A stretch of 64,000 nt of DNA from Athalassotoga saccharophila (GTDB lineage: Bacteria > Thermotogota > Thermotogae > Mesoaciditogales > Mesoaciditogaceae). Of this stretch, positions 1 to 64,000 are shown one piece after another. The stretch's first letter is position 1. The number at the start of each line of letters is the position of its first letter. Both the position numbers and the translations under genes were made by a program. Below the pieces are notes generated by a model, which saw only the letters and a list, made by a program, of their open reading frames with translations, searched no databases and was not told the DNA's origin. The stretch is from assembly GCF_009936215.1 (NCBI RefSeq), contig NZ_AP019551.1, positions 372,001-436,000 on the forward strand. The letters are read 5' to 3'.

Positions 1-569
1 CGATTATTCGTAATTCCAAATGCTATCCAGTTTGAAACATTTTTCCATATTAAAAATCCACTAAACGTAGGCAATGGATACATATAGTTTAATTTTACTT
101 GAACTGTAAATGTCGAAAAATGTGAAACATCAAGTAAAACTTTTGGAACTTCGTCTACGTACTCTCCCAGTTCCATATATGGACCAGCTGTAATAGTTAA
201 GTTATGTGATGATACAATGAAGTTATTTCCACTATTTACTGAAATAAATTTATCAAATTTAACACCATTTTTAAAATCTCCATTTGGAGCGACTGCCAAG
301 ACATTAGATCTCCATAATGTACCTGTGGGACCGTTCCATATAGGCATTCCCTGTCCAAAGGTATCTCCAAAAATAAAATAAGTGCTAGTGGATGCAGGTA
401 TCATTATTCCTAAATCAGCACCATATACTTGTTCTTTAAAACACAATTCCTGATTTATAGAGTCAATTCCTATTAGCTTACATACCATCTCTGTATTTTT
501 AATACTCAATGAAAAACTAAAAAGAGGTATCGAAATTAATACCAATATCAAAAATATTTTTTCATGCAT
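1..569 (-). CDS. DUF4185 / GH183-like secreted glycosidase (partial, cut by window edge)
   Basis: The reading frame opens with ATG at 569, 7-8 bases after an AGGAGTG ribosome site, and runs off the left edge; about 189 residues are visible. The first 20 or so residues form a hydrophobic signal peptide (FLILVLISIPLFSFS). Residues 48-75 hold the DUF4185-like signature: ADLGIMIP, then FIFGDTFG, then WRSNVL. The stretch after about residue 120 resembles an inserted jelly-roll/DUF1349-like segment (FSGFLIWKN...NWIAFGI). DUF4185 proteins were recently reclassified as GH183 endo-D-arabinanases; that family knowledge, plus the downstream position behind an ABC sugar importer and a GH172 gene, suggests an extracellular D-arabinan-cleaving enzyme. 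The catalytic C-terminal part is not visible, so substrate is inference. The sequence is AT-rich like the neighbouring transporter genes. Confidence 0.65.
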   Translation of the reverse strand, partial: MHEKIFLILVLISIPLFSFSLSIKNTEMVCKLIGIDSINQELCFKEQVYGADLGIMIPASTSTYFIFGDTFGQGMPIWNGPTGTLWRSNVLAVAPNGDFKNGVKFDKFISVNSGNNFIVSSHNLTITAGPYMELGEYVDEVPKVLLDVSHFSTFTVQVKLNYMYPLPTFSGFLIWKNVSNWIAFGITNN

Positions 570-574
570 CTTTT

Positions 575-1399
575 TCACTCCTTTAATCCAGACATTGTTA
601 TACTAGTTACTAGGTACTTTTGTAAAAAAATGAATATGATCAAAGTTGGCAACATTGCCATAAAATCAGCAGCCATGATGTCTCCCCATGGATTTTGGTA
701 TTGACCTCCATATCCTGCGATCCCAACTTGAATCATTTTTAAAGAATTTGAATTTATTACTATTAATGGCCACAAGAAATTATTCCAATTAGCGAGAAAA
801 AAGAAAACTGCCAGTGCAGCCAAGATTGGTTTTGAAATAGGCAGAATTATTCTGAAAAAAATGTTTAAAATGCTTGCACCATCCATAATGGCTGCTTCTT
901 CCAATTCTCTTGGAATACCTAAGTAAAATTGCCTTAGCAAAAAAATACCAAAAGCATTAGGTATTCCTGGCACTATTAATGCCCAATAAGTATTAACCCA
1001 TCCAAAAGATCTAACTAATATAAATAAAGGTACCATTACCGCTGAGAAAGGAACCATGAGGGTACTTATCACAACTATAAACATAAAATTCCTCCCCCTA
1101 TAGCGTAACCTAGAAAGAGAATAGGCAGACATTGAATGTGTAAATAGAGCAACAATCGTTATTACACCAGCCACAAAAGCAGTATTAAAAATCCATCTTG
1201 CAAATGGTAGTTGTTGAAATACCTCTGCAAAATGACTCCATACTGGCTTTTGCGGCCAAAAAACAGGTGGAACAGCAAAAATATCAGCCGTTGGTTTAAT
1301 TGCTGATACAAACATCCAATAAATAGGAAACAAGAATACTGCTGCTATTGTCGACATGACAATATATCTTATGATCTGTTTTATATTAACTTTTTTCAC
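575..1399 (-). CDS. ABC sugar transporter permease, MalG type (CUT1)
   Basis: A 274-residue inner-membrane permease of the CUT1 carbohydrate ABC family. It has about six hydrophobic segments and the EAA loop (EEAAIMDGASILNIFFRIILP, about residues 168-188) that docks the ATPase. It starts by an ATGA-type overlap with the upstream permease gene and ends five bases before the start of the GH183-like gene, whose ribosome site overlaps its stop codon, so the three are translationally coupled. No ATPase gene lies in the operon; CUT1 systems often share one MsmX-type ATPase encoded elsewhere, which is the likely arrangement here. Confidence 0.9.
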   Translation of the reverse strand: MKKVNIKQIIRYIVMSTIAAVFLFPIYWMFVSAIKPTADIFAVPPVFWPQKPVWSHFAEVFQQLPFARWIFNTAFVAGVITIVALFTHSMSAYSLSRLRYRGRNFMFIVVISTLMVPFSAVMVPLFILVRSFGWVNTYWALIVPGIPNAFGIFLLRQFYLGIPRELEEAAIMDGASILNIFFRIILPISKPILAALAVFFFLANWNNFLWPLIVINSNSLKMIQVGIAGYGGQYQNPWGDIMAADFMAMLPTLIIFIFLQKYLVTSITMSGLKE

Positions 1400-2265
1400 T
1401 TAACTTCTCCCCCTTTAAGAATTTTGTATAAGATAAGTGATAAAATAACCAAAATAATGAACATCAGAAAATCCATAGCAGCTGCGTAACCAAATTGATA
1501 ATATTCAAAAGCTGTTTGAAAGGCATAAAATACAACAGTTGATGTTGCATAGAATGGTCCTCCACCTGTTAGCACATAAACTTGATCAAATAGTTGAAAG
1601 CCTTGAATCAAACTTATAATGAGGACAAAAAAACTAGTAGGTTTTAAAAGGGGAAAAGTTATATGCCAGAAAGTCTGCCAATAAGATGCACCATCAACTC
1701 TTGCAGCATCATAATATTCCTCAGGAATGTCATTTAGACCCGCTAAAAATATAACCATAAAGTAACCGATACTAGAATAAAGTGAGAGTGCAAGTACTAT
1801 ATATAAAGCTTGACCCATCGAACCTAATAATGGTTGAGGAGAAATTCCAAATATAGATAGTATTGAATTAAAAAAACCGTTTTGTTGAAATATATAAGAC
1901 CATACGAACGCTATAGAAACCAATGATATTGCTGCAGGTGCAAAATAAACTGTTCTAAAGAATGTAATTCCCTTAGAAGGTTTCTTTATTAAAAGCGCTA
2001 AAGAAAGAGAGAGCAGAAAATTTAAAGGTACAAACATAAATACATATTCTATTGTTACTTTTAACGATTTTAAAAATATAGGATCAGTCAACATTTTAGT
2101 ATAGTTCGAAAAACCAGCAAATTTCATTTTTCCTAATCCACTCCAATTATAAAGGCTTATATTAAACCCTAAAATTGCCGGCAATATAACAAATATAGAT
2201 AACCCAACTAAATCGGGAAGTAAGAATATCCATCCTGCTAATACTTCTCTCTTTTTGCGCTTCAT
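1396..2265 (-). CDS. ABC sugar transporter permease, MalF type (CUT1)
   Basis: A 289-residue permease, partner of the MalG-type protein encoded directly downstream with a 4-base overlap. Six hydrophobic segments are visible, and the EAA loop (EEYYDAARVDGASYWQTF, about residues 183-200) is followed by a typical proline-ending helix. A GGAGGG ribosome site precedes the ATG. It lies behind the solute-binding protein gene, separated by a strong hairpin. Specificity cannot be read from the permease; the neighbouring GH172 and isomerase genes point to an arabinose-type sugar or oligosaccharide. Confidence 0.9.
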   Translation of the reverse strand: MKRKKREVLAGWIFLLPDLVGLSIFVILPAILGFNISLYNWSGLGKMKFAGFSNYTKMLTDPIFLKSLKVTIEYVFMFVPLNFLLSLSLALLIKKPSKGITFFRTVYFAPAAISLVSIAFVWSYIFQQNGFFNSILSIFGISPQPLLGSMGQALYIVLALSLYSSIGYFMVIFLAGLNDIPEEYYDAARVDGASYWQTFWHITFPLLKPTSFFVLIISLIQGFQLFDQVYVLTGGGPFYATSTVVFYAFQTAFEYYQFGYAAAMDFLMFIILVILSLILYKILKGGEVK

Positions 2266-2286
2266 TTAACTGCCCTCCAAATCAAA

Positions 2287-2317
2287 GTAGGGAGGTTTGA
2301 TGTTACAACCTCCCTAC
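2287..2317 (-). terminator. Intercistronic hairpin after the solute-binding protein gene
   Basis: An 11-bp perfect inverted repeat (GTAGGGAGGTT / AACCTCCCTAC) with a 9-base loop sits between the binding-protein stop and the first permease gene. The tract after it on the minus strand is only weakly U-rich (TTTGATTT), so it probably acts as a partial terminator or 3'-end stabiliser that gives more binding protein than permease. Confidence 0.6.
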
Positions 2318-2328
2318 TCTATCGATTT

Positions 2329-3594
2329 TTAATGAGCTCCTGTATATGTCGAAAGGAAATTATCGATTTGTTGAGCAGCTGTTTTTGCTGCTACTGCAGG
2401 AGAGACATTTGCAAAAATCACAGATTGTAAAGCATTCTCCAATGCTAAATCCATCTCTGGAGTATAACGTGGTTCAGGTTTGGACGTTGGTAGAATTTGA
2501 TTAATGAAAGTTTGCCATATAGGCGAATCATAATAGTCCTTGGCACTTTCATAAACGCTTTTATAAGCAGGTAGCTTTGAATTTTGGACTGTGCACCATT
2601 GCTTTTCGAAATCTGTTTTAAAGAACAACCAAAGTGTAAAATCAACAGCGTCTTTTACAACCGGGCTGTTTTTATTTACAACTTGTATCCATCCTCCCAT
2701 AACACTTACACTAGTTCCTCCTTTAGTCATTGGTGGTATCGGAAAATATCCCCATTTAAATTTTGGAGGATTTACTGTTAGCATTTGAATAGCCCATTCT
2801 CCACATTCCTGCATTGCCCCAAAACCGCTTACAAATGTTGAAATATCATTTGTCCCCGCTGTTGGAATACTCTTAGGAGAAACCTTATATTTATCAAAAG
2901 CGTCTTGATAGAAAGTGAGAGCTGCTATTGCTGCTGTTGAATCAAAAGTTGATTTCGTCCAGTCCTCGTTTACAACACTACCACCTGCAGACCACAAGAA
3001 CGGATAAAATGTAAACAATTCATAATAAGTAGGTGTAGGATCTAATATTAGTCCCCACCTATTTTTAGTTGTGAGTATTTTGGCATCTTCTAATAGTTCA
3101 TTCCAATCTTGAGGTATAGACAAATGATATTGATCGAATAAATCTTTATTATAATATATTGCAAGAGGTTCAAGTTCTATAGGTAACCCGTATATATGAC
3201 CAGCAATCGTAACTTTTTCTCTAGCTACGGGGAAAAAATCATTAATTTGTTCAGGAGTTAAATATTTGTCAAAAGATTGAAGAACACCTGCATTGTAATA
3301 CCTTAATTCATCACCAGGACTAACCCAAAAAATATCAGGACCTTGACCGCTTGCAAAAGCTGCTGATAGTTTTGTCGTTGTATACTGAGCCCACGGAATT
3401 TCAACAAAATCAACTTTCATATCTGGATGAAGTTGATTCCATTCATTAACGTATTTGACTATTAGTGGATCTCCATACGTATCCGTGAACTTCCAAAAAG
3501 TTATTGTTGTTGCCATAACGGCAACACTAGTCAAAACCAAAACAATTAACACCGATACTAACATTTTCGACCTTACTTTCATATTTTCATTCAC
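2329..3594 (-). CDS. Extracellular sugar-binding protein of ABC importer (family 1)
   Basis: A 421-residue periplasmic binding protein with an N-terminal signal segment (LVSVLIVLVLTSVAVMA, ending about residue 28) and the usual family-1 start TTITFWKF. FASGQGPDIFW around residues 80-92 and the Trp/Tyr-rich C-terminal lobe are typical of CUT1 binding proteins. There is no lipobox Cys, so it is probably free or anchored by its signal peptide. It precedes its two permeases and follows the GH172 gene after a 133-base gap that holds a LacI-type operator-like site, so it may have its own promoter. Third codon positions are richer in A/T than in the isomerase gene upstream. Confidence 0.9.
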   Translation of the reverse strand: MNENMKVRSKMLVSVLIVLVLTSVAVMATTITFWKFTDTYGDPLIVKYVNEWNQLHPDMKVDFVEIPWAQYTTTKLSAAFASGQGPDIFWVSPGDELRYYNAGVLQSFDKYLTPEQINDFFPVAREKVTIAGHIYGLPIELEPLAIYYNKDLFDQYHLSIPQDWNELLEDAKILTTKNRWGLILDPTPTYYELFTFYPFLWSAGGSVVNEDWTKSTFDSTAAIAALTFYQDAFDKYKVSPKSIPTAGTNDISTFVSGFGAMQECGEWAIQMLTVNPPKFKWGYFPIPPMTKGGTSVSVMGGWIQVVNKNSPVVKDAVDFTLWLFFKTDFEKQWCTVQNSKLPAYKSVYESAKDYYDSPIWQTFINQILPTSKPEPRYTPEMDLALENALQSVIFANVSPAVAAKTAAQQIDNFLSTYTGAH

Positions 3595-3622
3595 TCCTTT
3601 CTTTAAACACTTACTACTCTTA

Positions 3623-3632
3623 AAAGCGCTTT
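3623..3632. promoter_or_regulatory. LacI/CcpA-type operator-like palindrome
   Basis: AAAGCGCTTT is a perfect 10-bp palindrome with the central CG that LacI-family repressors recognise. It sits in the 133-base gap upstream of the sugar-binding protein gene, about 30 bases before its ATG. It is the only obvious operator in this gap. The cognate repressor is not in the window. Confidence 0.4.
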
Positions 3633-3727
3633 ATATAGAGATTTTTTATTACTATTGAGTTACTCATGATGTGCATTGACGTAATGTTCAAACTATACAC
3701 TTTGAATTTTGAAAAATACTATCATAT

Positions 3728-4810
3728 CTATATAACTTCAAGATGATCTTTATCTGGTAATGTCGGAAATGGTACATGAGGTTCAGATTGATACCAATAC
3801 GCGACAGATGCAACATCATCTTGAAGAGGTAAATATCTATTTCCTGAACGCCACCCTAGCAGTTGGATCGTGACTCTCAAGTCTTTTTGAAATCTTACTG
3901 GATCCATTATGTGCCAGCGATACATACCGAATCTTTGCTGACTGCGATATAATCCGTCCGGTTTAATTAATTGATGCATTCCCAAAAATGCTGTTGAATA
4001 TGTACAATATTGACCTTTTGGTTGTTCCCAGTCCCATGCTCCGCCAAAATAATCTTCTGTGCCTGTCCCACAAATAGTTGGAAAATCGGTATCTCCATCG
4101 AGATAAAATTTTACTTCGCCTTCTCCCCACCAACCATTGTTGTTAACTTGACGTGCCATATATGTACCAACGTAGCTTCCTTGACCTTTTACATTATCCA
4201 AAATTGTATATACTTCTTTATAACCTACACAATTATTACGTCTAAACTGGGCATGAAAGTATGCGATTCTTTCTGGAATTTTAGATAAGGTATAGTCTAC
4301 TTGATAATAAAGTGTAAAATCTTCTTCTGAAATATTTTGAATTGTGATTTTAGTACTTTTATGAAAGGGCATTAACCAATAACTGTTAAAGCCTCCCGAT
4401 GGATTTACAACTATTGGAAGTGAGTTAACATTGCTAGGTTCACCCCATCCATTGCAAAAAAAATCTCCAATAGGCACTTCAACTGATGGATCATTTTCTC
4501 CATCCCAATATATCCTAAGTATGAGATATCTCCATCCTGTAGGAAAAGAAGTAAACCACATGTGATTGATAACACCTGGTCCTTCAATCTCTGCTAATGT
4601 AAAAACACTTTTACCTTTTACAATAATCGATGGAGAAATCTTCCATCCTTGTCCTAATTCTCTAGCTGCAAATGCTCCTGTGCCTTCTGTAGCCATACCA
4701 CCTTTTCCTTTTTCTCCTTTAAAATTTTCAGCACTTATTGATCTAGATTGTGCATCTGATAAAACAAATAAATTTTCTAAACCTATCCCAATATGATCGA
4801 AATTATTCAC
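3728..4810 (-). CDS. GH172-family glycoside hydrolase (DUF2961)
   Basis: A DUF2961/GH172 protein of 360 residues if translation starts at the GTG at 4810, which has an AGGAAGTGAG ribosome site. A longer frame opens at a TTG at 4861 but lies inside the isomerase gene and lacks such a site. Visible family marks are SRSISAENF near residue 22, GEKGKGG, the PGVINHMWF segment, the GGFNSYWLMPFHKS segment and GTGTEDYFGGAWDW. Characterised GH172 enzymes include alpha-D-arabinofuranosidases and difructose anhydride hydrolases. No signal peptide is seen, so it probably acts in the cytoplasm on imported oligosaccharides. It sits between the isomerase gene and the ABC importer in one operon. Confidence 0.85.
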   Translation of the reverse strand: MNNFDHIGIGLENLFVLSDAQSRSISAENFKGEKGKGGMATEGTGAFAARELGQGWKISPSIIVKGKSVFTLAEIEGPGVINHMWFTSFPTGWRYLILRIYWDGENDPSVEVPIGDFFCNGWGEPSNVNSLPIVVNPSGGFNSYWLMPFHKSTKITIQNISEEDFTLYYQVDYTLSKIPERIAYFHAQFRRNNCVGYKEVYTILDNVKGQGSYVGTYMARQVNNNGWWGEGEVKFYLDGDTDFPTICGTGTEDYFGGAWDWEQPKGQYCTYSTAFLGMHQLIKPDGLYRSQQRFGMYRWHIMDPVRFQKDLRVTIQLLGWRSGNRYLPLQDDVASVAYWYQSEPHVPFPTLPDKDHLEVI

Positions 4811-4838
4811 ATTCTCACTTCCTCTCATTTTGAATAAT

Positions 4839-6257
4839 TTACTTATAGATTTTGTATTCAATTCCCGCTATCTTGCAAAAGTCAACAAGTTCATCTACCC
4901 AATCGCCGTAAACGCCGTGGGTGTGATTTGAATCATACGTCGAGAGAAATTCATCTGCGCTGACTTCTAATCTCGCAAATGCGTGCGGCCATTCGATCTG
5001 GGTTGCCTTAGCCTTTTCTTCGTTCTTTTTTTCTCCGAAGTCCAAAAATTCCGCAGGCAAGATCGCCATCCAGTACTTTCCGTTCTTTCTCGTCAATCGT
5101 GCAAGTGTAACATGGCCGGGGGCTGCTATGTGCCTTACGGAAGCGCCTCCCGCCGGGAAGTAAAAGCCTTCGGGATAGAGTTCTACTTTTTTGAGATTTT
5201 CTTCGGGATTAAATGATTTTGACGCAAAATATGTTGCGTGTTCGCCCGAATTGCAAAGATCGAAGAAGTTGTCTTTTTCATCGTAATGACGAACGTCCGC
5301 AAACAAAACAGGTGTTTTTGCCATCAATTTAAAGATTTGCATGGTCAAAGCGCCGTCCGAATCTGCCTCCGTTGCAAATATAAATGGTTCATGAGTGCCT
5401 TCCCAGTCGTAAGGATCGTTCATGAAGGCTTCCGCAACGTCCATCGTGGCAAAGTTATCAGTCAATTCGGGCTGGGCTTTTATTCCGGCAAAATCCAATT
5501 CGTTGTCTTTTATTATCTTTTGGATTGCATGATAACTTTTGATCTGTAACTTCAACTTCTCGGGCGTGAGTTGTTTCCCATCGTAATGGATCTTTTTGAC
5601 ATGAGATTCAAGCCACTTAAGGCCTGCTTCCGATCTCGAATCAGGTACCTCGGCTGATAACCTTACAACCTCGTATTGATCGATGTGCTCGATGTCTATT
5701 CCAAATATAGAATTCCACAGATCAACATTCGGAACGGCCGTGTACATGCCCATAGGTCTTCCGCCAATTATCCCATACCTTTGACCTCTTAAAGAATTAA
5801 ACGCGTAAGATGCACGAACAAAAGAAAGCACCTGTTTTAGAACTTTTGGATCTTTGATATCGCCCCATACCCTTTTGTGAACAACGCCAGTTTGATCCAA
5901 TGATCCGGCTGCGGCAAGCATGCCAACCATCCCGGGATATTGAGGGTTAACATTTCCAAAAAGTAAAAATGGACCGGGCGCAAACTTGGACGCTATGACG
6001 GAAAAATGCGGGAAGGCCCAGACTGCGTAGTTGAAAATCGTCAGATGGACTCCTGCGCTTTTCATTCTTAAACTTTCAGATTTTGCTATTGAAGGTTTTG
6101 AGACGATTTCTTTTGCCTCGACAACTTCAATTTCATTAGTCGATTGGAGCGCTTTAGAAAGTTCGCTTTGAAAATGTTTGTTTATCTTAAGAAGATCGGC
6201 GTTAACCTTGGGTCGGCCATCTGAAAATGTTATGATTCCAACTTTTATCTTCTCCAT
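4839..6257 (-). CDS. L-fucose / L-arabinose (D-arabinose) isomerase family protein
   Basis: A 472-residue cytoplasmic protein of the FucI/AraA-like ketol isomerase fold. The visible N-terminal part begins KVGIITFSDGRPK, and the mid-section has GIIGGRPMGMY and DFAGIKAQPEL, with a downstream acidic/His set (TEADSDGA, GEHATYF) that fits metal-binding sugar isomerases. An ATG at 6269 overlaps the GGAGG ribosome site, so the ATG at 6257 is the better start. L-fucose isomerases of this family also act on D-arabinose. Beside GH172 and GH183-like genes, D-arabinose to D-ribulose is a reasonable guess. It is the first gene of the operon, and its base composition is more like the rest of the genome than the genes after it. 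Confidence 0.75.
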   Translation of the reverse strand: MEKIKVGIITFSDGRPKVNADLLKINKHFQSELSKALQSTNEIEVVEAKEIVSKPSIAKSESLRMKSAGVHLTIFNYAVWAFPHFSVIASKFAPGPFLLFGNVNPQYPGMVGMLAAAGSLDQTGVVHKRVWGDIKDPKVLKQVLSFVRASYAFNSLRGQRYGIIGGRPMGMYTAVPNVDLWNSIFGIDIEHIDQYEVVRLSAEVPDSRSEAGLKWLESHVKKIHYDGKQLTPEKLKLQIKSYHAIQKIIKDNELDFAGIKAQPELTDNFATMDVAEAFMNDPYDWEGTHEPFIFATEADSDGALTMQIFKLMAKTPVLFADVRHYDEKDNFFDLCNSGEHATYFASKSFNPEENLKKVELYPEGFYFPAGGASVRHIAAPGHVTLARLTRKNGKYWMAILPAEFLDFGEKKNEEKAKATQIEWPHAFARLEVSADEFLSTYDSNHTHGVYGDWVDELVDFCKIAGIEYKIYK

Positions 6258-6283
6258 GATTTCCTCCATATAAGAAAATATTT

Positions 6284-6329
6284 GGAAAACGATTAACTAA
6301 ATAATAACTAAGATTTCAAGTAATGTCAA
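6284..6329 (-). promoter_or_regulatory. Sigma-70 promoter with operator-like site for the sugar operon
   Basis: On the minus strand TTGACA (6329-6324) is followed after exactly 17 bases by TATTAT (6306-6301), upstream of the isomerase gene. At the expected start site a CG-centred imperfect palindrome, GTTAATCGTTTTCC (6297-6284), resembles a LacI-family operator. A 9-bp inverted repeat (AATGTCAAA / TTTGACATT, 6322-6346) overlaps the -35 box and could be a second control site. Confidence 0.65.
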
Positions 6330-6460
6330 AGTCATTTTTTGACATTTATTCATGTTTATATTTGATTTTAGATGTTTAGAGATAATTACATCAAAATTGC
6401 AAATGATATCTTTAACTTAAAAGAAAAAACTCTTGTTTTTATATTTGAGACATTTGAGGA

Positions 6461-6507
6461 ACACGATCCACAACTTATAGAAGTGGGAGATCGCTTGGTT
6501 AAAAGAG
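6461..6507 (+). repeat. Solitary, decayed IS200/IS605-type end hairpin (copy 1)
   Basis: The 18 bases ACTTATAGAAGTGGGAGA at 6473-6490 are identical to 35036-35053, and similarity continues as TTG-n-TTAAAA a few bases later in both. The fold is ACTT/AAGT with an ATAG loop, closed by a short G/C stem with a 3-base bulge. The same stem-bulge-stem plan is found in the left-end hairpin of the IscB element at 30781. The outer stem is mutated here (TCC instead of CTCCC). I read it as the relic of an element end; no transposase gene is attached. Confidence 0.5.
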
Positions 6508-6526
6508 TGCTAAAGTGAATAAAAAT

Positions 6527-6754
6527 TCAACGTGCGATGTGATCTTTATGAAAGATCATGCTTTTATCGATGTTTATCTTTCCCTTGTCAGCCAGATCGC
6601 AAAGGGCTATCCTTATTTCGGGTGATGATAGATGACCATCTTTGGACAAAAATAGATGTACTGGAAATGAAAATGAAATATTTCTGCTTATCTCTTCTTC
6701 TGTTTTGCAAAATGAAAGATAATCTACAATCTTTGACTCTATAAACCTTATCAT
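6527..6754 (-). CDS. Small divergent protein of unknown function
   Basis: A 75-residue ORF with ATG at 6754, nine bases after a strong AGGGGGAG ribosome site. Product: short, mixed charge, no signal peptide or membrane segment. The pattern EIRIALCDLADKGKINID near the end resembles the wing of a winged-helix domain, but I do not recognise a family. It is transcribed divergently from the repressor at 6891. Its promoter (TTGATT-17-TATACT) has a palindromic operator at the start site which matches one in the repressor's own promoter, so it is probably controlled by that repressor. Confidence 0.55.
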   Translation of the reverse strand: MIRFIESKIVDYLSFCKTEEEISRNISFSFPVHLFLSKDGHLSSPEIRIALCDLADKGKINIDKSMIFHKDHIAR

Positions 6755-6799
6755 TTAAGATTCTCCCCCTTTATCTTCTAATAATAGATAATATAATAT

Positions 6800-6839
6800 C
6801 TACGTATCGTAGTATAACATTTTTTATCTATAAAATCAA
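6800..6839 (-). promoter_or_regulatory. Promoter and operator O1 of the small divergent gene
   Basis: Minus-strand TTGATT (6839-6834) and TATACT (6816-6811) are spaced by 17 bases. Overlapping the end of the -10 box is the perfect inverted repeat CTACG-TAT-CGTAG (6800-6812). The same CTAnnTATnGTAG pattern occurs at 6859-6871 in the opposing promoter, which suggests a shared dimeric repressor. Confidence 0.65.
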
Positions 6840-6845
6840 GAATGA

Positions 6846-6874
6846 TTGACTTTATAATCTATTTATTGTAGAAT
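6846..6874 (+). promoter_or_regulatory. Promoter and operator O2 of the XRE/S24-like repressor
   Basis: TTGACT (6846-6851), 17 bases, TAGAAT (6869-6874). The 13-base site CTATTTATTGTAG (6859-6871) lies in the spacer and overlaps the -10 box, matching O1 at nine or more positions, with centres 59 bp apart. Binding there would block polymerase, so negative autoregulation is likely. The expected start leaves a leader of about 10 bases with GGGTG as ribosome site. Confidence 0.65.
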
Positions 6875-6890
6875 AAATCAGGGTGATAAA

Positions 6891-7475
6891 ATGAATTCTG
6901 CCTTTTCTTCGCGACTCAAAGAACTTAGAACCCAGCACGGAATGAGTCAGAAAAATCTTGCGAATTTAATTGGGCTTAGCGATAAAACCATCTCTGCCTA
7001 CGAAAGCGGAAGAAATGATCCCGATTTAGAAACGTTGAAAAAGATCGCCAAAATATTCGGTGTAAGCGTAGATTACATGTTGGGTGCATCGCCTGAAAGT
7101 GACTCAACGGCTACCGAGTACCCGCTTGAGACAATACCTATTTTTCTCGTCGATTCTCTTGAAAAGCCAGTTGAGTATCTCAAATTACCGGTATGGGCAG
7201 GATGCAATTATGGTATAGTTGTACCGGATGACTCTGCCGAACCAACACTTTCAAAAGACGATATAGCGCTCGTAAGAAAGGGACCCGCTTTGGAGGGCGA
7301 TCTTATTGTGTGGCTTGAGGAAGGCAGGGCTGGATTATACCGAATTTATTTTCAGGACGACTTGGTTATACTAAAGCCCGATAACGCAAAGTACAAACCT
7401 CTCATAATGAATCCAGAGACAATTGCCAGATCTTTAATAGGAGTTGTCGTGGGAAGGTGGCAGAAGTTCAAATGA
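6891..7475 (+). CDS. XRE-family repressor with degenerate S24 (LexA/CI-like) domain
   Basis: A 194-residue transcription regulator. Residues 6-60 form an HTH_3 domain (LKELRTQHGMSQKNLANLIGL...ISAYESGR), followed by DYMLGAS and a linker. The C-terminal half (about 95-190) follows the S24 peptidase/LexA-like plan: PVWAG, then VVPDDSAEPTL, where Ser is in the place of the catalytic Ser of GDSMEPT, then GDLIVW and LKPDN. In the segment where LexA/CI carry the general-base Lys I see GLYRIYF, with Tyr/Arg instead, so self-cleavage is doubtful. It faces a small gene across two matching operators, a phage-like switch layout, and is followed by a tiny ORF and a GNAT gene. What it senses is unknown. 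Confidence 0.8.
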   Translation: MNSAFSSRLKELRTQHGMSQKNLANLIGLSDKTISAYESGRNDPDLETLKKIAKIFGVSVDYMLGASPESDSTATEYPLETIPIFLVDSLEKPVEYLKLPVWAGCNYGIVVPDDSAEPTLSKDDIALVRKGPALEGDLIVWLEEGRAGLYRIYFQDDLVILKPDNAKYKPLIMNPETIARSLIGVVVGRWQKFK

Positions 7476-7499
7476 TCTGAAAATGGGAGGAAAGTAATC

Positions 7500-7664
7500 A
7501 TGCAAGTTAATTATAAATTATGGAGAGTAGATCTTGGGAAAAAGGTTTTTTGGCTGAAAAATTCTTCTAAAAATTCTTCCGGGTATTTTGAATTGTGGAA
7601 TCTGAGGGAAAGAGAAAATAAAGAGATTAAAAATAAAGAGGAGAAAGAAAATGATAGAATTTAA
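7500..7664 (+). CDS. Small Lys/Glu-rich ORF overlapping the GNAT gene
   Basis: A 54-residue ORF starting at an ATG seven bases after GGGAGG and ending 14 bases inside the next gene. The N-terminal half contains aromatic residues (YKLWRVDLGKKVFWL); the C-terminal tail is almost all Lys, Glu, Asn and Arg. The overlap and good ribosome site suggest it is translated and coupled to the GNAT gene, perhaps only as a leader ORF. No family recognised. Confidence 0.45.
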   Translation: MQVNYKLWRVDLGKKVFWLKNSSKNSSGYFELWNLRERENKEIKNKEEKENDRI

Positions 7665-8484
7665 AAAAATATCCGATACGCCTTTAAACAAAATTGTAAG
7701 TCTTGTAAATGAAGTCTTTGCCGATTATGTCATACCAGTAAAATGGGATGTGCTTTCCTTTCAACTCGATGTGAAGGAAAATTCTATCTCTTTGGAAGAT
7801 TCTTTTTTGATGATCGTGGATGGTGAAATAGTCGGATTTTCCATAAACGCAATAAGGTTACCACGTGGAAGGATAGACGCATTTGGAGTAAAGAAATATT
7901 TCAGAGAAAGAGGGGTTGGTGGTGCTTTATTGCTTTATTCTCTCGATCAATTGAAGTGGAAGGGTGTCAAAGAGGTGATCTTAGAAGTTGCTGCCGGAGA
8001 CAGGGCCGCAAAGTTTTACGACAAGTACGGATTTGTGGTCAGAAGAACATTGAGATCTTTTTACACGGATAAGATAATGAGCGCTCCCCTTTACAAATTT
8101 GAAAGGGCAACGATAGGAGAGATCTACGAAGAGGCGATCGAAAATGAAAAGAGTTGGCGCCGGCCAAATTGGCAGAGAGAAGCGATGACTCTGAAACTCT
8201 CTGACGATAGGTACGATCACGATTTTGTCATTGAAAATGGTCAGAGAAAGGGATATGTCGTTTGGGGAGTGAATGAAAATGGCGCATTCATAATAGATGC
8301 GGCTCCAAAGAATAAAGATGAATTCAATCAATTTTTTGTGAATTTGCTTGCCTCGATTCAAGAAAAGGCAAGGGTTTCTAATATGCTTCTTATGAACGTT
8401 CCAGAAGACGATCCGCTTCACGATGCGGCCATGGCCGCAGAGATGAGACCTTTCATTTTGCAATGGGAAATGTCAAAAATTTGA
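7651..8484 (+). CDS. GNAT-family N-acetyltransferase
   Basis: A 277-residue protein with a GCN5-related acetyltransferase domain in roughly residues 1-145. The acetyl-CoA loop appears as KKYFRERGVGGALLLYSLDQ (residues 88-107, R-x-x-G-x-G/A type), followed by the beta-4/alpha-4 segment LEVAAGDRAAKFYDKYGF. The second half has a weaker GNAT-like fold and ends NVPEDDPLHDAAMAAEMRPF, as in two-domain GNAT proteins of Thermotogota and Firmicutes. Substrate unknown. It has a good ribosome site (GAGGAG) inside the small upstream ORF and is followed after 15 bases by the alpha-galactosidase gene. Confidence 0.8.
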   Translation: MIEFKKISDTPLNKIVSLVNEVFADYVIPVKWDVLSFQLDVKENSISLEDSFLMIVDGEIVGFSINAIRLPRGRIDAFGVKKYFRERGVGGALLLYSLDQLKWKGVKEVILEVAAGDRAAKFYDKYGFVVRRTLRSFYTDKIMSAPLYKFERATIGEIYEEAIENEKSWRRPNWQREAMTLKLSDDRYDHDFVIENGQRKGYVVWGVNENGAFIIDAAPKNKDEFNQFFVNLLASIQEKARVSNMLLMNVPEDDPLHDAAMAAEMRPFILQWEMSKI

Positions 8485-8499
8485 ATAAGGAGAATTTTT

Positions 8500-10656
8500 A
8501 TGACAATTTCTTTTAACGAAGATTCTCTCTCTTTCGATCTCTTTGCAAAGGACCTTCAGTATACTATCTACATAGATGAAAACAAAAGATTATGTCACGC
8601 ATATTTTGGTAAACGTATCAAAAATCTGAATGTGCGCCATATTTCAGACCTTTATCGAAGGGCTTACGGTCCAAATCTATCTCTCGATATCGTCCCGCAG
8701 GAATATCCTTCGTATGGAACAACGGATTTTAGAAGTCCGGCCTACCAGGTACAGTTTAGAGACGGATCTACCGTCTCTGATTTAAGGTATATTTCTCACA
8801 GAATATATCCTGGAAAACCAAAATTGGAAGGCCTTCCTTCAACTTACGTCGATGGAGAAGATGAGGCCGAAACTTTAGAAATTCACCTAAAAGATGATAT
8901 TGGAAAGTTTGAGGTTATTTTATTTTACTCTGTTTTTGAAGATTTTCAGGCTATCACAAGAAGCGCTAAATTCATCAATTTTGGCGAGGATATCAAGATT
9001 CTAAGGGCTTTAAGCACGAGTGTCGATTTTGAAGACGATAACTTTGAAATGTTCCAATTGTCCGGTGCGTGGGCAAGAGAAAGGCATGTTGTAAAAAGAG
9101 AGATAAAGCCCGGAATTCAATCTATTGAGAGTAGAAGGGGCGCAAGTAGCCACCAGCAAAATCCATTTTTGGCACTTGCAAGAAAAGACACAGACGAATG
9201 GAATGGAGAGGTTTACGGATTCAGCCTTGTATACAGCGGGAATTTCATTGGAGAGGTTGAGGTTAATCAGTACAAAGACACGAGGGTTTTGATGGGCATA
9301 AATCCATTTGACTTTTCATGGCTTTTGAAAACTGGTGAAACCTTTCAAACTCCCGAATGCGTGATGGTATATTCTGACAAAGGATTTAACGGGATGTCCC
9401 AAACTTACCATAAACTTTACACAAACAAACTCGCGCGAGGAAAATATAAACTTGAACAAAGGCCCATTCTTGTTAACAACTGGGAAGCAACATACTTTGA
9501 CTTTAACGAAGAAAAACTTTTGGAGATAGCCAAAGAGGCCAAATCTTTGGGAATAGAGTTATTCGTTTTAGATGATGGATGGTTTGGAAAAAGGAATTCA
9601 GATAACTCGTCTTTGGGAGATTGGTATGTCAACAAAGAAAAGTTACCGGAAGGATTTGAGGGTCTTTCGAAAAAGATAAATGATCTTGGCCTTAAGTTCG
9701 GTCTTTGGATGGAGCCGGAGATGGTCTCACCAGACAGCGATCTTTACCGTGATCATCCCGATTGGTGTCTTCATGTTGGAGAAAGAGAAAGACATCTAAG
9801 TAGAAACCAACTCGTCCTCGATCTCTCGAGAAAGGACGTAAGAGAATATATAGTTGAAACGATTTCAAATCTTTTGAAAAGCGCAAATATAAGTTACGTT
9901 AAATGGGACATGAACAGAAATATGACCGAGATAGGGTCTGCAACTCTTCCTGCCGAAAGGCAAAGGGAGGTATCACATAGGTACATACTCGGCCTTTACG
10001 AAGTTCTTGAAAGGATAACCTCTCAATTTCCGGACATTCTCTTTGAAAGTTGTGCCGGAGGCGGCGGAAGGTTCGATCCCGGAATGTTTTACTACATGCC
10101 TCAGGCATGGACAAGCGATGACACGGACGCGATCGAAAGATTGAAGATCCAGTACGGTACAAGTTACGTGTATCCTCCGGTTATGATGGGAAGCCATGTT
10201 TCGGCCGTTCCCAATCACCAGGTCGGAAGGATCACATCCATCGACATAAGGTCTCACGTTGCGATGAGCGCGAATATGGGCTTTGAACTTGATCTTACAA
10301 AACTTTCGGAAGAGGAAAAGGATAAAATAAGAAAGTACATAAACGATTACAAAAAATTCAGAAAACTTGTTCAGTTTGGAAATTTTTACAGATTATTTTT
10401 TGAAGAGAACGAAGTTGGATGGATCATAACGGATGAAGAACAAGATGAATTCATCGTCTATTACTTCAAAGTACTTGGTGAACCCAACGCAAAGCAAAGA
10501 AGGATAAAGATCAAAGGCATCTCAACTCAAAAAATATACAGACTCGATGGGACGTCAGAGATCTACGGCGGAGATGAACTCGTATTCGCAGGCCTTTTGT
10601 TGCCAGAATTAAAAGGAGATTTTCAAAGCGTACTTTTACACTTTGTAAGAGTGTGA
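8500..10656 (+). CDS. Alpha-galactosidase, GH36
   Basis: A 718-residue GH36 enzyme, the normal length for bacterial family members. The catalytic barrel begins near residue 320: FVLDDGWFGKRNSDNSSLGD, GLWMEPEMVSPDSDL, then YVKWDMNR (nucleophile Asp, about residue 470) and SDDTDAIERL (acid/base Asp, about residue 539). The N-terminal beta-supersandwich and the C-terminal beta domain are present. There is no signal peptide, so it hydrolyses imported alpha-galactosides (melibiose, raffinose type) in the cytoplasm. It starts after an AAGGAG site 15 bases from the GNAT gene and ends in a terminator shared with the convergent esterase gene. Confidence 0.95.
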   Translation: MTISFNEDSLSFDLFAKDLQYTIYIDENKRLCHAYFGKRIKNLNVRHISDLYRRAYGPNLSLDIVPQEYPSYGTTDFRSPAYQVQFRDGSTVSDLRYISHRIYPGKPKLEGLPSTYVDGEDEAETLEIHLKDDIGKFEVILFYSVFEDFQAITRSAKFINFGEDIKILRALSTSVDFEDDNFEMFQLSGAWARERHVVKREIKPGIQSIESRRGASSHQQNPFLALARKDTDEWNGEVYGFSLVYSGNFIGEVEVNQYKDTRVLMGINPFDFSWLLKTGETFQTPECVMVYSDKGFNGMSQTYHKLYTNKLARGKYKLEQRPILVNNWEATYFDFNEEKLLEIAKEAKSLGIELFVLDDGWFGKRNSDNSSLGDWYVNKEKLPEGFEGLSKKINDLGLKFGLWMEPEMVSPDSDLYRDHPDWCLHVGERERHLSRNQLVLDLSRKDVREYIVETISNLLKSANISYVKWDMNRNMTEIGSATLPAERQREVSHRYILGLYEVLERITSQFPDILFESCAGGGGRFDPGMFYYMPQAWTSDDTDAIERLKIQYGTSYVYPPVMMGSHVSAVPNHQVGRITSIDIRSHVAMSANMGFELDLTKLSEEEKDKIRKYINDYKKFRKLVQFGNFYRLFFEENEVGWIITDEEQDEFIVYYFKVLGEPNAKQRRIKIKGISTQKIYRLDGTSEIYGGDELVFAGLLLPELKGDFQSVLLHFVRV

Positions 10657-10682
10657 GAAGGTCTTGCCTTCTCACAAATGTT
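10652..10682 (+). terminator. Rho-independent terminator overlapping both convergent stop codons
   Basis: A 10-bp perfect stem TGTGAGAAGG / CCTTCTCACA (10652-10661, 10667-10676) with a 5-base loop, followed by AAATGTTTTT. The alpha-galactosidase stop codon lies in the left arm and the esterase stop in the right arm, so the two genes are packed end to end. Confidence 0.8.
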
Positions 10683-11394
10683 TTTCGAAAAACTTGACGG
10701 TCTCTTCTATAACGCGTTCCGACCACTCGTAAGAAGAGAAGACATGGTCAGATCCTTCTATTGAGATAAGGCTTCCCTTTTTGAATTCCTTTACGAGTTC
10801 TTTGCTGTGTTCGAATGGTACAGCCTGATCGGCAGTTCCGTGAATTATAAGGGCATGTTTTCTGTATTTTTTAGCCTCCGAGAAGGCATCAAATGAAAGG
10901 ACCTCTTTTGCGAATTCCTTTGAGACCCTTATTCCACCGACGTCGAATAGATTTAAATCTGGAGGAAGTGATGGTATACCCTTGGAAAAAACCTCTTTGT
11001 TTTTCGCGGCCGGCGCCCACAAACACAAAGCGTCGGGATCGATCTGGCTTAAGGTGAGCAATGCTATGGTGCCTCCCATCGAAAGCCCCAAAACCCCAAG
11101 GGAGTTATTGAAATTGCGCTTTGTGTATTCGGCAACTTTTATGGCATCGGATATTTCCGTCGAGAGAGTCATCTTTTCAAATGGAAGATCGCTATTCCCA
11201 GATCCCCTAAAATCGAACCTCACAGAAGATATTCCAGCCTTTTCAAGTGCTTTCGAAAGCCTTGCAAAGATAAAATGAGCCTCGATGTGATTCCCGGTAA
11301 AGCCATGAAACATGATGACAACAGGCGTATCCTTTCCAGCGCTGTTTACAACGGTAAAAATTCTTCCTTTGTTTTTCAAATTTACAGTTCTCAT
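10672..11394 (-). CDS. Alpha/beta hydrolase (esterase-like)
   Basis: A 240-residue serine hydrolase of the alpha/beta fold. The ATG at 11394 has an AAGGAGG site and overlaps the stop of glf by ATGA. Residues show the oxyanion segment MFHGFTGNH, the nucleophile elbow GLSMGG (Ser about residue 102), the acid GTADQAVP and the base SDHVF. The closest functional picture is the cinnamoyl/feruloyl or short-chain carboxyl esterases, but substrate cannot be told. No signal peptide, so cytoplasmic. It is the last gene of the long operon that starts at 20230. Confidence 0.85.
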   Translation of the reverse strand: MRTVNLKNKGRIFTVVNSAGKDTPVVIMFHGFTGNHIEAHFIFARLSKALEKAGISSVRFDFRGSGNSDLPFEKMTLSTEISDAIKVAEYTKRNFNNSLGVLGLSMGGTIALLTLSQIDPDALCLWAPAAKNKEVFSKGIPSLPPDLNLFDVGGIRVSKEFAKEVLSFDAFSEAKKYRKHALIIHGTADQAVPFEHSKELVKEFKKGSLISIEGSDHVFSSYEWSERVIEETVKFFEKHL

Positions 11395-12503
11395 AAATGC
11401 CTCCTTAACCATTCGTTGGTCTTCTCTATAGCCTTTCCAACAACCTCGTCCATGTTGTAATATCTGTATTCTGCAAGCCTTCCGATGAATGAAAATTCAC
11501 CCGTATTTTCAAGTTTTTCAGCCTCATTAACGTAAAGGGCTCTTCTTTGCATATTCTTCTCATCCATGACAATGTAATATGGCTCTCCTTTATCGAGAGG
11601 ATATTCATAACAAACTGTCGTCAGTTCTGACTTCTGTCCCGTCATGTGTTTGAACTCGGTTATCCTTGTCCAGTCATAATCGTTCGGATAATTGATGACG
11701 CCCGCACTTTGAAAGAACTCCCGCCGATACGTTTTAAATTCAAGTCTTAAGGATCTGTACTCAAGTTCTCCGTAGATTCTGTCAAAGAAATCGTCAAGTC
11801 GGCCCGTGTAAAAGGTTGAAATGGGCTTAAGTTCGGATCTCAACTCGAAATAATCGCAATTGGTTATAACGGATATTTTTGGATGGTCTAACATCTTTTC
11901 GATCATCTTCGTGTACCCGTAAAGCGGCAATCCTTGATATTGATCTGAGAAATACCTTCCATCCCTGTTAAATCTAATTGGAATTCGTTTTGCAACTTCT
12001 GCAGAGAGTTTAGAAGGATCCATATTCCATTGTTTTCTTGTGTAATTCATGTAAAATTTCTCGTAAAGCCTTCTTCCAATTTGAGAGACAACGGCGTCCT
12101 CAAAATTCAATGGAGGATTTGAAAAATTCGAATTCGCAACTTCTTTTTTTAGAAACCCTTCAACCATTTCACTTTCAATTTCTATGCCAAAAAGTTGCGC
12201 AATGGTATCACGGTTTATCGGAAATGGAACGTACATACCGTCAACATAACTCAGAACCCTGTGCTGGTAATAGTGCCACTGTGTAAAACGGCTTAAAAAG
12301 TCAAAGACATCCTTTCTTTTAGTGTGAAAGATATGAGGACCATAAGTATGGATCAAAATTCCATCTTCATTTACCTCGTCATGGCTATGACCACCAACGT
12401 AGGCCAATTTCTCGATCACAAATACCCTGTAATTCGCCTCGGCAAGAAGTCTCGCCGCAGTGGCTCCACCAAGACCGGATCCAACCACAAGTATGTAGTT
12501 CAT
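11391..12503 (-). CDS. glf: UDP-galactopyranose mutase
   Basis: A 370-residue flavoenzyme converting UDP-galactopyranose to UDP-galactofuranose, the precursor of galactofuranose in surface glycans. The N-terminal FAD site VVGSGLGGATAARLL, then GGHSHDE and GPHIFHT, the FPINRDT loop, the MNYTRKQWN helix and TGRLDDFF are hallmark UGM motifs. The ATG at 12503 follows GGAGG and overlaps the preceding stop as TGATG. A galactofuranosyl transferase is not in the window, so where the sugar goes cannot be told. Confidence 0.95.
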   Translation of the reverse strand: MNYILVVGSGLGGATAARLLAEANYRVFVIEKLAYVGGHSHDEVNEDGILIHTYGPHIFHTKRKDVFDFLSRFTQWHYYQHRVLSYVDGMYVPFPINRDTIAQLFGIEIESEMVEGFLKKEVANSNFSNPPLNFEDAVVSQIGRRLYEKFYMNYTRKQWNMDPSKLSAEVAKRIPIRFNRDGRYFSDQYQGLPLYGYTKMIEKMLDHPKISVITNCDYFELRSELKPISTFYTGRLDDFFDRIYGELEYRSLRLEFKTYRREFFQSAGVINYPNDYDWTRITEFKHMTGQKSELTTVCYEYPLDKGEPYYIVMDEKNMQRRALYVNEAEKLENTGEFSFIGRLAEYRYYNMDEVVGKAIEKTNEWLRRHL

Positions 12504-14287
12504 CAAAAACCTCCTCTTCCTCCACCGCCAAACCCTCCACCCACATTGCCACCAAAGCCACCGCCTCCAAAATTACCACCGACATTTCCTCCAGCCTGCT
12601 GGGCACTACCAAAGATGGCTGCAGAGGGAAGAAATATCAAAGAATCGTACCAAAGCATGGCCGTGAAGGCAGGGAAAAATGGATCCATTTCTATATCTGG
12701 AGGATTTACCTCTTTTATGGCCTTTATGACATGTTTGGCAACGCCGAGTGCCGTTCCGTAAATGAGATATTCCTTCCATACAAGAAGAGATTCGGGCGGC
12801 TTTTCCTTTATCAAAGAGTAATCGGTAAGATATCTTTCAAATCTTTTCCATCTTAGATAATAAGTTCTTCCTTCTTTTGTCCATCTCCCAAAGATATCCT
12901 TGGGCAGCACAAAGATTATCCATGCCGCCACCCAGTCTGCGAATGTAATCCATGTCATAAAGAAAAGCATTTCTGGATATGGTCTTCCTTCGTATATATT
13001 CACAAAAACTAAAATCAACGGAAGCAATATCAGGGTGAAAAAAGTTACCATTTTGGTTATCGTGTTTCCATAGGTAATCAAATAATCTCTCTTTTCGGCC
13101 TCCGTTGAAACTTTGAATTTCCAACTTGTAAATGCCGAATTGAACTTCTGGGCCTTTTGAAAATCAGATCTAAGAGATTCTCCGACAGACCTCGGATCGA
13201 ATATTCCATCTGTGGAGAAAGGCTTTATAACATCGCTAAACAGAACTTTTTCACTCTCGCTCAAAGGCTTATTGCCGTTAAGGACTTTAAAGGTGCCATT
13301 TTCTCCGAATTGAAGATATCCCTTATCCACCAAGTTTAAAACTGCCGCGGCAAAACCGTCAGAATCTGGCTCTGATATGAGTTTTTTGACGATAGAGTTC
13401 ACGAGTTCTGGAGGATCGCTGTACGGGATATCTCTTTCGTATTCGGCAACCTCAACGTTCGGCTCTGTTCCGAAAAGTTTTTTGAACACAAAAGGCACTA
13501 CCGGGATTAAAATCACCAAAACGATTATCCATATCCACCATTCAAGTACTCCGGAAGAATATCCATTTTCGATATTTTCAACATCTCTAAGACTCATTGA
13601 AAATGGTGAGGCATATTGTGGATGGATCAAAGGAAAAACAACTCTCGCCTCGGCATAGGTGTTAGGGGGTATGTTGTGATAAGTTATTGTGAAGGAATTT
13701 TTTCCATCAAACACTATCTGATGCGATACATCCGAGGGATGGACAAATATCTTTCTGACATCAAAAGTGGAAGGAAAGGTGTAATGAACCGTAAGGAGCG
13801 GAACCCATGAAGGTGTTCCTTTACCCCAAAATTTGTAAAAGAATTGAGAGAAATCTTGACCTGTCTGAAATCCTCCTTTTATATCGTAGGAAAGATTCAT
13901 AATTACCTTATCTCCACCAGGCTGCGGGACGGTATAACCATTGTTAAGGTAAACAAGCAAATCAAAGCCGCTTGGATCAACATTCCCTTCAGTTTTATAA
14001 ATCGTTGCTCCTTCAACTGAAAGTTTAAAATTGCTCATGGAAATGCCAGATGGAAATTGAGTGTAAGGCGCCAATCCGTGATAGGGCTTTACAAAGGTAT
14101 AGTAATCGCTTTCCGAAATGTGCGCAAGGCCCGAAGGATCGACGCTAACATTCACGATGACTTTATCAACTTTTAGATTTGAAGACCATACGGAAAAATA
14201 ACCATTAACGTAAAGTACGGCCAAAAGTCCTATCGCGGATGCGATGATCACGATGAAGATTTTAAGTAAAACGGCGCCTTTTCTCAA
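12503..14287 (-). CDS. DUF2207-family membrane protein with Gly-rich tail
   Basis: A 594-residue membrane protein with an N-terminal hydrophobic anchor (residues 8-27), a beta-rich extracytoplasmic DUF2207 domain up to about residue 245, a transmembrane helix near 248-267, a cytoplasmic stretch and two further helices around 415-455. The last 30 residues are almost pure Gly with Phe/Asn (GGGFGGNVGGGFGGGGRG), as in many DUF2207 proteins. Start is a TTG after GGAGG. Function is unknown in the family; it lies between rny and glf in one operon, consistent with an envelope role. Confidence 0.85.
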   Translation of the reverse strand: MRKGAVLLKIFIVIIASAIGLLAVLYVNGYFSVWSSNLKVDKVIVNVSVDPSGLAHISESDYYTFVKPYHGLAPYTQFPSGISMSNFKLSVEGATIYKTEGNVDPSGFDLLVYLNNGYTVPQPGGDKVIMNLSYDIKGGFQTGQDFSQFFYKFWGKGTPSWVPLLTVHYTFPSTFDVRKIFVHPSDVSHQIVFDGKNSFTITYHNIPPNTYAEARVVFPLIHPQYASPFSMSLRDVENIENGYSSGVLEWWIWIIVLVILIPVVPFVFKKLFGTEPNVEVAEYERDIPYSDPPELVNSIVKKLISEPDSDGFAAAVLNLVDKGYLQFGENGTFKVLNGNKPLSESEKVLFSDVIKPFSTDGIFDPRSVGESLRSDFQKAQKFNSAFTSWKFKVSTEAEKRDYLITYGNTITKMVTFFTLILLPLILVFVNIYEGRPYPEMLFFMTWITFADWVAAWIIFVLPKDIFGRWTKEGRTYYLRWKRFERYLTDYSLIKEKPPESLLVWKEYLIYGTALGVAKHVIKAIKEVNPPDIEMDPFFPAFTAMLWYDSLIFLPSAAIFGSAQQAGGNVGGNFGGGGFGGNVGGGFGGGGRGGF

Positions 14288-14302
14288 AATTCATCCTCCA
14301 CT

Positions 14303-15844
14303 CTATTTTGCGTATTCGACGCTTCTCTTTTCTCTTATGACAACAACCTTTATCTGGCCCGGATATTCAAGCGAGGCCTCTATTTCTTTCGCTATATCGT
14401 AAGCCATCTTATCGGCGAGTTGATCGTCTATTTTGTCCGGCTCAACTATTATCCTTATTTCTCTCCCCGCCTGAATCGCGTACGCTTTCGTAACATTCTT
14501 GTGAGAGGTTGCTATTTCCTCGAGTTTTTGGAGTCTCTTTATGTATATCTCTATACTTTCCCTTCTTGCGCCAGGTCTGGATGCGCTTATCGAATCTGCA
14601 GCGGCAACGAGAACGGCTTCCGGCGTCTGGAAAGGTACCTCTTCATGGTGGGCTTGAATCATATTCACAACGCTTTCCTTTTCTCTGTACCTTCTTGCGA
14701 GTTCTCCGCCTATCATCGCATGTGTACCCTGAACCTCGTGATCGACGGCCTTCCCTATGTCGTGTAAGAGTGCGCCTCTTTTAACCTTTTCAACGTCGAG
14801 GCCTATCTCTTCGGCCATCATGGCAGCGATCTGGGCAACCTCTATCGAATGGTAGAGCACATTCTGGCCAAAACTCGTTCTGAATTTCAGACGTCCGAGT
14901 AACTTTATCAGTTCGGGATGCATGTTGGATATGCCAACGGTTAATATGGCCTTTTGACCTTCGTCGTGTATTATTTTCTCTATCTCTTTTTTCGACTTAT
15001 CGTAAAATTCCTCTATCATTGCCGGATGAATTCTTCCATCTTCTATCAACTTCTCAAGCGTCATCTTCGCTATCTCACGCCTGAGCGGGTCAAAACATGA
15101 AAGCACAACGCTTTCTGGAGTATCGTCGATTATTATGTCCACTCCGGTAAGATTTTCAAATGCCCTTATGTTTCGGCCTTCTCTTCCTATTATTCTTCCC
15201 TTCATATCATCGTTGGGCAATTCAACCGAAGAGACCGTTATGTCTCCAACGTAGTTACTCGCGTACCTTTGAACGGCCGTACTTATAACCCATTTAGCCT
15301 CATTTTCTGCCTCTTCAGCATATTTTTCCTTTATTTCTGAGTACATCTTTGCAAGACTTTTTTCCATCTCTTCACGTGCCATATCCATGACAAGTTGCCT
15401 TGCCTGTTCCTGAGTAAGGGAGGCTATTTCATGCAATTTCTCTTCTTCTTCCTTTACAAGTTGTGATATCCTTTCCTTTTCTTTTTCCAGATTTAGCCTG
15501 ATCTCTTCGAGTTTTTCTTCTTTTTTAGAGATAGATTCCTCTCTTTTTGCTATCGCTTCTTCACGCTTTACAAGTCTGTCTTCGACTGCCTTAAGATCGT
15601 CCTGTTGCTTTTTTACGTCTTTTGCAAAATTCTCGCGCGCTATCGATATCTCTTGCTTTGCCTCTATGATCATTTCTTTCTTTATTTTTTGTGCCTCGTC
15701 TTGGGCATTTTTGATTATACTTTCCGCGTCCTGCTTTGCAACTTTTTGATCTTTAAGGATCTTTGATTTTCCAAAGTAATATCCGATTATAACTGCCAAA
15801 ACAACGCTTGGCACCAAAATTATTATCAAAATCAAATTGTCCAT
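14303..15844 (-). CDS. rny: Ribonuclease Y
   Basis: A 513-residue membrane-anchored endoribonuclease that initiates mRNA decay. In order: an N-terminal helix (residues 3-23), a long Lys/Glu coiled coil to about 190, a KH domain with GRIIGREGRNIRAFE (about 216-230), and an HD domain with LLHDIGKAVDHE. A GTG and two ATGs lie in line; the second ATG (15844) has the best spacing from GGAGG. The gene overlaps the recX stop. Length matches the family. Confidence 0.95.
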   Translation of the reverse strand: MDNLILIIILVPSVVLAVIIGYYFGKSKILKDQKVAKQDAESIIKNAQDEAQKIKKEMIIEAKQEISIARENFAKDVKKQQDDLKAVEDRLVKREEAIAKREESISKKEEKLEEIRLNLEKEKERISQLVKEEEEKLHEIASLTQEQARQLVMDMAREEMEKSLAKMYSEIKEKYAEEAENEAKWVISTAVQRYASNYVGDITVSSVELPNDDMKGRIIGREGRNIRAFENLTGVDIIIDDTPESVVLSCFDPLRREIAKMTLEKLIEDGRIHPAMIEEFYDKSKKEIEKIIHDEGQKAILTVGISNMHPELIKLLGRLKFRTSFGQNVLYHSIEVAQIAAMMAEEIGLDVEKVKRGALLHDIGKAVDHEVQGTHAMIGGELARRYREKESVVNMIQAHHEEVPFQTPEAVLVAAADSISASRPGARRESIEIYIKRLQKLEEIATSHKNVTKAYAIQAGREIRIIVEPDKIDDQLADKMAYDIAKEIEASLEYPGQIKVVVIREKRSVEYAK

Positions 15845-15846
15845 CA

Positions 15847-16302
15847 TCACACCTCCGTTTCGTTGGAGATCTCACGCAATGTCTTTTTCACCGTGTAAGG
15901 ATCGAATCCTCTTTTGATCAACTTTTCAAAGATCTCATCTTCATTATCGTTTTTATGCGCTTTTTTAAAACGAATAAATATTTCTTTGAAATTAGAATCC
16001 GAGATTTCTTTTATAACGCTTGCGATGATCTCCTCTTTTACACCAAAATTTTTCAACTCGTATTCTATGTATTTAGGTCCCTTGAATTTCAATTCGATTT
16101 GATCTGAAGCAAAAAGTTTTGCGAATTTCAGATCGTCTAAAAACCCTTTTTTCTTGAGTTCGTCGATTACTTGATCTAAAATCTCCTGAGAATATCCCTT
16201 TTCTTTAAGCCTCGTGTAAAGTTCATGCTCAGAACGCGCCCTTATCTTTATAAGTCTGAAAGCGTCCTTTCTTGCGTTATCAAGATTCTTTTGCTTCTCC
16301 AT
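15847..16302 (-). CDS. recX: Regulatory protein RecX
   Basis: A 151-residue RecX-type protein made of repeated three-helix units ([29 protein letters not shown] and two later copies). RecX modulates RecA filaments. It begins 23 bases inside the end of recA, the commonest bacterial arrangement, so both are translated from one message. Confidence 0.9.
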
Positions 16303-17329
16303 CTTTCTTTTCTTTCAAAAGTCCGTGCGCTTCTCTTATCCTTTTCTCTATTTCGTCAGCGATATTCTTGTTTTCCGTAAGATACTGGACAACGTTATTT
16401 TTACCCTGTCCGATGCTTAATTCTTTTCCGTCAAGGGTGGTGTAACTAAACCACGACCCCTTTTTGGATATTATTCCTTCGCTGACGCCGAGATCGACGA
16501 GTTCATTTTCTCTGACAATTCCCTTTCCGTATATTATGTCAAAATGCGCCTCTTTAAATGGTGGGGCAACTTTATTCTTGACAACTTTGACGCGCGTTTC
16601 ATTGCCTATTATCTTTTCTCCTTCCTTTATAGGTTCTCCGCGCCTTATGTCTAATCTTATCGTTGCGTAAAATTTGAGCGCATTTCCACCAGATGTAGTT
16701 TCGGGATTGCCAAACATTATGCCTATCTTCATTCTTATTTGATTAGTGAATATCACGATCGATCTTGATTTGCTGACATTCGATGTCAATTTCCTTAAAG
16801 CCTGAGACATCAAACGGGCCTGAAGGCCTATCTGGGAATCTCCCATAGCGCCTTCCACCTCGGCACGCGGTGTTAGGGCGGCAACTGAGTCAACGACAAC
16901 CATATCAACTGCGTTGGATCTGACAAGTGTATCGACGATCTCAAGGGCCTGTTCGCCGCTATCCGGTTGTGAGATAACGAGTTTGCTAACATCCACGCCA
17001 AGATTTTGGGCATAAGCGGGATCGAGCGCATGTTCGACATCTATAAAGGCAACGATACCACCAAGTTTTTGTGCCTGAGCGAGGGCATGCAATGTGAGCG
17101 TTGTTTTTCCGCTCGATTCGGGTCCGTAAATCTCTATCACCCTTCCACGTGGATATCCACCAACTCCAAGGGCTATATCGAGAGAAAGAGATCCAGATGG
17201 AATTGTCTCTATGTTTTTAACTATTTCTTCCTGACCGAGGATCATTATAGAGCCTTTTCCAAAGTCTCTCTCTATTTGTTTTATAGCACTCTCAAGAGCC
17301 TTTTCCTTTCCACTTAAATCTTCACTCAT
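16280..17329 (-). CDS. recA: Recombinase RecA
   Basis: A 349-residue RecA with the Walker [10 protein letters not shown] (about 68-76), Walker [10 protein letters not shown], the LexA/ssDNA loop regions ([22 protein letters not shown] region) and FTNQIR. ATG follows GGAGGTTAAAAG. RecA drives homologous recombination and the SOS response; the S24-like repressor at 6891 could in principle respond to it, though its catalytic residues look incomplete. No inteins. It sits mid-operon between thpR and recX. Confidence 0.97.
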
Positions 17330-17332
17330 CTT

Positions 17333-17875
17333 TTAACCTCCAAATTCACTTTTGTGAATTGAACTGTATATCGAGCCCTTAGGTGTCAGAGTTGAAGAAA
17401 ATAACTCGATATCTTTACATTCAATTCTTAACGGATCATACTCGATTTTCGAAATCGTCTCATTCCAGTTCTTTGGGACACTTTTAAGCCTTCCAATCGT
17501 AAGATGCGGTGTGAATTCTGTACCGAATGAAAAGCCTATCTTCTTTAACCTTTCATTCAGAGAAGAATAAAGTGTCGATACCTGCTCACCAATCCCTCTC
17601 ATCCACAGAACGCGTGGAAGCCCTCTTGGAGGAAAAACACCAACACCGTTGAATTCGAGAGAGAATGGTTTAAAATCTTTTGATACATCATCCATAATGC
17701 CTTCTATCTTTTCCATCTTCTTTTCATCTATATCGCCGAAGAAGAAGAGGGTCAGATGGGCATTTTCTTTTCTTGGCCATGTGCCAAAAAATTCATTGTC
17801 CATAAGAAACTTCTGAATCTTGACCATTTCATTCTCAACTTCATCATTCGTTCTAATGGCCATGAAGGTTCTCAA
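17333..17875 (-). CDS. thpR: RNA 2',3'-cyclic phosphodiesterase
   Basis: A 180-residue 2H phosphoesterase (old name 2'-5' RNA ligase LigT). Both HxT motifs are present: HLTLFFFG near residue 41 and HLTIGRLK near residue 124. The start TTG at 17875 overlaps the pgsA stop as TTGA and gives the usual opening MRTFMAI. recA follows after a short gap that contains its ribosome site. Confidence 0.9.
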   Translation of the reverse strand: MRTFMAIRTNDEVENEMVKIQKFLMDNEFFGTWPRKENAHLTLFFFGDIDEKKMEKIEGIMDDVSKDFKPFSLEFNGVGVFPPRGLPRVLWMRGIGEQVSTLYSSLNERLKKIGFSFGTEFTPHLTIGRLKSVPKNWNETISKIEYDPLRIECKDIELFSSTLTPKGSIYSSIHKSEFGG

Positions 17876-18411
17876 TCTTTTAATGCCTCCCAGTTTTTAA
17901 CGAAGTACTCAATACCGGAAATAATGGTCATGACAAGTGCTACCCACATCAAAACAACGTTCAAAGTCCATCCAAAAACAGGAGTTATTCTGTAAAACAA
18001 CACAAAAATTATGAAGACCATCTGAAACGTTGTCTTGAACTTTCCCCACCAACTCGCCGCTATGACCTTTCCCTTTGATGCCGCTATCATGCGCAATCCG
18101 CTGATCGCGGAATCTCTTGCAATAACGGTTATCACAAACCAACTTTGGACGTAACCAAGTTGGAGAAAGACCAAAAAGGCTGCATCTACAAGGATTTTAT
18201 CTGCCATCTGATCGAAGAATTTCCCAAGAGTTGTAACCTCATTCATCGATCTTGCGGCTCTTCCATCCAAAAAATCCGTTACCGAGGCGGCTATGAAAAT
18301 TATAAAGGCCGCCAAAGAGGTATCAGTCTTAGTTATGATCGAAAAGATCATAAAAGGAATCACAAAGAAGATCCTCAGCAACGTCAATCTTGTCGCAATG
18401 GTTATTCTCAT
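17872..18411 (-). CDS. pgsA: CDP-diacylglycerol-glycerol-3-phosphate 3-phosphatidyltransferase
   Basis: A 179-residue integral membrane enzyme making phosphatidylglycerol phosphate. The CDP-alcohol phosphotransferase signature DGRAAR...GKFFDQMADK (DGxxAR-x8-Gx3Dx3D) lies at about residues 49-71, with four to five hydrophobic helices. ATGA overlap with rimO. Confidence 0.9.
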   Translation of the reverse strand: MRITIATRLTLLRIFFVIPFMIFSIITKTDTSLAAFIIFIAASVTDFLDGRAARSMNEVTTLGKFFDQMADKILVDAAFLVFLQLGYVQSWFVITVIARDSAISGLRMIAASKGKVIAASWWGKFKTTFQMVFIIFVLFYRITPVFGWTLNVVLMWVALVMTIISGIEYFVKNWEALKD

Positions 18412-19691
18412 TTCAGTTCTCCTTCTAAATCGTAAAATTCGAAGGATTTAATCTTTACATCCACAAAAGTTCCGATCTTAACAGGCTTCGAAGAGGAAAT
18501 GTAGACCAAGCCATCTATTTCTGGTGCATCCATATAGGTTCGGCCGAAATACATTCCGTTTTCAAAGCCTTCAACAAGTGTCTTAAAATTCATTCCGACC
18601 AATTTTTTATTTCTTTCCAAACTTATCCTTTGTTGCCTTTCTAAAAGTTTGTTAAATCTTAACCTTGCAACGCTCCTTTTGACCTTTTGATCTAAGTTGT
18701 AAGATTCGGTGCCCTCTTCGTCAGAGTAAATAAAGGCACCAACTCTGTCGAACTTCATCTCATCGATGAATCGGAGTAAATCTTCAAAGTCACTCTCCTC
18801 TTCCTGAGGAAAGCCAACTATGAAAGATGTTCTAAAAATGGCATCCGGTATTTCAGATCTTATGAAAGAGATCTTGCGCTTGATTGATTCGAGGTCCGGA
18901 TTTCTTCTCATCAACCTTAAAATCTTAGGTGATGCATGTTGAAGGGGCATATCAAAGTAATGGAGTATCTTTTTGGAGTTTGCAACGGTCATAACGAGAT
19001 CCTCATCGATGCCGTCTGGATAAAGATACAAAAGTCTTATCCAGAATTCTCCCTCTATACTATCTATAGATCTTAAAAGATCCATGAAATTTTTACCATT
19101 ATAGGCATAACTCGTAGAATCTTGGGAGACAAGAATTATCTCTTTCTTTCCATTTTGGACAAGAAATCTTATCTCTTCAAGAATATCATCATACCCTCTG
19201 TTTTTTAGTGGACCTTTTATCGACGGGATGGCACAAAACGCACATTTTCTATCGCAACCATCGCCTATCTTTACGTAAGCGTATGGCTTTTCATCGATAG
19301 TCCTTCCAAGGAATTCGTAAATAGGTTGAGGAGAATCTTTAAAATCTTCAAGATTCTCTACGGCTTGTGCAACCTTCAACGGTGGAACAACACCGAGAAC
19401 GGCATCGATCTCGCCTATTTCCTTTCTTATTTCTTTAAAGTAGCGCTGCGTTAGACATCCATGGACTATTACTTTGATATCCCTTTGATCTTTGTAATTG
19501 ACAACTTCCAATATCTCATCTACAGATTCCCTTTTTGCATCCGATACAAAAGCACACGTGTTTATTATCGCAACATCTGCATCGTCTAAATCCTTTACTA
19601 TCTCATGACCTCTTTTCACAAGTATGGCCTTAAGTGCGTCCGAATCGGCCTCATTTTTAGGACATCCTAAGACATCTATCCATATTCTCAT
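18408..19691 (-). CDS. rimO: Ribosomal protein S12 methylthiotransferase RimO
   Basis: A 427-residue radical SAM methylthiotransferase. N-terminal UPF0004 domain with the three cluster Cys (LGCPKNEAD, NTCAF, HGCLTQR), radical SAM motif CDRKCAFC, and C-terminal TRAM domain. The opening LGCPKNEADS and the YVKIGDGCDRKC stretch favour RimO over MiaB. ATGA overlap with the DUF4416 gene. Confidence 0.93.
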   Translation of the reverse strand: MRIWIDVLGCPKNEADSDALKAILVKRGHEIVKDLDDADVAIINTCAFVSDAKRESVDEILEVVNYKDQRDIKVIVHGCLTQRYFKEIRKEIGEIDAVLGVVPPLKVAQAVENLEDFKDSPQPIYEFLGRTIDEKPYAYVKIGDGCDRKCAFCAIPSIKGPLKNRGYDDILEEIRFLVQNGKKEIILVSQDSTSYAYNGKNFMDLLRSIDSIEGEFWIRLLYLYPDGIDEDLVMTVANSKKILHYFDMPLQHASPKILRLMRRNPDLESIKRKISFIRSEIPDAIFRTSFIVGFPQEEESDFEDLLRFIDEMKFDRVGAFIYSDEEGTESYNLDQKVKRSVARLRFNKLLERQQRISLERNKKLVGMNFKTLVEGFENGMYFGRTYMDAPEIDGLVYISSSKPVKIGTFVDVKIKSFEFYDLEGELK

Positions 19692-20230
19692 AACCTTTTT
19701 AACGCTCTCTTTTTTTCCATATATATATCCCTTATTTTTTCAAGTTCTCCGATGTACTCGGGCGTCCTGTAATTGGGATAGGTCATCTCCCAAGGCCGAA
19801 AGTGGCCATTCAAAAAGAGAAGCGTTATCTCGGCATAAATTCCATTTTTAAGGTAAATTCTACTTCCCCATGCCTTCGTTGAAGCGAGAACAAATTGACT
19901 GTGATGAATGTATCCCGCATCTATGTTAAATGTTCTTCTGCCTTCAACTGAAAAGTCCATCTCTATTTTATTCGTGATCGACTTTATGTCTGCAAGTTCA
20001 AATGGATGGATCAAAGGCTCGAAACTAACGATTCTGCTTTTCAGAGGACTTCCCATCTCATCTTCGTAATAGGAAGTGAAAGCAGAGAAATCGAGCGGCT
20101 TAGACACAAAATCGATCTTGCCAAAATTCTTTTCAAGTATCTCTGTGAGATCTTTTATCCTGTAATTTATATCGCTACCGAAGATCACGCACACCAAATT
20201 CACAAGTTCTGGGCTTTTGACTTTTCCCAC
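19688..20230 (-). CDS. DUF4416 family protein
   Basis: A 180-residue soluble protein of the DUF4416 family: VNLVCVIFGSDI, the DFSAFTSYYEDEMG segment, EPLIHPFELADIK and NIDAGYIHHSQFVLASTKAW are visible. The family occurs in thermophiles and Deltaproteobacteria without a known function. It starts with GTG and is the first gene of the operon leading to recA; its product probably matters for translation or RNA metabolism only by association with rimO. Confidence 0.8.
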   Translation of the reverse strand: MGKVKSPELVNLVCVIFGSDINYRIKDLTEILEKNFGKIDFVSKPLDFSAFTSYYEDEMGSPLKSRIVSFEPLIHPFELADIKSITNKIEMDFSVEGRRTFNIDAGYIHHSQFVLASTKAWGSRIYLKNGIYAEITLLFLNGHFRPWEMTYPNYRTPEYIGELEKIRDIYMEKKRALKRL

Positions 20231-20260
20231 TCAGATCACCACACATCGGAATCTTAAAAA

Positions 20261-20269
20261 ATTATATCA
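20261..20269 (-). promoter_or_regulatory. Extended -10 promoter of the DUF4416-rimO-recA operon
   Basis: Minus strand TGATATAAT (20269-20261) is an extended -10 box. No good -35 is seen at 17 bases. It points into the long minus-strand operon. Confidence 0.55.
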
Positions 20270-20286
20270 TACTTTTAAATCTCTTT

Positions 20287-20295
20287 TGGTATACT
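20287..20295 (+). promoter_or_regulatory. Extended -10 promoter of dprA
   Basis: TGGTATACT (20287-20295) is an extended -10 box. It leaves a leader of about 90 bases before dprA, which contains a weak CGATTT/AAATCG stem but no riboswitch that I recognise. It is back to back with the promoter at 20261. Confidence 0.5.
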
Positions 20296-20389
20296 AAAAT
20301 CAGTCCCAAATTCCGAATCAAAAAGATGGCAGGCGATTTTGCGTGAATTAAAAATTGAAATCGGGTAATCAAAATTTCAGGGGGGTAAT

Positions 20390-21310
20390 ATGAAATTAGA
20401 AGAGGCTCTTTCGAAGATCTTGAACAGACCGCCGGATTCGAAAGATGTAAGAAATGAGATAAAAAAATGCGAAGATCTTGGAATAGAACTTATCCCGATC
20501 GAAGACGAAAGATATCCATCTTCTCTTGCACAGATAAAAGATCCTCCGTTATTGCTTTACGTTAAGGGAAAGAGAATGGACGCTCTGGGAAAATTCGCGA
20601 TAGCCATCGTTGGATCACGTATGGCCACATCTTACGGTAGAAACGTCGCCGCAAAACTATCGACCGAACTTTCCAGATCGGGCGTTGTGATAGTCAGTGG
20701 TCTTGCCCATGGAATAGATTCCGTTGCCCACGAAGAGGCTTCAAAGTATGGTCTGACAATAGGAGTGCTCGGAACCGGCATCGATATCGTCTATCCGAGA
20801 TCAAAAGATACCGTCTTTCAAAAGGTTATGGAAAACGGATGTCTTGTAAGTGAATTTCCTCTCGGTACAATGCCGGCAAAGTGGACCTTTCCGAAGAGAA
20901 ATAGAATAATCGCAGGATTGTCCATGGGAATAATAGTGGTTGAAGCGTCGACCAAAAGCGGCTCTTTAATAACGGCTCGTCTTGGTCTTGAAGAAGGACG
21001 CGAAATTTTTGCCGTTCCGGGATCTATTTTTTCTCCGACAAGCGAAGGAACTATAAACCTTATAAAGCATGGCGCAAAGTGTGTAACCTCTGCCGAAGAT
21101 GTACTTGAAGAATTCGGATACGTAAGCGTCAAATCTTCTATTCCAGAAGATCCCATCTTGGATCTTCTCAAAGGTGGGCCAAAGAGTCTCGAAGAGATTG
21201 CAATCTATCTTGGAGTCGGTGTAAATGAGGTGAACTCGAGATTAACGGCCTTTGAAATAGATGGAATTGTTTCAAAGGATTTTACAGACAGATTCAAATT
21301 GAACTTGTAA
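20390..21310 (+). CDS. dprA: DNA-processing protein DprA (Smf)
   Basis: A 306-residue DprA that loads RecA onto incoming single strands in transformation. Rossmann part with AIVGSRMATSYG (about 72-83), SGLAHGIDSVAHEEA, GTGIDIVYP, FPLGTMPAKWTFPKRNRIIAGLS and TARLGLEEGREIFAVPGS; the C-terminal 60 residues form the winged-helix domain. Ribosome site GGGGGG before ATG. Presence of dprA suggests, but does not show, competence. Confidence 0.95.
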   Translation: MKLEEALSKILNRPPDSKDVRNEIKKCEDLGIELIPIEDERYPSSLAQIKDPPLLLYVKGKRMDALGKFAIAIVGSRMATSYGRNVAAKLSTELSRSGVVIVSGLAHGIDSVAHEEASKYGLTIGVLGTGIDIVYPRSKDTVFQKVMENGCLVSEFPLGTMPAKWTFPKRNRIIAGLSMGIIVVEASTKSGSLITARLGLEEGREIFAVPGSIFSPTSEGTINLIKHGAKCVTSAEDVLEEFGYVSVKSSIPEDPILDLLKGGPKSLEEIAIYLGVGVNEVNSRLTAFEIDGIVSKDFTDRFKLNL

Positions 21311-21334
21311 TCATGAAAAATGATGTGATATAAT
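21305..21334 (+). promoter_or_regulatory. Promoter of the tRNA cluster
   Basis: TTGTAA (21305-21310), 18 bases, TATAAT (21329-21334) with an upstream TG (extended -10). The tRNA-Arg gene begins 11 bases after the -10 box. The -35 box overlaps the end of dprA. Confidence 0.7.
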
Positions 21335-21345
21335 TTCAGATGTAA

Positions 21346-21422
<77 letters not shown>

Positions 21423-21428
21423 TAGCGT

Positions 21429-21505
21429 GGTGGCTGTAGCTCAATTGGTAGAGTGTCGGACTGTGGATCCGAATGTTGTGGGTTCAAGCCCCACCAGCCA
21501 CCCCA
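21429..21505 (+). tRNA. tRNA-His (anticodon GTG)
   Basis: Acceptor GTGGCTG pairs with CAGCCAC. The histidine-specific extra G(-1) at 21429 is encoded opposite C73, and CCA is encoded. Anticodon loop CTGTGGA gives GTG. Confidence 0.97.
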
Positions 21506-21509
21506 AATT

Positions 21510-21586
21510 GCGCCTGTAGCTCAATTGGATAGAGCGTCGGACTTCGGATCCGAATGTTGCGGGTTCAACTCCTGTCAGGCGCGCCA
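21510..21586 (+). tRNA. tRNA-Arg (anticodon TCG)
   Basis: 77 bases; acceptor GCGCCTG/CAGGCGC, discriminator G, CCA encoded. Loop CTTCGGA gives TCG, reading CGA. It shares the D-arm and most of the variable region with the other two tRNAs in the cluster. Confidence 0.96.
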
Positions 21587-21593
21587 CAGGTAT

Positions 21594-21618
21594 CCCCCTT
21601 GTTAAAAGGGGGTTTTTT
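21594..21618 (+). terminator. Rho-independent terminator of the tRNA cluster
   Basis: CCCCCTT / AAGGGGG stem with a 5-base loop followed by six T, directly after the third tRNA. Confidence 0.9.
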
Positions 21619-21656
21619 GTTGTACAATAAATGAACAAATTTTCGGAGGTGATTAG

Positions 21657-22418
21657 ATGATAATACTCATAACCAATGATGATGGTATAATGTCAGAGGG
21701 AATAATAACTCTGGCCACAAAATTGTCTGAGATAGCCGAGGTCCACGTTGTTGCTCCAGACATAGAAAGAAGCGCGACTGGTCATGCTATAACGATAAGG
21801 AATCCTTTGTGGGCCAAGGAGGTTAAATTCGGTAACCAATTCTTTGGATATGCCGTCAATGGTACGCCGGCAGATTGTGTTAAACTTGGCGTGCAGGCGA
21901 TTCTAAAGGACAAAAAAGTCGATCTTGTCGTAAGCGGTGTCAACAAAGGCGCAAATCTCGGAACAGACGTTATGTATTCGGGTACAGTCTCCGGAGCCTT
22001 GGAAGGAGCCCTTATGGAAATACCTTCGATAGCGGTCTCAAGTTGTTCAAATAGCAATCCGAACTTTTTGTCCGCAACGAAGGCTGTGATTGAACTCATA
22101 AATCACATAAAATTAGACACTTTTCCAAAGTTCTCCGCCATAAATGTCAATGTGCCGGCCATCGATTACGACGATATCAGGGGATTTAAACTGACACATC
22201 AGTCTAAAAGAAGGTTCAAAGATTTCTTTGAGGCAAGGCAGGATCCTTTCGGGAATACCTATTACTGGATGATAGGCGAGATAGTTGAAGACGATAAAGA
22301 TATTCAGGCAGATTATCATGCCGTCGAACAGAATTACGTTTCCGTAACGCCTTTGACTCTGTTTCATAACGATCCTGTCTTTATGGAAATTTTGAAAAAA
22401 GAGAGTTTTTTTAAATGA
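21657..22418 (+). CDS. surE: 5'-nucleotidase SurE
   Basis: A 253-residue metal-dependent nucleotidase (nucleoside 5'- and 3'-monophosphates). ILITNDDGI at the N-terminus carries the metal-binding Asp pair; NGTPADCVKLG, VSGVNKGANLGTD and YSGTVSGALEGA follow. GGAGGTGA ribosome site. The stop codon is immediately followed by the RNase P RNA. Confidence 0.95.
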   Translation: MIILITNDDGIMSEGIITLATKLSEIAEVHVVAPDIERSATGHAITIRNPLWAKEVKFGNQFFGYAVNGTPADCVKLGVQAILKDKKVDLVVSGVNKGANLGTDVMYSGTVSGALEGALMEIPSIAVSSCSNSNPNFLSATKAVIELINHIKLDTFPKFSAINVNVPAIDYDDIRGFKLTHQSKRRFKDFFEARQDPFGNTYYWMIGEIVEDDKDIQADYHAVEQNYVSVTPLTLFHNDPVFMEILKKESFFK

Positions 22419-22748
22419 GAGGAAATGGAACGGATGATCGCGGCATTGCCGAGGAAAGTCCGGACTTCACAGGGCAGGGTGCCGGGTAACGCCCGGAGGG
22501 AGTGATCCCTGAAGAGGGCCATAGAAACGGAAACCGCCCGCAAGGGCAAGGATGGAAAGGCGAGGTAAGAGCTCACCGGCGAACGGGTAACCGTTCGGCC
22601 TGGTAACCTCCACCCGAAGCAAGACCAAGTCGAGAGGATATTAGGTGGCCCGCCGATCTCTCTGGTAGGTCGCTCGAGGGGTACGGTAACGTATCTCCAA
22701 GATAGATGGTCATCCAAGACAGAATCCGGCTTACAGTTCCATTTCCTC
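22419..22748 (+). ncRNA. rnpB: RNase P RNA (M1-type)
   Basis: About 330 bases. The 5' GAGGAAATGGAAC (22419-22431) pairs with the 3' GTTCCATTTCCTC (22736-22748) to form P1. Conserved core blocks are present: GAGGAAAGTCCGGAC near the 5' end, AGAAACGGAAACCGCCC, AGGTAAGAGCTCACCGG, and CAGAATCCGGCTTACA near the 3' end. This is the bacterial type A layout. It starts at the surE stop codon and has no clear promoter of its own, so it may be cut out of a surE transcript. Confidence 0.96.
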
Positions 22749-22767
22749 ATTGATTTTAGGAGGTCGC

Positions 22768-23883
22768 ATGATCTGGTCATTCTGGCTACTTGAGTTTTCA
22801 ATATATCTTCCGATGGCTTTCTTTACCTTCATAGGAAATTACTTCAACCAATTGGGTTTTTCAGACCTTCAAAATGGAATCTTAGGCAGTACTGCCGCGA
22901 TAATTATCCTTGTATCCAATCCTTTTTGGATGAGAGTTTCAGACAAAAGAGTCAAAAATTCAGTACTTACCTTTATCTCCTTTACGACCGCTTTTTCCAT
23001 ATGGCTTATATATCTTTTTAGAAATTTTTGGGCCATCTTTTTGATCTCTTTTTTGGCTGGTTTTTTATGGACCTCGATAATTCCAATAGCCGAATCGATG
23101 GCAAGTTACAACGCAAATAAATTCGGATTTTCATTTGGTAAGGCCCGCATGATGGGATCTTTAGGATACGCACTCGTAATGCTTATTTTTGGATACACAA
23201 CGGATCATTTCTTCTTCTTTCTCATCGGATCACTCTCATTTGCTTTTATAGGCATATCTTCCCTTCTCGTTCCAAAGACACAGGGATACAACATAAATCA
23301 AAAGGTAAAGTTTTCTTTAAGAAGTTTGCCTTCGCAATTTTACAGAATGCTTATTTTCGAAATTTTAGTGCTCTCTTCAAATGCTTTTGGCCTTTATTTT
23401 ATGCCAGTTTTCATGCGTTCAAGGGGATATCCTGTTTCATTTGCGGGAATATCGATAGCGGTTCAGGCATTGGCCGAAATACCATTTTTCTTTTTTGCCG
23501 ATAGAATCGTAAAAAAATTAGGCGTAAAGAAAATGCTCGTTATTGGATCGGTGATGTTTGGAATTAGGTGGATTCTTACCTTTCTGATTTCAAATCCCGT
23601 CGCCATCGTCGCAATCCAGTCTTTTGAATTTTTCAACTGGGTAGCGATATATTACGCTGTTTTTTACTACGTGAATTCAAAGATCTCACCATCTCACAGA
23701 TCGGACGCCCATGCACTTTTTTGGATGACGACAAGCGGGCTTTCGATGATCTTTGGCGATGTCTTTGGAGGATGGATATCAAACACAGTGGGTGTTGCAA
23801 ATGGATATCTCTTCTTTGGAATATTTTCGCTTGCTATAGGATTGATCTACGCGTTTTTCGAAAGATCGCCGGATCTAAATTAG
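22768..23883 (+). CDS. MFS transporter (MFS_1-like)
   Basis: A 371-residue, 12-helix major facilitator protein starting at ATG 22768, with AGGAGG upstream. The N-terminal half shows the loop RVSDKRVKNS and the C-terminal half DRIVKKLGVKK. The overall look (short loops, GNYFNQLGFSDLQNGILG at the N-terminus) is of the LacY/3-phenylpropionate-permease-like group. Substrate unknown. Its gene lies directly after rnpB and converges on the methyltransferase gene with a 4-base overlap. Confidence 0.8.
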   Translation: MIWSFWLLEFSIYLPMAFFTFIGNYFNQLGFSDLQNGILGSTAAIIILVSNPFWMRVSDKRVKNSVLTFISFTTAFSIWLIYLFRNFWAIFLISFLAGFLWTSIIPIAESMASYNANKFGFSFGKARMMGSLGYALVMLIFGYTTDHFFFFLIGSLSFAFIGISSLLVPKTQGYNINQKVKFSLRSLPSQFYRMLIFEILVLSSNAFGLYFMPVFMRSRGYPVSFAGISIAVQALAEIPFFFFADRIVKKLGVKKMLVIGSVMFGIRWILTFLISNPVAIVAIQSFEFFNWVAIYYAVFYYVNSKISPSHRSDAHALFWMTTSGLSMIFGDVFGGWISNTVGVANGYLFFGIFSLAIGLIYAFFERSPDLN

Positions 23884-24524
23884 AAATCATCTAACATGAT
23901 GGGGGAATGTAATTTAAAACCTCCCATCTTTCCGCCCTTTTTCCCTTCCACAAAGATCATCTTTGAATCAACTCCAAGTTTCCCGTAAATCGGCGTTATA
24001 GATTTTGGTGTCATGTTGTGCTTTACAAATACGTTGACATCGAGTATTAAATTTTTGGGAGAAGTTATCGCGAAAAATTCATGGCCGTATTTTAAAATGC
24101 TTTTGGCCGCCACAACGAAATCTTCAAAATCATCGACATTTCTCTCCAAGAATCTCTCGCTCTCCTTGCTTTTCTTTCCATCGTTGTGAAATGGTGGATT
24201 AAAGACAACACAATCCACGCTTTCGTACCCTAAAATCTTTGAAGCATCCCTTACATCCGCATTTATTATCTTTATTCTTTCTTTCAATCCATTCATTTCG
24301 ACGATCTTCCGAGCAACCTCGCAGGATCTTTCATTTATCTCTATTCCGATCAGTTCTTTTACAGGATTCAATTTTGCAATAATGACAAGAACAACGCCAT
24401 TTCCACTTCCAAGTTCAACAACTCTTGAGATCGTTCCTATCTTTGAAAGAGTACCAAGCAAGATCGAGGCATGGGTATGTTTTGCCTCCATTTTTTGTGG
24501 CGTTAAAAATTCCGGGACATACAT
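23880..24524 (-). CDS. TrmN6/YfiC-like class I SAM methyltransferase
   Basis: A 214-residue methyltransferase starting at ATG 24524, seven bases after GGAGG. SAM loop VVELGSGNGVVLVIIA (about 36-51), acidic GIEINE, and catalytic NPPF (near residue 111) as in N6-adenine methyltransferases such as TrmN6, which modifies A37 of tRNA-Val. TPQKMEAKHTHASILL at the start is a TrmN6/YfiC-like opening. Target remains an inference. Confidence 0.75.
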   Translation of the reverse strand: MYVPEFLTPQKMEAKHTHASILLGTLSKIGTISRVVELGSGNGVVLVIIAKLNPVKELIGIEINERSCEVARKIVEMNGLKERIKIINADVRDASKILGYESVDCVVFNPPFHNDGKKSKESERFLERNVDDFEDFVVAAKSILKYGHEFFAITSPKNLILDVNVFVKHNMTPKSITPIYGKLGVDSKMIFVEGKKGGKMGGFKLHSPIMLDDF

Positions 24525-24710
24525 AAACAAACCTCCTTCATTTCAATTATATACCGAACAAAATTCCCATGACTTTTTACTTTTTTACTGTAATGTTAAG
24601 TTATTATCTTAAAATCAAAACAAATCAAAGATAAAAAAAGGAAAATGAATGTTAAATGGAATTTTTGACATTTTTTGCCAATAACGATTTTATTTCAATA
24701 AAAAACGGAG

Positions 24711-24777
24711 TTGAAATTCTGAAACAATGAGATTATAATGATCAAAAATCGATCAATTACAATCAATAAAATGATCG
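24711..24777 (+). promoter_or_regulatory. Promoter with GATCA operators for the DeoR-led operon
   Basis: TTGAAA (24711-24716), 17 bases, TATAAT (24734-24739). At the start site lies TGATC-n7-GATCA (24739-24755), and further half-sites make CGATCA (24750) and TGATCG (24772). Such repeated sites upstream of a DeoR-family gene suggest autorepression. Confidence 0.7.
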
Positions 24778-24798
24778 TAAATGCAAAAAGGTGGTATA

Positions 24799-25563
24799 GT
24801 GAACAAATCGGAAAGAATCAAAAAGATATTCGAAGTGATCTCGCAGGAAGGAAATGCGTCCACGAAGTATCTTGCAGAATTGCTCGGTGTCTCAGAAGCA
24901 ACTGTAAGGCGTGACATAGTCAATCTCGAATCTGATGGAGAAATACCCATGAGAAGGGTAAGAGGAGGAATAGTCTTTTCTCTCGACAAATCCGGATTCG
25001 AGCCAATGTTCGATCTTAAACTTTCGAATATGATCGAAGAGAAGAAAAAGATAGCCCAGATAGCGCTCGATCAAATTGACGACGGGGATTCCATCTTTTT
25101 AGATTCGGGAACAACGATATATTACCTTGCAAAGATAATGGGAAGTAAAAAAGGCATTAAGGCAGTCGTTGTCGATCTCAAGGTTGCAGAGGAACTCTCA
25201 AAGCATCCCAACATAAGAACGATCGTAGCGTGTGGATCTGTAAGATCGGGATATTACAGCATAGGAGGAAATGAGACGGTGAATTTTTTAAATCAATTTC
25301 ACGTTGAAAAATCTTTCATAGCAACGGACGGATGGAATTTAGCGGGAACTTTTAACTCATCTGATTTTGAAGTTGAAATAAAGAGAAAAATGATAGCGCT
25401 ATCCGAGAAAAGGTACCTTCTTGCCGATCATTCAAAGTATGGAAAAAATGCCTTCATAAAGGTTTCAGATCTTAAAGAATTCGATGTCTTAATAACAGAC
25501 AGGGATTTACCAAAAGACGTTACAGAATATTTGAATAAAAATGGAATAAAGATCTTGTGTTAG
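24799..25563 (+). CDS. DeoR/GlpR-family transcriptional repressor
   Basis: A 254-residue regulator. GTG at 24799 is preferred over the ATG at 24781 because it has AAGGTGG before it and yields the standard opening NKSERIKKIFEVI. The N-terminal winged helix contains STKYLAELLGVSEATVRRDI; the C-terminal DeoRC sensor has the sugar-phosphate loop LDSGTT (about residues 95-100) and a final ADHSKYGKNAF. These repressors respond to phosphorylated sugars, which fits the kinase gene in the same operon. Confidence 0.9.
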   Translation: MNKSERIKKIFEVISQEGNASTKYLAELLGVSEATVRRDIVNLESDGEIPMRRVRGGIVFSLDKSGFEPMFDLKLSNMIEEKKKIAQIALDQIDDGDSIFLDSGTTIYYLAKIMGSKKGIKAVVVDLKVAEELSKHPNIRTIVACGSVRSGYYSIGGNETVNFLNQFHVEKSFIATDGWNLAGTFNSSDFEVEIKRKMIALSEKRYLLADHSKYGKNAFIKVSDLKEFDVLITDRDLPKDVTEYLNKNGIKILC

Positions 25564-25577
25564 AAAGGGGTATAAAT

Positions 25578-26375
25578 ATGAAGATCAAGGATCTTTTCGG
25601 TACAGAAAAACCTGTTATAGGAATGGTTCACTTTCCACCTTTACCAGGTTCTCCTCTTTACGATGACGAAAAAGGCATGAGATACATAAAAGAAAGGGTT
25701 AAAAACGATCTTATCTCTCTTCAAGAAGGAAAGATAGATGGTCTTATCTTTTGCAACGAAAATGATAGGCCGTACAGACTTGAAGCAAATTACATGACCG
25801 TAGCCTCTATGAGTGCGGTCATAGGAGAATTATCGGAAATGATAAAAATCCCTTTCGGAATAGATGTCCTGTGGGATCCATCTGCCGCGCTTTCAATTGC
25901 AAAAGCCACGGGAGCGAAATTCATAAGGGAAATAATCACAGGCACTTATGTCTCTGATATGGGATTATGGAATACAAATGTTGGTGATCTCTACAGGTAC
26001 AAAAAGTTAATAGACGGGAAGAATATATCTATATTTTTCAACATCTCGGCAGAATTCGCTTACAATCTCGATAGACGTCCCATCGAAGAGATAGCAAAAA
26101 GTGTCGCCTTTTCCTCTCTTGCAGATGTTATTCTCATTTCCGGTCCTATGACAGGCGTTGCACCGGAGGTTGAAACTTTGAAAAGGGTAAAAGAAAGGGT
26201 CGATGTTCCTGTCTTTGTGAATACAGGCGTTAACATCAAAAACGTTTCCGAACTTTTAAAGGCAGCGGACGGAGCGATAGTCGGCACGAGTTTGAAAAAA
26301 GACGGTATCACCTGGAATCCAATAGACAAAGAAAGAGTCATCGATTTCATGAAAGAGGTAAATAGAATAAGATGA
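25578..26375 (+). CDS. BtpA/SgcQ family protein
   Basis: A 265-residue TIM-barrel-like protein of the BtpA/SgcQ family. The opening PVIGMVHFPPLPGSPLYD is diagnostic, followed by NENDRPYR, FGIDVLWDPSAAL and the phosphate-binding-like end VGTSLKKDG. The family was named from a photosystem I biogenesis factor but is mostly found in sugar-metabolism operons, where it is a predicted isomerase/aldolase-like enzyme with no settled reaction. It is directly downstream of the DeoR gene and overlaps the kinase gene by ATGA. Confidence 0.85.
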   Translation: MKIKDLFGTEKPVIGMVHFPPLPGSPLYDDEKGMRYIKERVKNDLISLQEGKIDGLIFCNENDRPYRLEANYMTVASMSAVIGELSEMIKIPFGIDVLWDPSAALSIAKATGAKFIREIITGTYVSDMGLWNTNVGDLYRYKKLIDGKNISIFFNISAEFAYNLDRRPIEEIAKSVAFSSLADVILISGPMTGVAPEVETLKRVKERVDVPVFVNTGVNIKNVSELLKAADGAIVGTSLKKDGITWNPIDKERVIDFMKEVNRIR

Positions 26376-27862
26376 GAGATTTAGCGATCGGAATCGATAT
26401 AGGGACTACGGGAATAAAAATAATGGTTATGGGAAAGGATGGGATCCTTTTCCAAGATGAAAGACCTCACGATCTTATTTCACAAAAAGCGGGCTTTGCG
26501 GAAGAGAATGCACAAAGATGGTGGGAAGACCTAAAATCGTTGTTGATGGGATTAAGAGATGGATTTGGAAAAAGAATAGGATCTATAGGTGTAACTGGTA
26601 TGGTCCCGGCCCTTGTACTTTTAGACGATGATCTCAACGTGATAAGAAATGCTATCCTTCAAAACGATTCAAGATCGACTGAAGAAATAGAATCTTTAAA
26701 GGAAATGATAAAAGGTGAAGAATTTTTCGAACTTACCGCAAATACAATAAATCAGCAGATAATCTTTCCGAAGATCATGTGGATAAGAAAAAATGAACCT
26801 CAAAGTTTTGAAAAGACACGCTGGATAATGGGATCTTATGACTTCATAGCCACAAAATTAACGGGAGTACCTCATGTTGAATTAAACTGGGCTTTAGAAA
26901 GCGGGATGCTACTTGTAAAAGAAAAGAGATGGTACACAGAACTTTTGAAAGAACTCGACATCGATGAAAAGATTTTGCCACCCATCTTTGATCCTACACA
27001 GATAATCGGAAAGGTAAGTAAAGAAGTTTCAAAAGAGACCGGATTACCTGATGGAATACCAGTTATAGCAGGTTCAGCCGATCACATAGCGGCATCTTTG
27101 GCAGTTGGGCTTGTGGAGGAAGGGGATCTGCTTCTTAAGATCGGGGGCGCAGGCGATATAATGTTTGTCACAGATTCTTTTAAAACTGAAAAGCGCCTGT
27201 TTTTTGATTACCATGACATACCCGGCAAATACGTTTTAAACGGTTGTATGGCGACAAGCGGCTCTCTTATAAAATGGTACATGAATCTTTTAAAGACAGA
27301 CGATTACGATGAACTTACCAAATTGGCCGAAATGAGTTCGATAGGATCTGAAGGCATAGTAACTCTGCCGTACTTTCTCGGAGAGAAAACACCTATTTTC
27401 GACACAAAAGCGCGCGGATTGATATTCGGACTCGATCTTCATCATTCAAGGGGAGACATATTCAGATCTCTTCTCGAAAGTGTTTCATTCGGCTTTAACC
27501 ATCATATCGAAATTTTGAAAGAGGCGGGATTTAAGATAAAAAGAGTCTTTATCTCAGATGGAGGGGCCAAAAATCCACTCTGGCGTCAAATCGTCTCAGA
27601 CATTATAGGCATGGATCTGAATTACAAAAAAGAAAAGGGATCTGTCTTTGGCGTGTCTTTGCTTGCGGCATATTCGGCCGGGATAATCAAGAATTTGTAC
27701 GATTTTGAAAAAGATGAAGAGTCTGAGATCACGCATTTCAACCTTCAAAACCATCTGAAATACGAAAAATATTACACAATATACAAAAAACTGTACATGT
27801 CTTTAAGACCTATTTACGAAGAACTTTACAATCTCAGGGAGGTAAAAGAAGATGAGATTTGA
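26372..27862 (+). CDS. FGGY-family sugar kinase (xylulokinase-like)
   Basis: A 496-residue carbohydrate kinase, full length for FGGY. N-terminal phosphate loop AIGIDIGTTGIKIMV, GVTGMVPALVLLD, and QNDSRS; the C-terminal half has GSADHIAASLAVG, GGAGDIMF and the signature FISDGGAKNPLWRQIVSDI. Xylulokinase, ribulokinase and related polyol kinases share this layout; substrate is open. Its product would be the likely inducer for the DeoR protein. Confidence 0.9.
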   Translation: MRDLAIGIDIGTTGIKIMVMGKDGILFQDERPHDLISQKAGFAEENAQRWWEDLKSLLMGLRDGFGKRIGSIGVTGMVPALVLLDDDLNVIRNAILQNDSRSTEEIESLKEMIKGEEFFELTANTINQQIIFPKIMWIRKNEPQSFEKTRWIMGSYDFIATKLTGVPHVELNWALESGMLLVKEKRWYTELLKELDIDEKILPPIFDPTQIIGKVSKEVSKETGLPDGIPVIAGSADHIAASLAVGLVEEGDLLLKIGGAGDIMFVTDSFKTEKRLFFDYHDIPGKYVLNGCMATSGSLIKWYMNLLKTDDYDELTKLAEMSSIGSEGIVTLPYFLGEKTPIFDTKARGLIFGLDLHHSRGDIFRSLLESVSFGFNHHIEILKEAGFKIKRVFISDGGAKNPLWRQIVSDIIGMDLNYKKEKGSVFGVSLLAAYSAGIIKNLYDFEKDEESEITHFNLQNHLKYEKYYTIYKKLYMSLRPIYEELYNLREVKEDEI

Positions 27863-28631
27863 GAATAAAGTTGTCCTGATTACAGGATCTGCAAAAGGCA
27901 TAGGAAAGGCGATAGCAGAAGGCTTTGCACGGGAGGGCGCATTGCTTGCCCTTACGGATTTAGACACAAATGAACTTGAAAAAACTGCCACGAATCTGAA
28001 AAGCATTTCCAAAATGGTCAGATCATACGCACTCGATGTCACAAACTCAAAGATGGTAGAGGAAGTCGTCAAAAAGGTCATAGAAGATTTTAAGGTGATA
28101 GACATTTTGATAAACAACGCCGGTGTATCGACAATGAACTATTTTTGGGAATTAAAAGAGGAAGAATGGGATTTCAACATGAATGTAAATGCCAAAGGTG
28201 TCTGGCTTGTAAGTAAATACGTTGTCCCTCACATGATAAAGAGAAGAAAGGGAAAAATTGTTAACACGGCCTCTATGGCCGGGAAGATAGGAGCAGATCT
28301 GCTCGCTCATTATTCGGCCTCAAAATTCGCCGTTGTGGGCTTTACTCAGGCCGCAGCCAAAGAACTTGCACCGTACGGGATAAATGTCAATTCCGTATGT
28401 CCCGGCTTTGTCAAAACTTCCATGCAAGACAGAGAAATCGTGTGGGAAGCGAAATTAAGGGGCGTAGATGATCCAGAAGAGATAAGAAGGGGATATATAA
28501 AACAGACACCGCTTGGGAGGCTGTGCTATCCGGAAGATGTGGCAAAGGTTGTATTGTTTCTTGCATCCGAAGATGCGGATTTCATGACCGGACAAGCGAT
28601 AAATGTGACCGGCGGCGCATGTATGCATTAA
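27852..28631 (+). CDS. Short-chain dehydrogenase/reductase
   Basis: A 259-residue classical SDR. NAD(P) site TGSAKGIGKAIAEG, ALTDLD (Asp after beta-2, favouring NAD), NNAG, catalytic Ser in NTASMAG, and YSASK (Tyr/Lys). The C-terminal end MTGQAINVTGG is typical of sugar/polyol dehydrogenases of this family. The start lies inside the kinase gene (11-base overlap). A polyol or sugar oxidation step before or after phosphorylation is probable. Confidence 0.9.
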   Translation: MRFENKVVLITGSAKGIGKAIAEGFAREGALLALTDLDTNELEKTATNLKSISKMVRSYALDVTNSKMVEEVVKKVIEDFKVIDILINNAGVSTMNYFWELKEEEWDFNMNVNAKGVWLVSKYVVPHMIKRRKGKIVNTASMAGKIGADLLAHYSASKFAVVGFTQAAAKELAPYGINVNSVCPGFVKTSMQDREIVWEAKLRGVDDPEEIRRGYIKQTPLGRLCYPEDVAKVVLFLASEDADFMTGQAINVTGGACMH

Positions 28632-28641
28632 AGGAGGAGAC

Positions 28642-29400
28642 GTGGAAATAATAGAAATCATGATAGAGGCGGCAAAGAAAGCCGGAAGTATCTTGAAAGA
28701 CGGATATGAAAGTTCCTACGATGTTAAAATCAAAAGTTCATCGGCAGATCTTGTAACTTCTGTCGATCTTGATTCGCAGTCAGCAATAATTGAAACATTG
28801 GAGAAAACCAATATCCCAATTGTGGCAGAAGAATCGACACAGAAAATTACGGAAAAAAACGCTTTTTACGTCGATCCTCTCGATGGCACGCTTAATTTTG
28901 TGCATGGAATACCATTCTTTTGCGTTTCAATAGGATACTGGGAAAATGAAATGCCAATTATCGGGGTAGTCTACGACCCTCTAAGAGATGAGTTGTTTTA
29001 CGGTATCAAAGACAAAGGCGCATATCTGAATGGGAAAAAACTTTCTGTAAAGAAAAAGGACCTTAAGGATTCTATCCTTTCAACAGGCCTTCCTTACAAT
29101 CGTCAAAAGATGATGCGTGCCATCGAAGAGACAAAAAAGATCATTTCATCTGTTCAGGAAGTTAGAATTCTCGGAAGCGCGGCTTTGTCACTTTGCTATC
29201 TTGCGGCCGGACGGATAGATGGATACTGGGAGGACGAGATATACCCATGGGACGTTGCCGCGGGGATAGCGATATCCACAGAGGCAGGAGTGAAGATCAC
29301 GAATTTTGATGGAAAAGACTACAAACTAAAAGAAATAGAAATAGTCGGCGCTATACCTGAGATACACCAAGAAATTCTAAGAATTTTAAAGGGATTTTAA
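28642..29400 (+). CDS. Inositol-monophosphatase family phosphatase
   Basis: A 252-residue Mg-dependent sugar phosphatase. Metal sites appear as AEES, DPLDGTLNFVHG (about 76-87) and WDVAAGIAI. Starts at GTG after AAGGAGGAG. Members act on inositol monophosphate, fructose-1,6-bisphosphate, or other sugar phosphates. In an operon that also has a kinase this is odd, and suggests a phosphorylated import substrate or a salvage role. Confidence 0.88.
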   Translation: MEIIEIMIEAAKKAGSILKDGYESSYDVKIKSSSADLVTSVDLDSQSAIIETLEKTNIPIVAEESTQKITEKNAFYVDPLDGTLNFVHGIPFFCVSIGYWENEMPIIGVVYDPLRDELFYGIKDKGAYLNGKKLSVKKKDLKDSILSTGLPYNRQKMMRAIEETKKIISSVQEVRILGSAALSLCYLAAGRIDGYWEDEIYPWDVAAGIAISTEAGVKITNFDGKDYKLKEIEIVGAIPEIHQEILRILKGF

Positions 29401-29432
29401 ATTCACTTAATCTTGGGATATAAATGGGAGAA

Positions 29433-29450
29433 ACTTTTAATGTTAAAAGT
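29433..29450. promoter_or_regulatory. 18-bp palindrome in the leader of the binding-protein gene
   Basis: ACTTTTAA-TG-TTAAAAGT is a perfect 18-bp palindrome 24 bases before the ATG. A weak promoter (TTTAAA-17-TATAAA, -10 near 29419) precedes it. It could be an operator or an RNA hairpin. The outer bases ATTCACTT/AAGTGAAT (29401, 29446-) add a second, longer pairing. Confidence 0.4.
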
Positions 29451-29474
29451 GAATAGACTTCAAAAGGAGGTGTA

Positions 29475-30731
29475 ATGATGAGGGGTAAAGTAATTATCTT
29501 AGTTGCGTTAGTCGCTTTGTTAGCGATTACGGCTCTGGCCGATACTTCTACGGCAGGTTTAACGGGTCCTCAAGGTCCTATACCGTCATGGGACACCGTC
29601 GTTCAAATGGCAAAGCAGGAAGGCTCAGTGTCTTGGTACGCGTACGGTGCCGAATACGACAAACTTTACTTTGAAAGTTTAATACCAAAATTCGAAAAAC
29701 AATACGGTATAAAGGTCAATTTCATATTTGGAGACTGGTACGCATTTTTACAGAAACTTCTTGCCGAACAGAAAGCCGGACAGAATGTTGGAGACATGGA
29801 TCTTGTCTTCACATGGTCAATACCTTTTAACGATGCGTGGAATGCGGGAGTTGTATGGAAGTATCCATGGAGTTACGTTATACCAAACGCAAGAAATATA
29901 GTAGATCCATATTTACTTCAATATACGGACATGATCCCGACAAATGGAGCCTTTGTACCATTTATATGGTGGCAAGTAGCCTTCCTTTACAACAAGCAGA
30001 TGGTCAAGAATCCTCCACAATCATGGGACGATTTAATGGCATGGGTTAAGGCAAATCCGGGCAAATTCACCTATTGTGATCCAAATACCGGCGGAAGTGG
30101 CCATACCTTCCTTATAACGCTTTCACAATGGCTCTACGGCTATGATAGATATTACAATTCAATGGGCATGCCATACAATAAAGCACTTGGATCTGAACTT
30201 TGGAATACCGTCGGACCAAAGGGATACTCTCTGTGGGGATATTTAAAAGAATTACAAAAATACATGTACCAGCCCGGATTCTATCCAGCGGGAAACTCTG
30301 CCGCAATCTCCCTCTTTTCAAAGGGTCAAGTATGGCTTGAGCCACAATGGCTTGACGTTACGGCATCGTGGATAAAACAGGGACTTCTGGATCCGAATAT
30401 AGTTGGCCTCTACATACCAAAACCGACTATGGATGCAGGCGGAATGGATGGACTCTTCATTCCTTATAACGCTCCCCATAAATACGCTGCAATGGTCCTT
30501 GCCAATTACCTGCTCTCGAATGAAGTTCAAACTGGTATAGTACTTGATAGAGGAGGAGCCTTCCCGGTCGTTACGGGAGTCATGAATAAACCAGAGGTTA
30601 TCCAAGCGATAAAAACGCAGCCTTATTGGGTACCACTTGACAGTGTAACGAATCCTCTCTGGCTGAGATCGGGCCTCTACATGGATGAATTGATGAAAGA
30701 CTGGACTCAAATCATCGCGAAGTCTCAATAA
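29475..30731 (+). CDS. ABC importer substrate-binding protein (PotD/YnjB-like)
   Basis: A 418-residue exported binding protein with signal peptide (KVIILVALVALLAITALA, cleavage about residue 23) and Trp/Tyr-rich ligand cleft (WDTVVQMAKQEGSVSWYAYG, DLVFTWSIPF). It belongs to the family-1 binding proteins that go with spermidine/putrescine-type permeases; the YnjB group is the best match I can recall. AGGAGGTG ribosome site. In this operon context (kinase, SDR, phosphatase) the ligand is more likely a polyol or sugar derivative than a polyamine. The gene is separated from its permeases by the IscB element. Confidence 0.85.
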   Translation: MMRGKVIILVALVALLAITALADTSTAGLTGPQGPIPSWDTVVQMAKQEGSVSWYAYGAEYDKLYFESLIPKFEKQYGIKVNFIFGDWYAFLQKLLAEQKAGQNVGDMDLVFTWSIPFNDAWNAGVVWKYPWSYVIPNARNIVDPYLLQYTDMIPTNGAFVPFIWWQVAFLYNKQMVKNPPQSWDDLMAWVKANPGKFTYCDPNTGGSGHTFLITLSQWLYGYDRYYNSMGMPYNKALGSELWNTVGPKGYSLWGYLKELQKYMYQPGFYPAGNSAAISLFSKGQVWLEPQWLDVTASWIKQGLLDPNIVGLYIPKPTMDAGGMDGLFIPYNAPHKYAAMVLANYLLSNEVQTGIVLDRGGAFPVVTGVMNKPEVIQAIKTQPYWVPLDSVTNPLWLRSGLYMDELMKDWTQIIAKSQ

Positions 30732-30735
30732 AATT

Positions 30736-30762
30736 AGGTCAGGCTCTACGCCTGACCTTTTT
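30736..30762 (+). terminator. Intercistronic terminator-like hairpin after the binding-protein gene
   Basis: AGGTCAGGC / GCCTGACCT, 9-bp perfect stem, 5-base loop, then TTTT. Same place as the hairpin in the sugar operon at 2287: after the binding-protein gene and before the permeases, so it is likely an attenuator of downstream expression. It is followed at once by AGGAGGG, the orphaned ribosome site of the permease gene. Confidence 0.7.
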
Positions 30763-30774
30763 AGGAGGGAAGAG

Positions 30775-31000
30775 TCAACACCCCACCACCTTTAGAGGTG
30801 GGGGCTTGTAAAAGCCCTTGTTGATTAGCCTAAGTCGCAAGACTACGTTATTCGTGTCATGACACCCTGAGATGCTGCTCAAGTTTCAGGCTCTGTCGTT
30901 TACCATTAAACAGTTCTGATGGGTAGGAACAGTGTGGTAAGCCCAAAAGCACGAATAACATTGGCGATGAGCATCTAACAGTCGCAAGACTGACTTATCT
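30775..31000 (+). ncRNA. Omega-RNA of IscB (guide scaffold)
   Basis: Directly upstream of iscB, where omega-RNA is expected. Complementary segments I can pair by eye: TCAACA (30775) with TGTTGA (30819); CCCC/GGGG end stem; GGGCTT-GTAA-AAGCCC (about 30801-30816); AGTC-GCAA-GACT (30833-30844); GTTATTCGTG (30847-30856) with CACGAATAAC (30950-30959); CCTGA (30866) with TCAGG (30886); GTTC...GAAC inside ACCA...TGGT; CAGTC-GCAA-GACTG (30979-30992). AGATGCT (30870-30876) in a loop pairs with AGCATCT (30970-30976) outside, making a pseudoknot as in known IscB omega-RNAs. By the family rule the guide is the 5' end, copied from the flank ending near 30774. Confidence 0.8.
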
Positions 31001-31015
31001 CTGAGGAGATTGAAG

Positions 31016-32266
31016 ATGGTTTACGTAATAAGCAAATCAGGAAAACCTTTGATGCCTACGAAAAGACATGGCAAGGTAAGAAGAATGCTTAAATCTGGAA
31101 TGGCAAAAGTGGTAAGACGCACTCCATTCACGATTCAATTGTTGTATGACTCAGAAGAATACACGCAGGATGTAACAGTAGGAATGGACATAGGATCACG
31201 TCATGCAGGAGCGTCAGCAATATCTGGAAATAAAGAACTCTTTGCAGGACAATTTGATATGAGGACAGATATTCATGATTTAATGACGGAACGAAGAATG
31301 TACAGAAGAGATAGAAGAAGTTATAAAACGAGATACAGAGAAGCACGATTTTTGAACAGGAAAAAAGACAAATGGCTTGCGCCGTCTGTCAGATGGAAAG
31401 TAGAGGCTCACATAAGAATAATTCATTTCCTTTCTAAAATTCTTCCAATTGCAAGAGTAGTTGTAGAAATAGCACCATTTGACACGCAAAAAATAATGAA
31501 TCCCGAGATTTCTGGAGTGGAATACCAGAACGGAGTGCAGAAAGGCTTTAGCGATGTAAGAGAGTATTGTTTGTGGCGTGCTGGGTATAAATCTGAATAC
31601 TCAGGCAAGAAAGGCATTCTTGAAGTTCATCACATTATCCCCAAAAGCATGGGAGGCACAGATACACCGGAAAATCTGATTGTATTAACTGCCGATGAGC
31701 ACAAACAAATACACGAAGGAAAGATTAAGATCACAAAGAGAGTAAATCAAAAGATAAAAGGTTTAAAAGACGCAAGCCATGTTTCCACGATTGGGCAATT
31801 CATAGTATCGGGACTTAGGATAAGATATCTGACAGAAGTAACATTTGGAAATATCACAAAGGGCAAAAGAATGGCAAGCAATTTAAGTAAAACACATGAT
31901 ACAGATGCTCTCATAATCGCAGGAGGAGATGCAACAACGACGAGGACAGAATCATCATTCTTTGCCAAATTTGTAAGAAGGCAGAACAGATCATTGCACA
32001 AAGCAAATATGTTGAATGGTGGGAGAAAGAAAGTTAACACGATCAAATCTGCAAAAGGATACAAAAGGTTTGACAAAGTTCTGTACAATGATGAGGAATG
32101 TTTCATATACGGTCTTCGGACAAGTGGATACTTTGATTTACGAAAGTTGGATGGTAGCAAGATACATGTGTCTGCGAACTGGAAACAGTTAAAGAAACTG
32201 GAAAGTGCAAAAACATTGTTGATAGAAAGGCAGGTGAATGTGGCAATTCCTCTCCAACTTACATAA
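31016..32266 (+). CDS. iscB: IscB RNA-guided endonuclease (Cas9 ancestor family)
   Basis: About 416 residues; ATG at 31016 follows AGGAG, and a TTG at 31010 is less likely. Domains in order: PLMP region (GKPLMPTKRHGKVRRML, about 9-25), RuvC-I (VGMDIGSRHAG, Asp58), Arg-rich bridge helix (ERRMYRRDRRSYKTRYREAR, about 92-111), RuvC-II (VVVEIAPFD, Glu151), HNH (LEVHHIIPKSMGG...PENLIVLT, His205-206), RuvC-III (KTHDTDALIIAG, His294 and Asp297), and a C-terminal RNA/TAM-binding part. All catalytic residues appear intact. The four Cys that form a zinc knuckle around HNH in many IscBs are absent: the first pair reads YKSEYSGKKG and the second LTADEHKQIH. Confidence 0.93.
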   Translation: MVYVISKSGKPLMPTKRHGKVRRMLKSGMAKVVRRTPFTIQLLYDSEEYTQDVTVGMDIGSRHAGASAISGNKELFAGQFDMRTDIHDLMTERRMYRRDRRSYKTRYREARFLNRKKDKWLAPSVRWKVEAHIRIIHFLSKILPIARVVVEIAPFDTQKIMNPEISGVEYQNGVQKGFSDVREYCLWRAGYKSEYSGKKGILEVHHIIPKSMGGTDTPENLIVLTADEHKQIHEGKIKITKRVNQKIKGLKDASHVSTIGQFIVSGLRIRYLTEVTFGNITKGKRMASNLSKTHDTDALIIAGGDATTTRTESSFFAKFVRRQNRSLHKANMLNGGRKKVNTIKSAKGYKRFDKVLYNDEECFIYGLRTSGYFDLRKLDGSKIHVSANWKQLKKLESAKTLLIERQVNVAIPLQLT

Positions 32267-32286
32267 GATCGGAGTCTCCTTGCCAC
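32240..32286 (+). repeat. Right-end hairpin of the IscB element
   Basis: GTGGCAA (32240-32246) pairs with TTGCCAC (32280-32286), and inside CTCC pairs with GGAG (32271-32274). It overlaps the last 9 codons of iscB and ends eight bases before the permease ATG. Imperfect end hairpins are what Y1 transposases recognise. Confidence 0.6.
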
Positions 32287-32293
32287 AAGAACG

Positions 32294-33163
32294 ATGAAGC
32301 CAAAGGTTAAATTTTCCGTTGCGTTACTTTACCTTTCTCCGGTTATCATCTTTTATTCTTTTATATTCGTTTTACCCTTGATCTTGGTTTTTCTCCAATC
32401 CTTTGGACTTTACAGTTTGGGGCCAATGAAGCCTCCAAAGTTCACCTTAGAATATTATTTGAAATTTTTCGATTTAAAAGGACCTTATCTTGAGAGTTTA
32501 TGGTTTAGTTTTTGGAATTCAGCCCTTGCCACTGTGATTATAAGCGTAATTTCATTTTTTCTTGCGATCTTTTTCTATTTTGTCAACTTCAAGGGTAAAT
32601 CTTTTGTTTCTGCAACGTACAAAATACCTTTGTTCATTCCTTATTTGATCTCCGCATTCGCGTGGTGGAATTTACTCTCTCCCGGTGGATACGCTCAAAG
32701 ATTACTCGCCGCAACAGGGATAGTAAATCCGAATATGTTGCTTGTGAATGATCCGAATGGAATAGGAATAATAGTGGCAAATGTTTGGATGAATTTTCCT
32801 TACATGGTGCTCTTGATAACTGGTACACTCAAAATGATAGATCCAACTTTGATAGAAGCCGCAAGAACATTGGGATCGACCTTTTGGAAGAGTATTTTTA
32901 AAATAGTCCTTCCATTATCAATGCCTGGATTTTTGGCCGGATCTATTCTTTCTTTCATAGGCATGTTTGGGGCCTTCTCCGTTGCCTTCATCCTTGGAGC
33001 AAGTTGGCCACAGTACATGTCGATATCCATATACAATGACGTAACGCAATTTTCCGAGTACGGGATGGCATCGGTTCAGTCTGTCATATACATGATAAGT
33101 GCGATTTTAATAACTTATTTTTACACAAAGATAATAGCAAGGCTTCAAGGTGAAAGACGATGA
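32294..33163 (+). CDS. ABC importer permease 1 (PotB-like)
   Basis: A 289-residue inner-membrane permease with six helices and the EAA loop LIEAARTLGSTFWKSIFKIV (about 190-209). It opens KPKVKFSVALLYLSP. No Shine-Dalgarno sequence lies before its ATG, because the IscB element sits there; the AGGAGGG at 30763 looks like the one that was displaced. Translation may now be poor or depend on read-through from iscB. Overlaps permease 2 by ATGA. Confidence 0.9.
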   Translation: MKPKVKFSVALLYLSPVIIFYSFIFVLPLILVFLQSFGLYSLGPMKPPKFTLEYYLKFFDLKGPYLESLWFSFWNSALATVIISVISFFLAIFFYFVNFKGKSFVSATYKIPLFIPYLISAFAWWNLLSPGGYAQRLLAATGIVNPNMLLVNDPNGIGIIVANVWMNFPYMVLLITGTLKMIDPTLIEAARTLGSTFWKSIFKIVLPLSMPGFLAGSILSFIGMFGAFSVAFILGASWPQYMSISIYNDVTQFSEYGMASVQSVIYMISAILITYFYTKIIARLQGERR

Positions 33164-33960
33164 AGAGGATATCGACATCCCTTGTGAGCATAATAATAGT
33201 CTTGATCATATTCTTTCCGGTCTTTGTTATATTTGAATGGGCCTTCAGCACGATATGGTACGGCACATCGCTCTTTCCAACCCAGTTAGGTTTTAGATCA
33301 TTCGTTCAGGTTATCCAAGCAGGGCTTGGCAAAAGTTTAATCTTGAGTTTTACCATAGCGCCTCTTGTGGTGCTTTTCTCAGCAATCATAAGTATACCGG
33401 CAGCGTATATAATAGGAACAAAGGACATAAAATCAAAAAGGTTGATAGAAAATCTTTTTCTAATACCCCTAATCGTGCCTCCAATCGTGAGTGGAATAGG
33501 GATACTTTCTATTTACACACAACTCGGATTGATAGGAAATTACATGGCCATAGTCTTAGTTCACATGATAGGCGCAACACCTTACATGTTCAGAAGCGTT
33601 GAGGCGTCCTTTGAATCGATAGATCCATCTATTGAGGAGGCTGCAAGAGTGCTTGGAGCAACGAGATTAAGAACTATATTGAAGATATACCTTCCCCTTG
33701 TCACACCCGGATTACTTTCGGGATCAGTTTTTGCATTTTCGTGGTCTTTGAATGAATTCCTCTTAACATTACTTTTGGGTCTTCCGAATATAGTTACACT
33801 TCCAGTCTTTCTTTACAGGTATGTCGGAGGTTATTATATCTCTCCCGGTCCTGCATCGGCAATAAGCGTCTTTTTGATAGTTCCTTCTCTGTTCATAGTG
33901 TATTTGATGGAAAAATACATAAAGAGTGAATACGTGGCCGGAGCGGGCATAAAAGGATAA
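33160..33960 (+). CDS. ABC importer permease 2 (PotC-like)
   Basis: A 266-residue permease with six helices; EAA loop SIEEAARVLGATRLRTILKIYLP (about 165-187). Partner of permease 1; the ATPase gene follows after 10 bases with GGAGG in the gap. The membrane pair plus ATPase belongs to the spermidine/putrescine/iron-type ABC class. Confidence 0.9.
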   Translation: MKRISTSLVSIIIVLIIFFPVFVIFEWAFSTIWYGTSLFPTQLGFRSFVQVIQAGLGKSLILSFTIAPLVVLFSAIISIPAAYIIGTKDIKSKRLIENLFLIPLIVPPIVSGIGILSIYTQLGLIGNYMAIVLVHMIGATPYMFRSVEASFESIDPSIEEAARVLGATRLRTILKIYLPLVTPGLLSGSVFAFSWSLNEFLLTLLLGLPNIVTLPVFLYRYVGGYYISPGPASAISVFLIVPSLFIVYLMEKYIKSEYVAGAGIKG

Positions 33961-33970
33961 GGAGGATAAG

Positions 33971-35023
33971 ATGTCTACGATTTTAATTAAAAATCTAAAA
34001 AAATATTATGGAAAGGTTTTGGCCTCTTCCATAGAAGCGCTTGAGATAAAAGATGGAGAATTCTTCACTCTTCTCGGACCGTCCGGATGCGGAAAAACCA
34101 CAACTCTAAGAATGATAGCCGGTCTGATCTCTCCCGACGAAGGAAAGATATTGATAGACGGAAAAGACATAACGAATTTTCCACCGGAAAGAAGAAATTT
34201 AACGATGGTATTTCAAAATTTCGCGCTATTTCCACATATGAACGTATTTGACAATGTTGCCTTCGGATTGAGAATGAGACATATGACAGAGAAAGAGATA
34301 AATATCAGGGTAATGGAAATGCTAAAAATGCTGAGAATAGAAGAACTGGCCAACAGACGTATAGAACAAATTTCTGGAGGCCAACAGCAAAGGGTTGGAG
34401 TTGCCCGGGCAATAGCACCACATCCATCGGTGGTGCTCTTTGACGAACCACTTTCAAATTTAGACGCAAAACTAAGAGAAGAGGTAAGATACGAACTTAA
34501 AGAATTGCAAAGAAAAGTCAATATAACGGCAGTTTACGTAACACACGATCAGGCAGAGGCCATGACTTTATCTGACAGGATCGCGATAATGCAGGCTGGA
34601 ATTATAATTCAGATAGGAAATCCAAAAGAAGTTTACTTTACGCCCGCGAATGCCTTCGTTGCCTCATTTATAGGAGGAACGAACTTCATAGATGGAGATG
34701 TAGAAAAAGAAATTTCACAGGATAGGGTACTTTTCAGATCAAATGATGGTCTCTTGATAGAGGCAAGGAAAGGCATGATAAACAATTACGATTCTAAAGT
34801 GCTACTCGTAAGACCCGAGGCCGTGGAGTTAAGAAGGTCAAGCGAAAATGGCATAAAAGGCACTATAGAATCCAAGTTGTACCTCGGTGGAAGTCTCGAA
34901 TACAGAATAAGAATAGGAAAGAATTCCACCCTAAAAACCTTTTCTCCTTCTGTCAATGACGTGGGAGATGTGAATTCGAACGTAACGGTCGTCATAAAAG
35001 ATGCCGTGGTTATAAAAAGGTGA
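33971..35023 (+). CDS. ABC importer ATPase (PotA-like)
   Basis: A 350-residue ATPase. Walker A GPSGCGKTT (about 36-44), Q-loop VFQNFALFPH, signature SGGQQQRVGVARAI, Walker B VVLFDEP, H-loop VYVTHDQAEAM. The C-terminal 110 residues form the TOBE regulatory domain (LLVRPEAVEL). Completes the importer with binding protein 29475 and the two permeases. Confidence 0.95.
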   Translation: MSTILIKNLKKYYGKVLASSIEALEIKDGEFFTLLGPSGCGKTTTLRMIAGLISPDEGKILIDGKDITNFPPERRNLTMVFQNFALFPHMNVFDNVAFGLRMRHMTEKEINIRVMEMLKMLRIEELANRRIEQISGGQQQRVGVARAIAPHPSVVLFDEPLSNLDAKLREEVRYELKELQRKVNITAVYVTHDQAEAMTLSDRIAIMQAGIIIQIGNPKEVYFTPANAFVASFIGGTNFIDGDVEKEISQDRVLFRSNDGLLIEARKGMINNYDSKVLLVRPEAVELRRSSENGIKGTIESKLYLGGSLEYRIRIGKNSTLKTFSPSVNDVGDVNSNVTVVIKDAVVIKR

Positions 35024-35027
35024 CATG

Positions 35028-35067
35028 CTCCCACCACTTATAGAAGTGGGAGAATTCTTGCTTAAAA
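35028..35067 (+). repeat. Solitary IS200/IS605-type end hairpin (copy 2)
   Basis: CTCCC-ACC-ACTT-ATAG-AAGT-GGGAG: two stems of 5 and 4 bp with the 3-base ACC bulge, the same plan as CCCC-ACC-ACCT-TTAG-AGGT-GGGG at the left end of the IscB element, and 18 bases identical to 6473-6490. It lies in the 49-base gap between the ABC ATPase gene and the convergent msrBA. There is no T-tract on either strand, so it is not an ordinary terminator. Confidence 0.6.
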
Positions 35068-35072
35068 AGACG

Positions 35073-35933
35073 TTAAAAAACCTCTCTTCTGAAATGGCAG
35101 TAAGGAACTTTGCCAGTTTTTTCGTAGTAATTCTGGTGATAATCTTCGGCTAACCAGAAATCAGAGGCCCTTTTTATCTGTGTGGCGACTATCCGTCCCT
35201 TTTGAATGAGAGACTTTTTTACCGATTCGGCAATCTGTCTCTGTTCTTCGTTCGTATAAAAGATAACGCTTTTGTACTGTTCGCCGATGTCGGGACCCTG
35301 ACCATCGAATTGAGAAAAGTCGTGAATTTCGAAAAAAAACTTTACAAGGTCTTCGTAACTGACAGACGTATTGTCGTATATAATCTCGACCGTCTCGTAA
35401 TGTCCTGTTATGCCGGTGCAAACCTGATCGTACGACGGATTTTTTACCTTTCCACCCATGTATCCAACGCGTGTATCAAGCACTCCTTTGTACTTTTTAA
35501 ACATGTATTCAGATCCCCAAAAGCATCCCGCGGCAAAGAATGCTCTATTTCTTCTAACCTTTTCTCTTTCTGGCACAAATTCCATCGATACCGAATTAAC
35601 GCAATGCCTTACATTTTTCGGTGTATATCCCTCACCTTCAAAGACGTGTCCGAGATGGGCACCACAATAAGCGCAAGTTATTTCAATTCTTTTTCCGTCT
35701 GCATCCAATTGCCTTTTTACGGCGCCGGGTATTTCTTCATCGAAACTCGGCCATCCACAATCAGATTTGAATTTACTTTTTGACTCGTAAAGCGGTAATC
35801 CACATCTTCTACAGATATACGTGCCTTTTTCGTAAAAATCATCATATTTTCCGGTAAAAGGCCTTTCCGTTCCCTTTTTTATTATCACGAATTCCTCATA
35901 AGGATTCAATTCATTCAAAAGTTCTTTTTTCAT
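35073..35933 (-). CDS. Bifunctional methionine sulfoxide reductase, MsrB-MsrA order
   Basis: A 286-residue fusion that repairs both R- and S-methionine sulfoxide. MsrB comes first: zinc pairs CRRC (about 36-39) and CAYC, catalytic RHCVNSVSMEF (about 109-119). MsrA follows: catalytic GCFWG (about 136-140), then GYMGG, GHYETVEI and EDYHQNYY. The reverse A-B order is more familiar from Neisseria and streptococci; the B-A order is less common. AGGAGG ribosome site. No signal peptide, so cytoplasmic. Confidence 0.95.
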   Translation of the reverse strand: MKKELLNELNPYEEFVIIKKGTERPFTGKYDDFYEKGTYICRRCGLPLYESKSKFKSDCGWPSFDEEIPGAVKRQLDADGKRIEITCAYCGAHLGHVFEGEGYTPKNVRHCVNSVSMEFVPEREKVRRNRAFFAAGCFWGSEYMFKKYKGVLDTRVGYMGGKVKNPSYDQVCTGITGHYETVEIIYDNTSVSYEDLVKFFFEIHDFSQFDGQGPDIGEQYKSVIFYTNEEQRQIAESVKKSLIQKGRIVATQIKRASDFWLAEDYHQNYYEKTGKVPYCHFRREVF

Positions 35934-35978
35934 GAAAACCTCCTGCTAATAATTATCAATTTTATTATATCACAATCG

Positions 35979-36012
35979 GAATAAAATAAAAATTCCGGCC
36001 ACAGCCGGAATT

Positions 36013-36013
<1 letters not shown>
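35979..36013 (-). terminator. Terminator of tRNA-Pro
   Basis: AAATTCCGGC-CACA-GCCGGAATTT (35990-36013), a 10-bp perfect stem; on the minus strand it is followed by TTTATTTTATT. It begins at the CCA end of the tRNA. Confidence 0.85.
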
Positions 36014-36087
<74 letters not shown>

Positions 36088-36098
36088 AGTACTTAAAA

Positions 36099-36127
36099 AG
36101 TATACCACAAGATCTTTGCTAATACAA
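36099..36127 (-). promoter_or_regulatory. Promoter of tRNA-Pro
   Basis: Minus strand TTGTAT (36127-36122), 17 bases, TATACT (36104-36099), 11 bases before the tRNA. Confidence 0.75.
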
Positions 36128-36141
36128 GAGGTACGGCACTA

Positions 36142-36579
36142 TCAAAATTCGTAGTAAAAGCCAAAATTGGTTCCTATGACAAATGCTCCCAAACTCATAA
36201 GGGATGTGTTTAAAGAAACAGTCTGTCTAAACAAAAACGGCATATTTTGTACCTTCAAATGCTCAATAAGGGATCCTCCAACTCCAAATCCAAAGTTTGT
36301 AACGTAGCCGCTTGTCAGATAAAACAAAGAAGTCCATCCGTACTTGACGTTGAAATTATTGGTACTGTAAAGATTGCCAAGTACATTGGTAAAATTCAAT
36401 CCTATGTCCGTCTCTCCAAAGTAACTCTGCAAAGATCCACCTATTATCGCGTGAGGTGTATCAATTCCACCGCCTATTCCCAAGAATCCAGAATTTGTTT
36501 CCAGACCGACAAAGAAGTTTTGTGCAAAAGCCAAAGGAACCAACAAGACAAGAACAAGCATGAAAATCCAAAATTTCAT
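36142..36579 (-). CDS. Small exported beta-barrel-like protein
   Basis: A 145-residue protein with a clear signal peptide (FWIFMLVLVLLVPLAFA, cleavage after residue 19). The mature part alternates hydrophobic and polar residues with many Gly, and ends in Phe (FGFYYEF), the usual end of outer-membrane barrels. I infer a small barrel of the outer envelope (toga) but recognise no named family. ATG follows AAGGGGAGATGATCTGGA. Confidence 0.6.
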   Translation of the reverse strand: MKFWIFMLVLVLLVPLAFAQNFFVGLETNSGFLGIGGGIDTPHAIIGGSLQSYFGETDIGLNFTNVLGNLYSTNNFNVKYGWTSLFYLTSGYVTNFGFGVGGSLIEHLKVQNMPFLFRQTVSLNTSLMSLGAFVIGTNFGFYYEF

Positions 36580-36668
36580 TCCAGATCATCTCCCCTTACA
36601 TAAAATGAATAAGACCAGTAAAAAAGATGGACCCCAAGGGATATATGATCAACTATAATCTACGATGA

Positions 36669-37226
36669 TTATTGCTGGTTCTGTATAATTTGCTGATAAG
36701 TTACGGGTCCCAATTTTGGACAGAGAGGGGTTCCGAGTTTATCGTCCATCGGCATAAAGTACAAAAATGAATCATCTGAAAATGCTTGCTTAGCCGTTAT
36801 GTAATAATTAGATTCTGAAATTGGAATTACGCATAGCCACAAATTATAATCATTGTATTTCCCGATCATTTGACTCGTTAAGGATACGTATTTTCGAACA
36901 CCTGATTTGACAACAATTACAGGTGTCTCCTGGCCTTTTAATCCAACAATTACGTACATATCAGGATTGTAATTCAATTTAAATAGAACATCGGCAAAAT
37001 GCTGAAGGGTATTATCAGAATTGTAAGTTAACATTTCACCTAAAAATGTCAAAGTAATTGGTTTGGCCGCCACTCCAAGAACGACAGATCCATCGGTGGC
37101 CTTCAAAGTTAACTGTTCAAAAATATAATTCTGAGCATTAGCAAAATCATTCTGTGAAATGTAATCTGCAAATATAAGCCCAGCAAACGCACCTGTTATT
37201 AAGAGAAAAAGCAATATCTTCCTCAT
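36669..37226 (-). CDS. Exported protein of unknown function
   Basis: A 185-residue protein with a signal peptide (ILLFLLITGAFAGLIFA). The mature part is mixed alpha/beta with two Cys (LWLC, LCPKLG) and no motif I know. It lies between the barrel-like gene and murJ, in the same direction. An envelope role is only suggested. Confidence 0.6.
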   Translation of the reverse strand: MRKILLFLLITGAFAGLIFADYISQNDFANAQNYIFEQLTLKATDGSVVLGVAAKPITLTFLGEMLTYNSDNTLQHFADVLFKLNYNPDMYVIVGLKGQETPVIVVKSGVRKYVSLTSQMIGKYNDYNLWLCVIPISESNYYITAKQAFSDDSFLYFMPMDDKLGTPLCPKLGPVTYQQIIQNQQ

Positions 37227-37342
37227 TCTTATACCTCCCTAAAAGTTAGGAATTCCATTTCGATTTTAATTATTCTAACACTTTTTCGAATTTAATAAAA
37301 GACGGTGCACACTTAACCTGGCCGATAATTCATTCTTGGACA

Positions 37343-38833
37343 TTATCTGATTAATCTTTTTATCACCATTCTTATCTCATTTCTTCCAAAGAAAAATAAA
37401 AGCATCAAAAACACAAAGGTCGCAATTATATCCTTCGGTAAAGCACTTAATCTTGAAAGGTAAAATACGATCACGTAAATCACAGAGGTCAAGACAGGCA
37501 AAATCGTTTTTATCGAAAAAAATCCGCTCATTCCGGATACACCAAGATCGTATATCATCAAAAACAAAAGTAAAAATGAGACTATACTTGAAGAAGCCGC
37601 TATGCCTGCCTGTTTTAGAGGAATCATCAATATCCAGTCGAGATAAGCATTCAAAAAGATCATGGGAACGCTTATCAAAGTCAGTCTTAACGTTTGCTTT
37701 TTAGAGATGTATATATTTGCAAGGATGCCTGTAAGTGGAACGGTTATTATCATGGGTGAATAGGCAACGAGAGTGGAGGCAGTCATAAGGGTTGAATCGG
37801 CCGTAAAGGCTCCCCTTTGGTATATTATCTTTACTATTAAATCGGCGCAAACGATGGTAAAAGCCGTTATCGGGGCAAGAATCTTTATCATAGACTCGAA
37901 GATAGCACGGGTTTGAGATACGATTGCATTTCCGTTGAAATTGATCGCGTTCTCGGAGAGACTGGTCAAGGAAGTCGTGAGAATTCCGGAAGTTATGATC
38001 CCGTTTATCATCCCAACTATCGTAAAAGAATAGTTCAAAGATGAAATACTGCCAACTTCAAGACCGCTTGCGAAGGCTCTATCCACAACGCCGTTTATCG
38101 TTGCAACTGAAGAGGAGAGCAAAAGTGGAATGGCAAGATAAAAGGTATGCTTTATCTTTCCGCGATCAAATCCAAATGGAATCTTTCCCCATATCTTTCT
38201 TCCGTAAAGATACGCCGTAAGGCCTATCGCTCCAGTTCCAAACTCGAGAGAGAGGGCATAAGATCCTTCCTTGAGAAATGGATAAAACAAAAGCATGGCA
38301 GGTATCAAAAAAAGATTTGCCGAAAATTGGGCTACCGAATATTGAAAAAACATTCTTTCGGCTCTCAAAAAAGATCCGAAAAGATTTGACCACCCATTTA
38401 ACAGTGGAAGAAGAGAATAAATTCTAAGATAATTTTCTGCCATCCTGAATTCTTCTCCCTTAAAGGTGGGAGCAAAGATACGAATGTAAAAGGATGGGAA
38501 AATCGCAAGAGTTATTCCGAATAAGACGAGAAAGATAGATGTGAAGGTAATAAGAGATCTTGCGTATTCTCTGTGATGGTTGTGCCTTTTCTCTTCTATG
38601 TAAATTGGTACGGCCATAGAGGCAAAGGCACCGGCTATTATTCCGGCGACTATATCCGTAGGTCCCAAAGCCACGATGACGGCGTCGTAACCTCCACTCG
38701 TTCCAAAAAGCATGCCGGCAAGCATCTGCCTTACAAAGCCAAGTAACTTCGATCCGGCAACAAAGAGAGTTATCCATACTGTACCGCTTATTATATCCTG
38801 TGAAGAGATCTTTTCATCGTTCGTTTTTAACAC
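37343..38833 (-). CDS. murJ: Lipid II flippase MurJ
   Basis: About 496 residues and 13-14 membrane helices, MurJ/MviN superfamily: SKLLGFVRQMLAGMLFGTS near the N-terminus, PIYIEEKR and later FGAG-like and YQRGAF (IIYQRGAFTADST) match the family. A longer frame reaches a TTG at 38869, but a promoter (TTGGAA-16-TATACT) covers that point. GTG 38833 is therefore the likely start. MurJ moves lipid II across the inner membrane and complements the mur genes found 2 kb away on the other strand. Confidence 0.88.
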   Translation of the reverse strand: MLKTNDEKISSQDIISGTVWITLFVAGSKLLGFVRQMLAGMLFGTSGGYDAVIVALGPTDIVAGIIAGAFASMAVPIYIEEKRHNHHREYARSLITFTSIFLVLFGITLAIFPSFYIRIFAPTFKGEEFRMAENYLRIYSLLPLLNGWSNLFGSFLRAERMFFQYSVAQFSANLFLIPAMLLFYPFLKEGSYALSLEFGTGAIGLTAYLYGRKIWGKIPFGFDRGKIKHTFYLAIPLLLSSSVATINGVVDRAFASGLEVGSISSLNYSFTIVGMINGIITSGILTTSLTSLSENAINFNGNAIVSQTRAIFESMIKILAPITAFTIVCADLIVKIIYQRGAFTADSTLMTASTLVAYSPMIITVPLTGILANIYISKKQTLRLTLISVPMIFLNAYLDWILMIPLKQAGIAASSSIVSFLLLFLMIYDLGVSGMSGFFSIKTILPVLTSVIYVIVFYLSRLSALPKDIIATFVFLMLLFFFGRNEIRMVIKRLIR

Positions 38834-38855
38834 CCTATTTTGCAGAATTCGATCA

Positions 38856-38883
38856 AGTATACCAAACAAAATTCAAATTCCAA
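38856..38883 (-). promoter_or_regulatory. Promoter of murJ
   Basis: Minus strand TTGGAA (38883-38878), 16 bases, TATACT (38861-38856) with a TG one base before it. The -10 box lies over the upstream in-frame TTG codon, which places the start codon downstream at the GTG. Confidence 0.55.
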
Positions 38884-39010
38884 ATCGATTCGATAGACAG
38901 GTACGTAGCGCGTGATCCGTAATCAGAAAAACTCTTCACTTATAACTATTCACTTATTGAGATAATCGGCTTTTAAAGCGAATTCAGTATACATTATATT
39001 TACAAATTAG

Positions 39011-39019
39011 TGTTATAAT
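39011..39019 (+). promoter_or_regulatory. Extended -10 promoter of eno and the mur cluster
   Basis: TGTTATAAT (39011-39019), a perfect extended -10 box, 33 bases before the enolase ATG. The -35 region is poor. Confidence 0.6.
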
Positions 39020-39051
39020 TAACTTTGAATTGTTTAAAGGAGGTTTTGAAG

Positions 39052-40338
39052 ATGCATACCGATATAATCGATGTAAAGGCAATGGAAATTCTCGATTCGA
39101 GAGGGAATCCAACCGTTGAGGTCGATGTGCTTTTGGAAGATGGCACAACTGGCACGGCCATGGTTCCATCTGGGGCATCAACTGGAAAACATGAAGCCCT
39201 TGAATTGAGAGATGGTGGAAAGAGATACGATGGCAAAGGCGTAGAAAAAGCCGTCGAGAATGTTAACGAAAAGATAGCACCAAGAGTTGTAGGCTTAAAT
39301 GTTTTCGATCAGGCATATGTCGATAAAACAATGTTAGAACTTGATGGAACATCCAATAAATCTTCCCTTGGCGCAAATGCGATTTTAGGAGTTTCAATGG
39401 CAGTCGCTCGCGCCGCCGCAAATGCCCTTTACATGGATCTTTACGAATACCTTGGAGGACCCAACGCAAAGACCTTACCAGTTCCCATGATGAATGTTAT
39501 AAATGGTGGAAAACACGCAGATAGCGGTCTTGATATACAGGAATTCTTGATAGTCCCTGCCGGTGCACCAACTTTTAAAGAGGCTTTAAGATACGGCGCC
39601 GAGACTTTCCAAGCGCTGAAAGCGATCCTAAAGTCCATGAAGATGGTAACATCCGTTGGTGACGAAGGAGGGTTCGCACCGAAGTTGGGATCAAATGAAG
39701 AGGCGATAGAGGTAATAGTGCAGGCCATAGAAAAGGCTGGATATAAGCCGGGAAAAGACATATACGTGGCCATTGACTCTGCACCTGATTCTTTCTACGA
39801 TGAAACAAAGAAAAAGTATCACTTTGGTGGAAAGGATATAACGACGGACGAATTGCTCGATTTCTACAAGAAGATAGTAGATAAGTATCCGATAATCTCG
39901 ATAGAGGATCCATTCTACGAGGAAGATTGGGATGGCTTTGTTAAAATAACGAAAGAACTTGGCAAAAAGATCCAAATCATCGGTGATGATTTGTACGTCA
40001 CAAATGTGAACAGATTGAAGACCGGTATAGAGAAAAAGGCAACAAATTCTATTCTCATAAAACTAAATCAAATAGGGACCGTTACCGAGACTCTCGATAC
40101 CATAGAGTATGCAAAGACTCACGGCTTTACATGCGTGGTTTCTCACAGATCTGGAGAGACAGAAGACACATTCATAGCAGATCTTTCGGTCGGAATAAAC
40201 ACGGGCCTTATAAAAACTGGATCTCTTTCGAGAAGCGAAAGAATCGCAAAGTACAACAGACTTCTTAAGATAGAGTCAAAACTCGGATCTGTAGGTCTTT
40301 ACAGGGGATTAAGCGCATTTTACTCGATCGGAAGATGA
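39052..40338 (+). CDS. eno: Enolase
   Basis: A 428-residue enolase (2-phosphoglycerate to PEP) starting at ATG 39052 after AAGGAGG. Substrate loop [16 protein letters not shown], metal ligands in [24 protein letters not shown] and GDDLYVTN, catalytic Lys in [10 protein letters not shown] and the HRSGETED loop are all present. Linked to murE by a 4-base overlap (ATGA), an unusual coupling of glycolysis and wall synthesis. Confidence 0.98.
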
Positions 40339-41792
40339 AGTTCTCAGATATAATAGGATTACTTTCGAAGAATGACCTCGTCGTAGGTCATTCTTTGTCG
40401 TATGATCCAGAAATAAATGAATTTTGTGAAGATTCAAGAAAAACCGTTGAAGGATCTCTTTTTGTATGCATAAAAGGATCAAAATTCGACTCCCACACCG
40501 TGGCGAATGAAACGAAGGCCGTAGCCTTTGTCTGCCAGTATGAAATAAAAACTTCAAGACCTTATGCCATCGTAAATGATATAAGACGGGCCATATCTTT
40601 GATTGCCTATAATTTCTACGGCCCATTTAACGATATGAAATTCTTCGCCGTGACCGGTACAAAGGGAAAAACAACTTGCGCAACTCTCTTTAGCGAAATA
40701 GTAAAGGCTTACGGCGATGGATGTGCCATGATGACAACCGTTGTGAACTCAACGCCTAAATTCTTTGAACTTTCAGATCATACGACCCAGTCACCGATAT
40801 ACTTTGCAAAACTCTTGCAAAGGGCAAAGATTGAAGGGGCAAAATTCGTCTCTCTCGAGGCTTCTTCTCAAGGTCTTGAAATGAAGAGGCTCGATGGTCT
40901 TTTATTTGATAGAATAGCCTTTTTAAATCTTACGCGAGATCACTTTGACACCCATCTTAATTTTGAAAATTATTTCGAGGCTAAAGCGCACCTTATAGAC
41001 CTTGTAAAGCCTGACGGAATTGCGTTTATAAATTTAGATGCTGGCAAATGGGCAAGATTGTACGCTCAGCGCGCCGCCGAGAAAGGAATTAAAGTAATAA
41101 CTTACGGGAAAAAAGCAGACGTGATCTTCAAGATAAAGAAATCAGACGATAACGGTACAAAATTTCTTCTAAACGTTGATGGAGAGAATGTGGAATTTGA
41201 AACTCCTATAATAGGAGATTTCATGATCTACGATCTTGTCCCTTCGATTCTTTCTGCGGTATCATTTGGAATTGGCATTGATTTGATAAAAGACGTGGTT
41301 AAAAAATTCAGAGGAGTTGAAGGAAGACTTGAAAGGTATCACGGATACGGATACGATTTCTACATAGATTATGCCCACACGCCAGCGGCTCTTGAGGCCG
41401 TGCTCAAGTTCGTTAAAAAATTGACAAAGGGCCGTCTTATTCTTGTCTTTGGTGCAGGTGGAGATGCTGACAGGGGAAAAAGGCCTTTGATGGGATCTAT
41501 GGCACAAAAATACGCCGATCTTATCTTTCTGACCAATGACAATCCAAAATCCGAAGATCCGATGAAGATAATAAGCGAAGTTATGAATGGGATATCAGAA
41601 AGAGAAAAACTTCGAGTGATTCCGGACAGAAGAATGGCAATAGAGATGGCCCTAAAGGAATGGAAAGATGGTGACAAGTTGGTAATTGCCGGAAAGGGCC
41701 ATGAAAGAGTTCAGATCTTCAATGGTTACGAGGTGCCTTTCAAAGATAAGGAGGTAGCATTCGATATTTTGAAAGGAATGGGACTCATTTGA
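40335..41792 (+). CDS. murE: UDP-MurNAc-tripeptide synthetase MurE
   Basis: A 485-residue Mur ligase. ATP loop GTKGKTT (about 112-118), [34 protein letters not shown] and [12 protein letters not shown]. The amino-acid-selecting motif reads DNPKSEDP: classic DAP ligases have DNPR, so the Arg that holds DAP is Lys here. The third residue of the peptide (DAP, Lys or other) cannot be called. Confidence 0.93.
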
Positions 41793-43009
41793 GATTATCT
41801 GAAATTTCAAGATCTTTGAATGGAGAACTCAAAGGAGAGGATAGAGAAATAAAGCACTTTAGATCCGACTCGCGCCAATGCGAGGAGGGTGATTTGTTCT
41901 TTGCGCTAAAAGGCCAGAACGCTGATGGTCATGATTTTGTTGCGGAGGTTTATTCAAAGGGATCGATTGCCGTTGTAAGCAGAAAGATAGATTTCTCTCC
42001 CTATATTCTTGTCGAAGATGTGAAGAAGGGCATGATCGATCTTGCAAGATCGAAGATAAAAAGATCTCTGAAAATAGCGATAACCGGTTCAAATGGAAAG
42101 ACGACGACTAAAGAATTTCTCTTTCACCTTCTCTCGAAACACGGGAAAGTTTTAAAAACAGAGGGTAATCTAAATACGGATGTCGGAATTTCTCTTTCCA
42201 TCTTGAACGGGATTTCAAACCCCGACTTTTGCGTTATGGAAATGGGCGCACAGATGCCATTCGATATAGAATATCTCTCCTCAACCTTTAACCCGGACAT
42301 CTCGATAATAACCCTTGCCGGAAGTGCGCATTCCGCATTCATAGATGTTGTGAAAGAAAAATCGTCGATTGCAAAGCACACAAAGGATTTCGTCATATAC
42401 GATGGAGATCCAAGGCTTTCTCTCGAAGGAAAAGGTATAATTTACGATCAATTCGTGCATTTGAAAGGATACGATTCTCTCAAAACGATCGTCGAGGTAA
42501 ATGGATCGAGATCGATCCTCAACGGCATTTGGGGAGATGGACAGATAAAAGACCTAAACATGGCTCTCACCTTGCTTTCGCGAATAGGCATCGATTTTAA
42601 CGTCTCAGATCTCGAAGGTTTAGAGATACCCCCCTCTCGAATGAACGTTGAGAAAATAAGAAATTACCTTTTAATTGATGATACATACAACGCAAGTCCC
42701 GAATCATTGGAAAATGCGGCAAGAACATGTGCTCACCTTGGAAAGGTTGTGTGGGTGATAGCGCCTATGAAAGAATTAAAAGAAGACGAAAATTTAAAGC
42801 AAAAACTTCTCAAATTGTACGAAGAACTCAAGCCCAAAGCCGTTTTCACATTCCAAAATGAGAATTTTTACCCTTTTGGGATTCCTTACAATTTGGATAA
42901 GTTTTTAAATATTTTAGAGAAAAATGATGTTATACTTGTCAAAGGTTCAAGGTTTTACCACATGGAAGAAATCGTAAGGCAGATAAAGGAGGCATTGAAG
43001 GCATCTTGA
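41789..43009 (+). CDS. murF: UDP-MurNAc-tripeptide-D-Ala-D-Ala ligase MurF
   Basis: A 406-residue Mur ligase with DSRQCEEGDLFFALKG, ATP loop GSNGKTTTKE (about 97-106), TEGNLNTDVG, EMGAQMP and DDTYNASPESL. TTG start overlaps the murE stop (TTGA). Somewhat short for MurF (450 usual), losses being in the C-terminal domain, which still has VKGSRFYHME. Confidence 0.93.
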   Translation: MRLSEISRSLNGELKGEDREIKHFRSDSRQCEEGDLFFALKGQNADGHDFVAEVYSKGSIAVVSRKIDFSPYILVEDVKKGMIDLARSKIKRSLKIAITGSNGKTTTKEFLFHLLSKHGKVLKTEGNLNTDVGISLSILNGISNPDFCVMEMGAQMPFDIEYLSSTFNPDISIITLAGSAHSAFIDVVKEKSSIAKHTKDFVIYDGDPRLSLEGKGIIYDQFVHLKGYDSLKTIVEVNGSRSILNGIWGDGQIKDLNMALTLLSRIGIDFNVSDLEGLEIPPSRMNVEKIRNYLLIDDTYNASPESLENAARTCAHLGKVVWVIAPMKELKEDENLKQKLLKLYEELKPKAVFTFQNENFYPFGIPYNLDKFLNILEKNDVILVKGSRFYHMEEIVRQIKEALKAS

Positions 43010-43956
43010 GTCATTTCATCGAATTTGTGCTTTCTTTTATCCTTTCACTTTTGACGATTTATCCTTTTTTGATTTTGATGAGAAGAAGGAAGATAGGCCA
43101 GCATGTAAGGCCAGAAGGACCGAACATGCACAATTACAAAGAGGGAACACCAACGATGGCCGGTACTGTATTTGTACCTGTCGCGGTTATCGTAACTCTT
43201 ATCTTTGACAGATCCCTTCCAACTTTGATTCTTGCAATATCGACCATGGGATTCTGGTCAATAGGACTTGCGGATGGACTCATCCAAACCTTTTTAAAAA
43301 GGGCAAAAGGGTTAAGTGGGATTCAAAAACTCTCCCTTCAACTCCTTGTGTCTTTAATTGCCTACGTTTTTGTCGAGAGGATCAATCCACACACGTATCT
43401 TTTAATTCCATTTACCTCCCTTTCGGTGAATCTTGGGTGGTTTTACCCGGTCTTTACCATAGTTTTTGTATCCGGCATGTCAAATGCCTCAAATCTCACC
43501 GATGGTCTTGATGGCCTTGCGGGTGGCATATTTTTGATATCCTCTCTCGGCCTTCTTGTCTTTTCGATGATCAAAGATCTTCCAATTTCGATGACTTTGA
43601 GTATGATGGGAAGTGTTCTCGGATTTTTATTCTACAACATCAAGCCCGCGAAGATCTTCATGGGAGACGTCGGATCTCTTGCCATCGGAGGTTACATAGG
43701 CATGATGGGTATGATCTACGGTACGGAATTATGGATGATCCTTATCTTTCCGGTTTTCATAATTGAGGCCGTAAGCGTTTTGATGCAGGTAACGAGTTAC
43801 AAGATAAGAAAAAAGCGTATTTTCAAAATGAGTCCCATTCATCACCATTTTGAACTTTCTGGTTATTCCGAACTTGAGGTAACAACTGGCTTTTGGATAT
43901 CTCAGGCGATCTTTACCGCGGTCATCGTTGGAGGAATCTTATGGATTTTGCGTTGA
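43006..43956 (+). CDS. mraY: Phospho-MurNAc-pentapeptide transferase MraY
   Basis: A 316-residue integral membrane enzyme making lipid I. EGTPTMAGT, NASNLTDGLDGLAGG (catalytic Asp residues), FMGDVGSLAIGG and SPIHHHFELSG are present among ten helices. TTG start in a TTGA overlap with murF. Confidence 0.95.
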   Translation: MSHFIEFVLSFILSLLTIYPFLILMRRRKIGQHVRPEGPNMHNYKEGTPTMAGTVFVPVAVIVTLIFDRSLPTLILAISTMGFWSIGLADGLIQTFLKRAKGLSGIQKLSLQLLVSLIAYVFVERINPHTYLLIPFTSLSVNLGWFYPVFTIVFVSGMSNASNLTDGLDGLAGGIFLISSLGLLVFSMIKDLPISMTLSMMGSVLGFLFYNIKPAKIFMGDVGSLAIGGYIGMMGMIYGTELWMILIFPVFIIEAVSVLMQVTSYKIRKKRIFKMSPIHHHFELSGYSELEVTTGFWISQAIFTAVIVGGILWILR

Positions 43957-45203
43957 TTGGCTTTGGAGTAAGCAACAGATCTGTACTTAAATTTTTGATG
44001 GAAAAAAAGATGGGAAATATTTTCGTCTCCGAAAAGCACACACTCTCGCAGGAAGACAAAGATTTCTTTTTAAAACACGGGATAGATTTTGAAGAAAATG
44101 GAAACACAGAACGTGTCTTAAGAAGTGATTTGATAATATACAGCCCTTCGGTAAGGCCAGACGATCCTCTCATCGAAAGGGCAGTAAAAGAAAAGCGCGC
44201 GATCGGAGAGATAGAATTCGCATGGAGATACGTTTTAAATGGCTCGAAGGTAGTCGCGATAACGGGATCAAATGGAAAAACGACGACCGTTTCCCTTACA
44301 GATCACATTTTGAAGGTTTCGAATATTGACCACTTCACGGGAGGGAATATAGGAACGGCCGCAAGCGATAGAAGGAATGAACCGATATCTTTGCTTGAGA
44401 TAAGTAGTTTCCAGTTGATGGGTACAGATACATTCGTGCCAGATATTGGGGCAGTATTGAATATCTCTCCGAATCATCTTGACTGGCACAAAAATTTTGA
44501 AGAGTACGTAGATTCGAAAATGAAACTCGCGATGGCGAAAACATTCATCTACAACGCAGACAGTATGATCCCGAAGGTTAATGGAATCAGAGTATCAAGG
44601 TTTTCTGGGGATATAATTATAGATGAGAAAGGATTTAAAATAGGCAAAACTTATTTTTCTCTGAGTGAAACCAAGTTGAGAGGAATCCACAATGTCTACA
44701 ACGCGGCCTTTGCTGCCTTTATCGCCAAGGTATTGGGATCTTCTGAAGACGAGATTATGAAGGGACTTGAAACTTTCATACCTCTCGAGCACAGGCAGGA
44801 GGTTTTCGCGAGAATAGACGGCGTTACGTACGTAAACGATTCGAAATCAACAACATCTGAATCTACACTCAAAGCGCTCGAGAATTTCAAAAATTCAATA
44901 GTCATAATATGTGGCCGGCCAAAGGAAAAAGATTACTCAAGCCTCGCAAAGGGACTAAAAGAAAGATCAAAGTCCGTCATACTCATGGGAGAGATGGTAC
45001 CAATAATGGAACCTCTTCTTGATGGAATGCGCTATTTTAAGGCAAAATCCATGGAAGAAGCGGTGGACATATCAAAGCGGATCGCCCAGGATGGTGATTT
45101 TGTACTCTTAAGTCCGGCTGCCACTTCCTTTGACATGTTTAAAAATTACGAAGAGCGCGGAAAGGAATTCAAAAGGATCGTCTATGGAAAAATCAACGAG
45201 TAG
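43941..45203 (+). CDS. murD: UDP-MurNAc-L-Ala-D-Glu ligase MurD
   Basis: A 420-residue Mur ligase starting at ATG 43941 after GGAGG, 16 bases inside mraY. LIGFGVSNRSVLKFL dinucleotide-like start, GSNGKTTTVSL ATP loop, GNIGTAA, LEISSFQL, NISPNHLDWH, HRQEVF, VNDSKSTT, LSPAATSFDMF. All hallmark MurD blocks are present. Confidence 0.95.
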   Translation: MDFALIGFGVSNRSVLKFLMEKKMGNIFVSEKHTLSQEDKDFFLKHGIDFEENGNTERVLRSDLIIYSPSVRPDDPLIERAVKEKRAIGEIEFAWRYVLNGSKVVAITGSNGKTTTVSLTDHILKVSNIDHFTGGNIGTAASDRRNEPISLLEISSFQLMGTDTFVPDIGAVLNISPNHLDWHKNFEEYVDSKMKLAMAKTFIYNADSMIPKVNGIRVSRFSGDIIIDEKGFKIGKTYFSLSETKLRGIHNVYNAAFAAFIAKVLGSSEDEIMKGLETFIPLEHRQEVFARIDGVTYVNDSKSTTSESTLKALENFKNSIVIICGRPKEKDYSSLAKGLKERSKSVILMGEMVPIMEPLLDGMRYFKAKSMEEAVDISKRIAQDGDFVLLSPAATSFDMFKNYEERGKEFKRIVYGKINE

Positions 45204-46269
45204 AATACTGATATTGCTTTCGATAATCTCCGCGATAGGACTTGTTACACTTTACAGTGCGAGTTACATAATGACCTACAGATACCCCTATCCACCACCG
45301 GATTATTATCTCATCCACCAAATAGTCGCCATGATAGTAGGCGTTGCATTCATGATCTTCTTCAGTCTTTTCGATTACAGAAAACACGAATCGTACACGG
45401 GAATTTATTACATTCTGACGATTGTGGCACTCATTGCCGTCTTTTTCTCAAGCCGTGTAGCTGGATCGCACAGATGGATCTCGATAGGATCCTATTCCAT
45501 TCAAAGTTCCGAGTTCGCGAAGATCTTTTTGCTTGTATATCTCGCCGCTTACGTGAGCAGAAAGAACGGAGAGATAGGGACCTTCAAAGAGGGAATAGTA
45601 GATCCTATAATAAGACTTTTGCCAATTTATTTGCTCGTATTTTTTGAACCAGACTTGGGGACAACGATATTGTTATTTCTCATAACTCTTGTGGTGCTCT
45701 ACATTGCCGGGGCAAAGTTATTACATGTACTGGGTGTAATTGGACTTGGAGTGTTAGGCATTCTTGGAGCCTATGCGACAGGGCTTTTGCACGCATATCA
45801 AGCAGAGAGACTCACCTCATTTTTCACGTACCTTATAACAGGGAGTTCTAACTACCAGGCGAATATGGCTCTCTCGGCGATAAACAACGGCGGACTTTTA
45901 GGAAGTGGTCCGGGTGGCTCAGTCTACAAATTCTTTCTTCCAGTCCAGTTTAGCGATTTTATCTTTGCGGTCTTTGGAGAGGAATTTGGATTGATAGGAA
46001 TAATCTTGATAATGATCCTTTACTACATGCTGATAAGAGAAATAGTCCATATCTCTTTGAGAGTTAACGATATATTCGCGAAGGTTTACATAACAGGTTA
46101 TGCCTTTTTGATCGGTATACAGGTACTTTTCAACGCCGGCGTCTCCCTTGGAATACTTCCAGTTACAGGGGTAACATTGCCATTTTTCAGTTACGGCGGA
46201 AGTTCTATAATAGCGCTGCTCGCTGGATTAGGGATCGTGATAAACATTGCCTATTCAAACAGAGATTAA
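45184..46269 (+). CDS. ftsW: Peptidoglycan glycosyltransferase FtsW
   Basis: A 361-residue SEDS polymerase with ten helices, starting at ATG 45184 inside murD. GSHRWISIGSYSIQSSEFAKI and FEPDLGTT (catalytic Asp region), GGLLGSGPGGSVYKFFLPVQFSDFIFAV and LPFFSYGGSS are diagnostic. FtsW rather than RodA is chosen from the mur-cluster location between murD and murG. Confidence 0.93.
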   Translation: MEKSTSRILILLSIISAIGLVTLYSASYIMTYRYPYPPPDYYLIHQIVAMIVGVAFMIFFSLFDYRKHESYTGIYYILTIVALIAVFFSSRVAGSHRWISIGSYSIQSSEFAKIFLLVYLAAYVSRKNGEIGTFKEGIVDPIIRLLPIYLLVFFEPDLGTTILLFLITLVVLYIAGAKLLHVLGVIGLGVLGILGAYATGLLHAYQAERLTSFFTYLITGSSNYQANMALSAINNGGLLGSGPGGSVYKFFLPVQFSDFIFAVFGEEFGLIGIILIMILYYMLIREIVHISLRVNDIFAKVYITGYAFLIGIQVLFNAGVSLGILPVTGVTLPFFSYGGSSIIALLAGLGIVINIAYSNRD

Positions 46270-47281
46270 GGGCATATTCGCAGCCGGAGTTACCGGAGGC
46301 CATATATATCCAGCATTGGCCGTCGCCGACGAGATCTCAAAGATCGTAAAACTAAAGGCACTTTTTGTCGGAACCGGCCGCGGGGCAGAGGCAAAGATAT
46401 TCAAAAACTTCAAATATGAATACATCCAGATCCCTGCCGCCGGAAGCGATTCATCAAGAATAAAGTACCTTTACAAAAACGCGATCGCAACTTTGAAGAT
46501 ATCGAGGTTGATATCCAAATTTTCTCCGGATTTTGTTTTCACGACGGGAGGATACATAGGAGGAATAACAGGATATGTCGCACACAAAAAAGGCATCCCT
46601 CTTTTTCTTCACGAATCAAATGTACAGCCTGGAATATCCACAAAAAAACTCTCCGAATACGCGATGATATCTTTTTGTGCCTTCGAAGAAACTGCAAGAT
46701 CACTTAAAAATGGTCTTTTTGTTGGTATGCCCGTAAGGGAAGGGTTTGAATCTGGTAAGGATCCAGAATTTTTAAAGAAATTCCCGGCCATGAAGGTGCT
46801 TGCATTCGGAGGAAGCGAAGGATCGAATGTTATCGACAGAATAGTCGAGAACCTTTCGAAGAGAATGAAAGAGATCACCTTCTTCCACATAGGCCCTTCG
46901 AAGATCGAAAATGATAATGTCGTCAATTTCGAGTATTACGAGAATATCCCATATTTGATGAGAAATTGCGATGTGATAATATCGCGTGCGGGGGCAAGTA
47001 CAATTGCAGAGATAATTCAGAGTGCAAAACCAGCCATCCTTGTCCCTTGGAAGGGATCACTTAATGGTCACCAGGAATTGAACGCCAAATACCTCGAAAA
47101 GATGGGAGGGGCCTTCGTAGTCGATGAAGAAAAGATCGATTTAGATGATATAATCTCGACAATTCAAAAACTTTCACAAAGCCAATTTTACGAAACCATA
47201 TCGAACAACTTGAAAAAATTGCGCCCGGCAGCCAATCCCTCGCTGATAATAGCAAAGCAGATAATCGAAAAAGTATCGTAA
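46247..47281 (+). CDS. murG: UDP-GlcNAc transferase MurG
   Basis: A 344-residue GT28 enzyme that makes lipid II. AAGVTGGHIYPALAVADE, TGGYIGGITGYVAHKK, HESNVQPGISTK and SRAGASTIAEI, VPWKGSLNGHQ are present. TTG start overlaps the end of ftsW by 23 bases. It is the last gene of the cluster; murC, ddl, ftsQ and ftsZ are not in this window. Confidence 0.95.
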   Translation: MPIQTEIKGIFAAGVTGGHIYPALAVADEISKIVKLKALFVGTGRGAEAKIFKNFKYEYIQIPAAGSDSSRIKYLYKNAIATLKISRLISKFSPDFVFTTGGYIGGITGYVAHKKGIPLFLHESNVQPGISTKKLSEYAMISFCAFEETARSLKNGLFVGMPVREGFESGKDPEFLKKFPAMKVLAFGGSEGSNVIDRIVENLSKRMKEITFFHIGPSKIENDNVVNFEYYENIPYLMRNCDVIISRAGASTIAEIIQSAKPAILVPWKGSLNGHQELNAKYLEKMGGAFVVDEEKIDLDDIISTIQKLSQSQFYETISNNLKKLRPAANPSLIIAKQIIEKVS

Positions 47282-47282
47282 G

Positions 47283-47307
47283 AAAAAGGCCCCGACGGGG
47301 CCTTTTT
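47283..47307. terminator. Bidirectional terminator between murG and the chemoreceptor
   Basis: AAAAAGGCCCC-GAC-GGGGCCTTTTT, 11-bp perfect stem with A-run before and T-run after, so it works in both directions for the convergent genes. Confidence 0.9.
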
Positions 47308-49268
47308 TACACTTTGAATTTCTTTAAAATCTCTTCTAACTCCTCTGAAAGACTTTTGAGATCCTCGACAAGTTTAAGATTTTCCTTTGATTCCGCAGAT
47401 GTCGAAGAAATACTTCTTGTTATATTCTCCATCTTCGAGGCTATATTCGAGACAGCCTTCGTTGCCATATCCATAGCGCTTGCCATCTCTTCGGCACTGG
47501 CGCTCTCTTCTTGAGAGGCGGCCGCGACGGATTCTATTCTTTCCGTGATGCCTTTGACCTGATCGAGTATCTTCGAAAGTTCAATCGAGACCTCGTCTAT
47601 GCCCTTTGATGTTCTTTCTATCGATTCGAGAGTTCTATTCGTTTCGTCCGAGACCTGAGAAGATTTTGCCATGATCTCTTCAAGAATCTGAGAAATACGC
47701 TGTGTGGAACTCTTTGAACTCTCGGCAAGTTTTCTTATTTCATCGGCCACGACCGCAAAACCCTTTCCGGCATCTCCGGCACGCGCGGCCTCTATGGCGG
47801 CATTGAGCGCAAGCAGATTGGTTTGCTCGGCTATCTTGTTTATTTCGTTAACGATCTGGCTTATATTGCTACTCATTTCGGCAAGAGACTTTACACTCTC
47901 GGCGCTTTCTTGACTTACATTGACGATATCTGTGAAATCCTTTTTCATATTTTCTATAGCCCTGCTACCGTTTTCGGCTCCAGCAGATATTTGCTGAGAT
48001 TGCTCTGCTATCTCTTGAATGGCCTTTGCCGTGTTCTGAGCAGCCGACGAAACCTCTTCGACCGAAGCCGAGGTCTCTTCGACCGAGGCAGAGAGATTTT
48101 GGGTATCTGAATTCATCTCTTTGACAGTTCCAGAAAGACTTTCAAGGGTAGAGGAGATATTCTCTGCCGAAGAGGAGAGTTTTACAGCGCCATTCGAGAC
48201 ACGTCCGGCAGCATCTTCTACCTTTGTGATAGTCTCTTTTAATATTTTGAATACCTTGTTCAACTCACCTTGAATTTGGGCTATCTCATCTTTGCCTCTA
48301 ACTTTGAACTCGGTAGAAAGATCCCCATTTGAAACATTTTGAATTACCGGTATAAGGTCCTTAACAGGCTTTGTAAATGCGTATTTTGAAATAAAGATCG
48401 CCGCGATAAAGGCTAAAACGATAACAATAAGCCCTATCACGATGAGCGTTATTACTTCAACGACCAATGTACCGGTCATGTCACTAACCGGCATCATAAG
48501 AAGGATTTTTCCAATACCCGTTGTAGAAAGATAAGTGACCTTTTGAGATCCATCCTCGTTGAGATCAAAACTTCCATTTAAAGAATTGAGTTTTGACCAC
48601 CAAGATTGATTCGTGATATTCATTCCGATATCCTGAGATTGGGAGGCAATGTTTATGACGCCGTTATTCTCGATCCATACCTCAACATTTTTGCCGTTGT
48701 ATTTGTAATTCGATATATAACTTTGAAGTTGGACCGGAGTCAGATAAAAGCCGACAACGCCGTCAATGCCACCATTCTCGCCGATTATAGCCTTCGTCAT
48801 AAGCATCTGGGTATTGTGGGATTTGGGATCTGTAATCAAATTCATGTAGATTCCGGTCGAGTTAAGCGTTACATTGTACCAATCTCCGGACTTTACCTGA
48901 ACGTTAGATGGAGAGGTATACACCTTTCCGTTTTTCAAAATCACGAATATGTTATTTATTTCGGGATAGGCACTTCTAAAAGAATCGAAGGTTTTTAACA
49001 TCCATATGTCTTCCTGATTTTTGTCAGTGTAGACGCCTTTAACATTTGGATCATTTGAGAGGTAATTCAAAACATTTGAGTAATTCGCAACGTAAAGGTT
49101 CACGTAATCGGTAAGATTTTGAGTGGATGTCGAAAGGCCATTCTTGATCTCGTTGCTCACATTGTTGTACATTGAAAAGGCCGAGTAGACAATAAGTATC
49201 GCAACGGGTATGACAGTCACAAGAACGACAAAGATCATGAACTTTGACGTGAATTTTAAATTTCTCAT
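47307..49268 (-). CDS. Methyl-accepting chemotaxis protein
   Basis: A 653-residue chemoreceptor with ATG 49268 after AAGGAGG. First helix at about 10-30, extracytoplasmic double-Cache-like sensor to about 270 ([29 protein letters not shown]), second helix at 275-298, HAMP, then the MCP signal domain with the tip [42 protein letters not shown]. Ligand unknown. It precedes, on the same strand, no other chemotaxis gene here; CheA/W/Y are elsewhere. Confidence 0.93.
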
Positions 49269-49317
49269 TTCTATCCTCCTTATGCACAGATTTACATTCA
49301 AATTTTATCATAACTAC

Positions 49318-49923
49318 TTACAATTCGATCAATTTTTCTTCTTCGATCATCCTTTCTCCAAAGTCTTTATGATCAAAGTTTACGGGTAAATTTAAAGGGA
49401 GAAAGGCCTTTATCGTTATTAATTCCTTGAAATCGACGGGAGAGACAATGTATCCGTGCTTTTGTATGAAATACCTTATCCTGTCAAAATCGCCGTATAC
49501 ACATTTTATTTCTATCAATCTACCGTATAAAATTCTCTTTTTTGGCGCGTATTCAAGAACTTTTTTTGCCATGTAACTGTATGTCTTTATCAATCCGCTT
49601 ATTCCGAGTTTTTTGCCGCCAAAGTACCGCGAAACGACGATTGATACCTTCTCTATCTTCGATGATCTTATTGCATCCATTATGGGTCTTCCCGCACTGT
49701 TAGAAGGCTCTCCATCGTCGGAATAGAATTGCAAATTTCCTATCTTGTAAGCCCAGCAATTGTGAGTAGCGTCTTTGAATTCTTGAGAAACTTTCGAAAT
49801 GAAATTTTTAGCCATCTCTTCATTCTCAACGTAAGATGCCGTCGAGATAAAAAGCGATCTATCTACCTTTTCTTCTATCCTATGTCCTTCGATTGAAATG
49901 AAATATTCAAAACCATCTTTCAT
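49318..49923 (-). CDS. YigZ/IMPACT family protein
   Basis: A 201-residue protein starting at ATG 49923 in an ATGA overlap with tmcAL. The UPF0029/IMPACT domain shows SLFISTASYVENEEMAKNFI, HNCWAYKI, DDGEPSNSAGRPIMDAI and VSRYFGGKKLGISGLIKTY, followed by the small YigZ C-terminal domain. Function in bacteria is unclear; ribosome-linked roles have been proposed. Confidence 0.88.
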   Translation of the reverse strand: MKDGFEYFISIEGHRIEEKVDRSLFISTASYVENEEMAKNFISKVSQEFKDATHNCWAYKIGNLQFYSDDGEPSNSAGRPIMDAIRSSKIEKVSIVVSRYFGGKKLGISGLIKTYSYMAKKVLEYAPKKRILYGRLIEIKCVYGDFDRIRYFIQKHGYIVSPVDFKELITIKAFLPLNLPVNFDHKDFGERMIEEEKLIEL

Positions 49924-51137
49924 ATCATAACTGGCTTCCTGAAATCGCCATCGCAATTTTGTGATTTAAAATAAAGCCTGTAAAAATTCGAAACTTTAAC
50001 ATCGTATTTCATCTGATCCTGAGCGAGGGCTACGTCTACACCTTTAGATTTAAGCGCATTTTTGAATCCAGACATATTCGAAATCACAGGAATCGATGAT
50101 CTATCCGATATGGCGCGCAATATCTCTCTCGATTCTTGCCTGAATCCCAAAAGTCTTAAATACTGCGGACCATGATCGTTAGATCTAAGAATCAATTCTC
50201 TCTCGACGTCGAAGATCGTGTATATCATCCTTCTTTTTATCCTTGTAAAGGTAAATCTCTTCGTCTTGACCGATTCGAGAAATTCCTTGAGATTTCCGCT
50301 TTTACATGCAGAGGTGAAAAACCTTTCCGCAAGCCCTTCGTTAAATCCATAGATACTTTCAAGGCCTTCTCTCTCGAGGATCAAAACCTTCTTTCTGAAA
50401 AAATCAAAAAGATCTTCTGGGAAAACGGGACCCCGTCCTTCTTTGAATTCGCGCTTGAGGATTTCGATCGAAAAATCTGGCAAACCCCGCAGTTCTGAGT
50501 TTTGAAATATAGCCTTTCTTATGGCCGTTGCACTCGGAATCTCTGACATCTTTTCATCGTTGTAATTCGATCCTATTCTCTTTATCGTGTGAGGCCTTAT
50601 ATGAGATCTCAATCTTTTGAGGGCGACTAAGTATTCTATGCCGAGTATGTTGTTGGAATATCTCATGTTATCGGACTTCTCTTCTAATATGCTCGATATC
50701 GCAAACCTTCTCGCATTTGGAAAGGAAAATCCTTCTTTGAGATGTTTTTTCAATTCTTCTTTGAATTTTTCAGGTTCTTCGACTATTACGGAGGCAATTT
50801 CGGAGATACTTTCAACATCATTGCTTTCGGATCCAAAGACAAGATCGTCCACGACATTCATAGAGTTAAGCAGTCCAACGGATCCAGTTGCGAAACCGCT
50901 CGCGTCTTGAAAGGCGTAAATGGAAGGAATTTCAAAAACCGCGTCTATTCCGGCGCGCAAAGCCATTTCGGTACGGGCGAATTTATCAACGATGGCCGGC
51001 TCTCCCCTTTGGACGAAATTTCCGCTCATAACTGCAACCACGAAATCGGGTTTCACAAGATCTATCGCGCTTTTTAGATGATAAAGATGGCCGTTGTGCA
51101 AAGGATTGTATTCGACTATTATTCCAAGTACTCTCAT
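49920..51137 (-). CDS. tmcAL: tRNA(Met) cytidine acetate ligase TmcAL
   Basis: A 405-residue nucleotidyltransferase-like enzyme (YlbM family) that makes N4-acetylcytidine at the wobble base of elongator tRNA-Met. Opening GIIVEYNPLHNGHLYHL carries the HxGH motif; MSGNFVQRGEPAIVDKFAR and FGSESND follow. ATG overlaps the membrane-protein gene. Confidence 0.92.
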   Translation of the reverse strand: MRVLGIIVEYNPLHNGHLYHLKSAIDLVKPDFVVAVMSGNFVQRGEPAIVDKFARTEMALRAGIDAVFEIPSIYAFQDASGFATGSVGLLNSMNVVDDLVFGSESNDVESISEIASVIVEEPEKFKEELKKHLKEGFSFPNARRFAISSILEEKSDNMRYSNNILGIEYLVALKRLRSHIRPHTIKRIGSNYNDEKMSEIPSATAIRKAIFQNSELRGLPDFSIEILKREFKEGRGPVFPEDLFDFFRKKVLILEREGLESIYGFNEGLAERFFTSACKSGNLKEFLESVKTKRFTFTRIKRRMIYTIFDVERELILRSNDHGPQYLRLLGFRQESREILRAISDRSSIPVISNMSGFKNALKSKGVDVALAQDQMKYDVKVSNFYRLYFKSQNCDGDFRKPVMI

Positions 51138-51592
51138 GATTTATTCACTATGAAGATGAGATCGAGTATTGAAAGTATTGCCATCAATCCGGAATATAAA
51201 AATACCATAAATCCTATGAAATACATCAGTGGATTATCACTTTGCACCCTTAAAAACTCAAATTCAAACCAGTTGGTTCCGTACATGATCATCTCTATCG
51301 CTTCAAAAAAGACCGCAAAGGAATTCGCTATGGCCGAAATGGAAGAATAAAGGTATCCTCCATACCCGTCTGAAAGCCTTTTGACCGTTGATATTTGGAT
51401 CGATATTCCACCAACGATCATCGAGATAAAGATAGTAACAAAAAATCTCGAAAGGTAAAGGTTCATCCCGAAGAATTGATTCATCGAGAAGGACATAGAG
51501 ATGATGGTCAAAAAGATTATGAGTATGTATCCTCCCAAAAAAACCTCTACCTCTCCGGCAAAGAAGTTAAAAAAAGTTCTAAACGTTCTCAT
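51134..51592 (-). CDS. Small membrane protein, unknown
   Basis: A 152-residue protein with four hydrophobic helices (about 18-36, 47-66, 84-100, 122-145). No family recognised. Its ATG overlaps the acyP stop (TAATG) and its stop overlaps tmcAL, so it is firmly part of the operon. Confidence 0.7.
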   Translation of the reverse strand: MRTFRTFFNFFAGEVEVFLGGYILIIFLTIISMSFSMNQFFGMNLYLSRFFVTIFISMIVGGISIQISTVKRLSDGYGGYLYSSISAIANSFAVFFEAIEMIMYGTNWFEFEFLRVQSDNPLMYFIGFMVFLYSGLMAILSILDLIFIVNKS

Positions 51593-51861
51593 TAGAACAC
51601 CTCAAAATCTTTGTATCCTTTGACAGGAGTTTCTTCAACCTCGACAGATTCAACATTTGAAAAGGCATTTCCATCTCTCAAATAACCCTCGAGTACTCTT
51701 AAACTCTCTTCTTCACCTTCTGCCACAACTCTTACAGAGCCATCATCAAGATTTTCAGCGTACCCTTTAACTCCTAAGGCCTTTGCGCGCGCACGGACAA
51801 AGGATCTAAATCCCACGCCTTGAACGTATCCTTTCACCTTATATATTCTTGATACTATCAT
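51592..51861 (-). CDS. acyP: Acylphosphatase
   Basis: An 89-residue acylphosphatase. GYVQGVGFRSFV has the substrate Arg (about residue 19) and GYAENLDDGSV the catalytic Asn (about 37). It hydrolyses acyl phosphates such as 1,3-bisphosphoglycerate. Overlaps the HAD gene by ATGA. Confidence 0.95.
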   Translation of the reverse strand: MIVSRIYKVKGYVQGVGFRSFVRARAKALGVKGYAENLDDGSVRVVAEGEEESLRVLEGYLRDGNAFSNVESVEVEETPVKGYKDFEVF

Positions 51862-52643
51862 ATTTCCCCCATAGTTTTAAGAAAATCTATAGCCCTCAAA
51901 ACTCCCTTTCCGTCTTCGTTGTCCGTTATGTATTTTGCGCTCACCAAACTTTTTTCATTTCCGGGTCTCATGGCGAAACTTATCCCCACACTTTTGAGAA
52001 GTTCAGCGTCATTTTCTCCATCTCCAAAGGCGATTGCCTCATCGAGTGAAAAACCTATTTTTTTTGACAAAAATTCGACCGAAAATTTTTTGTTGATGCC
52101 TCTTTTCACAAACTCAAGGTAAAGTTCCGAAGAGGTAAAGACGTCTACATCTTTAGATACATCCTTTGCCTTTTTCCTTAAAGATCTGATCCTTTCTGGA
52201 AGGCCAAAGGCCAATATCTTGTAGACGCAACCCTTTTTCGCGATCTCTTTAAGATCGGAAATGACATTGTATCCTATTCCGGATTGATCCGAATAGGCCT
52301 TTGCGAATTCGTTGTCTTCCTCGACGTAGAGTACATCGTCAACGTATATCTGGCGGTGAATATCGTTCGCCCTTAGAAAGTCTATTACCTTTGCTGAATT
52401 CTCGTAATCGAGGCAAAATTTGTAGAGTTCATCGTAGCGTATAAGGGCTCCGTTGTAAGCAATCTCTATTCCGGATAAATCGTAATTTTCTAAAAGAATT
52501 TCCATTGAAGAGAGCATTCTTCCCGAGGCAAATATCACGATCTTTGATTTGGACAGTTCATCTATCGCGTCTCTCAATTCCCTTGAGATTTTGGAATTAA
52601 CGAAGATCGTTCCATCAAGATCAAAGATCAAAACTCGCTTCAC
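51858..52643 (-). CDS. HAD-superfamily phosphatase (Cof type)
   Basis: A 261-residue Cof-type (IIB) HAD hydrolase: IFDLDGTIFVN (catalytic Asp), FASGRM, a cap domain, then FGDGENDAELL. Substrate likely a sugar phosphate, not determinable. GTG start in a GTGA overlap with fliY. Confidence 0.9.
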   Translation of the reverse strand: MKRVLIFDLDGTIFVNSKISRELRDAIDELSKSKIVIFASGRMLSSMEILLENYDLSGIEIAYNGALIRYDELYKFCLDYENSAKVIDFLRANDIHRQIYVDDVLYVEEDNEFAKAYSDQSGIGYNVISDLKEIAKKGCVYKILAFGLPERIRSLRKKAKDVSKDVDVFTSSELYLEFVKRGINKKFSVEFLSKKIGFSLDEAIAFGDGENDAELLKSVGISFAMRPGNEKSLVSAKYITDNEDGKGVLRAIDFLKTMGEI

Positions 52644-53692
52644 TTTAGTGAATAAAGCCTTTCCTTCTTGTTGAGTATCTGTGTGATCTTAACGCCAAAG
52701 TTTTCGCCGACCACAACGACTTCTCCCTTGGCTATCTGTCTTCCGTTCACGAGGATGTCCACGGGCTCTCCGGTTAGTTTATCAAGTTCAACCAAAGATC
52801 CAACTCCAAGTTCGAGTACCTGTTTGAGGTTCATCGTTGTTCTTCCGAGTTCGACGGAAAGTTCAAGGGGTATATCGAGAAGTAACTCTATCTTTTGGGG
52901 AGAAACCTGTACATCCTTTTCATCGGTGAATTCCTGAAATTCAACCTTTTTTACTGGTTTTTCAGGTTTATCGACCTTTTCGGTGACCTCTTGGGATCTT
53001 TCAGATTTTGGCTTCTCCTCAACTTTTGCGGTGTTGCTCTTTCCAACTTCTCCGATGAGGAATTTTGAAAAATTCTTTGCAAATGACGGGGACATCAATT
53101 CTATCAAGGACCCTTCGACAAGGTTATTTACCTTCATTTTGAATTTGACGGCAACAACGTCCTGACCATCGTAGACCGGAGGAAATTTGACATTAGGATC
53201 TGTGAAGTCAAGTTTTTCTATCTTTGGCGGTGAAATCTCGACTGGTTCTTTCATAATCTCCGAAAGTGAGGTAGCCGCAGATCCCATCATCTGATTCATC
53301 GCTTCGGCAATGGCGCTTAACTTTATATCGTCAAGTTCATCCTTTACGTCCTGGCCAGTTCCACCCATCATTATGTCCGCAATTACCGCAACAACATGAG
53401 GCTCAAGGACAAAAACATTTGTTCCCTGAAGAGTTTTTATGTAATCAATGCTTGTGGCGATTTTCATCCCTTTAAAAAGTTTTCTAAAATCATCTATGGT
53501 GGTTTCATAAACTTCGGGAGTCGTTATCTCGACTCTTTTGCCGACGATCGTCGAAATAGCGGTCGCGGCCGCTCCCATCGATATGTTGCCGAGTTCTCCT
53601 ATCGCGTCCTTTTCTAATTCCGTAAGAATCGTCTTTGAGCCCTTAAGCAAAGAATCTATCTCTTCTTGAGACATTTTATCCGCCATTTTCAT
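52640..53692 (-). CDS. fliY: Flagellar motor switch phosphatase FliY
   Basis: A 350-residue FliN/FliY protein. N-terminal SQEEIDSLLKG resembles the CheY-P-binding peptide; two CheC-type phosphatase motifs follow (ELGNISMGAAATA and AEAMNQMMGSAATSLSE), a Lys/Glu linker at about 225-255, and a C-terminal FliN domain (LELGVGSLVELDKLTGEPVDILVNGR). This is the FliY architecture, removing phosphate from CheY at the switch. Overlaps fliM. ATG at 53692 or 53686 are both possible. Confidence 0.92.
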   Translation of the reverse strand: MKMADKMSQEEIDSLLKGSKTILTELEKDAIGELGNISMGAAATAISTIVGKRVEITTPEVYETTIDDFRKLFKGMKIATSIDYIKTLQGTNVFVLEPHVVAVIADIMMGGTGQDVKDELDDIKLSAIAEAMNQMMGSAATSLSEIMKEPVEISPPKIEKLDFTDPNVKFPPVYDGQDVVAVKFKMKVNNLVEGSLIELMSPSFAKNFSKFLIGEVGKSNTAKVEEKPKSERSQEVTEKVDKPEKPVKKVEFQEFTDEKDVQVSPQKIELLLDIPLELSVELGRTTMNLKQVLELGVGSLVELDKLTGEPVDILVNGRQIAKGEVVVVGENFGVKITQILNKKERLYSLK

Positions 53693-54671
53693 CTATCTCC
53701 TTGTTCAAAACCTCTGTGATTCTAACAGCGTTAAACCCTTTATGGGTTCCGACAGAGCAAAGAAATTTTTCTCTTCCATTGACGTAAAGGGAGGCAGGTT
53801 CATCTACGTGTCTTTGGAGCATTATAACATCTCCAACCTCAAGGTTCAAAAGGTCAGAAAGGTTTATCATCGTCTTCCCTATTACGACGTGCAAATCGAG
53901 TTTTGCGTTGTTGAGTAATGAGATTATATCTTCTCTCAATTGACCGGGTTTAATCTGCTTTTCCTGTTTGAAATAAGATTCTGCGTACAATTTTGGCGCT
54001 ATCACCTCGAGAAGTGAAGACGGCCAGCACACATTCATAAATCCTTCTATCTCGCCTATCTTCATGTCTAAAGTCACAACGACAACCATCTCGTTGGCAG
54101 GAACAACCTGAACGAACTGTGGATTGTTTTCTATCGAAACAAGGTTTGGTGTAAAAGAGTAAATGCTTGACCAAGAATCTTTGAGTATTGAAAGAATTCT
54201 TACGATCTCATTTCTCATCAAGGAATTTTCTATCTCCGTCAGAGGTCTTATCTTCTGGTAAAGGCCTCCTCCGCCTCCGAGAAGTTTGTCTATTATCGCA
54301 AAGATGACTTTCAAATTTATCTCTATAACGACATTTCCATTCAATTCCTCTGCGGTAAAGACAAAGAGAAAACTTGGAGAAGATATAGACCTTATGAATT
54401 CATTATAAGTTATCTGATCCGTTGAGGCTTTGGTTATATCAACAAAAGACCTAAGGCGAGCTGAAAAATAATTCGAAACGCCTCGCGCAAAACTTTCATG
54501 AACCATTTCAATGGTTCTTATCTGTTCTTTAGAAAATTTGCTTGGTCTTGTAAAGTCGTAAGGTTTTACTTTTTTTGTCTCTTCTACCTTTACCTCTTCG
54601 GCCGAAAGATCACCGGCCGCGAGGGCCTTCAATAAGGTATCAACCTCATTCTGACTTAGGATATCGGCCAT
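53676..54671 (-). CDS. fliM: Flagellar motor switch protein FliM
   Basis: A 331-residue FliM. The start ADILSQNEVDTLLKAL is the CheY-P-binding segment; PYDFTRPSKFSKEQIR opens the middle domain, and the C-terminal FliN-like domain has LNLEVGDVIML. The ATG at 54671 is preferred over an upstream TTG because it gives the canonical opening. Five bases lie between stop and start of fliL and fliM. Confidence 0.94.
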   Translation of the reverse strand: MADILSQNEVDTLLKALAAGDLSAEEVKVEETKKVKPYDFTRPSKFSKEQIRTIEMVHESFARGVSNYFSARLRSFVDITKASTDQITYNEFIRSISSPSFLFVFTAEELNGNVVIEINLKVIFAIIDKLLGGGGGLYQKIRPLTEIENSLMRNEIVRILSILKDSWSSIYSFTPNLVSIENNPQFVQVVPANEMVVVVTLDMKIGEIEGFMNVCWPSSLLEVIAPKLYAESYFKQEKQIKPGQLREDIISLLNNAKLDLHVVIGKTMINLSDLLNLEVGDVIMLQRHVDEPASLYVNGREKFLCSVGTHKGFNAVRITEVLNKEIDENGG

Positions 54672-54675
54672 AATA

Positions 54676-55155
54676 TCACGTCGATGCAACTGCCTTTATG
54701 TACATGTAAACCTGTAAAACTCCCAAAGGCGCTTTATCTCCCGTATAACCCGTTATCTGATCGACTAAATCGGCTATTTGTTGCTTTAACGTTTGAAAAC
54801 CATCTGGATTTAGAATCTCATTTGCGCTCTTCGAGAGTATAAGCATTTGAATTCCATCCATTATCTGTGGAGTATCTATTCCTATCTCCTGACTACACTG
54901 GGCACTTCCAACCAAGAAGGTTAAACTGTCGACGACAAGTACCTGATTCCCGCCGCGCAAAGGGAAGGTTTGGTTGGATCCAGATCTTATGAGAATGGCC
55001 ATCGTTCTTGAAAGTTGGCTCGTTACCTTTTGCTGGGCAGGAGGAGCGTTAAGGTATTTGACTATTATAAAAGTACCGACCATGGAAATGCCTGCCGATA
55101 GAATCACCGCTATGAGAATGACCATAAGACCGGATCTTTTCTTCTCTTCCGCCAT
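54676..55155 (-). CDS. fliL: Flagellar basal body protein FliL
   Basis: A 159-residue protein with a single N-terminal helix (about 11-29) and a periplasmic FliL domain. FliL rings the stator. GGGTGATTGA ribosome site at the end of motB. Confidence 0.85.
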   Translation of the reverse strand: MAEEKKRSGLMVILIAVILSAGISMVGTFIIVKYLNAPPAQQKVTSQLSRTMAILIRSGSNQTFPLRGGNQVLVVDSLTFLVGSAQCSQEIGIDTPQIMDGIQMLILSKSANEILNPDGFQTLKQQIADLVDQITGYTGDKAPLGVLQVYMYIKAVAST

Positions 55156-56028
55156 TCAATCACCCTGATTTCTTATCAAAATATCGACCCTGTTGTAAGA
55201 AAGGTTTATATCTTGGGCCATTTTGTTCAACTCATCGTTGAGGACCTTCGATTTCGTGACAAGTTCCTCGTAAGAGATCTGGCCTGCCGCGTATTCCTGC
55301 CTAAGAGCCTGTAATTCTTGATTTATAGAGGACGTTTGAGACTCTATCGCTTGCTGGGCGGGCACATCTCCCCTTCCAATTGCAACAAATCTATTAGGAT
55401 TATACCAGTAATTCGGATCAAATTGTCCACTCATAATCTCTGAGACAAGTTCATTGGCTCTTTGATTCTTTAAATCGTTAAGAAAGAATGACACAACTGC
55501 CGCGGCTCTTGCCGCGCTCAGACTCCATTTCGAAGGATATATAGAATCCTTCGGAAGCGGCTCTGTAGAGGTATAGCCGTAAACCCACAAAGGATTTGTC
55601 GAATGTTCTATTATTATCTCGCCTATCTTTGCAAGCAAATCTTTCGCCAAAGATGAAAGATTTGCAGACCCCGGCTCAAAAAATGCCGCGTTGTGCAGTT
55701 CAACGAGCAGACCTTCATTCGTCTGTTCTATGGTTATCATTCCTTTGTATTCTGGATTTGCCTGGATCTGAATTATAGACTGTCTTATGCCCGGATTAGA
55801 GGTTATGAGAGGCTCTTGGCTCATGCTTTTTCCACCTACAAGAATGCCCGGAGGAGAACTCATTAAGGTTTGAAAACCGTAAGAGACCTGTTGGAACTTT
55901 CCCGGACTTATAGTTGCCATCGAAAATAACGTCACAAAAAATCCCATCATCAAAGAATTCATATCAGAAAATGTTATCATCCAAAGTGGAGCGCTTTCTT
56001 TGAATTCTTCGGGTTTTTTACGAGCCAC
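55156..56028 (-). CDS. motB: Flagellar stator protein MotB
   Basis: About 290 residues. GTG 56028 after GGAGG is the likely start. One helix with the proton/sodium-carrying Asp (MITFSDMNSLMMGFF, Asp22), then an OmpA-like peptidoglycan-binding domain (VYGYTSTEPL, LSAARAAAVVSFFLNDL), and a C-terminal coiled coil of about 55 residues. Overlaps motA by 11 bases. Confidence 0.92.
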   Translation of the reverse strand: MARKKPEEFKESAPLWMITFSDMNSLMMGFFVTLFSMATISPGKFQQVSYGFQTLMSSPPGILVGGKSMSQEPLITSNPGIRQSIIQIQANPEYKGMITIEQTNEGLLVELHNAAFFEPGSANLSSLAKDLLAKIGEIIIEHSTNPLWVYGYTSTEPLPKDSIYPSKWSLSAARAAAVVSFFLNDLKNQRANELVSEIMSGQFDPNYWYNPNRFVAIGRGDVPAQQAIESQTSSINQELQALRQEYAAGQISYEELVTKSKVLNDELNKMAQDINLSYNRVDILIRNQGD

Positions 56029-56821
56029 CTGCCACACCTCCCTCCGCGACCTGAGGAGCAACTGAACTTTCGTAGGCTTTAAGTTCTTTTTCGTTCAAAA
56101 ATCCCTTTAACTTTTCTTCGAGAATCCTCGGATTGTCTCCTGCCTGAATGGAGAGAATGCCCTCTAAAATCATTCTCCTGTATCTCATCTCCATCTGCAA
56201 ACGTCTTGCGAGTTTCTCACCCATCGGCATAAAGAAGACGTAAGCCAAAAATGCTCCCATGAATGTAGTCGTCAAAGCGATGGCAAATGAAGGCCCAACG
56301 GTGGACGGATCGTTAAGACTTCCAAGCATTTTGACAAGACCTATAATGGTTCCAACCATTCCAAAAGAAGGAGCGACTGTCGCTCCATACGCAAACATGT
56401 TTCGGTACATCATAGCCTCTTCTTCTCTAAGATCCAAATCCGTTTCCATCATGGATTTCAAAAGTTCCGGATCTATTCCATCTACGACCATCTGCAAACC
56501 TTTTTTCATAAAAGGATCCGTTATCTTTTCGACATCCTGCTCGAGTGAGAGTAATCCTTCTCTTCTTGCCTTTTCAGACGAGGTTACAAGTTCTCTAATT
56601 GTTCCATTCATGTCATTTGGCTTGTAAAAGAAGATGCCCATCAAAACCTTGAATATATCCATAACCCTTTCGATTGGGTAAGCGACAAAGAGAGATCCGA
56701 GAGTCCCTCCAAAGACAATGGCGATGGAGGTTATATCCATGAAAAGTCTTAGATCGCTTCCGATCCCTATCATAATGGCAAGAAGGGCCAGACCTACTCC
56801 TATGAAACTTGCAAGATCCAA
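56018..56821 (-). CDS. motA: Flagellar stator protein MotA
   Basis: A 267-residue MotA with four helices; the PSFGMVGTIIGLVKMLGSL segment holds the conserved Pro/Gly of helix 3. Cytoplasmic loop residues DPFMKKGLQMVVDG. TTG start after AAGGTGAG, in the end of flbD. Confidence 0.94.
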   Translation of the reverse strand: MDLASFIGVGLALLAIMIGIGSDLRLFMDITSIAIVFGGTLGSLFVAYPIERVMDIFKVLMGIFFYKPNDMNGTIRELVTSSEKARREGLLSLEQDVEKITDPFMKKGLQMVVDGIDPELLKSMMETDLDLREEEAMMYRNMFAYGATVAPSFGMVGTIIGLVKMLGSLNDPSTVGPSFAIALTTTFMGAFLAYVFFMPMGEKLARRLQMEMRYRRMILEGILSIQAGDNPRILEEKLKGFLNEKELKAYESSVAPQVAEGGVAGGS

Positions 56822-56823
56822 AC

Positions 56824-57033
56824 TTACTCACCTTCTTTCGGAAGAACAAGGATACTTCCAATCTTCCTTTTGTATTCTATCACCAACCTTACAACCTCTT
56901 CAACGGGCTCTTTGACAAGGTATTTCTTCCCGTTGAAGAGAGTTATAACCGTATCGGGCTTTGCCTCAACAGTTTCTATGTACTCCGCATTTAAAACAAA
57001 ACTTTCACCGCTAAGATGTGTTAGATTTATCAT
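56824..57033 (-). CDS. flbD: Flagellar protein FlbD
   Basis: A 69-residue FlbD: MINLTHLSGESFVLNAEYIE and LFNGKKYLVKEPVEEVV are the two family blocks. Small cytoplasmic protein found between flgE and motA in Firmicutes and Thermotogota flagellar operons; role not well defined. Confidence 0.92.
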   Translation of the reverse strand: MINLTHLSGESFVLNAEYIETVEAKPDTVITLFNGKKYLVKEPVEEVVRLVIEYKRKIGSILVLPKEGE

Positions 57034-57037
57034 ATCA

Positions 57038-58759
57038 TTATGGCGTCTGCTTCAAATTATCAAGTTGGGAGAGCATGGCATCCGCAGTTGTTATAACTCG
57101 GGCATTGGCGTCAAAACTTCTTTCGGCTATTATCATGTTGGTGAATTCTTGGGCAAGATCTACGTTGGACATCTCAAGTGCACCCGGTATAAAAGTGCCG
57201 CGCCCGCCGGTACCTGCCGTTCCGATTTGTGGAACGCCGCTGTTTGCCGATTCGGAATAAAGTGAATTTCCAACCGCGTTAAGACCGGCAGGATTGTTAA
57301 AGTTGGCCAAAGCGACCTGACCGAGCGTATCGGTAAGACCATTCGAGAAGGTGCCTATTATCTGTCCATTTTGATTTATGGCAAAGGATTGCAACGTTCC
57401 TTGAGCATTTCCATTTTGCTGGGTTATTGCCGCCGAAGAAGAACCTGCCATGTCAGTTACAGCGGTAAAGTCAATCTGAGATTTGACCGTCGCCGCCCCA
57501 TCTGAAGGAGTAAAGGATATCCCTGTCGGGGCATTTACGTTTGTAAGTTGACCGTTGTTAAGGACAAAATTTCCAACCATTCTACCCGAAGAGTTGAATT
57601 CGAGTACTCCAAAATTAGTTCCCGTCGCAGATCCACTCGAAGTTATCAGATTTACCGGCGTACCATTTGCAAGCCTTGCATCCCATGCCCATGCCGTATT
57701 GGTACCGGTGCCCCATGTGGTCGATGTGCCGGATCCGCTTACAGTCCCGAGGTTTGTAAAATCTATATATATAGTGTAAGGATTTCCAAGAGAATCGTAT
57801 ATCTGCGTCGATGTCGTATAGACAGGATTTGTGTATCCTGCTGTGACTGTATTTGCCGTGTTGTCTGACTCGGCAAAGGATATAGGCCCGGATGTCGGAA
57901 GTGTTATGGCAGCCCCACTTGCCGTGCTTGCAGAGGTTGTGGAAAGCGAATAAGTTCCATTAGAGTTGTTGATGTAGATATTTTTGGCCGAGTCCTTTGT
58001 CACATTTCCATACTGATCGAGTGCTATGCTTCCCGATATGCTTTTCCCCACAGAACCAGCAGGTCCACTTACGATCGTGGCCGTCCAGTTGTAGACTCTC
58101 GATGTTGAGAATGGGTTGAAATTATTCGTCTGAGGGGAGAAGGTGAATTGAACGGTGTATTGATTACCACTGTTGTCTGTGACAGTTATAGTAGTCGGCT
58201 GGATGCCGGACGAAGAATCTATATTTCCTCCGACTATCATCTGCGATGTTGCCTTTGCGTTCATCGTTGTGTTAGCGCTTATTTGAATTGGAGCGATAGG
58301 CGCATTTGTGTCCACATATCTTTGACCCGTCGAACTGACTGTCGATTCCCATCCGAGAACTTCGTATCCGGTACCGGCTTGGACGAGAGTACCATTTTGA
58401 TCAAGACTGAAATTTCCAGCCCTTGTGTAATAATTTCCGCTTCCGTTGTTGACTATAAAAAATCCATCTCCTTGAATTGCGAGATCGGTGCTCTTTCCCG
58501 TATTTTGAAAACTTCCCTGAGTCATGAGTTGATCTATCGATGCTATCTGTGTTCCAAGGCCAACCTGTGTAGGATTGACACCTCCGAGATTTCCCTGAGG
58601 CGATCTCGCCGCGCTTAAAAGTTGAGAAAGCGCCGTTGAGAAAGTAACACGCGATGCTTTAAATCCCACGGTATTGGAATTTGCAATGTTATTTCCAATA
58701 ACATCCATCTCCGTTTGCATGCCCTCAAGGCCGCTTATTCCACTGTAAAGTGCTCTCAT
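57038..58759 (-). CDS. flgE: Flagellar hook protein FlgE
   Basis: A 573-residue hook protein. The N-terminal D0 segment RALYSGISGLEGMQTEMDVIGNNIANSNT and the C-terminal NVDLAQEFTNMIIAERSFDANARVIT form the helical tube; the middle is Gly/Ser/Thr-rich and variable. Longer than E. coli FlgE (402). Overlaps flgD by ATGA. Confidence 0.93.
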   Translation of the reverse strand: MRALYSGISGLEGMQTEMDVIGNNIANSNTVGFKASRVTFSTALSQLLSAARSPQGNLGGVNPTQVGLGTQIASIDQLMTQGSFQNTGKSTDLAIQGDGFFIVNNGSGNYYTRAGNFSLDQNGTLVQAGTGYEVLGWESTVSSTGQRYVDTNAPIAPIQISANTTMNAKATSQMIVGGNIDSSSGIQPTTITVTDNSGNQYTVQFTFSPQTNNFNPFSTSRVYNWTATIVSGPAGSVGKSISGSIALDQYGNVTKDSAKNIYINNSNGTYSLSTTSASTASGAAITLPTSGPISFAESDNTANTVTAGYTNPVYTTSTQIYDSLGNPYTIYIDFTNLGTVSGSGTSTTWGTGTNTAWAWDARLANGTPVNLITSSGSATGTNFGVLEFNSSGRMVGNFVLNNGQLTNVNAPTGISFTPSDGAATVKSQIDFTAVTDMAGSSSAAITQQNGNAQGTLQSFAINQNGQIIGTFSNGLTDTLGQVALANFNNPAGLNAVGNSLYSESANSGVPQIGTAGTGGRGTFIPGALEMSNVDLAQEFTNMIIAERSFDANARVITTADAMLSQLDNLKQTP

Positions 58760-59460
58760 AAAATCACTCCCGTATTAGATGTAGCGCTACCTGAAGAAAT
58801 TTGTGTTATCTGAGAAACCGGATATGTTGTTCCGTTCACAACGACGTAAACCTGTCCATTTTCTATTTGAACCGATTGAACAACTCCAGAATTCGTACCG
58901 CTAAGAAGTAACTGGGTACCGTCCGACTCCAAAGCCTGTATTTGATATGTATAAGCGCCGTCTTGGACCTGAATTCCATTTGAGTTAAGTCCATTCCACT
59001 GGTAGGTATGCATTCCGGCACTCATCTGTCCGAGTTTTATGGTATTTATGGTATTCCCGTTTGAATCCGTTATTTTAAGCGTAACATAAGCGTTGGATGG
59101 AAGGTTAAAACCGATCTGGCCGGGTTGACCGGCGATGACATCAACTGTGTTGTTCTGGGTTGAGACGGTCTTTCCTATTAAAGATGCAGATTGTAGTTGA
59201 ACAAAATTGGAGAAATTATTTTGAAATTGAGTAAAGGCGTTGGCAAGATTTGTCGTCTGTTCAAGGGCCGTAAATTGGGCGAGTTGGGAGACAAATTGAG
59301 TGTTGTCCATTGGATTCAAAGGATCCTGATTTTGAAGTTGGGTCACAAGCAGTTTTAAAAAGGCACTTTCTCCGAGTTGATTCGAAGATCCGCTTACATT
59401 TTGAGTTGAATTGACACTGCCTACGGATATAGTTGGATTAATTAGATTTACGCTTAACAA
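58756..59460 (-). CDS. flgD: Flagellar hook-capping protein FlgD
   Basis: About 234 residues. The N-terminal export segment (GESAFLKLLVTQLQNQDPLNPMDNTQFVSQLAQFTALEQ) is diagnostic; the C-terminal half has the FlgD Ig-like fold (TYQWNGLNSNGIQVQDGAYTYQI). TTG 59460 is spaced seven bases from AGGAGG; a GTG at 59466 lies too close to it. Confidence 0.93.
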   Translation of the reverse strand: MLSVNLINPTISVGSVNSTQNVSGSSNQLGESAFLKLLVTQLQNQDPLNPMDNTQFVSQLAQFTALEQTTNLANAFTQFQNNFSNFVQLQSASLIGKTVSTQNNTVDVIAGQPGQIGFNLPSNAYVTLKITDSNGNTINTIKLGQMSAGMHTYQWNGLNSNGIQVQDGAYTYQIQALESDGTQLLLSGTNSGVVQSVQIENGQVYVVVNGTTYPVSQITQISSGSATSNTGVIL

Positions 59461-59462
59461 GA

Positions 59463-61022
59463 TCACACCTCCTTTTTGAAAAATTCGCTGAATTTTTCTT
59501 TTTCTTGATTCTGCTTTCTATTTCTCTCATCTTTTCTTTGACTGTCTTCATTTGAACTGTTTTGATACCATTCTTGTCCGTTTATCTGCACATTTACGAT
59601 GTTGAAATTCAAATTCGAAAGTCTGTCAACTATAACTGGCATGGCGTTTTTCAACATTTCCTGAGTCTTATCATTTGATGAATTGATTATCAACGTTGTC
59701 TTTCCTCCATCTTCTGTAAGAGAAATCTCAATTTTTCCCAAAGAAGGAGGATTAAGTTGAATATCAACCTTAACCGGTAATTTTTGATCCTTCAAAGATT
59801 TAGCGATGAAATCAGTTATCTTTGAAATTGGGACTCCATCTTTATCTGGAGAGTTCTTGGGCTGGACATTCTCTCCTCTCGATGATTGCGGTAGATATTC
59901 GTAAACCTTTACATCGTTGAGACTATATTTCGTGTCTTTATCATTTATTTCTACCTTGAAATTCTGTCCCGAAAAATTTTCTTTGACTACGTTTTGGATC
60001 TTGACATTCACGGTATCGAAGAGTTTTTGATTAGGTGTATTGTTGGAATTCGACATATCTGAAAGATTTGTCTGAATTTGGACTGGTTGCGAATCTGCAT
60101 TTTTTGCTTCCATGACGAAGTTCTTCAAATTAAGGTTATTTTCATTACTTTGGCGATTGGAAGTAAGATGGATATTTTGTTGATAAGAGTTTATCTTCGT
60201 ATTTGCCTTATCGACCTGGGAAAGGTTGACTTCATTTTTTACTTTGTCTTCTGTTTTGGTCTTTTCAAATTGATCGGAGATCTTGGCTGGAATCTGTATT
60301 TTGGCATCATCTGTCTTTGTTTGAGTATCTTTGTGATTTTCAGAATCTGTCTTCGGAACCTTTGGACTGAAAAATGATGAATTTACAGATGATGAATTGA
60401 CAGGAATTTGCGATGAAAATCCTAAATCGGTGGATTTGCCTTGATCGGGACTGGCAACCTTTTCTGGGACTTTAACGTCTGAAATCTTTTCGATCTTTTT
60501 CAAAGCATCATTACTTTTATTTTCAATCTGATTTGAATTGATCTCCGAACTCAAATTATCTTTAATTTGTACAGAAACGCTTACTGCTTTCTGATTTCCT
60601 ATCTCTATTTTGCCTTTTTCAACTTCTTCCTGAACCTTCTGATCATGAAGATCTTGCACTTTGTCTTCTGAATTTGGAACTTTCTTTTGTGAATTCTCTA
60701 CAATAAGATTAACCAAAGATGCCTCTATGGTATTCTCCGATCTTTGACTATCTTTGCCGGAATTATCCTTATCTTTTATATTATCCACATCTTTATTCTT
60801 TTTTACATCTGATTTTTCAGTTTCTTTAGTTACCTTTAAGTCTTTCGATGATTCATCCTTGCCCTTTGACAAGATCGAAAGTAAGGAAATATCCGTCTTC
60901 CCTTTTACATCGTCCTTCTTACCATCTTTGTCAGACAATAAAAGAATTTCAAAGGCACCTTTGGGGGCAATTTTGTGTTTATCGGTCGGTACTCGATCGA
61001 GATTCATGCTTACGGGATTCAT
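59463..61022 (-). CDS. fliK: Flagellar hook-length control protein FliK
   Basis: A 519-residue protein: a long, Lys/Asp/Ser/Asn-rich disordered N-terminal 370 residues, then the FliK C-terminal domain (LNPPSLGKIEISLTEDGG, LIINSSNDKTQEMLKNAMP, LSNLNFNIVNVQING). The N-terminus serves as a ruler and export signal. ATGA overlap with the MotE-like gene. Confidence 0.88.
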   Translation of the reverse strand: MNPVSMNLDRVPTDKHKIAPKGAFEILLLSDKDGKKDDVKGKTDISLLSILSKGKDESSKDLKVTKETEKSDVKKNKDVDNIKDKDNSGKDSQRSENTIEASLVNLIVENSQKKVPNSEDKVQDLHDQKVQEEVEKGKIEIGNQKAVSVSVQIKDNLSSEINSNQIENKSNDALKKIEKISDVKVPEKVASPDQGKSTDLGFSSQIPVNSSSVNSSFFSPKVPKTDSENHKDTQTKTDDAKIQIPAKISDQFEKTKTEDKVKNEVNLSQVDKANTKINSYQQNIHLTSNRQSNENNLNLKNFVMEAKNADSQPVQIQTNLSDMSNSNNTPNQKLFDTVNVKIQNVVKENFSGQNFKVEINDKDTKYSLNDVKVYEYLPQSSRGENVQPKNSPDKDGVPISKITDFIAKSLKDQKLPVKVDIQLNPPSLGKIEISLTEDGGKTTLIINSSNDKTQEMLKNAMPVIVDRLSNLNFNIVNVQINGQEWYQNSSNEDSQRKDERNRKQNQEKEKFSEFFKKEV

Positions 61023-61663
61023 CTTGTCACCTTTGTCAGATTCTCTATAATCGAAGAGGCCATGGCTGGATTTGTCTGTGAAATGGCCTGAAGAACGGAT
61101 CCGGCAACCTGTGGAGAGAGATTTACCATCGCGTCTACAATGACGTTAATCGGGATATTCGAAGTTGCTATGATGCGTCCAATTTGAGATGGATTGCTGT
61201 TCGTTATCCATTGATCGAGTGTCTGGATTCTCTTTTGATAACTTTGATATTCGGCAACCTGCGCGTTGAATTGCTGAACCTGCCTTTCAAAGGCCGTTTG
61301 TGAAGCCTTAAGAGTTGCCTGCAAAGATGCCAGTTGGGCCTGAAGGCTTGCAATCTGGATCTCTTTTGCTTCTAAAGAGGCTTCCCGCGTGTTTAGAACG
61401 TTTTGGAATGCATTTATCCTCGATTCCAAAAGGGTCTGGTACGGAATGACCCTTAGAGGTTCATACTTTACACTGTTTCCAATAAATGGAACCATCTTAA
61501 GTATCGAGGCGGCGTAACTTTTAACGTCTGCAAAAGGAGTAACCCCGTACATCTGGAGTTTATTCATCTCGAAATAGAAATAACTTATTCCGATTGAAAG
61601 TACAAGAAATGTGAAAATAACAAGGAAAACCCAAAAAATCAAAAGTCCACGTTTTTTGGCCAT
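61019..61663 (-). CDS. MotE-like flagellar protein (membrane anchor, coiled coil, MgtE_N-like)
   Basis: A 214-residue protein starting at ATG 61663 after AGGAGGG. It has an N-terminal helix (about 8-28), a coiled coil (about 90-145, LEAKEIQIASLQAQLASLQATLKASQ), and a C-terminal MgtE_N-like module (NPSQIGRIIATSNIPINVIVDAMVNL...AGSVLQAISQTNPAMASSIIENL). This plan matches MotE/FlbB-type stator chaperones. First visible gene of the flagellar operon. Confidence 0.72.
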   Translation of the reverse strand: MAKKRGLLIFWVFLVIFTFLVLSIGISYFYFEMNKLQMYGVTPFADVKSYAASILKMVPFIGNSVKYEPLRVIPYQTLLESRINAFQNVLNTREASLEAKEIQIASLQAQLASLQATLKASQTAFERQVQQFNAQVAEYQSYQKRIQTLDQWITNSNPSQIGRIIATSNIPINVIVDAMVNLSPQVAGSVLQAISQTNPAMASSIIENLTKVTR

Positions 61664-61734
61664 CCATTTCCCTCCTGAAATATAATTCAATCTCATCGAT
61701 GAAATATCCTAAGTGTTCAAAATTTCAATCTCCA

Positions 61735-62919
61735 TTAGAGGTTATTCGTTTTGAAAAAATGCCAGTAAAGCACTGCGTTGGCAAATTGAAAGATCGCGGC
61801 GATGAATATGGGCGCTTCCATCATGGAGTAATCCATGAAATACCCACTTGCGGCGGGTCCTATTGAAGATGTTATTTGCTGGGGTAAATTGCTCAGGGCA
61901 GCCATCGAGGCTCTTTCTTCTTCTTTTGTCTGTCCCATTGTGAATGATTGTCTAAGAGGTATCCCGGCAGAGACAAAAAACATTCTCAAAAGATAAAAGA
62001 TCCCAGCCAGTAAAAATGTTGGCATCAAAGCCATAAATACAAGCATTATTGCACCGATAGCCCTGACTCCAACTATGGTTTTGACGGTGCCAAAAAATTT
62101 CGCGAGACGCGCAGATGATATAGAAGAAATTGCTCGTGCAATGTTGGACAGCACGTAAATTATGCTTATGAATTCGGTACCGACACCGTATCTTGCAAAA
62201 AACCAATAAACAAGGATCGGCCCGCTGAAAAATCCCGTTCCAAGACCATTTACGGCATTGGTGATGGAAAATTTTCCAAGCAATTTCCACGAGATCTTGA
62301 AAGTATTTCGACGCCTTGGCCTATTTTTGTCTTCATGAACGAATAAAGTTATAAAGAACGTAGAAATGTAGATGACGAATGCAACTCCCATCAAGCACAA
62401 ATATCCTGTCCGCCATCCATCTTTGAAGGCATTCGAAATATATGGAAGAAATATCGTCAGGCCATACCCGATAGTGCTTCCTATAGCGCCAAAAAATGAA
62501 AATGTCCCAAAGACATCATTTCGGAATTTCGAATCTGCGCTTTCGGCTATAAGTGCCTGTTGTGCCGCGCCGGCAGCACCACCGCCACCACCACCCCTTA
62601 TTGTGCCTATAGAAACAAAAAGCATCAAGGGCAAAAAGTCCGTTGTAAAGAAAAAGCCCAGTACACTTATCGCATTTATTATGGTCATGACAAGAATGAC
62701 GATCTTTCTTCCATGCTTATCGGCAAAGAATCCAACGCCTATTGAAAAAAGTATGCCGACAATCACTGACAAAGTGAAGGCTAAACCTATTTGAACGCCG
62801 GAGAAACCCAATTTCGAAAGGTATATAGGCACGATAATCGTCAATGATGCCTGAGCAATGCTCCTTAAAAGTCTGCTTATCATAAGTAAGAATAGATCTC
62901 TATTCAACCATTTTTTCAT
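61735..62919 (-). CDS. MFS transporter
   Basis: A 394-residue, 12-helix major facilitator. Helix 2-3 loop GFFADKHGRKIVILV matches motif A; the loop near 112 is a run of six Gly (GGGGGG) inside GTIRGGGGGGAAGAAQQALIAE, where most family members have RG. Sugar/drug specificity unclear. GGAGGAGAC before the ATG. It is separated by 72 bases from the MotE-like gene. Confidence 0.85.
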   Translation of the reverse strand: MKKWLNRDLFLLMISRLLRSIAQASLTIIVPIYLSKLGFSGVQIGLAFTLSVIVGILFSIGVGFFADKHGRKIVILVMTIINAISVLGFFFTTDFLPLMLFVSIGTIRGGGGGGAAGAAQQALIAESADSKFRNDVFGTFSFFGAIGSTIGYGLTIFLPYISNAFKDGWRTGYLCLMGVAFVIYISTFFITLFVHEDKNRPRRRNTFKISWKLLGKFSITNAVNGLGTGFFSGPILVYWFFARYGVGTEFISIIYVLSNIARAISSISSARLAKFFGTVKTIVGVRAIGAIMLVFMALMPTFLLAGIFYLLRMFFVSAGIPLRQSFTMGQTKEEERASMAALSNLPQQITSSIGPAASGYFMDYSMMEAPIFIAAIFQFANAVLYWHFFKTNNL

Positions 62920-62929
62920 GTCTCCTCCA

Positions 62930-62958
62930 AATAAAATGCCCCCTTAACGGGGGCATTT
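62930..62958 (-). terminator. Terminator after the DHA2 transporter gene
   Basis: AAATGCCCCC / GGGGGCATTT, 10-bp stem with a 5-base loop, followed on the minus strand by TATTT. It separates the two MFS genes. Confidence 0.75.
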
Positions 62959-62966
62959 GGGCTTTT

Positions 62967-64000
62967 TTATTTTATGCTTTCTTTAGATAGAGATGAACTT
63001 GCATCTTTCCAAACAGGGGTTGGCCCTCTCATGTAGGAAATGACGGCTGCACCAATGCTTATTATGAAAGATATGAAAAATGCAAGACGCAAATCAGAAA
63101 TGAAGGTATCAACGAATATACCCTTTCCTCCGATCTGTGCACCTATAAAGAGTGCATCCATGGCTTGAGGAGTAAGACCCGAAGAAAGAATCGCGAATGC
63201 CATTGCAATGCTTACAAGAGAACCTGCGTTGTTCATCATTGTCCTTGTGCCAGCCGCTATGCCTCTTCTGTCTGGAGGCACCATACTCATTATGGTGTTT
63301 GTATTTGGAGAATTAAACATGCCCGATCCGAATCCCACGACAGTTCCCCATATTATAACCTCGGCAATCGACATGTCAACCCTTGTAAATACCGCAAAAC
63401 CAAGGAGACCGATACCAGTTATTAAAAGTCCAAGAGTACTTAACACTCTCGATCCATATTTGTCAGAAAGTCTTCCACTTATGGGCGCCATTATCATCAT
63501 GGCAACGGCAAATGGTATCAGATAGATACTCGCGGTAAATGGATCCATATTCTTGATACCGAGTAAGTAGAATATGAGCAAAAACATCAAAGCGCCCCTT
63601 GCGATTCCATTCATCAAATTCGAACTGTACGCGAATACCTGTACCCTTGTCTTAAAAAGCCTTAGATCCAGCATTGGGTATTTCACTTTGGATTCTATGT
63701 AAACGAACAAAGGCATAAGTATAGCCGCCAAAACAAAGAAAGTTATCACGATCGGAGATGTCCATCCGCCAAAGCCTCCCTCGGTTAAGGCGTAAAGCAA
63801 AAAGAACATGCCTGATGTGAAAGATATGGCACCAAGCCAGTCGAATTTTTCTCCTTTAGGTATTGGGGCGATATCCTTTATTTGAATCCACGCCCATATT
63901 GTTACAAGCGCGCCGAACGGTACGTTCATGTAAAAGATCCATCTCCATCCGATGGCCGTCGTCAACAATCCGCCTATTATAGGGCCGAAAGCAGATCCAA
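62967..64000 (-). CDS. DHA2-family MFS drug-efflux transporter (partial, cut by window edge)
   Basis: At least 344 residues are visible; the reading frame continues past 64000, so the N-terminus is missing. GPIIGGLL...GWRWIFYMNVPFGAL is the motif C region (helix 5) of the EmrB/QacA 14-helix family. The later helices show PISGRLSDKYGSR and GFGSGMFNSPNTNTIM. Substrates cannot be predicted. Confidence 0.88.
   Translation of the reverse strand, partial: GSAFGPIIGGLLTTAIGWRWIFYMNVPFGALVTIWAWIQIKDIAPIPKGEKFDWLGAISFTSGMFFLLYALTEGGFGGWTSPIVITFFVLAAILMPLFVYIESKVKYPMLDLRLFKTRVQVFAYSSNLMNGIARGALMFLLIFYLLGIKNMDPFTASIYLIPFAVAMMIMAPISGRLSDKYGSRVLSTLGLLITGIGLLGFAVFTRVDMSIAEVIIWGTVVGFGSGMFNSPNTNTIMSMVPPDRRGIAAGTRTMMNNAGSLVSIAMAFAILSSGLTPQAMDALFIGAQIGGKGIFVDTFISDLRLAFFISFIISIGAAVISYMRGPTPVWKDASSSLSKESIK

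What the first reader, a model, noticed from the sequence alone, without database searches (positions are those of the whole stretch)
30770..32286. IscB RNA-guided nuclease with its own structured omega-RNA in a thermophile
Seen directly: PLMP, split RuvC, bridge helix and HNH, with every catalytic residue in place. Upstream is a non-coding block whose helices can be paired by eye, including two GCAA-tetraloop stems, a 10-bp helix (30847-30856 with 30950-30959) and a pseudoknot (30870-30876 with 30970-30976). Known family: IscB uses an omega-RNA encoded just upstream with the guide at its 5' end. Inference: an active, compact (about 416 residues), heat-stable system.
Basis: partly seen in the sequence, partly recalled or inferred. 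Interest (0 to 1): 0.8.

Follow-up and report, generated by a model that had tools for sequence, protein, structure and literature searches.

The report
IscB mobile element splitting a gene start
This is a genuine member of the known IscB/omega-RNA (HEARO) family of RNA-guided DNA cutters, sitting as a mobile element exactly between a transporter gene's ribosome-binding site and its start codon, in a bacterium that does not look heat-loving.

Summary
Window 30774-30979 matches Rfam HEARO (165.9 bits; cutoff 83) and 31016-32266 encodes IscB (NCBIfam guided_IscB, 328.8 bits; cutoff 175) with all RuvC/HNH catalytic residues. Covariation in 26 Thermotogota RNAs supports the fold. The protein is under purifying selection (dN/dS about 0.1).

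A same-genus genome carries the uninterrupted site; the insertion made no duplication. It lies between the Shine-Dalgarno sequence and the ATGA start of an ABC permease gene. Three short, internally deleted copies in the same genome have equally exact empty sites and end at ATGA. So the guide should be the host's ribosome-binding region (about 30758-30773) and the TAM ATGA, and the complex should cut the empty allele, favouring the element's retention. That step is inferred from TnpB/IsrB work.

"Thermophile/heat-stable" is not supported (composition estimate about 40 C, against 57-82 C in relatives). No TnpA was found in four genomes of the genus, so mobility would need help. The HNH zinc cysteines are lost in this clade.

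Verdict: new member of a known kind.

The parts
30758..30773 (+). inferred guide segment of the omega-RNA (TTTTTAGGAGGGAAGA); host DNA carrying the Shine-Dalgarno sequence of the permease gene
   Evidence: immediately 5' of the HEARO match; the same sequence is present at the empty site of genome G003 with one mismatch; the 16-nt length is taken from general knowledge of IscB, not measured
30774..30826 (+). left end of the element = 5' domain of the omega-RNA (closing helix plus two hairpins); the part kept in the short copies
   Evidence: fold -23.4 kcal/mol; 96-98% identical in two short copies of the same genome and 83% in a third
30774..30979 (+). omega-RNA scaffold (HEARO)
   Evidence: Rfam RF02033, 165.9 bits against gathering score 83, model 1-211 complete; covariation
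30847..30959 (+).
   Evidence: perfect pairing; its two parts 93% and 85% paired in relatives with changes on both sides
30876..30973 (+). pseudoknot supported by covariation: 30876-30881 (TGCTCA) with 30968-30973 (TGAGCA)
   Evidence: 81.9% paired over 12 distinct arm pairs, 0 of 10,000 shuffles as high
30979..30992 (+). 3' terminal hairpin CAGTC-GCAA-GACTG
   Evidence: sequence; listed as a 5-bp hairpin; equivalent hairpin with other letters in several relatives
31016..32266 (+). iscB, 416 aa (ATG start; an in-frame TTG at 31010 would give 418 aa): PLMP, RuvC-I D58, bridge helix, RuvC-II E151, HNH H205/H206/N220/H229, RuvC-III H294/D297
32242..32293 (+). right end of the element, with the imperfect hairpin 32252-32274 and terminal ...TTGCCACAAGAACG
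   Evidence: shared, with small differences in the last bases, by ten copies in this genome and G002; fold
32294..32297 (+). ATGA: target tetranucleotide / inferred TAM; also the start codon of the ABC permease gene
   Evidence: ATGA follows the right end in 10 of 10 copies of the genus with a clear right end; the empty site in G003 reads GGAGGGAAAA-ATGAAGCC
29475..30731 (+). upstream host gene: ABC transporter substrate-binding protein
   Evidence: PF13416 2.9e-26
32294..33163 (+). interrupted host gene: ABC permease, separated from its Shine-Dalgarno sequence by the element
   Evidence: PF00528; 94% identical uninterrupted orthologue in G003

Best explanation
A non-autonomous IS200/IS605-type HEARO/IscB mobile element of 1520 bp (30774-32293), inserted without target duplication 5' of an ATGA that is the start codon of an ABC permease gene (shown by the empty site in a same-genus genome). 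A transcript, most likely from the host operon's promoter because the guide lies outside the element, should carry the host's Shine-Dalgarno region as guide, followed by the omega-RNA; IscB binds it (inferred from family membership). The complex should recognise the same sequence followed by ATGA, which exists only in chromosomes that lack the element, cut both strands with HNH and RuvC, and so favour re-copying of the element by recombination. The cutting step and the TAM are inferred. Mobility today would need a TnpA acting in trans, since none was found.
For: HEARO hit and covariation; IscB family, fold and residues (best PDB match OgeuIscB, Foldseek E 1.1e-27); purifying selection, dN 0.079, dS 0.60; exact empty site; three more copies in the same genome (305, 306 and 169 bp) with exact empty sites in G003 and ATGA at the right junction; 10 of 10 right ends in the genus followed by ATGA, against about 1 in 178 positions at random. 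The related IsrB from Desulfovirgula uses an NTGA TAM and cleaves ATGA targets (PMC9581776). The TnpB/ISDra2 model of cutting the donor joint is in PMC8612924. The guide has no other match with fewer than 2 mismatches in its own genome.
Against: No Y1 transposase (TnpA) in the four genomes of the genus by two models, so current mobility is not shown; the genome is 91.6% complete. No expression or cleavage data. No promoter-like excess upstream. The empty-site neighbour has one mismatch to the guide close to the TAM (GGGAAAA against GGGAAGA).
Confidence: 0.85

Rival explanations
1. A stranded, decaying copy: protein and RNA still look intact, but with no TnpA in the genus the element no longer moves and the nuclease has no job.
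For: No TnpA in four genus genomes; the other three copies in this genome are internally deleted; the right-end hairpin in the window is imperfect compared with the short copies (-7.5 against -19.2 kcal/mol).
Against: IscB kept open with dN/dS about 0.1 against G002; RNA complete; few HEARO/IscB loci carry TnpA anyway (PMC9755519).
Confidence: 0.25
2. Domesticated: the IscB complex, or the element's right end, has been adopted to control the ABC transporter genes it splits.
For: It sits co-directionally inside the operon and separates the permease start codon from its Shine-Dalgarno sequence; the guide is a ribosome-binding region.
Against: Catalytic residues intact; insertion absent from the only relative with the same operon; the other copies sit at unrelated genes.
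Confidence: 0.05
3. The ORF and RNA are a chance resemblance, or the RNA block is not an omega-RNA.
For: None found.
Against: HEARO 165.9 bits; guided_IscB 328.8 bits; covariation beyond all 500 shuffles and all slid controls.
Confidence: 0.01

Closest known systems
IscB / omega-RNA (HEARO) systems, e.g. OgeuIscB (PDB 7UTN, 7XHT, 8CSZ)
   Same: PLMP, split RuvC with bridge helix, HNH, C-terminal TAM-interacting region; HEARO RNA directly upstream; best sequence and fold matches in the PDB
   Different: 416 aa rather than about 496; short linker, no REC insert; HNH zinc cysteines absent; only about 24% identical over the structure alignment
IsrB (DtIsrB, PDB 8DMB)
   Same: NTGA TAM, with ATGA active (PMC9581776), matching the ATGA found at every junction here
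   Different: IsrB lacks HNH and is a nickase; this protein has HNH
IS200/IS605 elements with TnpB (ISDra2)
   Same: Insertion next to a fixed short motif without duplication, hairpins at both ends, RNA-guided nuclease whose guide is the flanking DNA
   Different: TnpB is the Cas12-type nuclease with the guide on the 3' side; here the guide is on the 5' side and no TnpA is present

Membership tests
IscB (NF040563) with omega-RNA (HEARO, RF02033) | protein scores above the curated cut-off | tested here: met
   328.8 bits against 175
IscB (NF040563) with omega-RNA (HEARO, RF02033) | PLMP motif, RuvC D/E/H-D, HNH histidines and asparagine | tested here: met
   L12-M13-P14, D58, E151, H205, H206, N220, H229, H294, D297 invariant or nearly so in alignments A1 and A3
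IscB (NF040563) with omega-RNA (HEARO, RF02033) | HEARO RNA directly upstream on the same strand | tested here: met
   30774-30979, full-length model match, 36 nt before the ATG
IscB (NF040563) with omega-RNA (HEARO, RF02033) | RNA structure kept by compensatory changes | tested here: met
   202 compensatory cells, 0/500 shuffles as high; slid controls 13-44
IscB (NF040563) with omega-RNA (HEARO, RF02033) | guide-directed double-strand cleavage next to a TAM | not testable with these tools
   needs a purified complex; TAM ATGA inferred from junctions
IS200/IS605 mobile element | insertion at a fixed short motif with no target duplication | tested here: met
   four exact empty sites in G003; ATGA at 10 of 10 right junctions. 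In G003 two of the four orthologous sites read GTGA.
IS200/IS605 mobile element | hairpins at both ends | tested here: met
   left and right end folds; essentially only these ends are kept in the short copies
IS200/IS605 mobile element | TnpA (Y1 transposase) in the element or the genome | tested here: not met
   PF01797 and NF033573: none in G000-G003. So it is at most a non-autonomous element of this type.
Heat-stable IscB of a thermophile | thermophilic host | tested here: not met
   IVYWREL estimate 38 C on the window, 43 C on 160 kb of the genome; four relatives of the class 57-82 C by the same method; an indirect estimator

The most novel reading that the evidence does not exclude
In Thermotogota, HEARO/IscB elements preferentially invade translation-start regions (ATGA after a Shine-Dalgarno, or the ATGA stop/start overlap of operon genes), so that their guides are captured ribosome-binding sites and their omega-RNA is transcribed from a host promoter in the direction of the split gene. 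This would tie target choice, guide content and guide expression together.
Probability: 0.35. Interest if true: 0.5.

Novelty: new member of a known kind. Interest (0 to 1): 0.33.

Why it matters
It is a well-bounded natural IscB element whose empty site is known, so the homing prediction (cut guide+ATGA, then re-copy the element) has a defined natural substrate. The co-directional insertion between Shine-Dalgarno and start codon suggests how a guide lying outside the element comes to be transcribed. A compact HNH without zinc cysteines may interest enzyme engineers. The basic system itself is already well known.

Tried and rejected
Thermophily: not supported by composition with in-class comparison. 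TnpA or TnpB in the own genome: none; TnpB copies exist in G001 and G002. Plasmid carriage: no near match. Promoter within the region: no excess over shuffles. dN/dS against G001 and G035 could not be computed. Key papers (Science 2021 abj6856; Nature 2009 nature08586; Nature 2023 s41586-023-06597-1) are not held, so what I recall of them on HEARO target sites and thermophilic IscB was not used as evidence. No paper joining IscB, omega and Thermotogae was found.

Full report
What is there. The window carries, on the + strand, an Rfam HEARO RNA at 30774-30979 (165.9 bits, gathering score 83, full model) followed 36 nt later by a 416-aa open frame, 31016-32266. The protein matches PF14239 and HNH, the NCBIfam equivalog guided_IscB far above its cut-off, and in the PDB first of all OgeuIscB-type chains. 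An AlphaFold model from an alignment of 17 sequences (mean pLDDT 73.8, weak in the HNH surroundings and linkers) has OgeuIscB, OrufIscB, TbaIscB and IsrB among its best fold matches. All catalytic positions are present and invariant or nearly so among relatives.

Is the RNA real? HEARO RNAs were collected from other genomes of the class (24 of 121 genomes have one, counting this one) and aligned without structure (26 sequences). The Rfam fold of the window, imposed on that alignment, gives 89.1% paired cells and 202 cells with compensatory changes, beyond all 500 shuffles and far beyond slid controls.

What kind of locus. A same-genus genome (G003) has the same operon with a 94% identical permease and no element. 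Comparing the two sequences gives the junctions...TTTTTAGGAGGGAAGA | GTCAAC...GAACG | ATGAAGCC... against TTTTTAGGAGGGAAAA-ATGAAGCC in G003. So the element is 30774-32293, with no duplication or loss, inserted between the Shine-Dalgarno sequence and the ATG of the permease gene. Three more copies lie in the same genome (604296-604601, 1314743-1315047, 733569-733737 of contig 1). They have lost most or all of the IscB and RNA interior and keep little but the two ends. All three have exact empty sites in G003, two of which read GTGA there. In all four copies the right end abuts ATGA at the start of an open frame that reads as a recognisable gene; two of the four look like ATGA overlaps of one gene's stop with the next gene's start (sequences). 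Six further right ends in G002 also abut ATGA.

How it probably works. In IscB systems the guide lies 5' of the scaffold, so here it is host DNA ending at 30773, and the matching target followed by ATGA is the empty site. A related enzyme, DtIsrB, is known to accept ATGA (PMC9581776). For the TnpB counterpart, cleavage of the donor joint was shown and re-copying of the element was proposed (PMC8612924). I infer the same role here. Shown: parts, boundaries, target, selection on the protein (dN/dS about 0.1). Inferred: transcription from the host operon, guide length, TAM, cleavage, homing. The guide has no match with 0 or 1 mismatches elsewhere in its own genome, so the complex should spare the chromosome that carries it.

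Start-site preference. Among 69 distinct HEARO sites in the class, 23 have at least 5 nt of Shine-Dalgarno complementarity in the last 18 nt before the element, against 30 of 414 control stretches (p about 3e-8). Some genomes (G025, G086) show little of this. Controls were nearby upstream stretches, and insertions inside genes are probably removed by selection, so this does not prove active choice of gene starts.

What does not hold. No TnpA was found in the genus with two models, so the element is non-autonomous here and may be stranded; association of HEARO nucleases with TnpA is rare anyway (PMC9755519). The host does not look thermophilic: IVYWREL predicts 38-43 C, while four relatives in the class come out at 57-82 C by the same script. 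This is an indirect estimator (the formula is from general knowledge) and growth temperature was not measured. Heat stability of the protein is therefore unsupported rather than excluded.

A small variation. In this genus, G035 and L173 the HNH domain lacks the cysteines that other relatives keep (SEYSGKKG and LTADEHK in this protein, in place of CQHCKG and LCETCH), while its catalytic histidines and asparagine remain.

Verdict. A true IscB/HEARO element, a new member of a known kind, with unusually clear boundaries. Interest moderate to low.

Noticed in passing
own genome contig 1: 604296-604601, 1314743-1315047, 733569-733737 (L055, L056, L072): Three short internally deleted copies (306, 305, 169 bp) keeping little but the element's two ends, upstream of a response regulator, a ROK-family gene and a thiamine pyrophosphokinase-like gene (named from their first residues); exact empty sites in G003.
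   Followed up: yes
left flanks of 69 HEARO loci in the class: Guide regions are enriched for Shine-Dalgarno sequences (23/69 against 30/414 controls).
   Followed up: partly
G001 (L096) and G002 (L158) left flanks: Two genomes of the genus carry a HEARO element after the same left-flank sequence, the end of a NifX-like gene, with different right flanks; inherited insertion or homing to the same site.
   Followed up: no
window 31565-31723 (HNH region): Zinc cysteines of the HNH domain replaced in this clade although catalytic residues are intact.
   Followed up: partly
G030 contig 1, 1481021-1481994 (L089): A divergent IscB-like fragment lies beside an intact-looking TnpA, a possible autonomous element and source of transposase.
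   Followed up: no
G025 contig 1: Seventeen HEARO matches in one single-contig genome, where IscB matches are only short fragments.
   Followed up: no
window 30736-30758: A 9-bp hairpin followed on the + strand by a T run lies between the substrate-binding protein gene and the element; the inferred guide overlaps the T run, so read-through would be needed for a host-promoter transcript.
   Followed up: no
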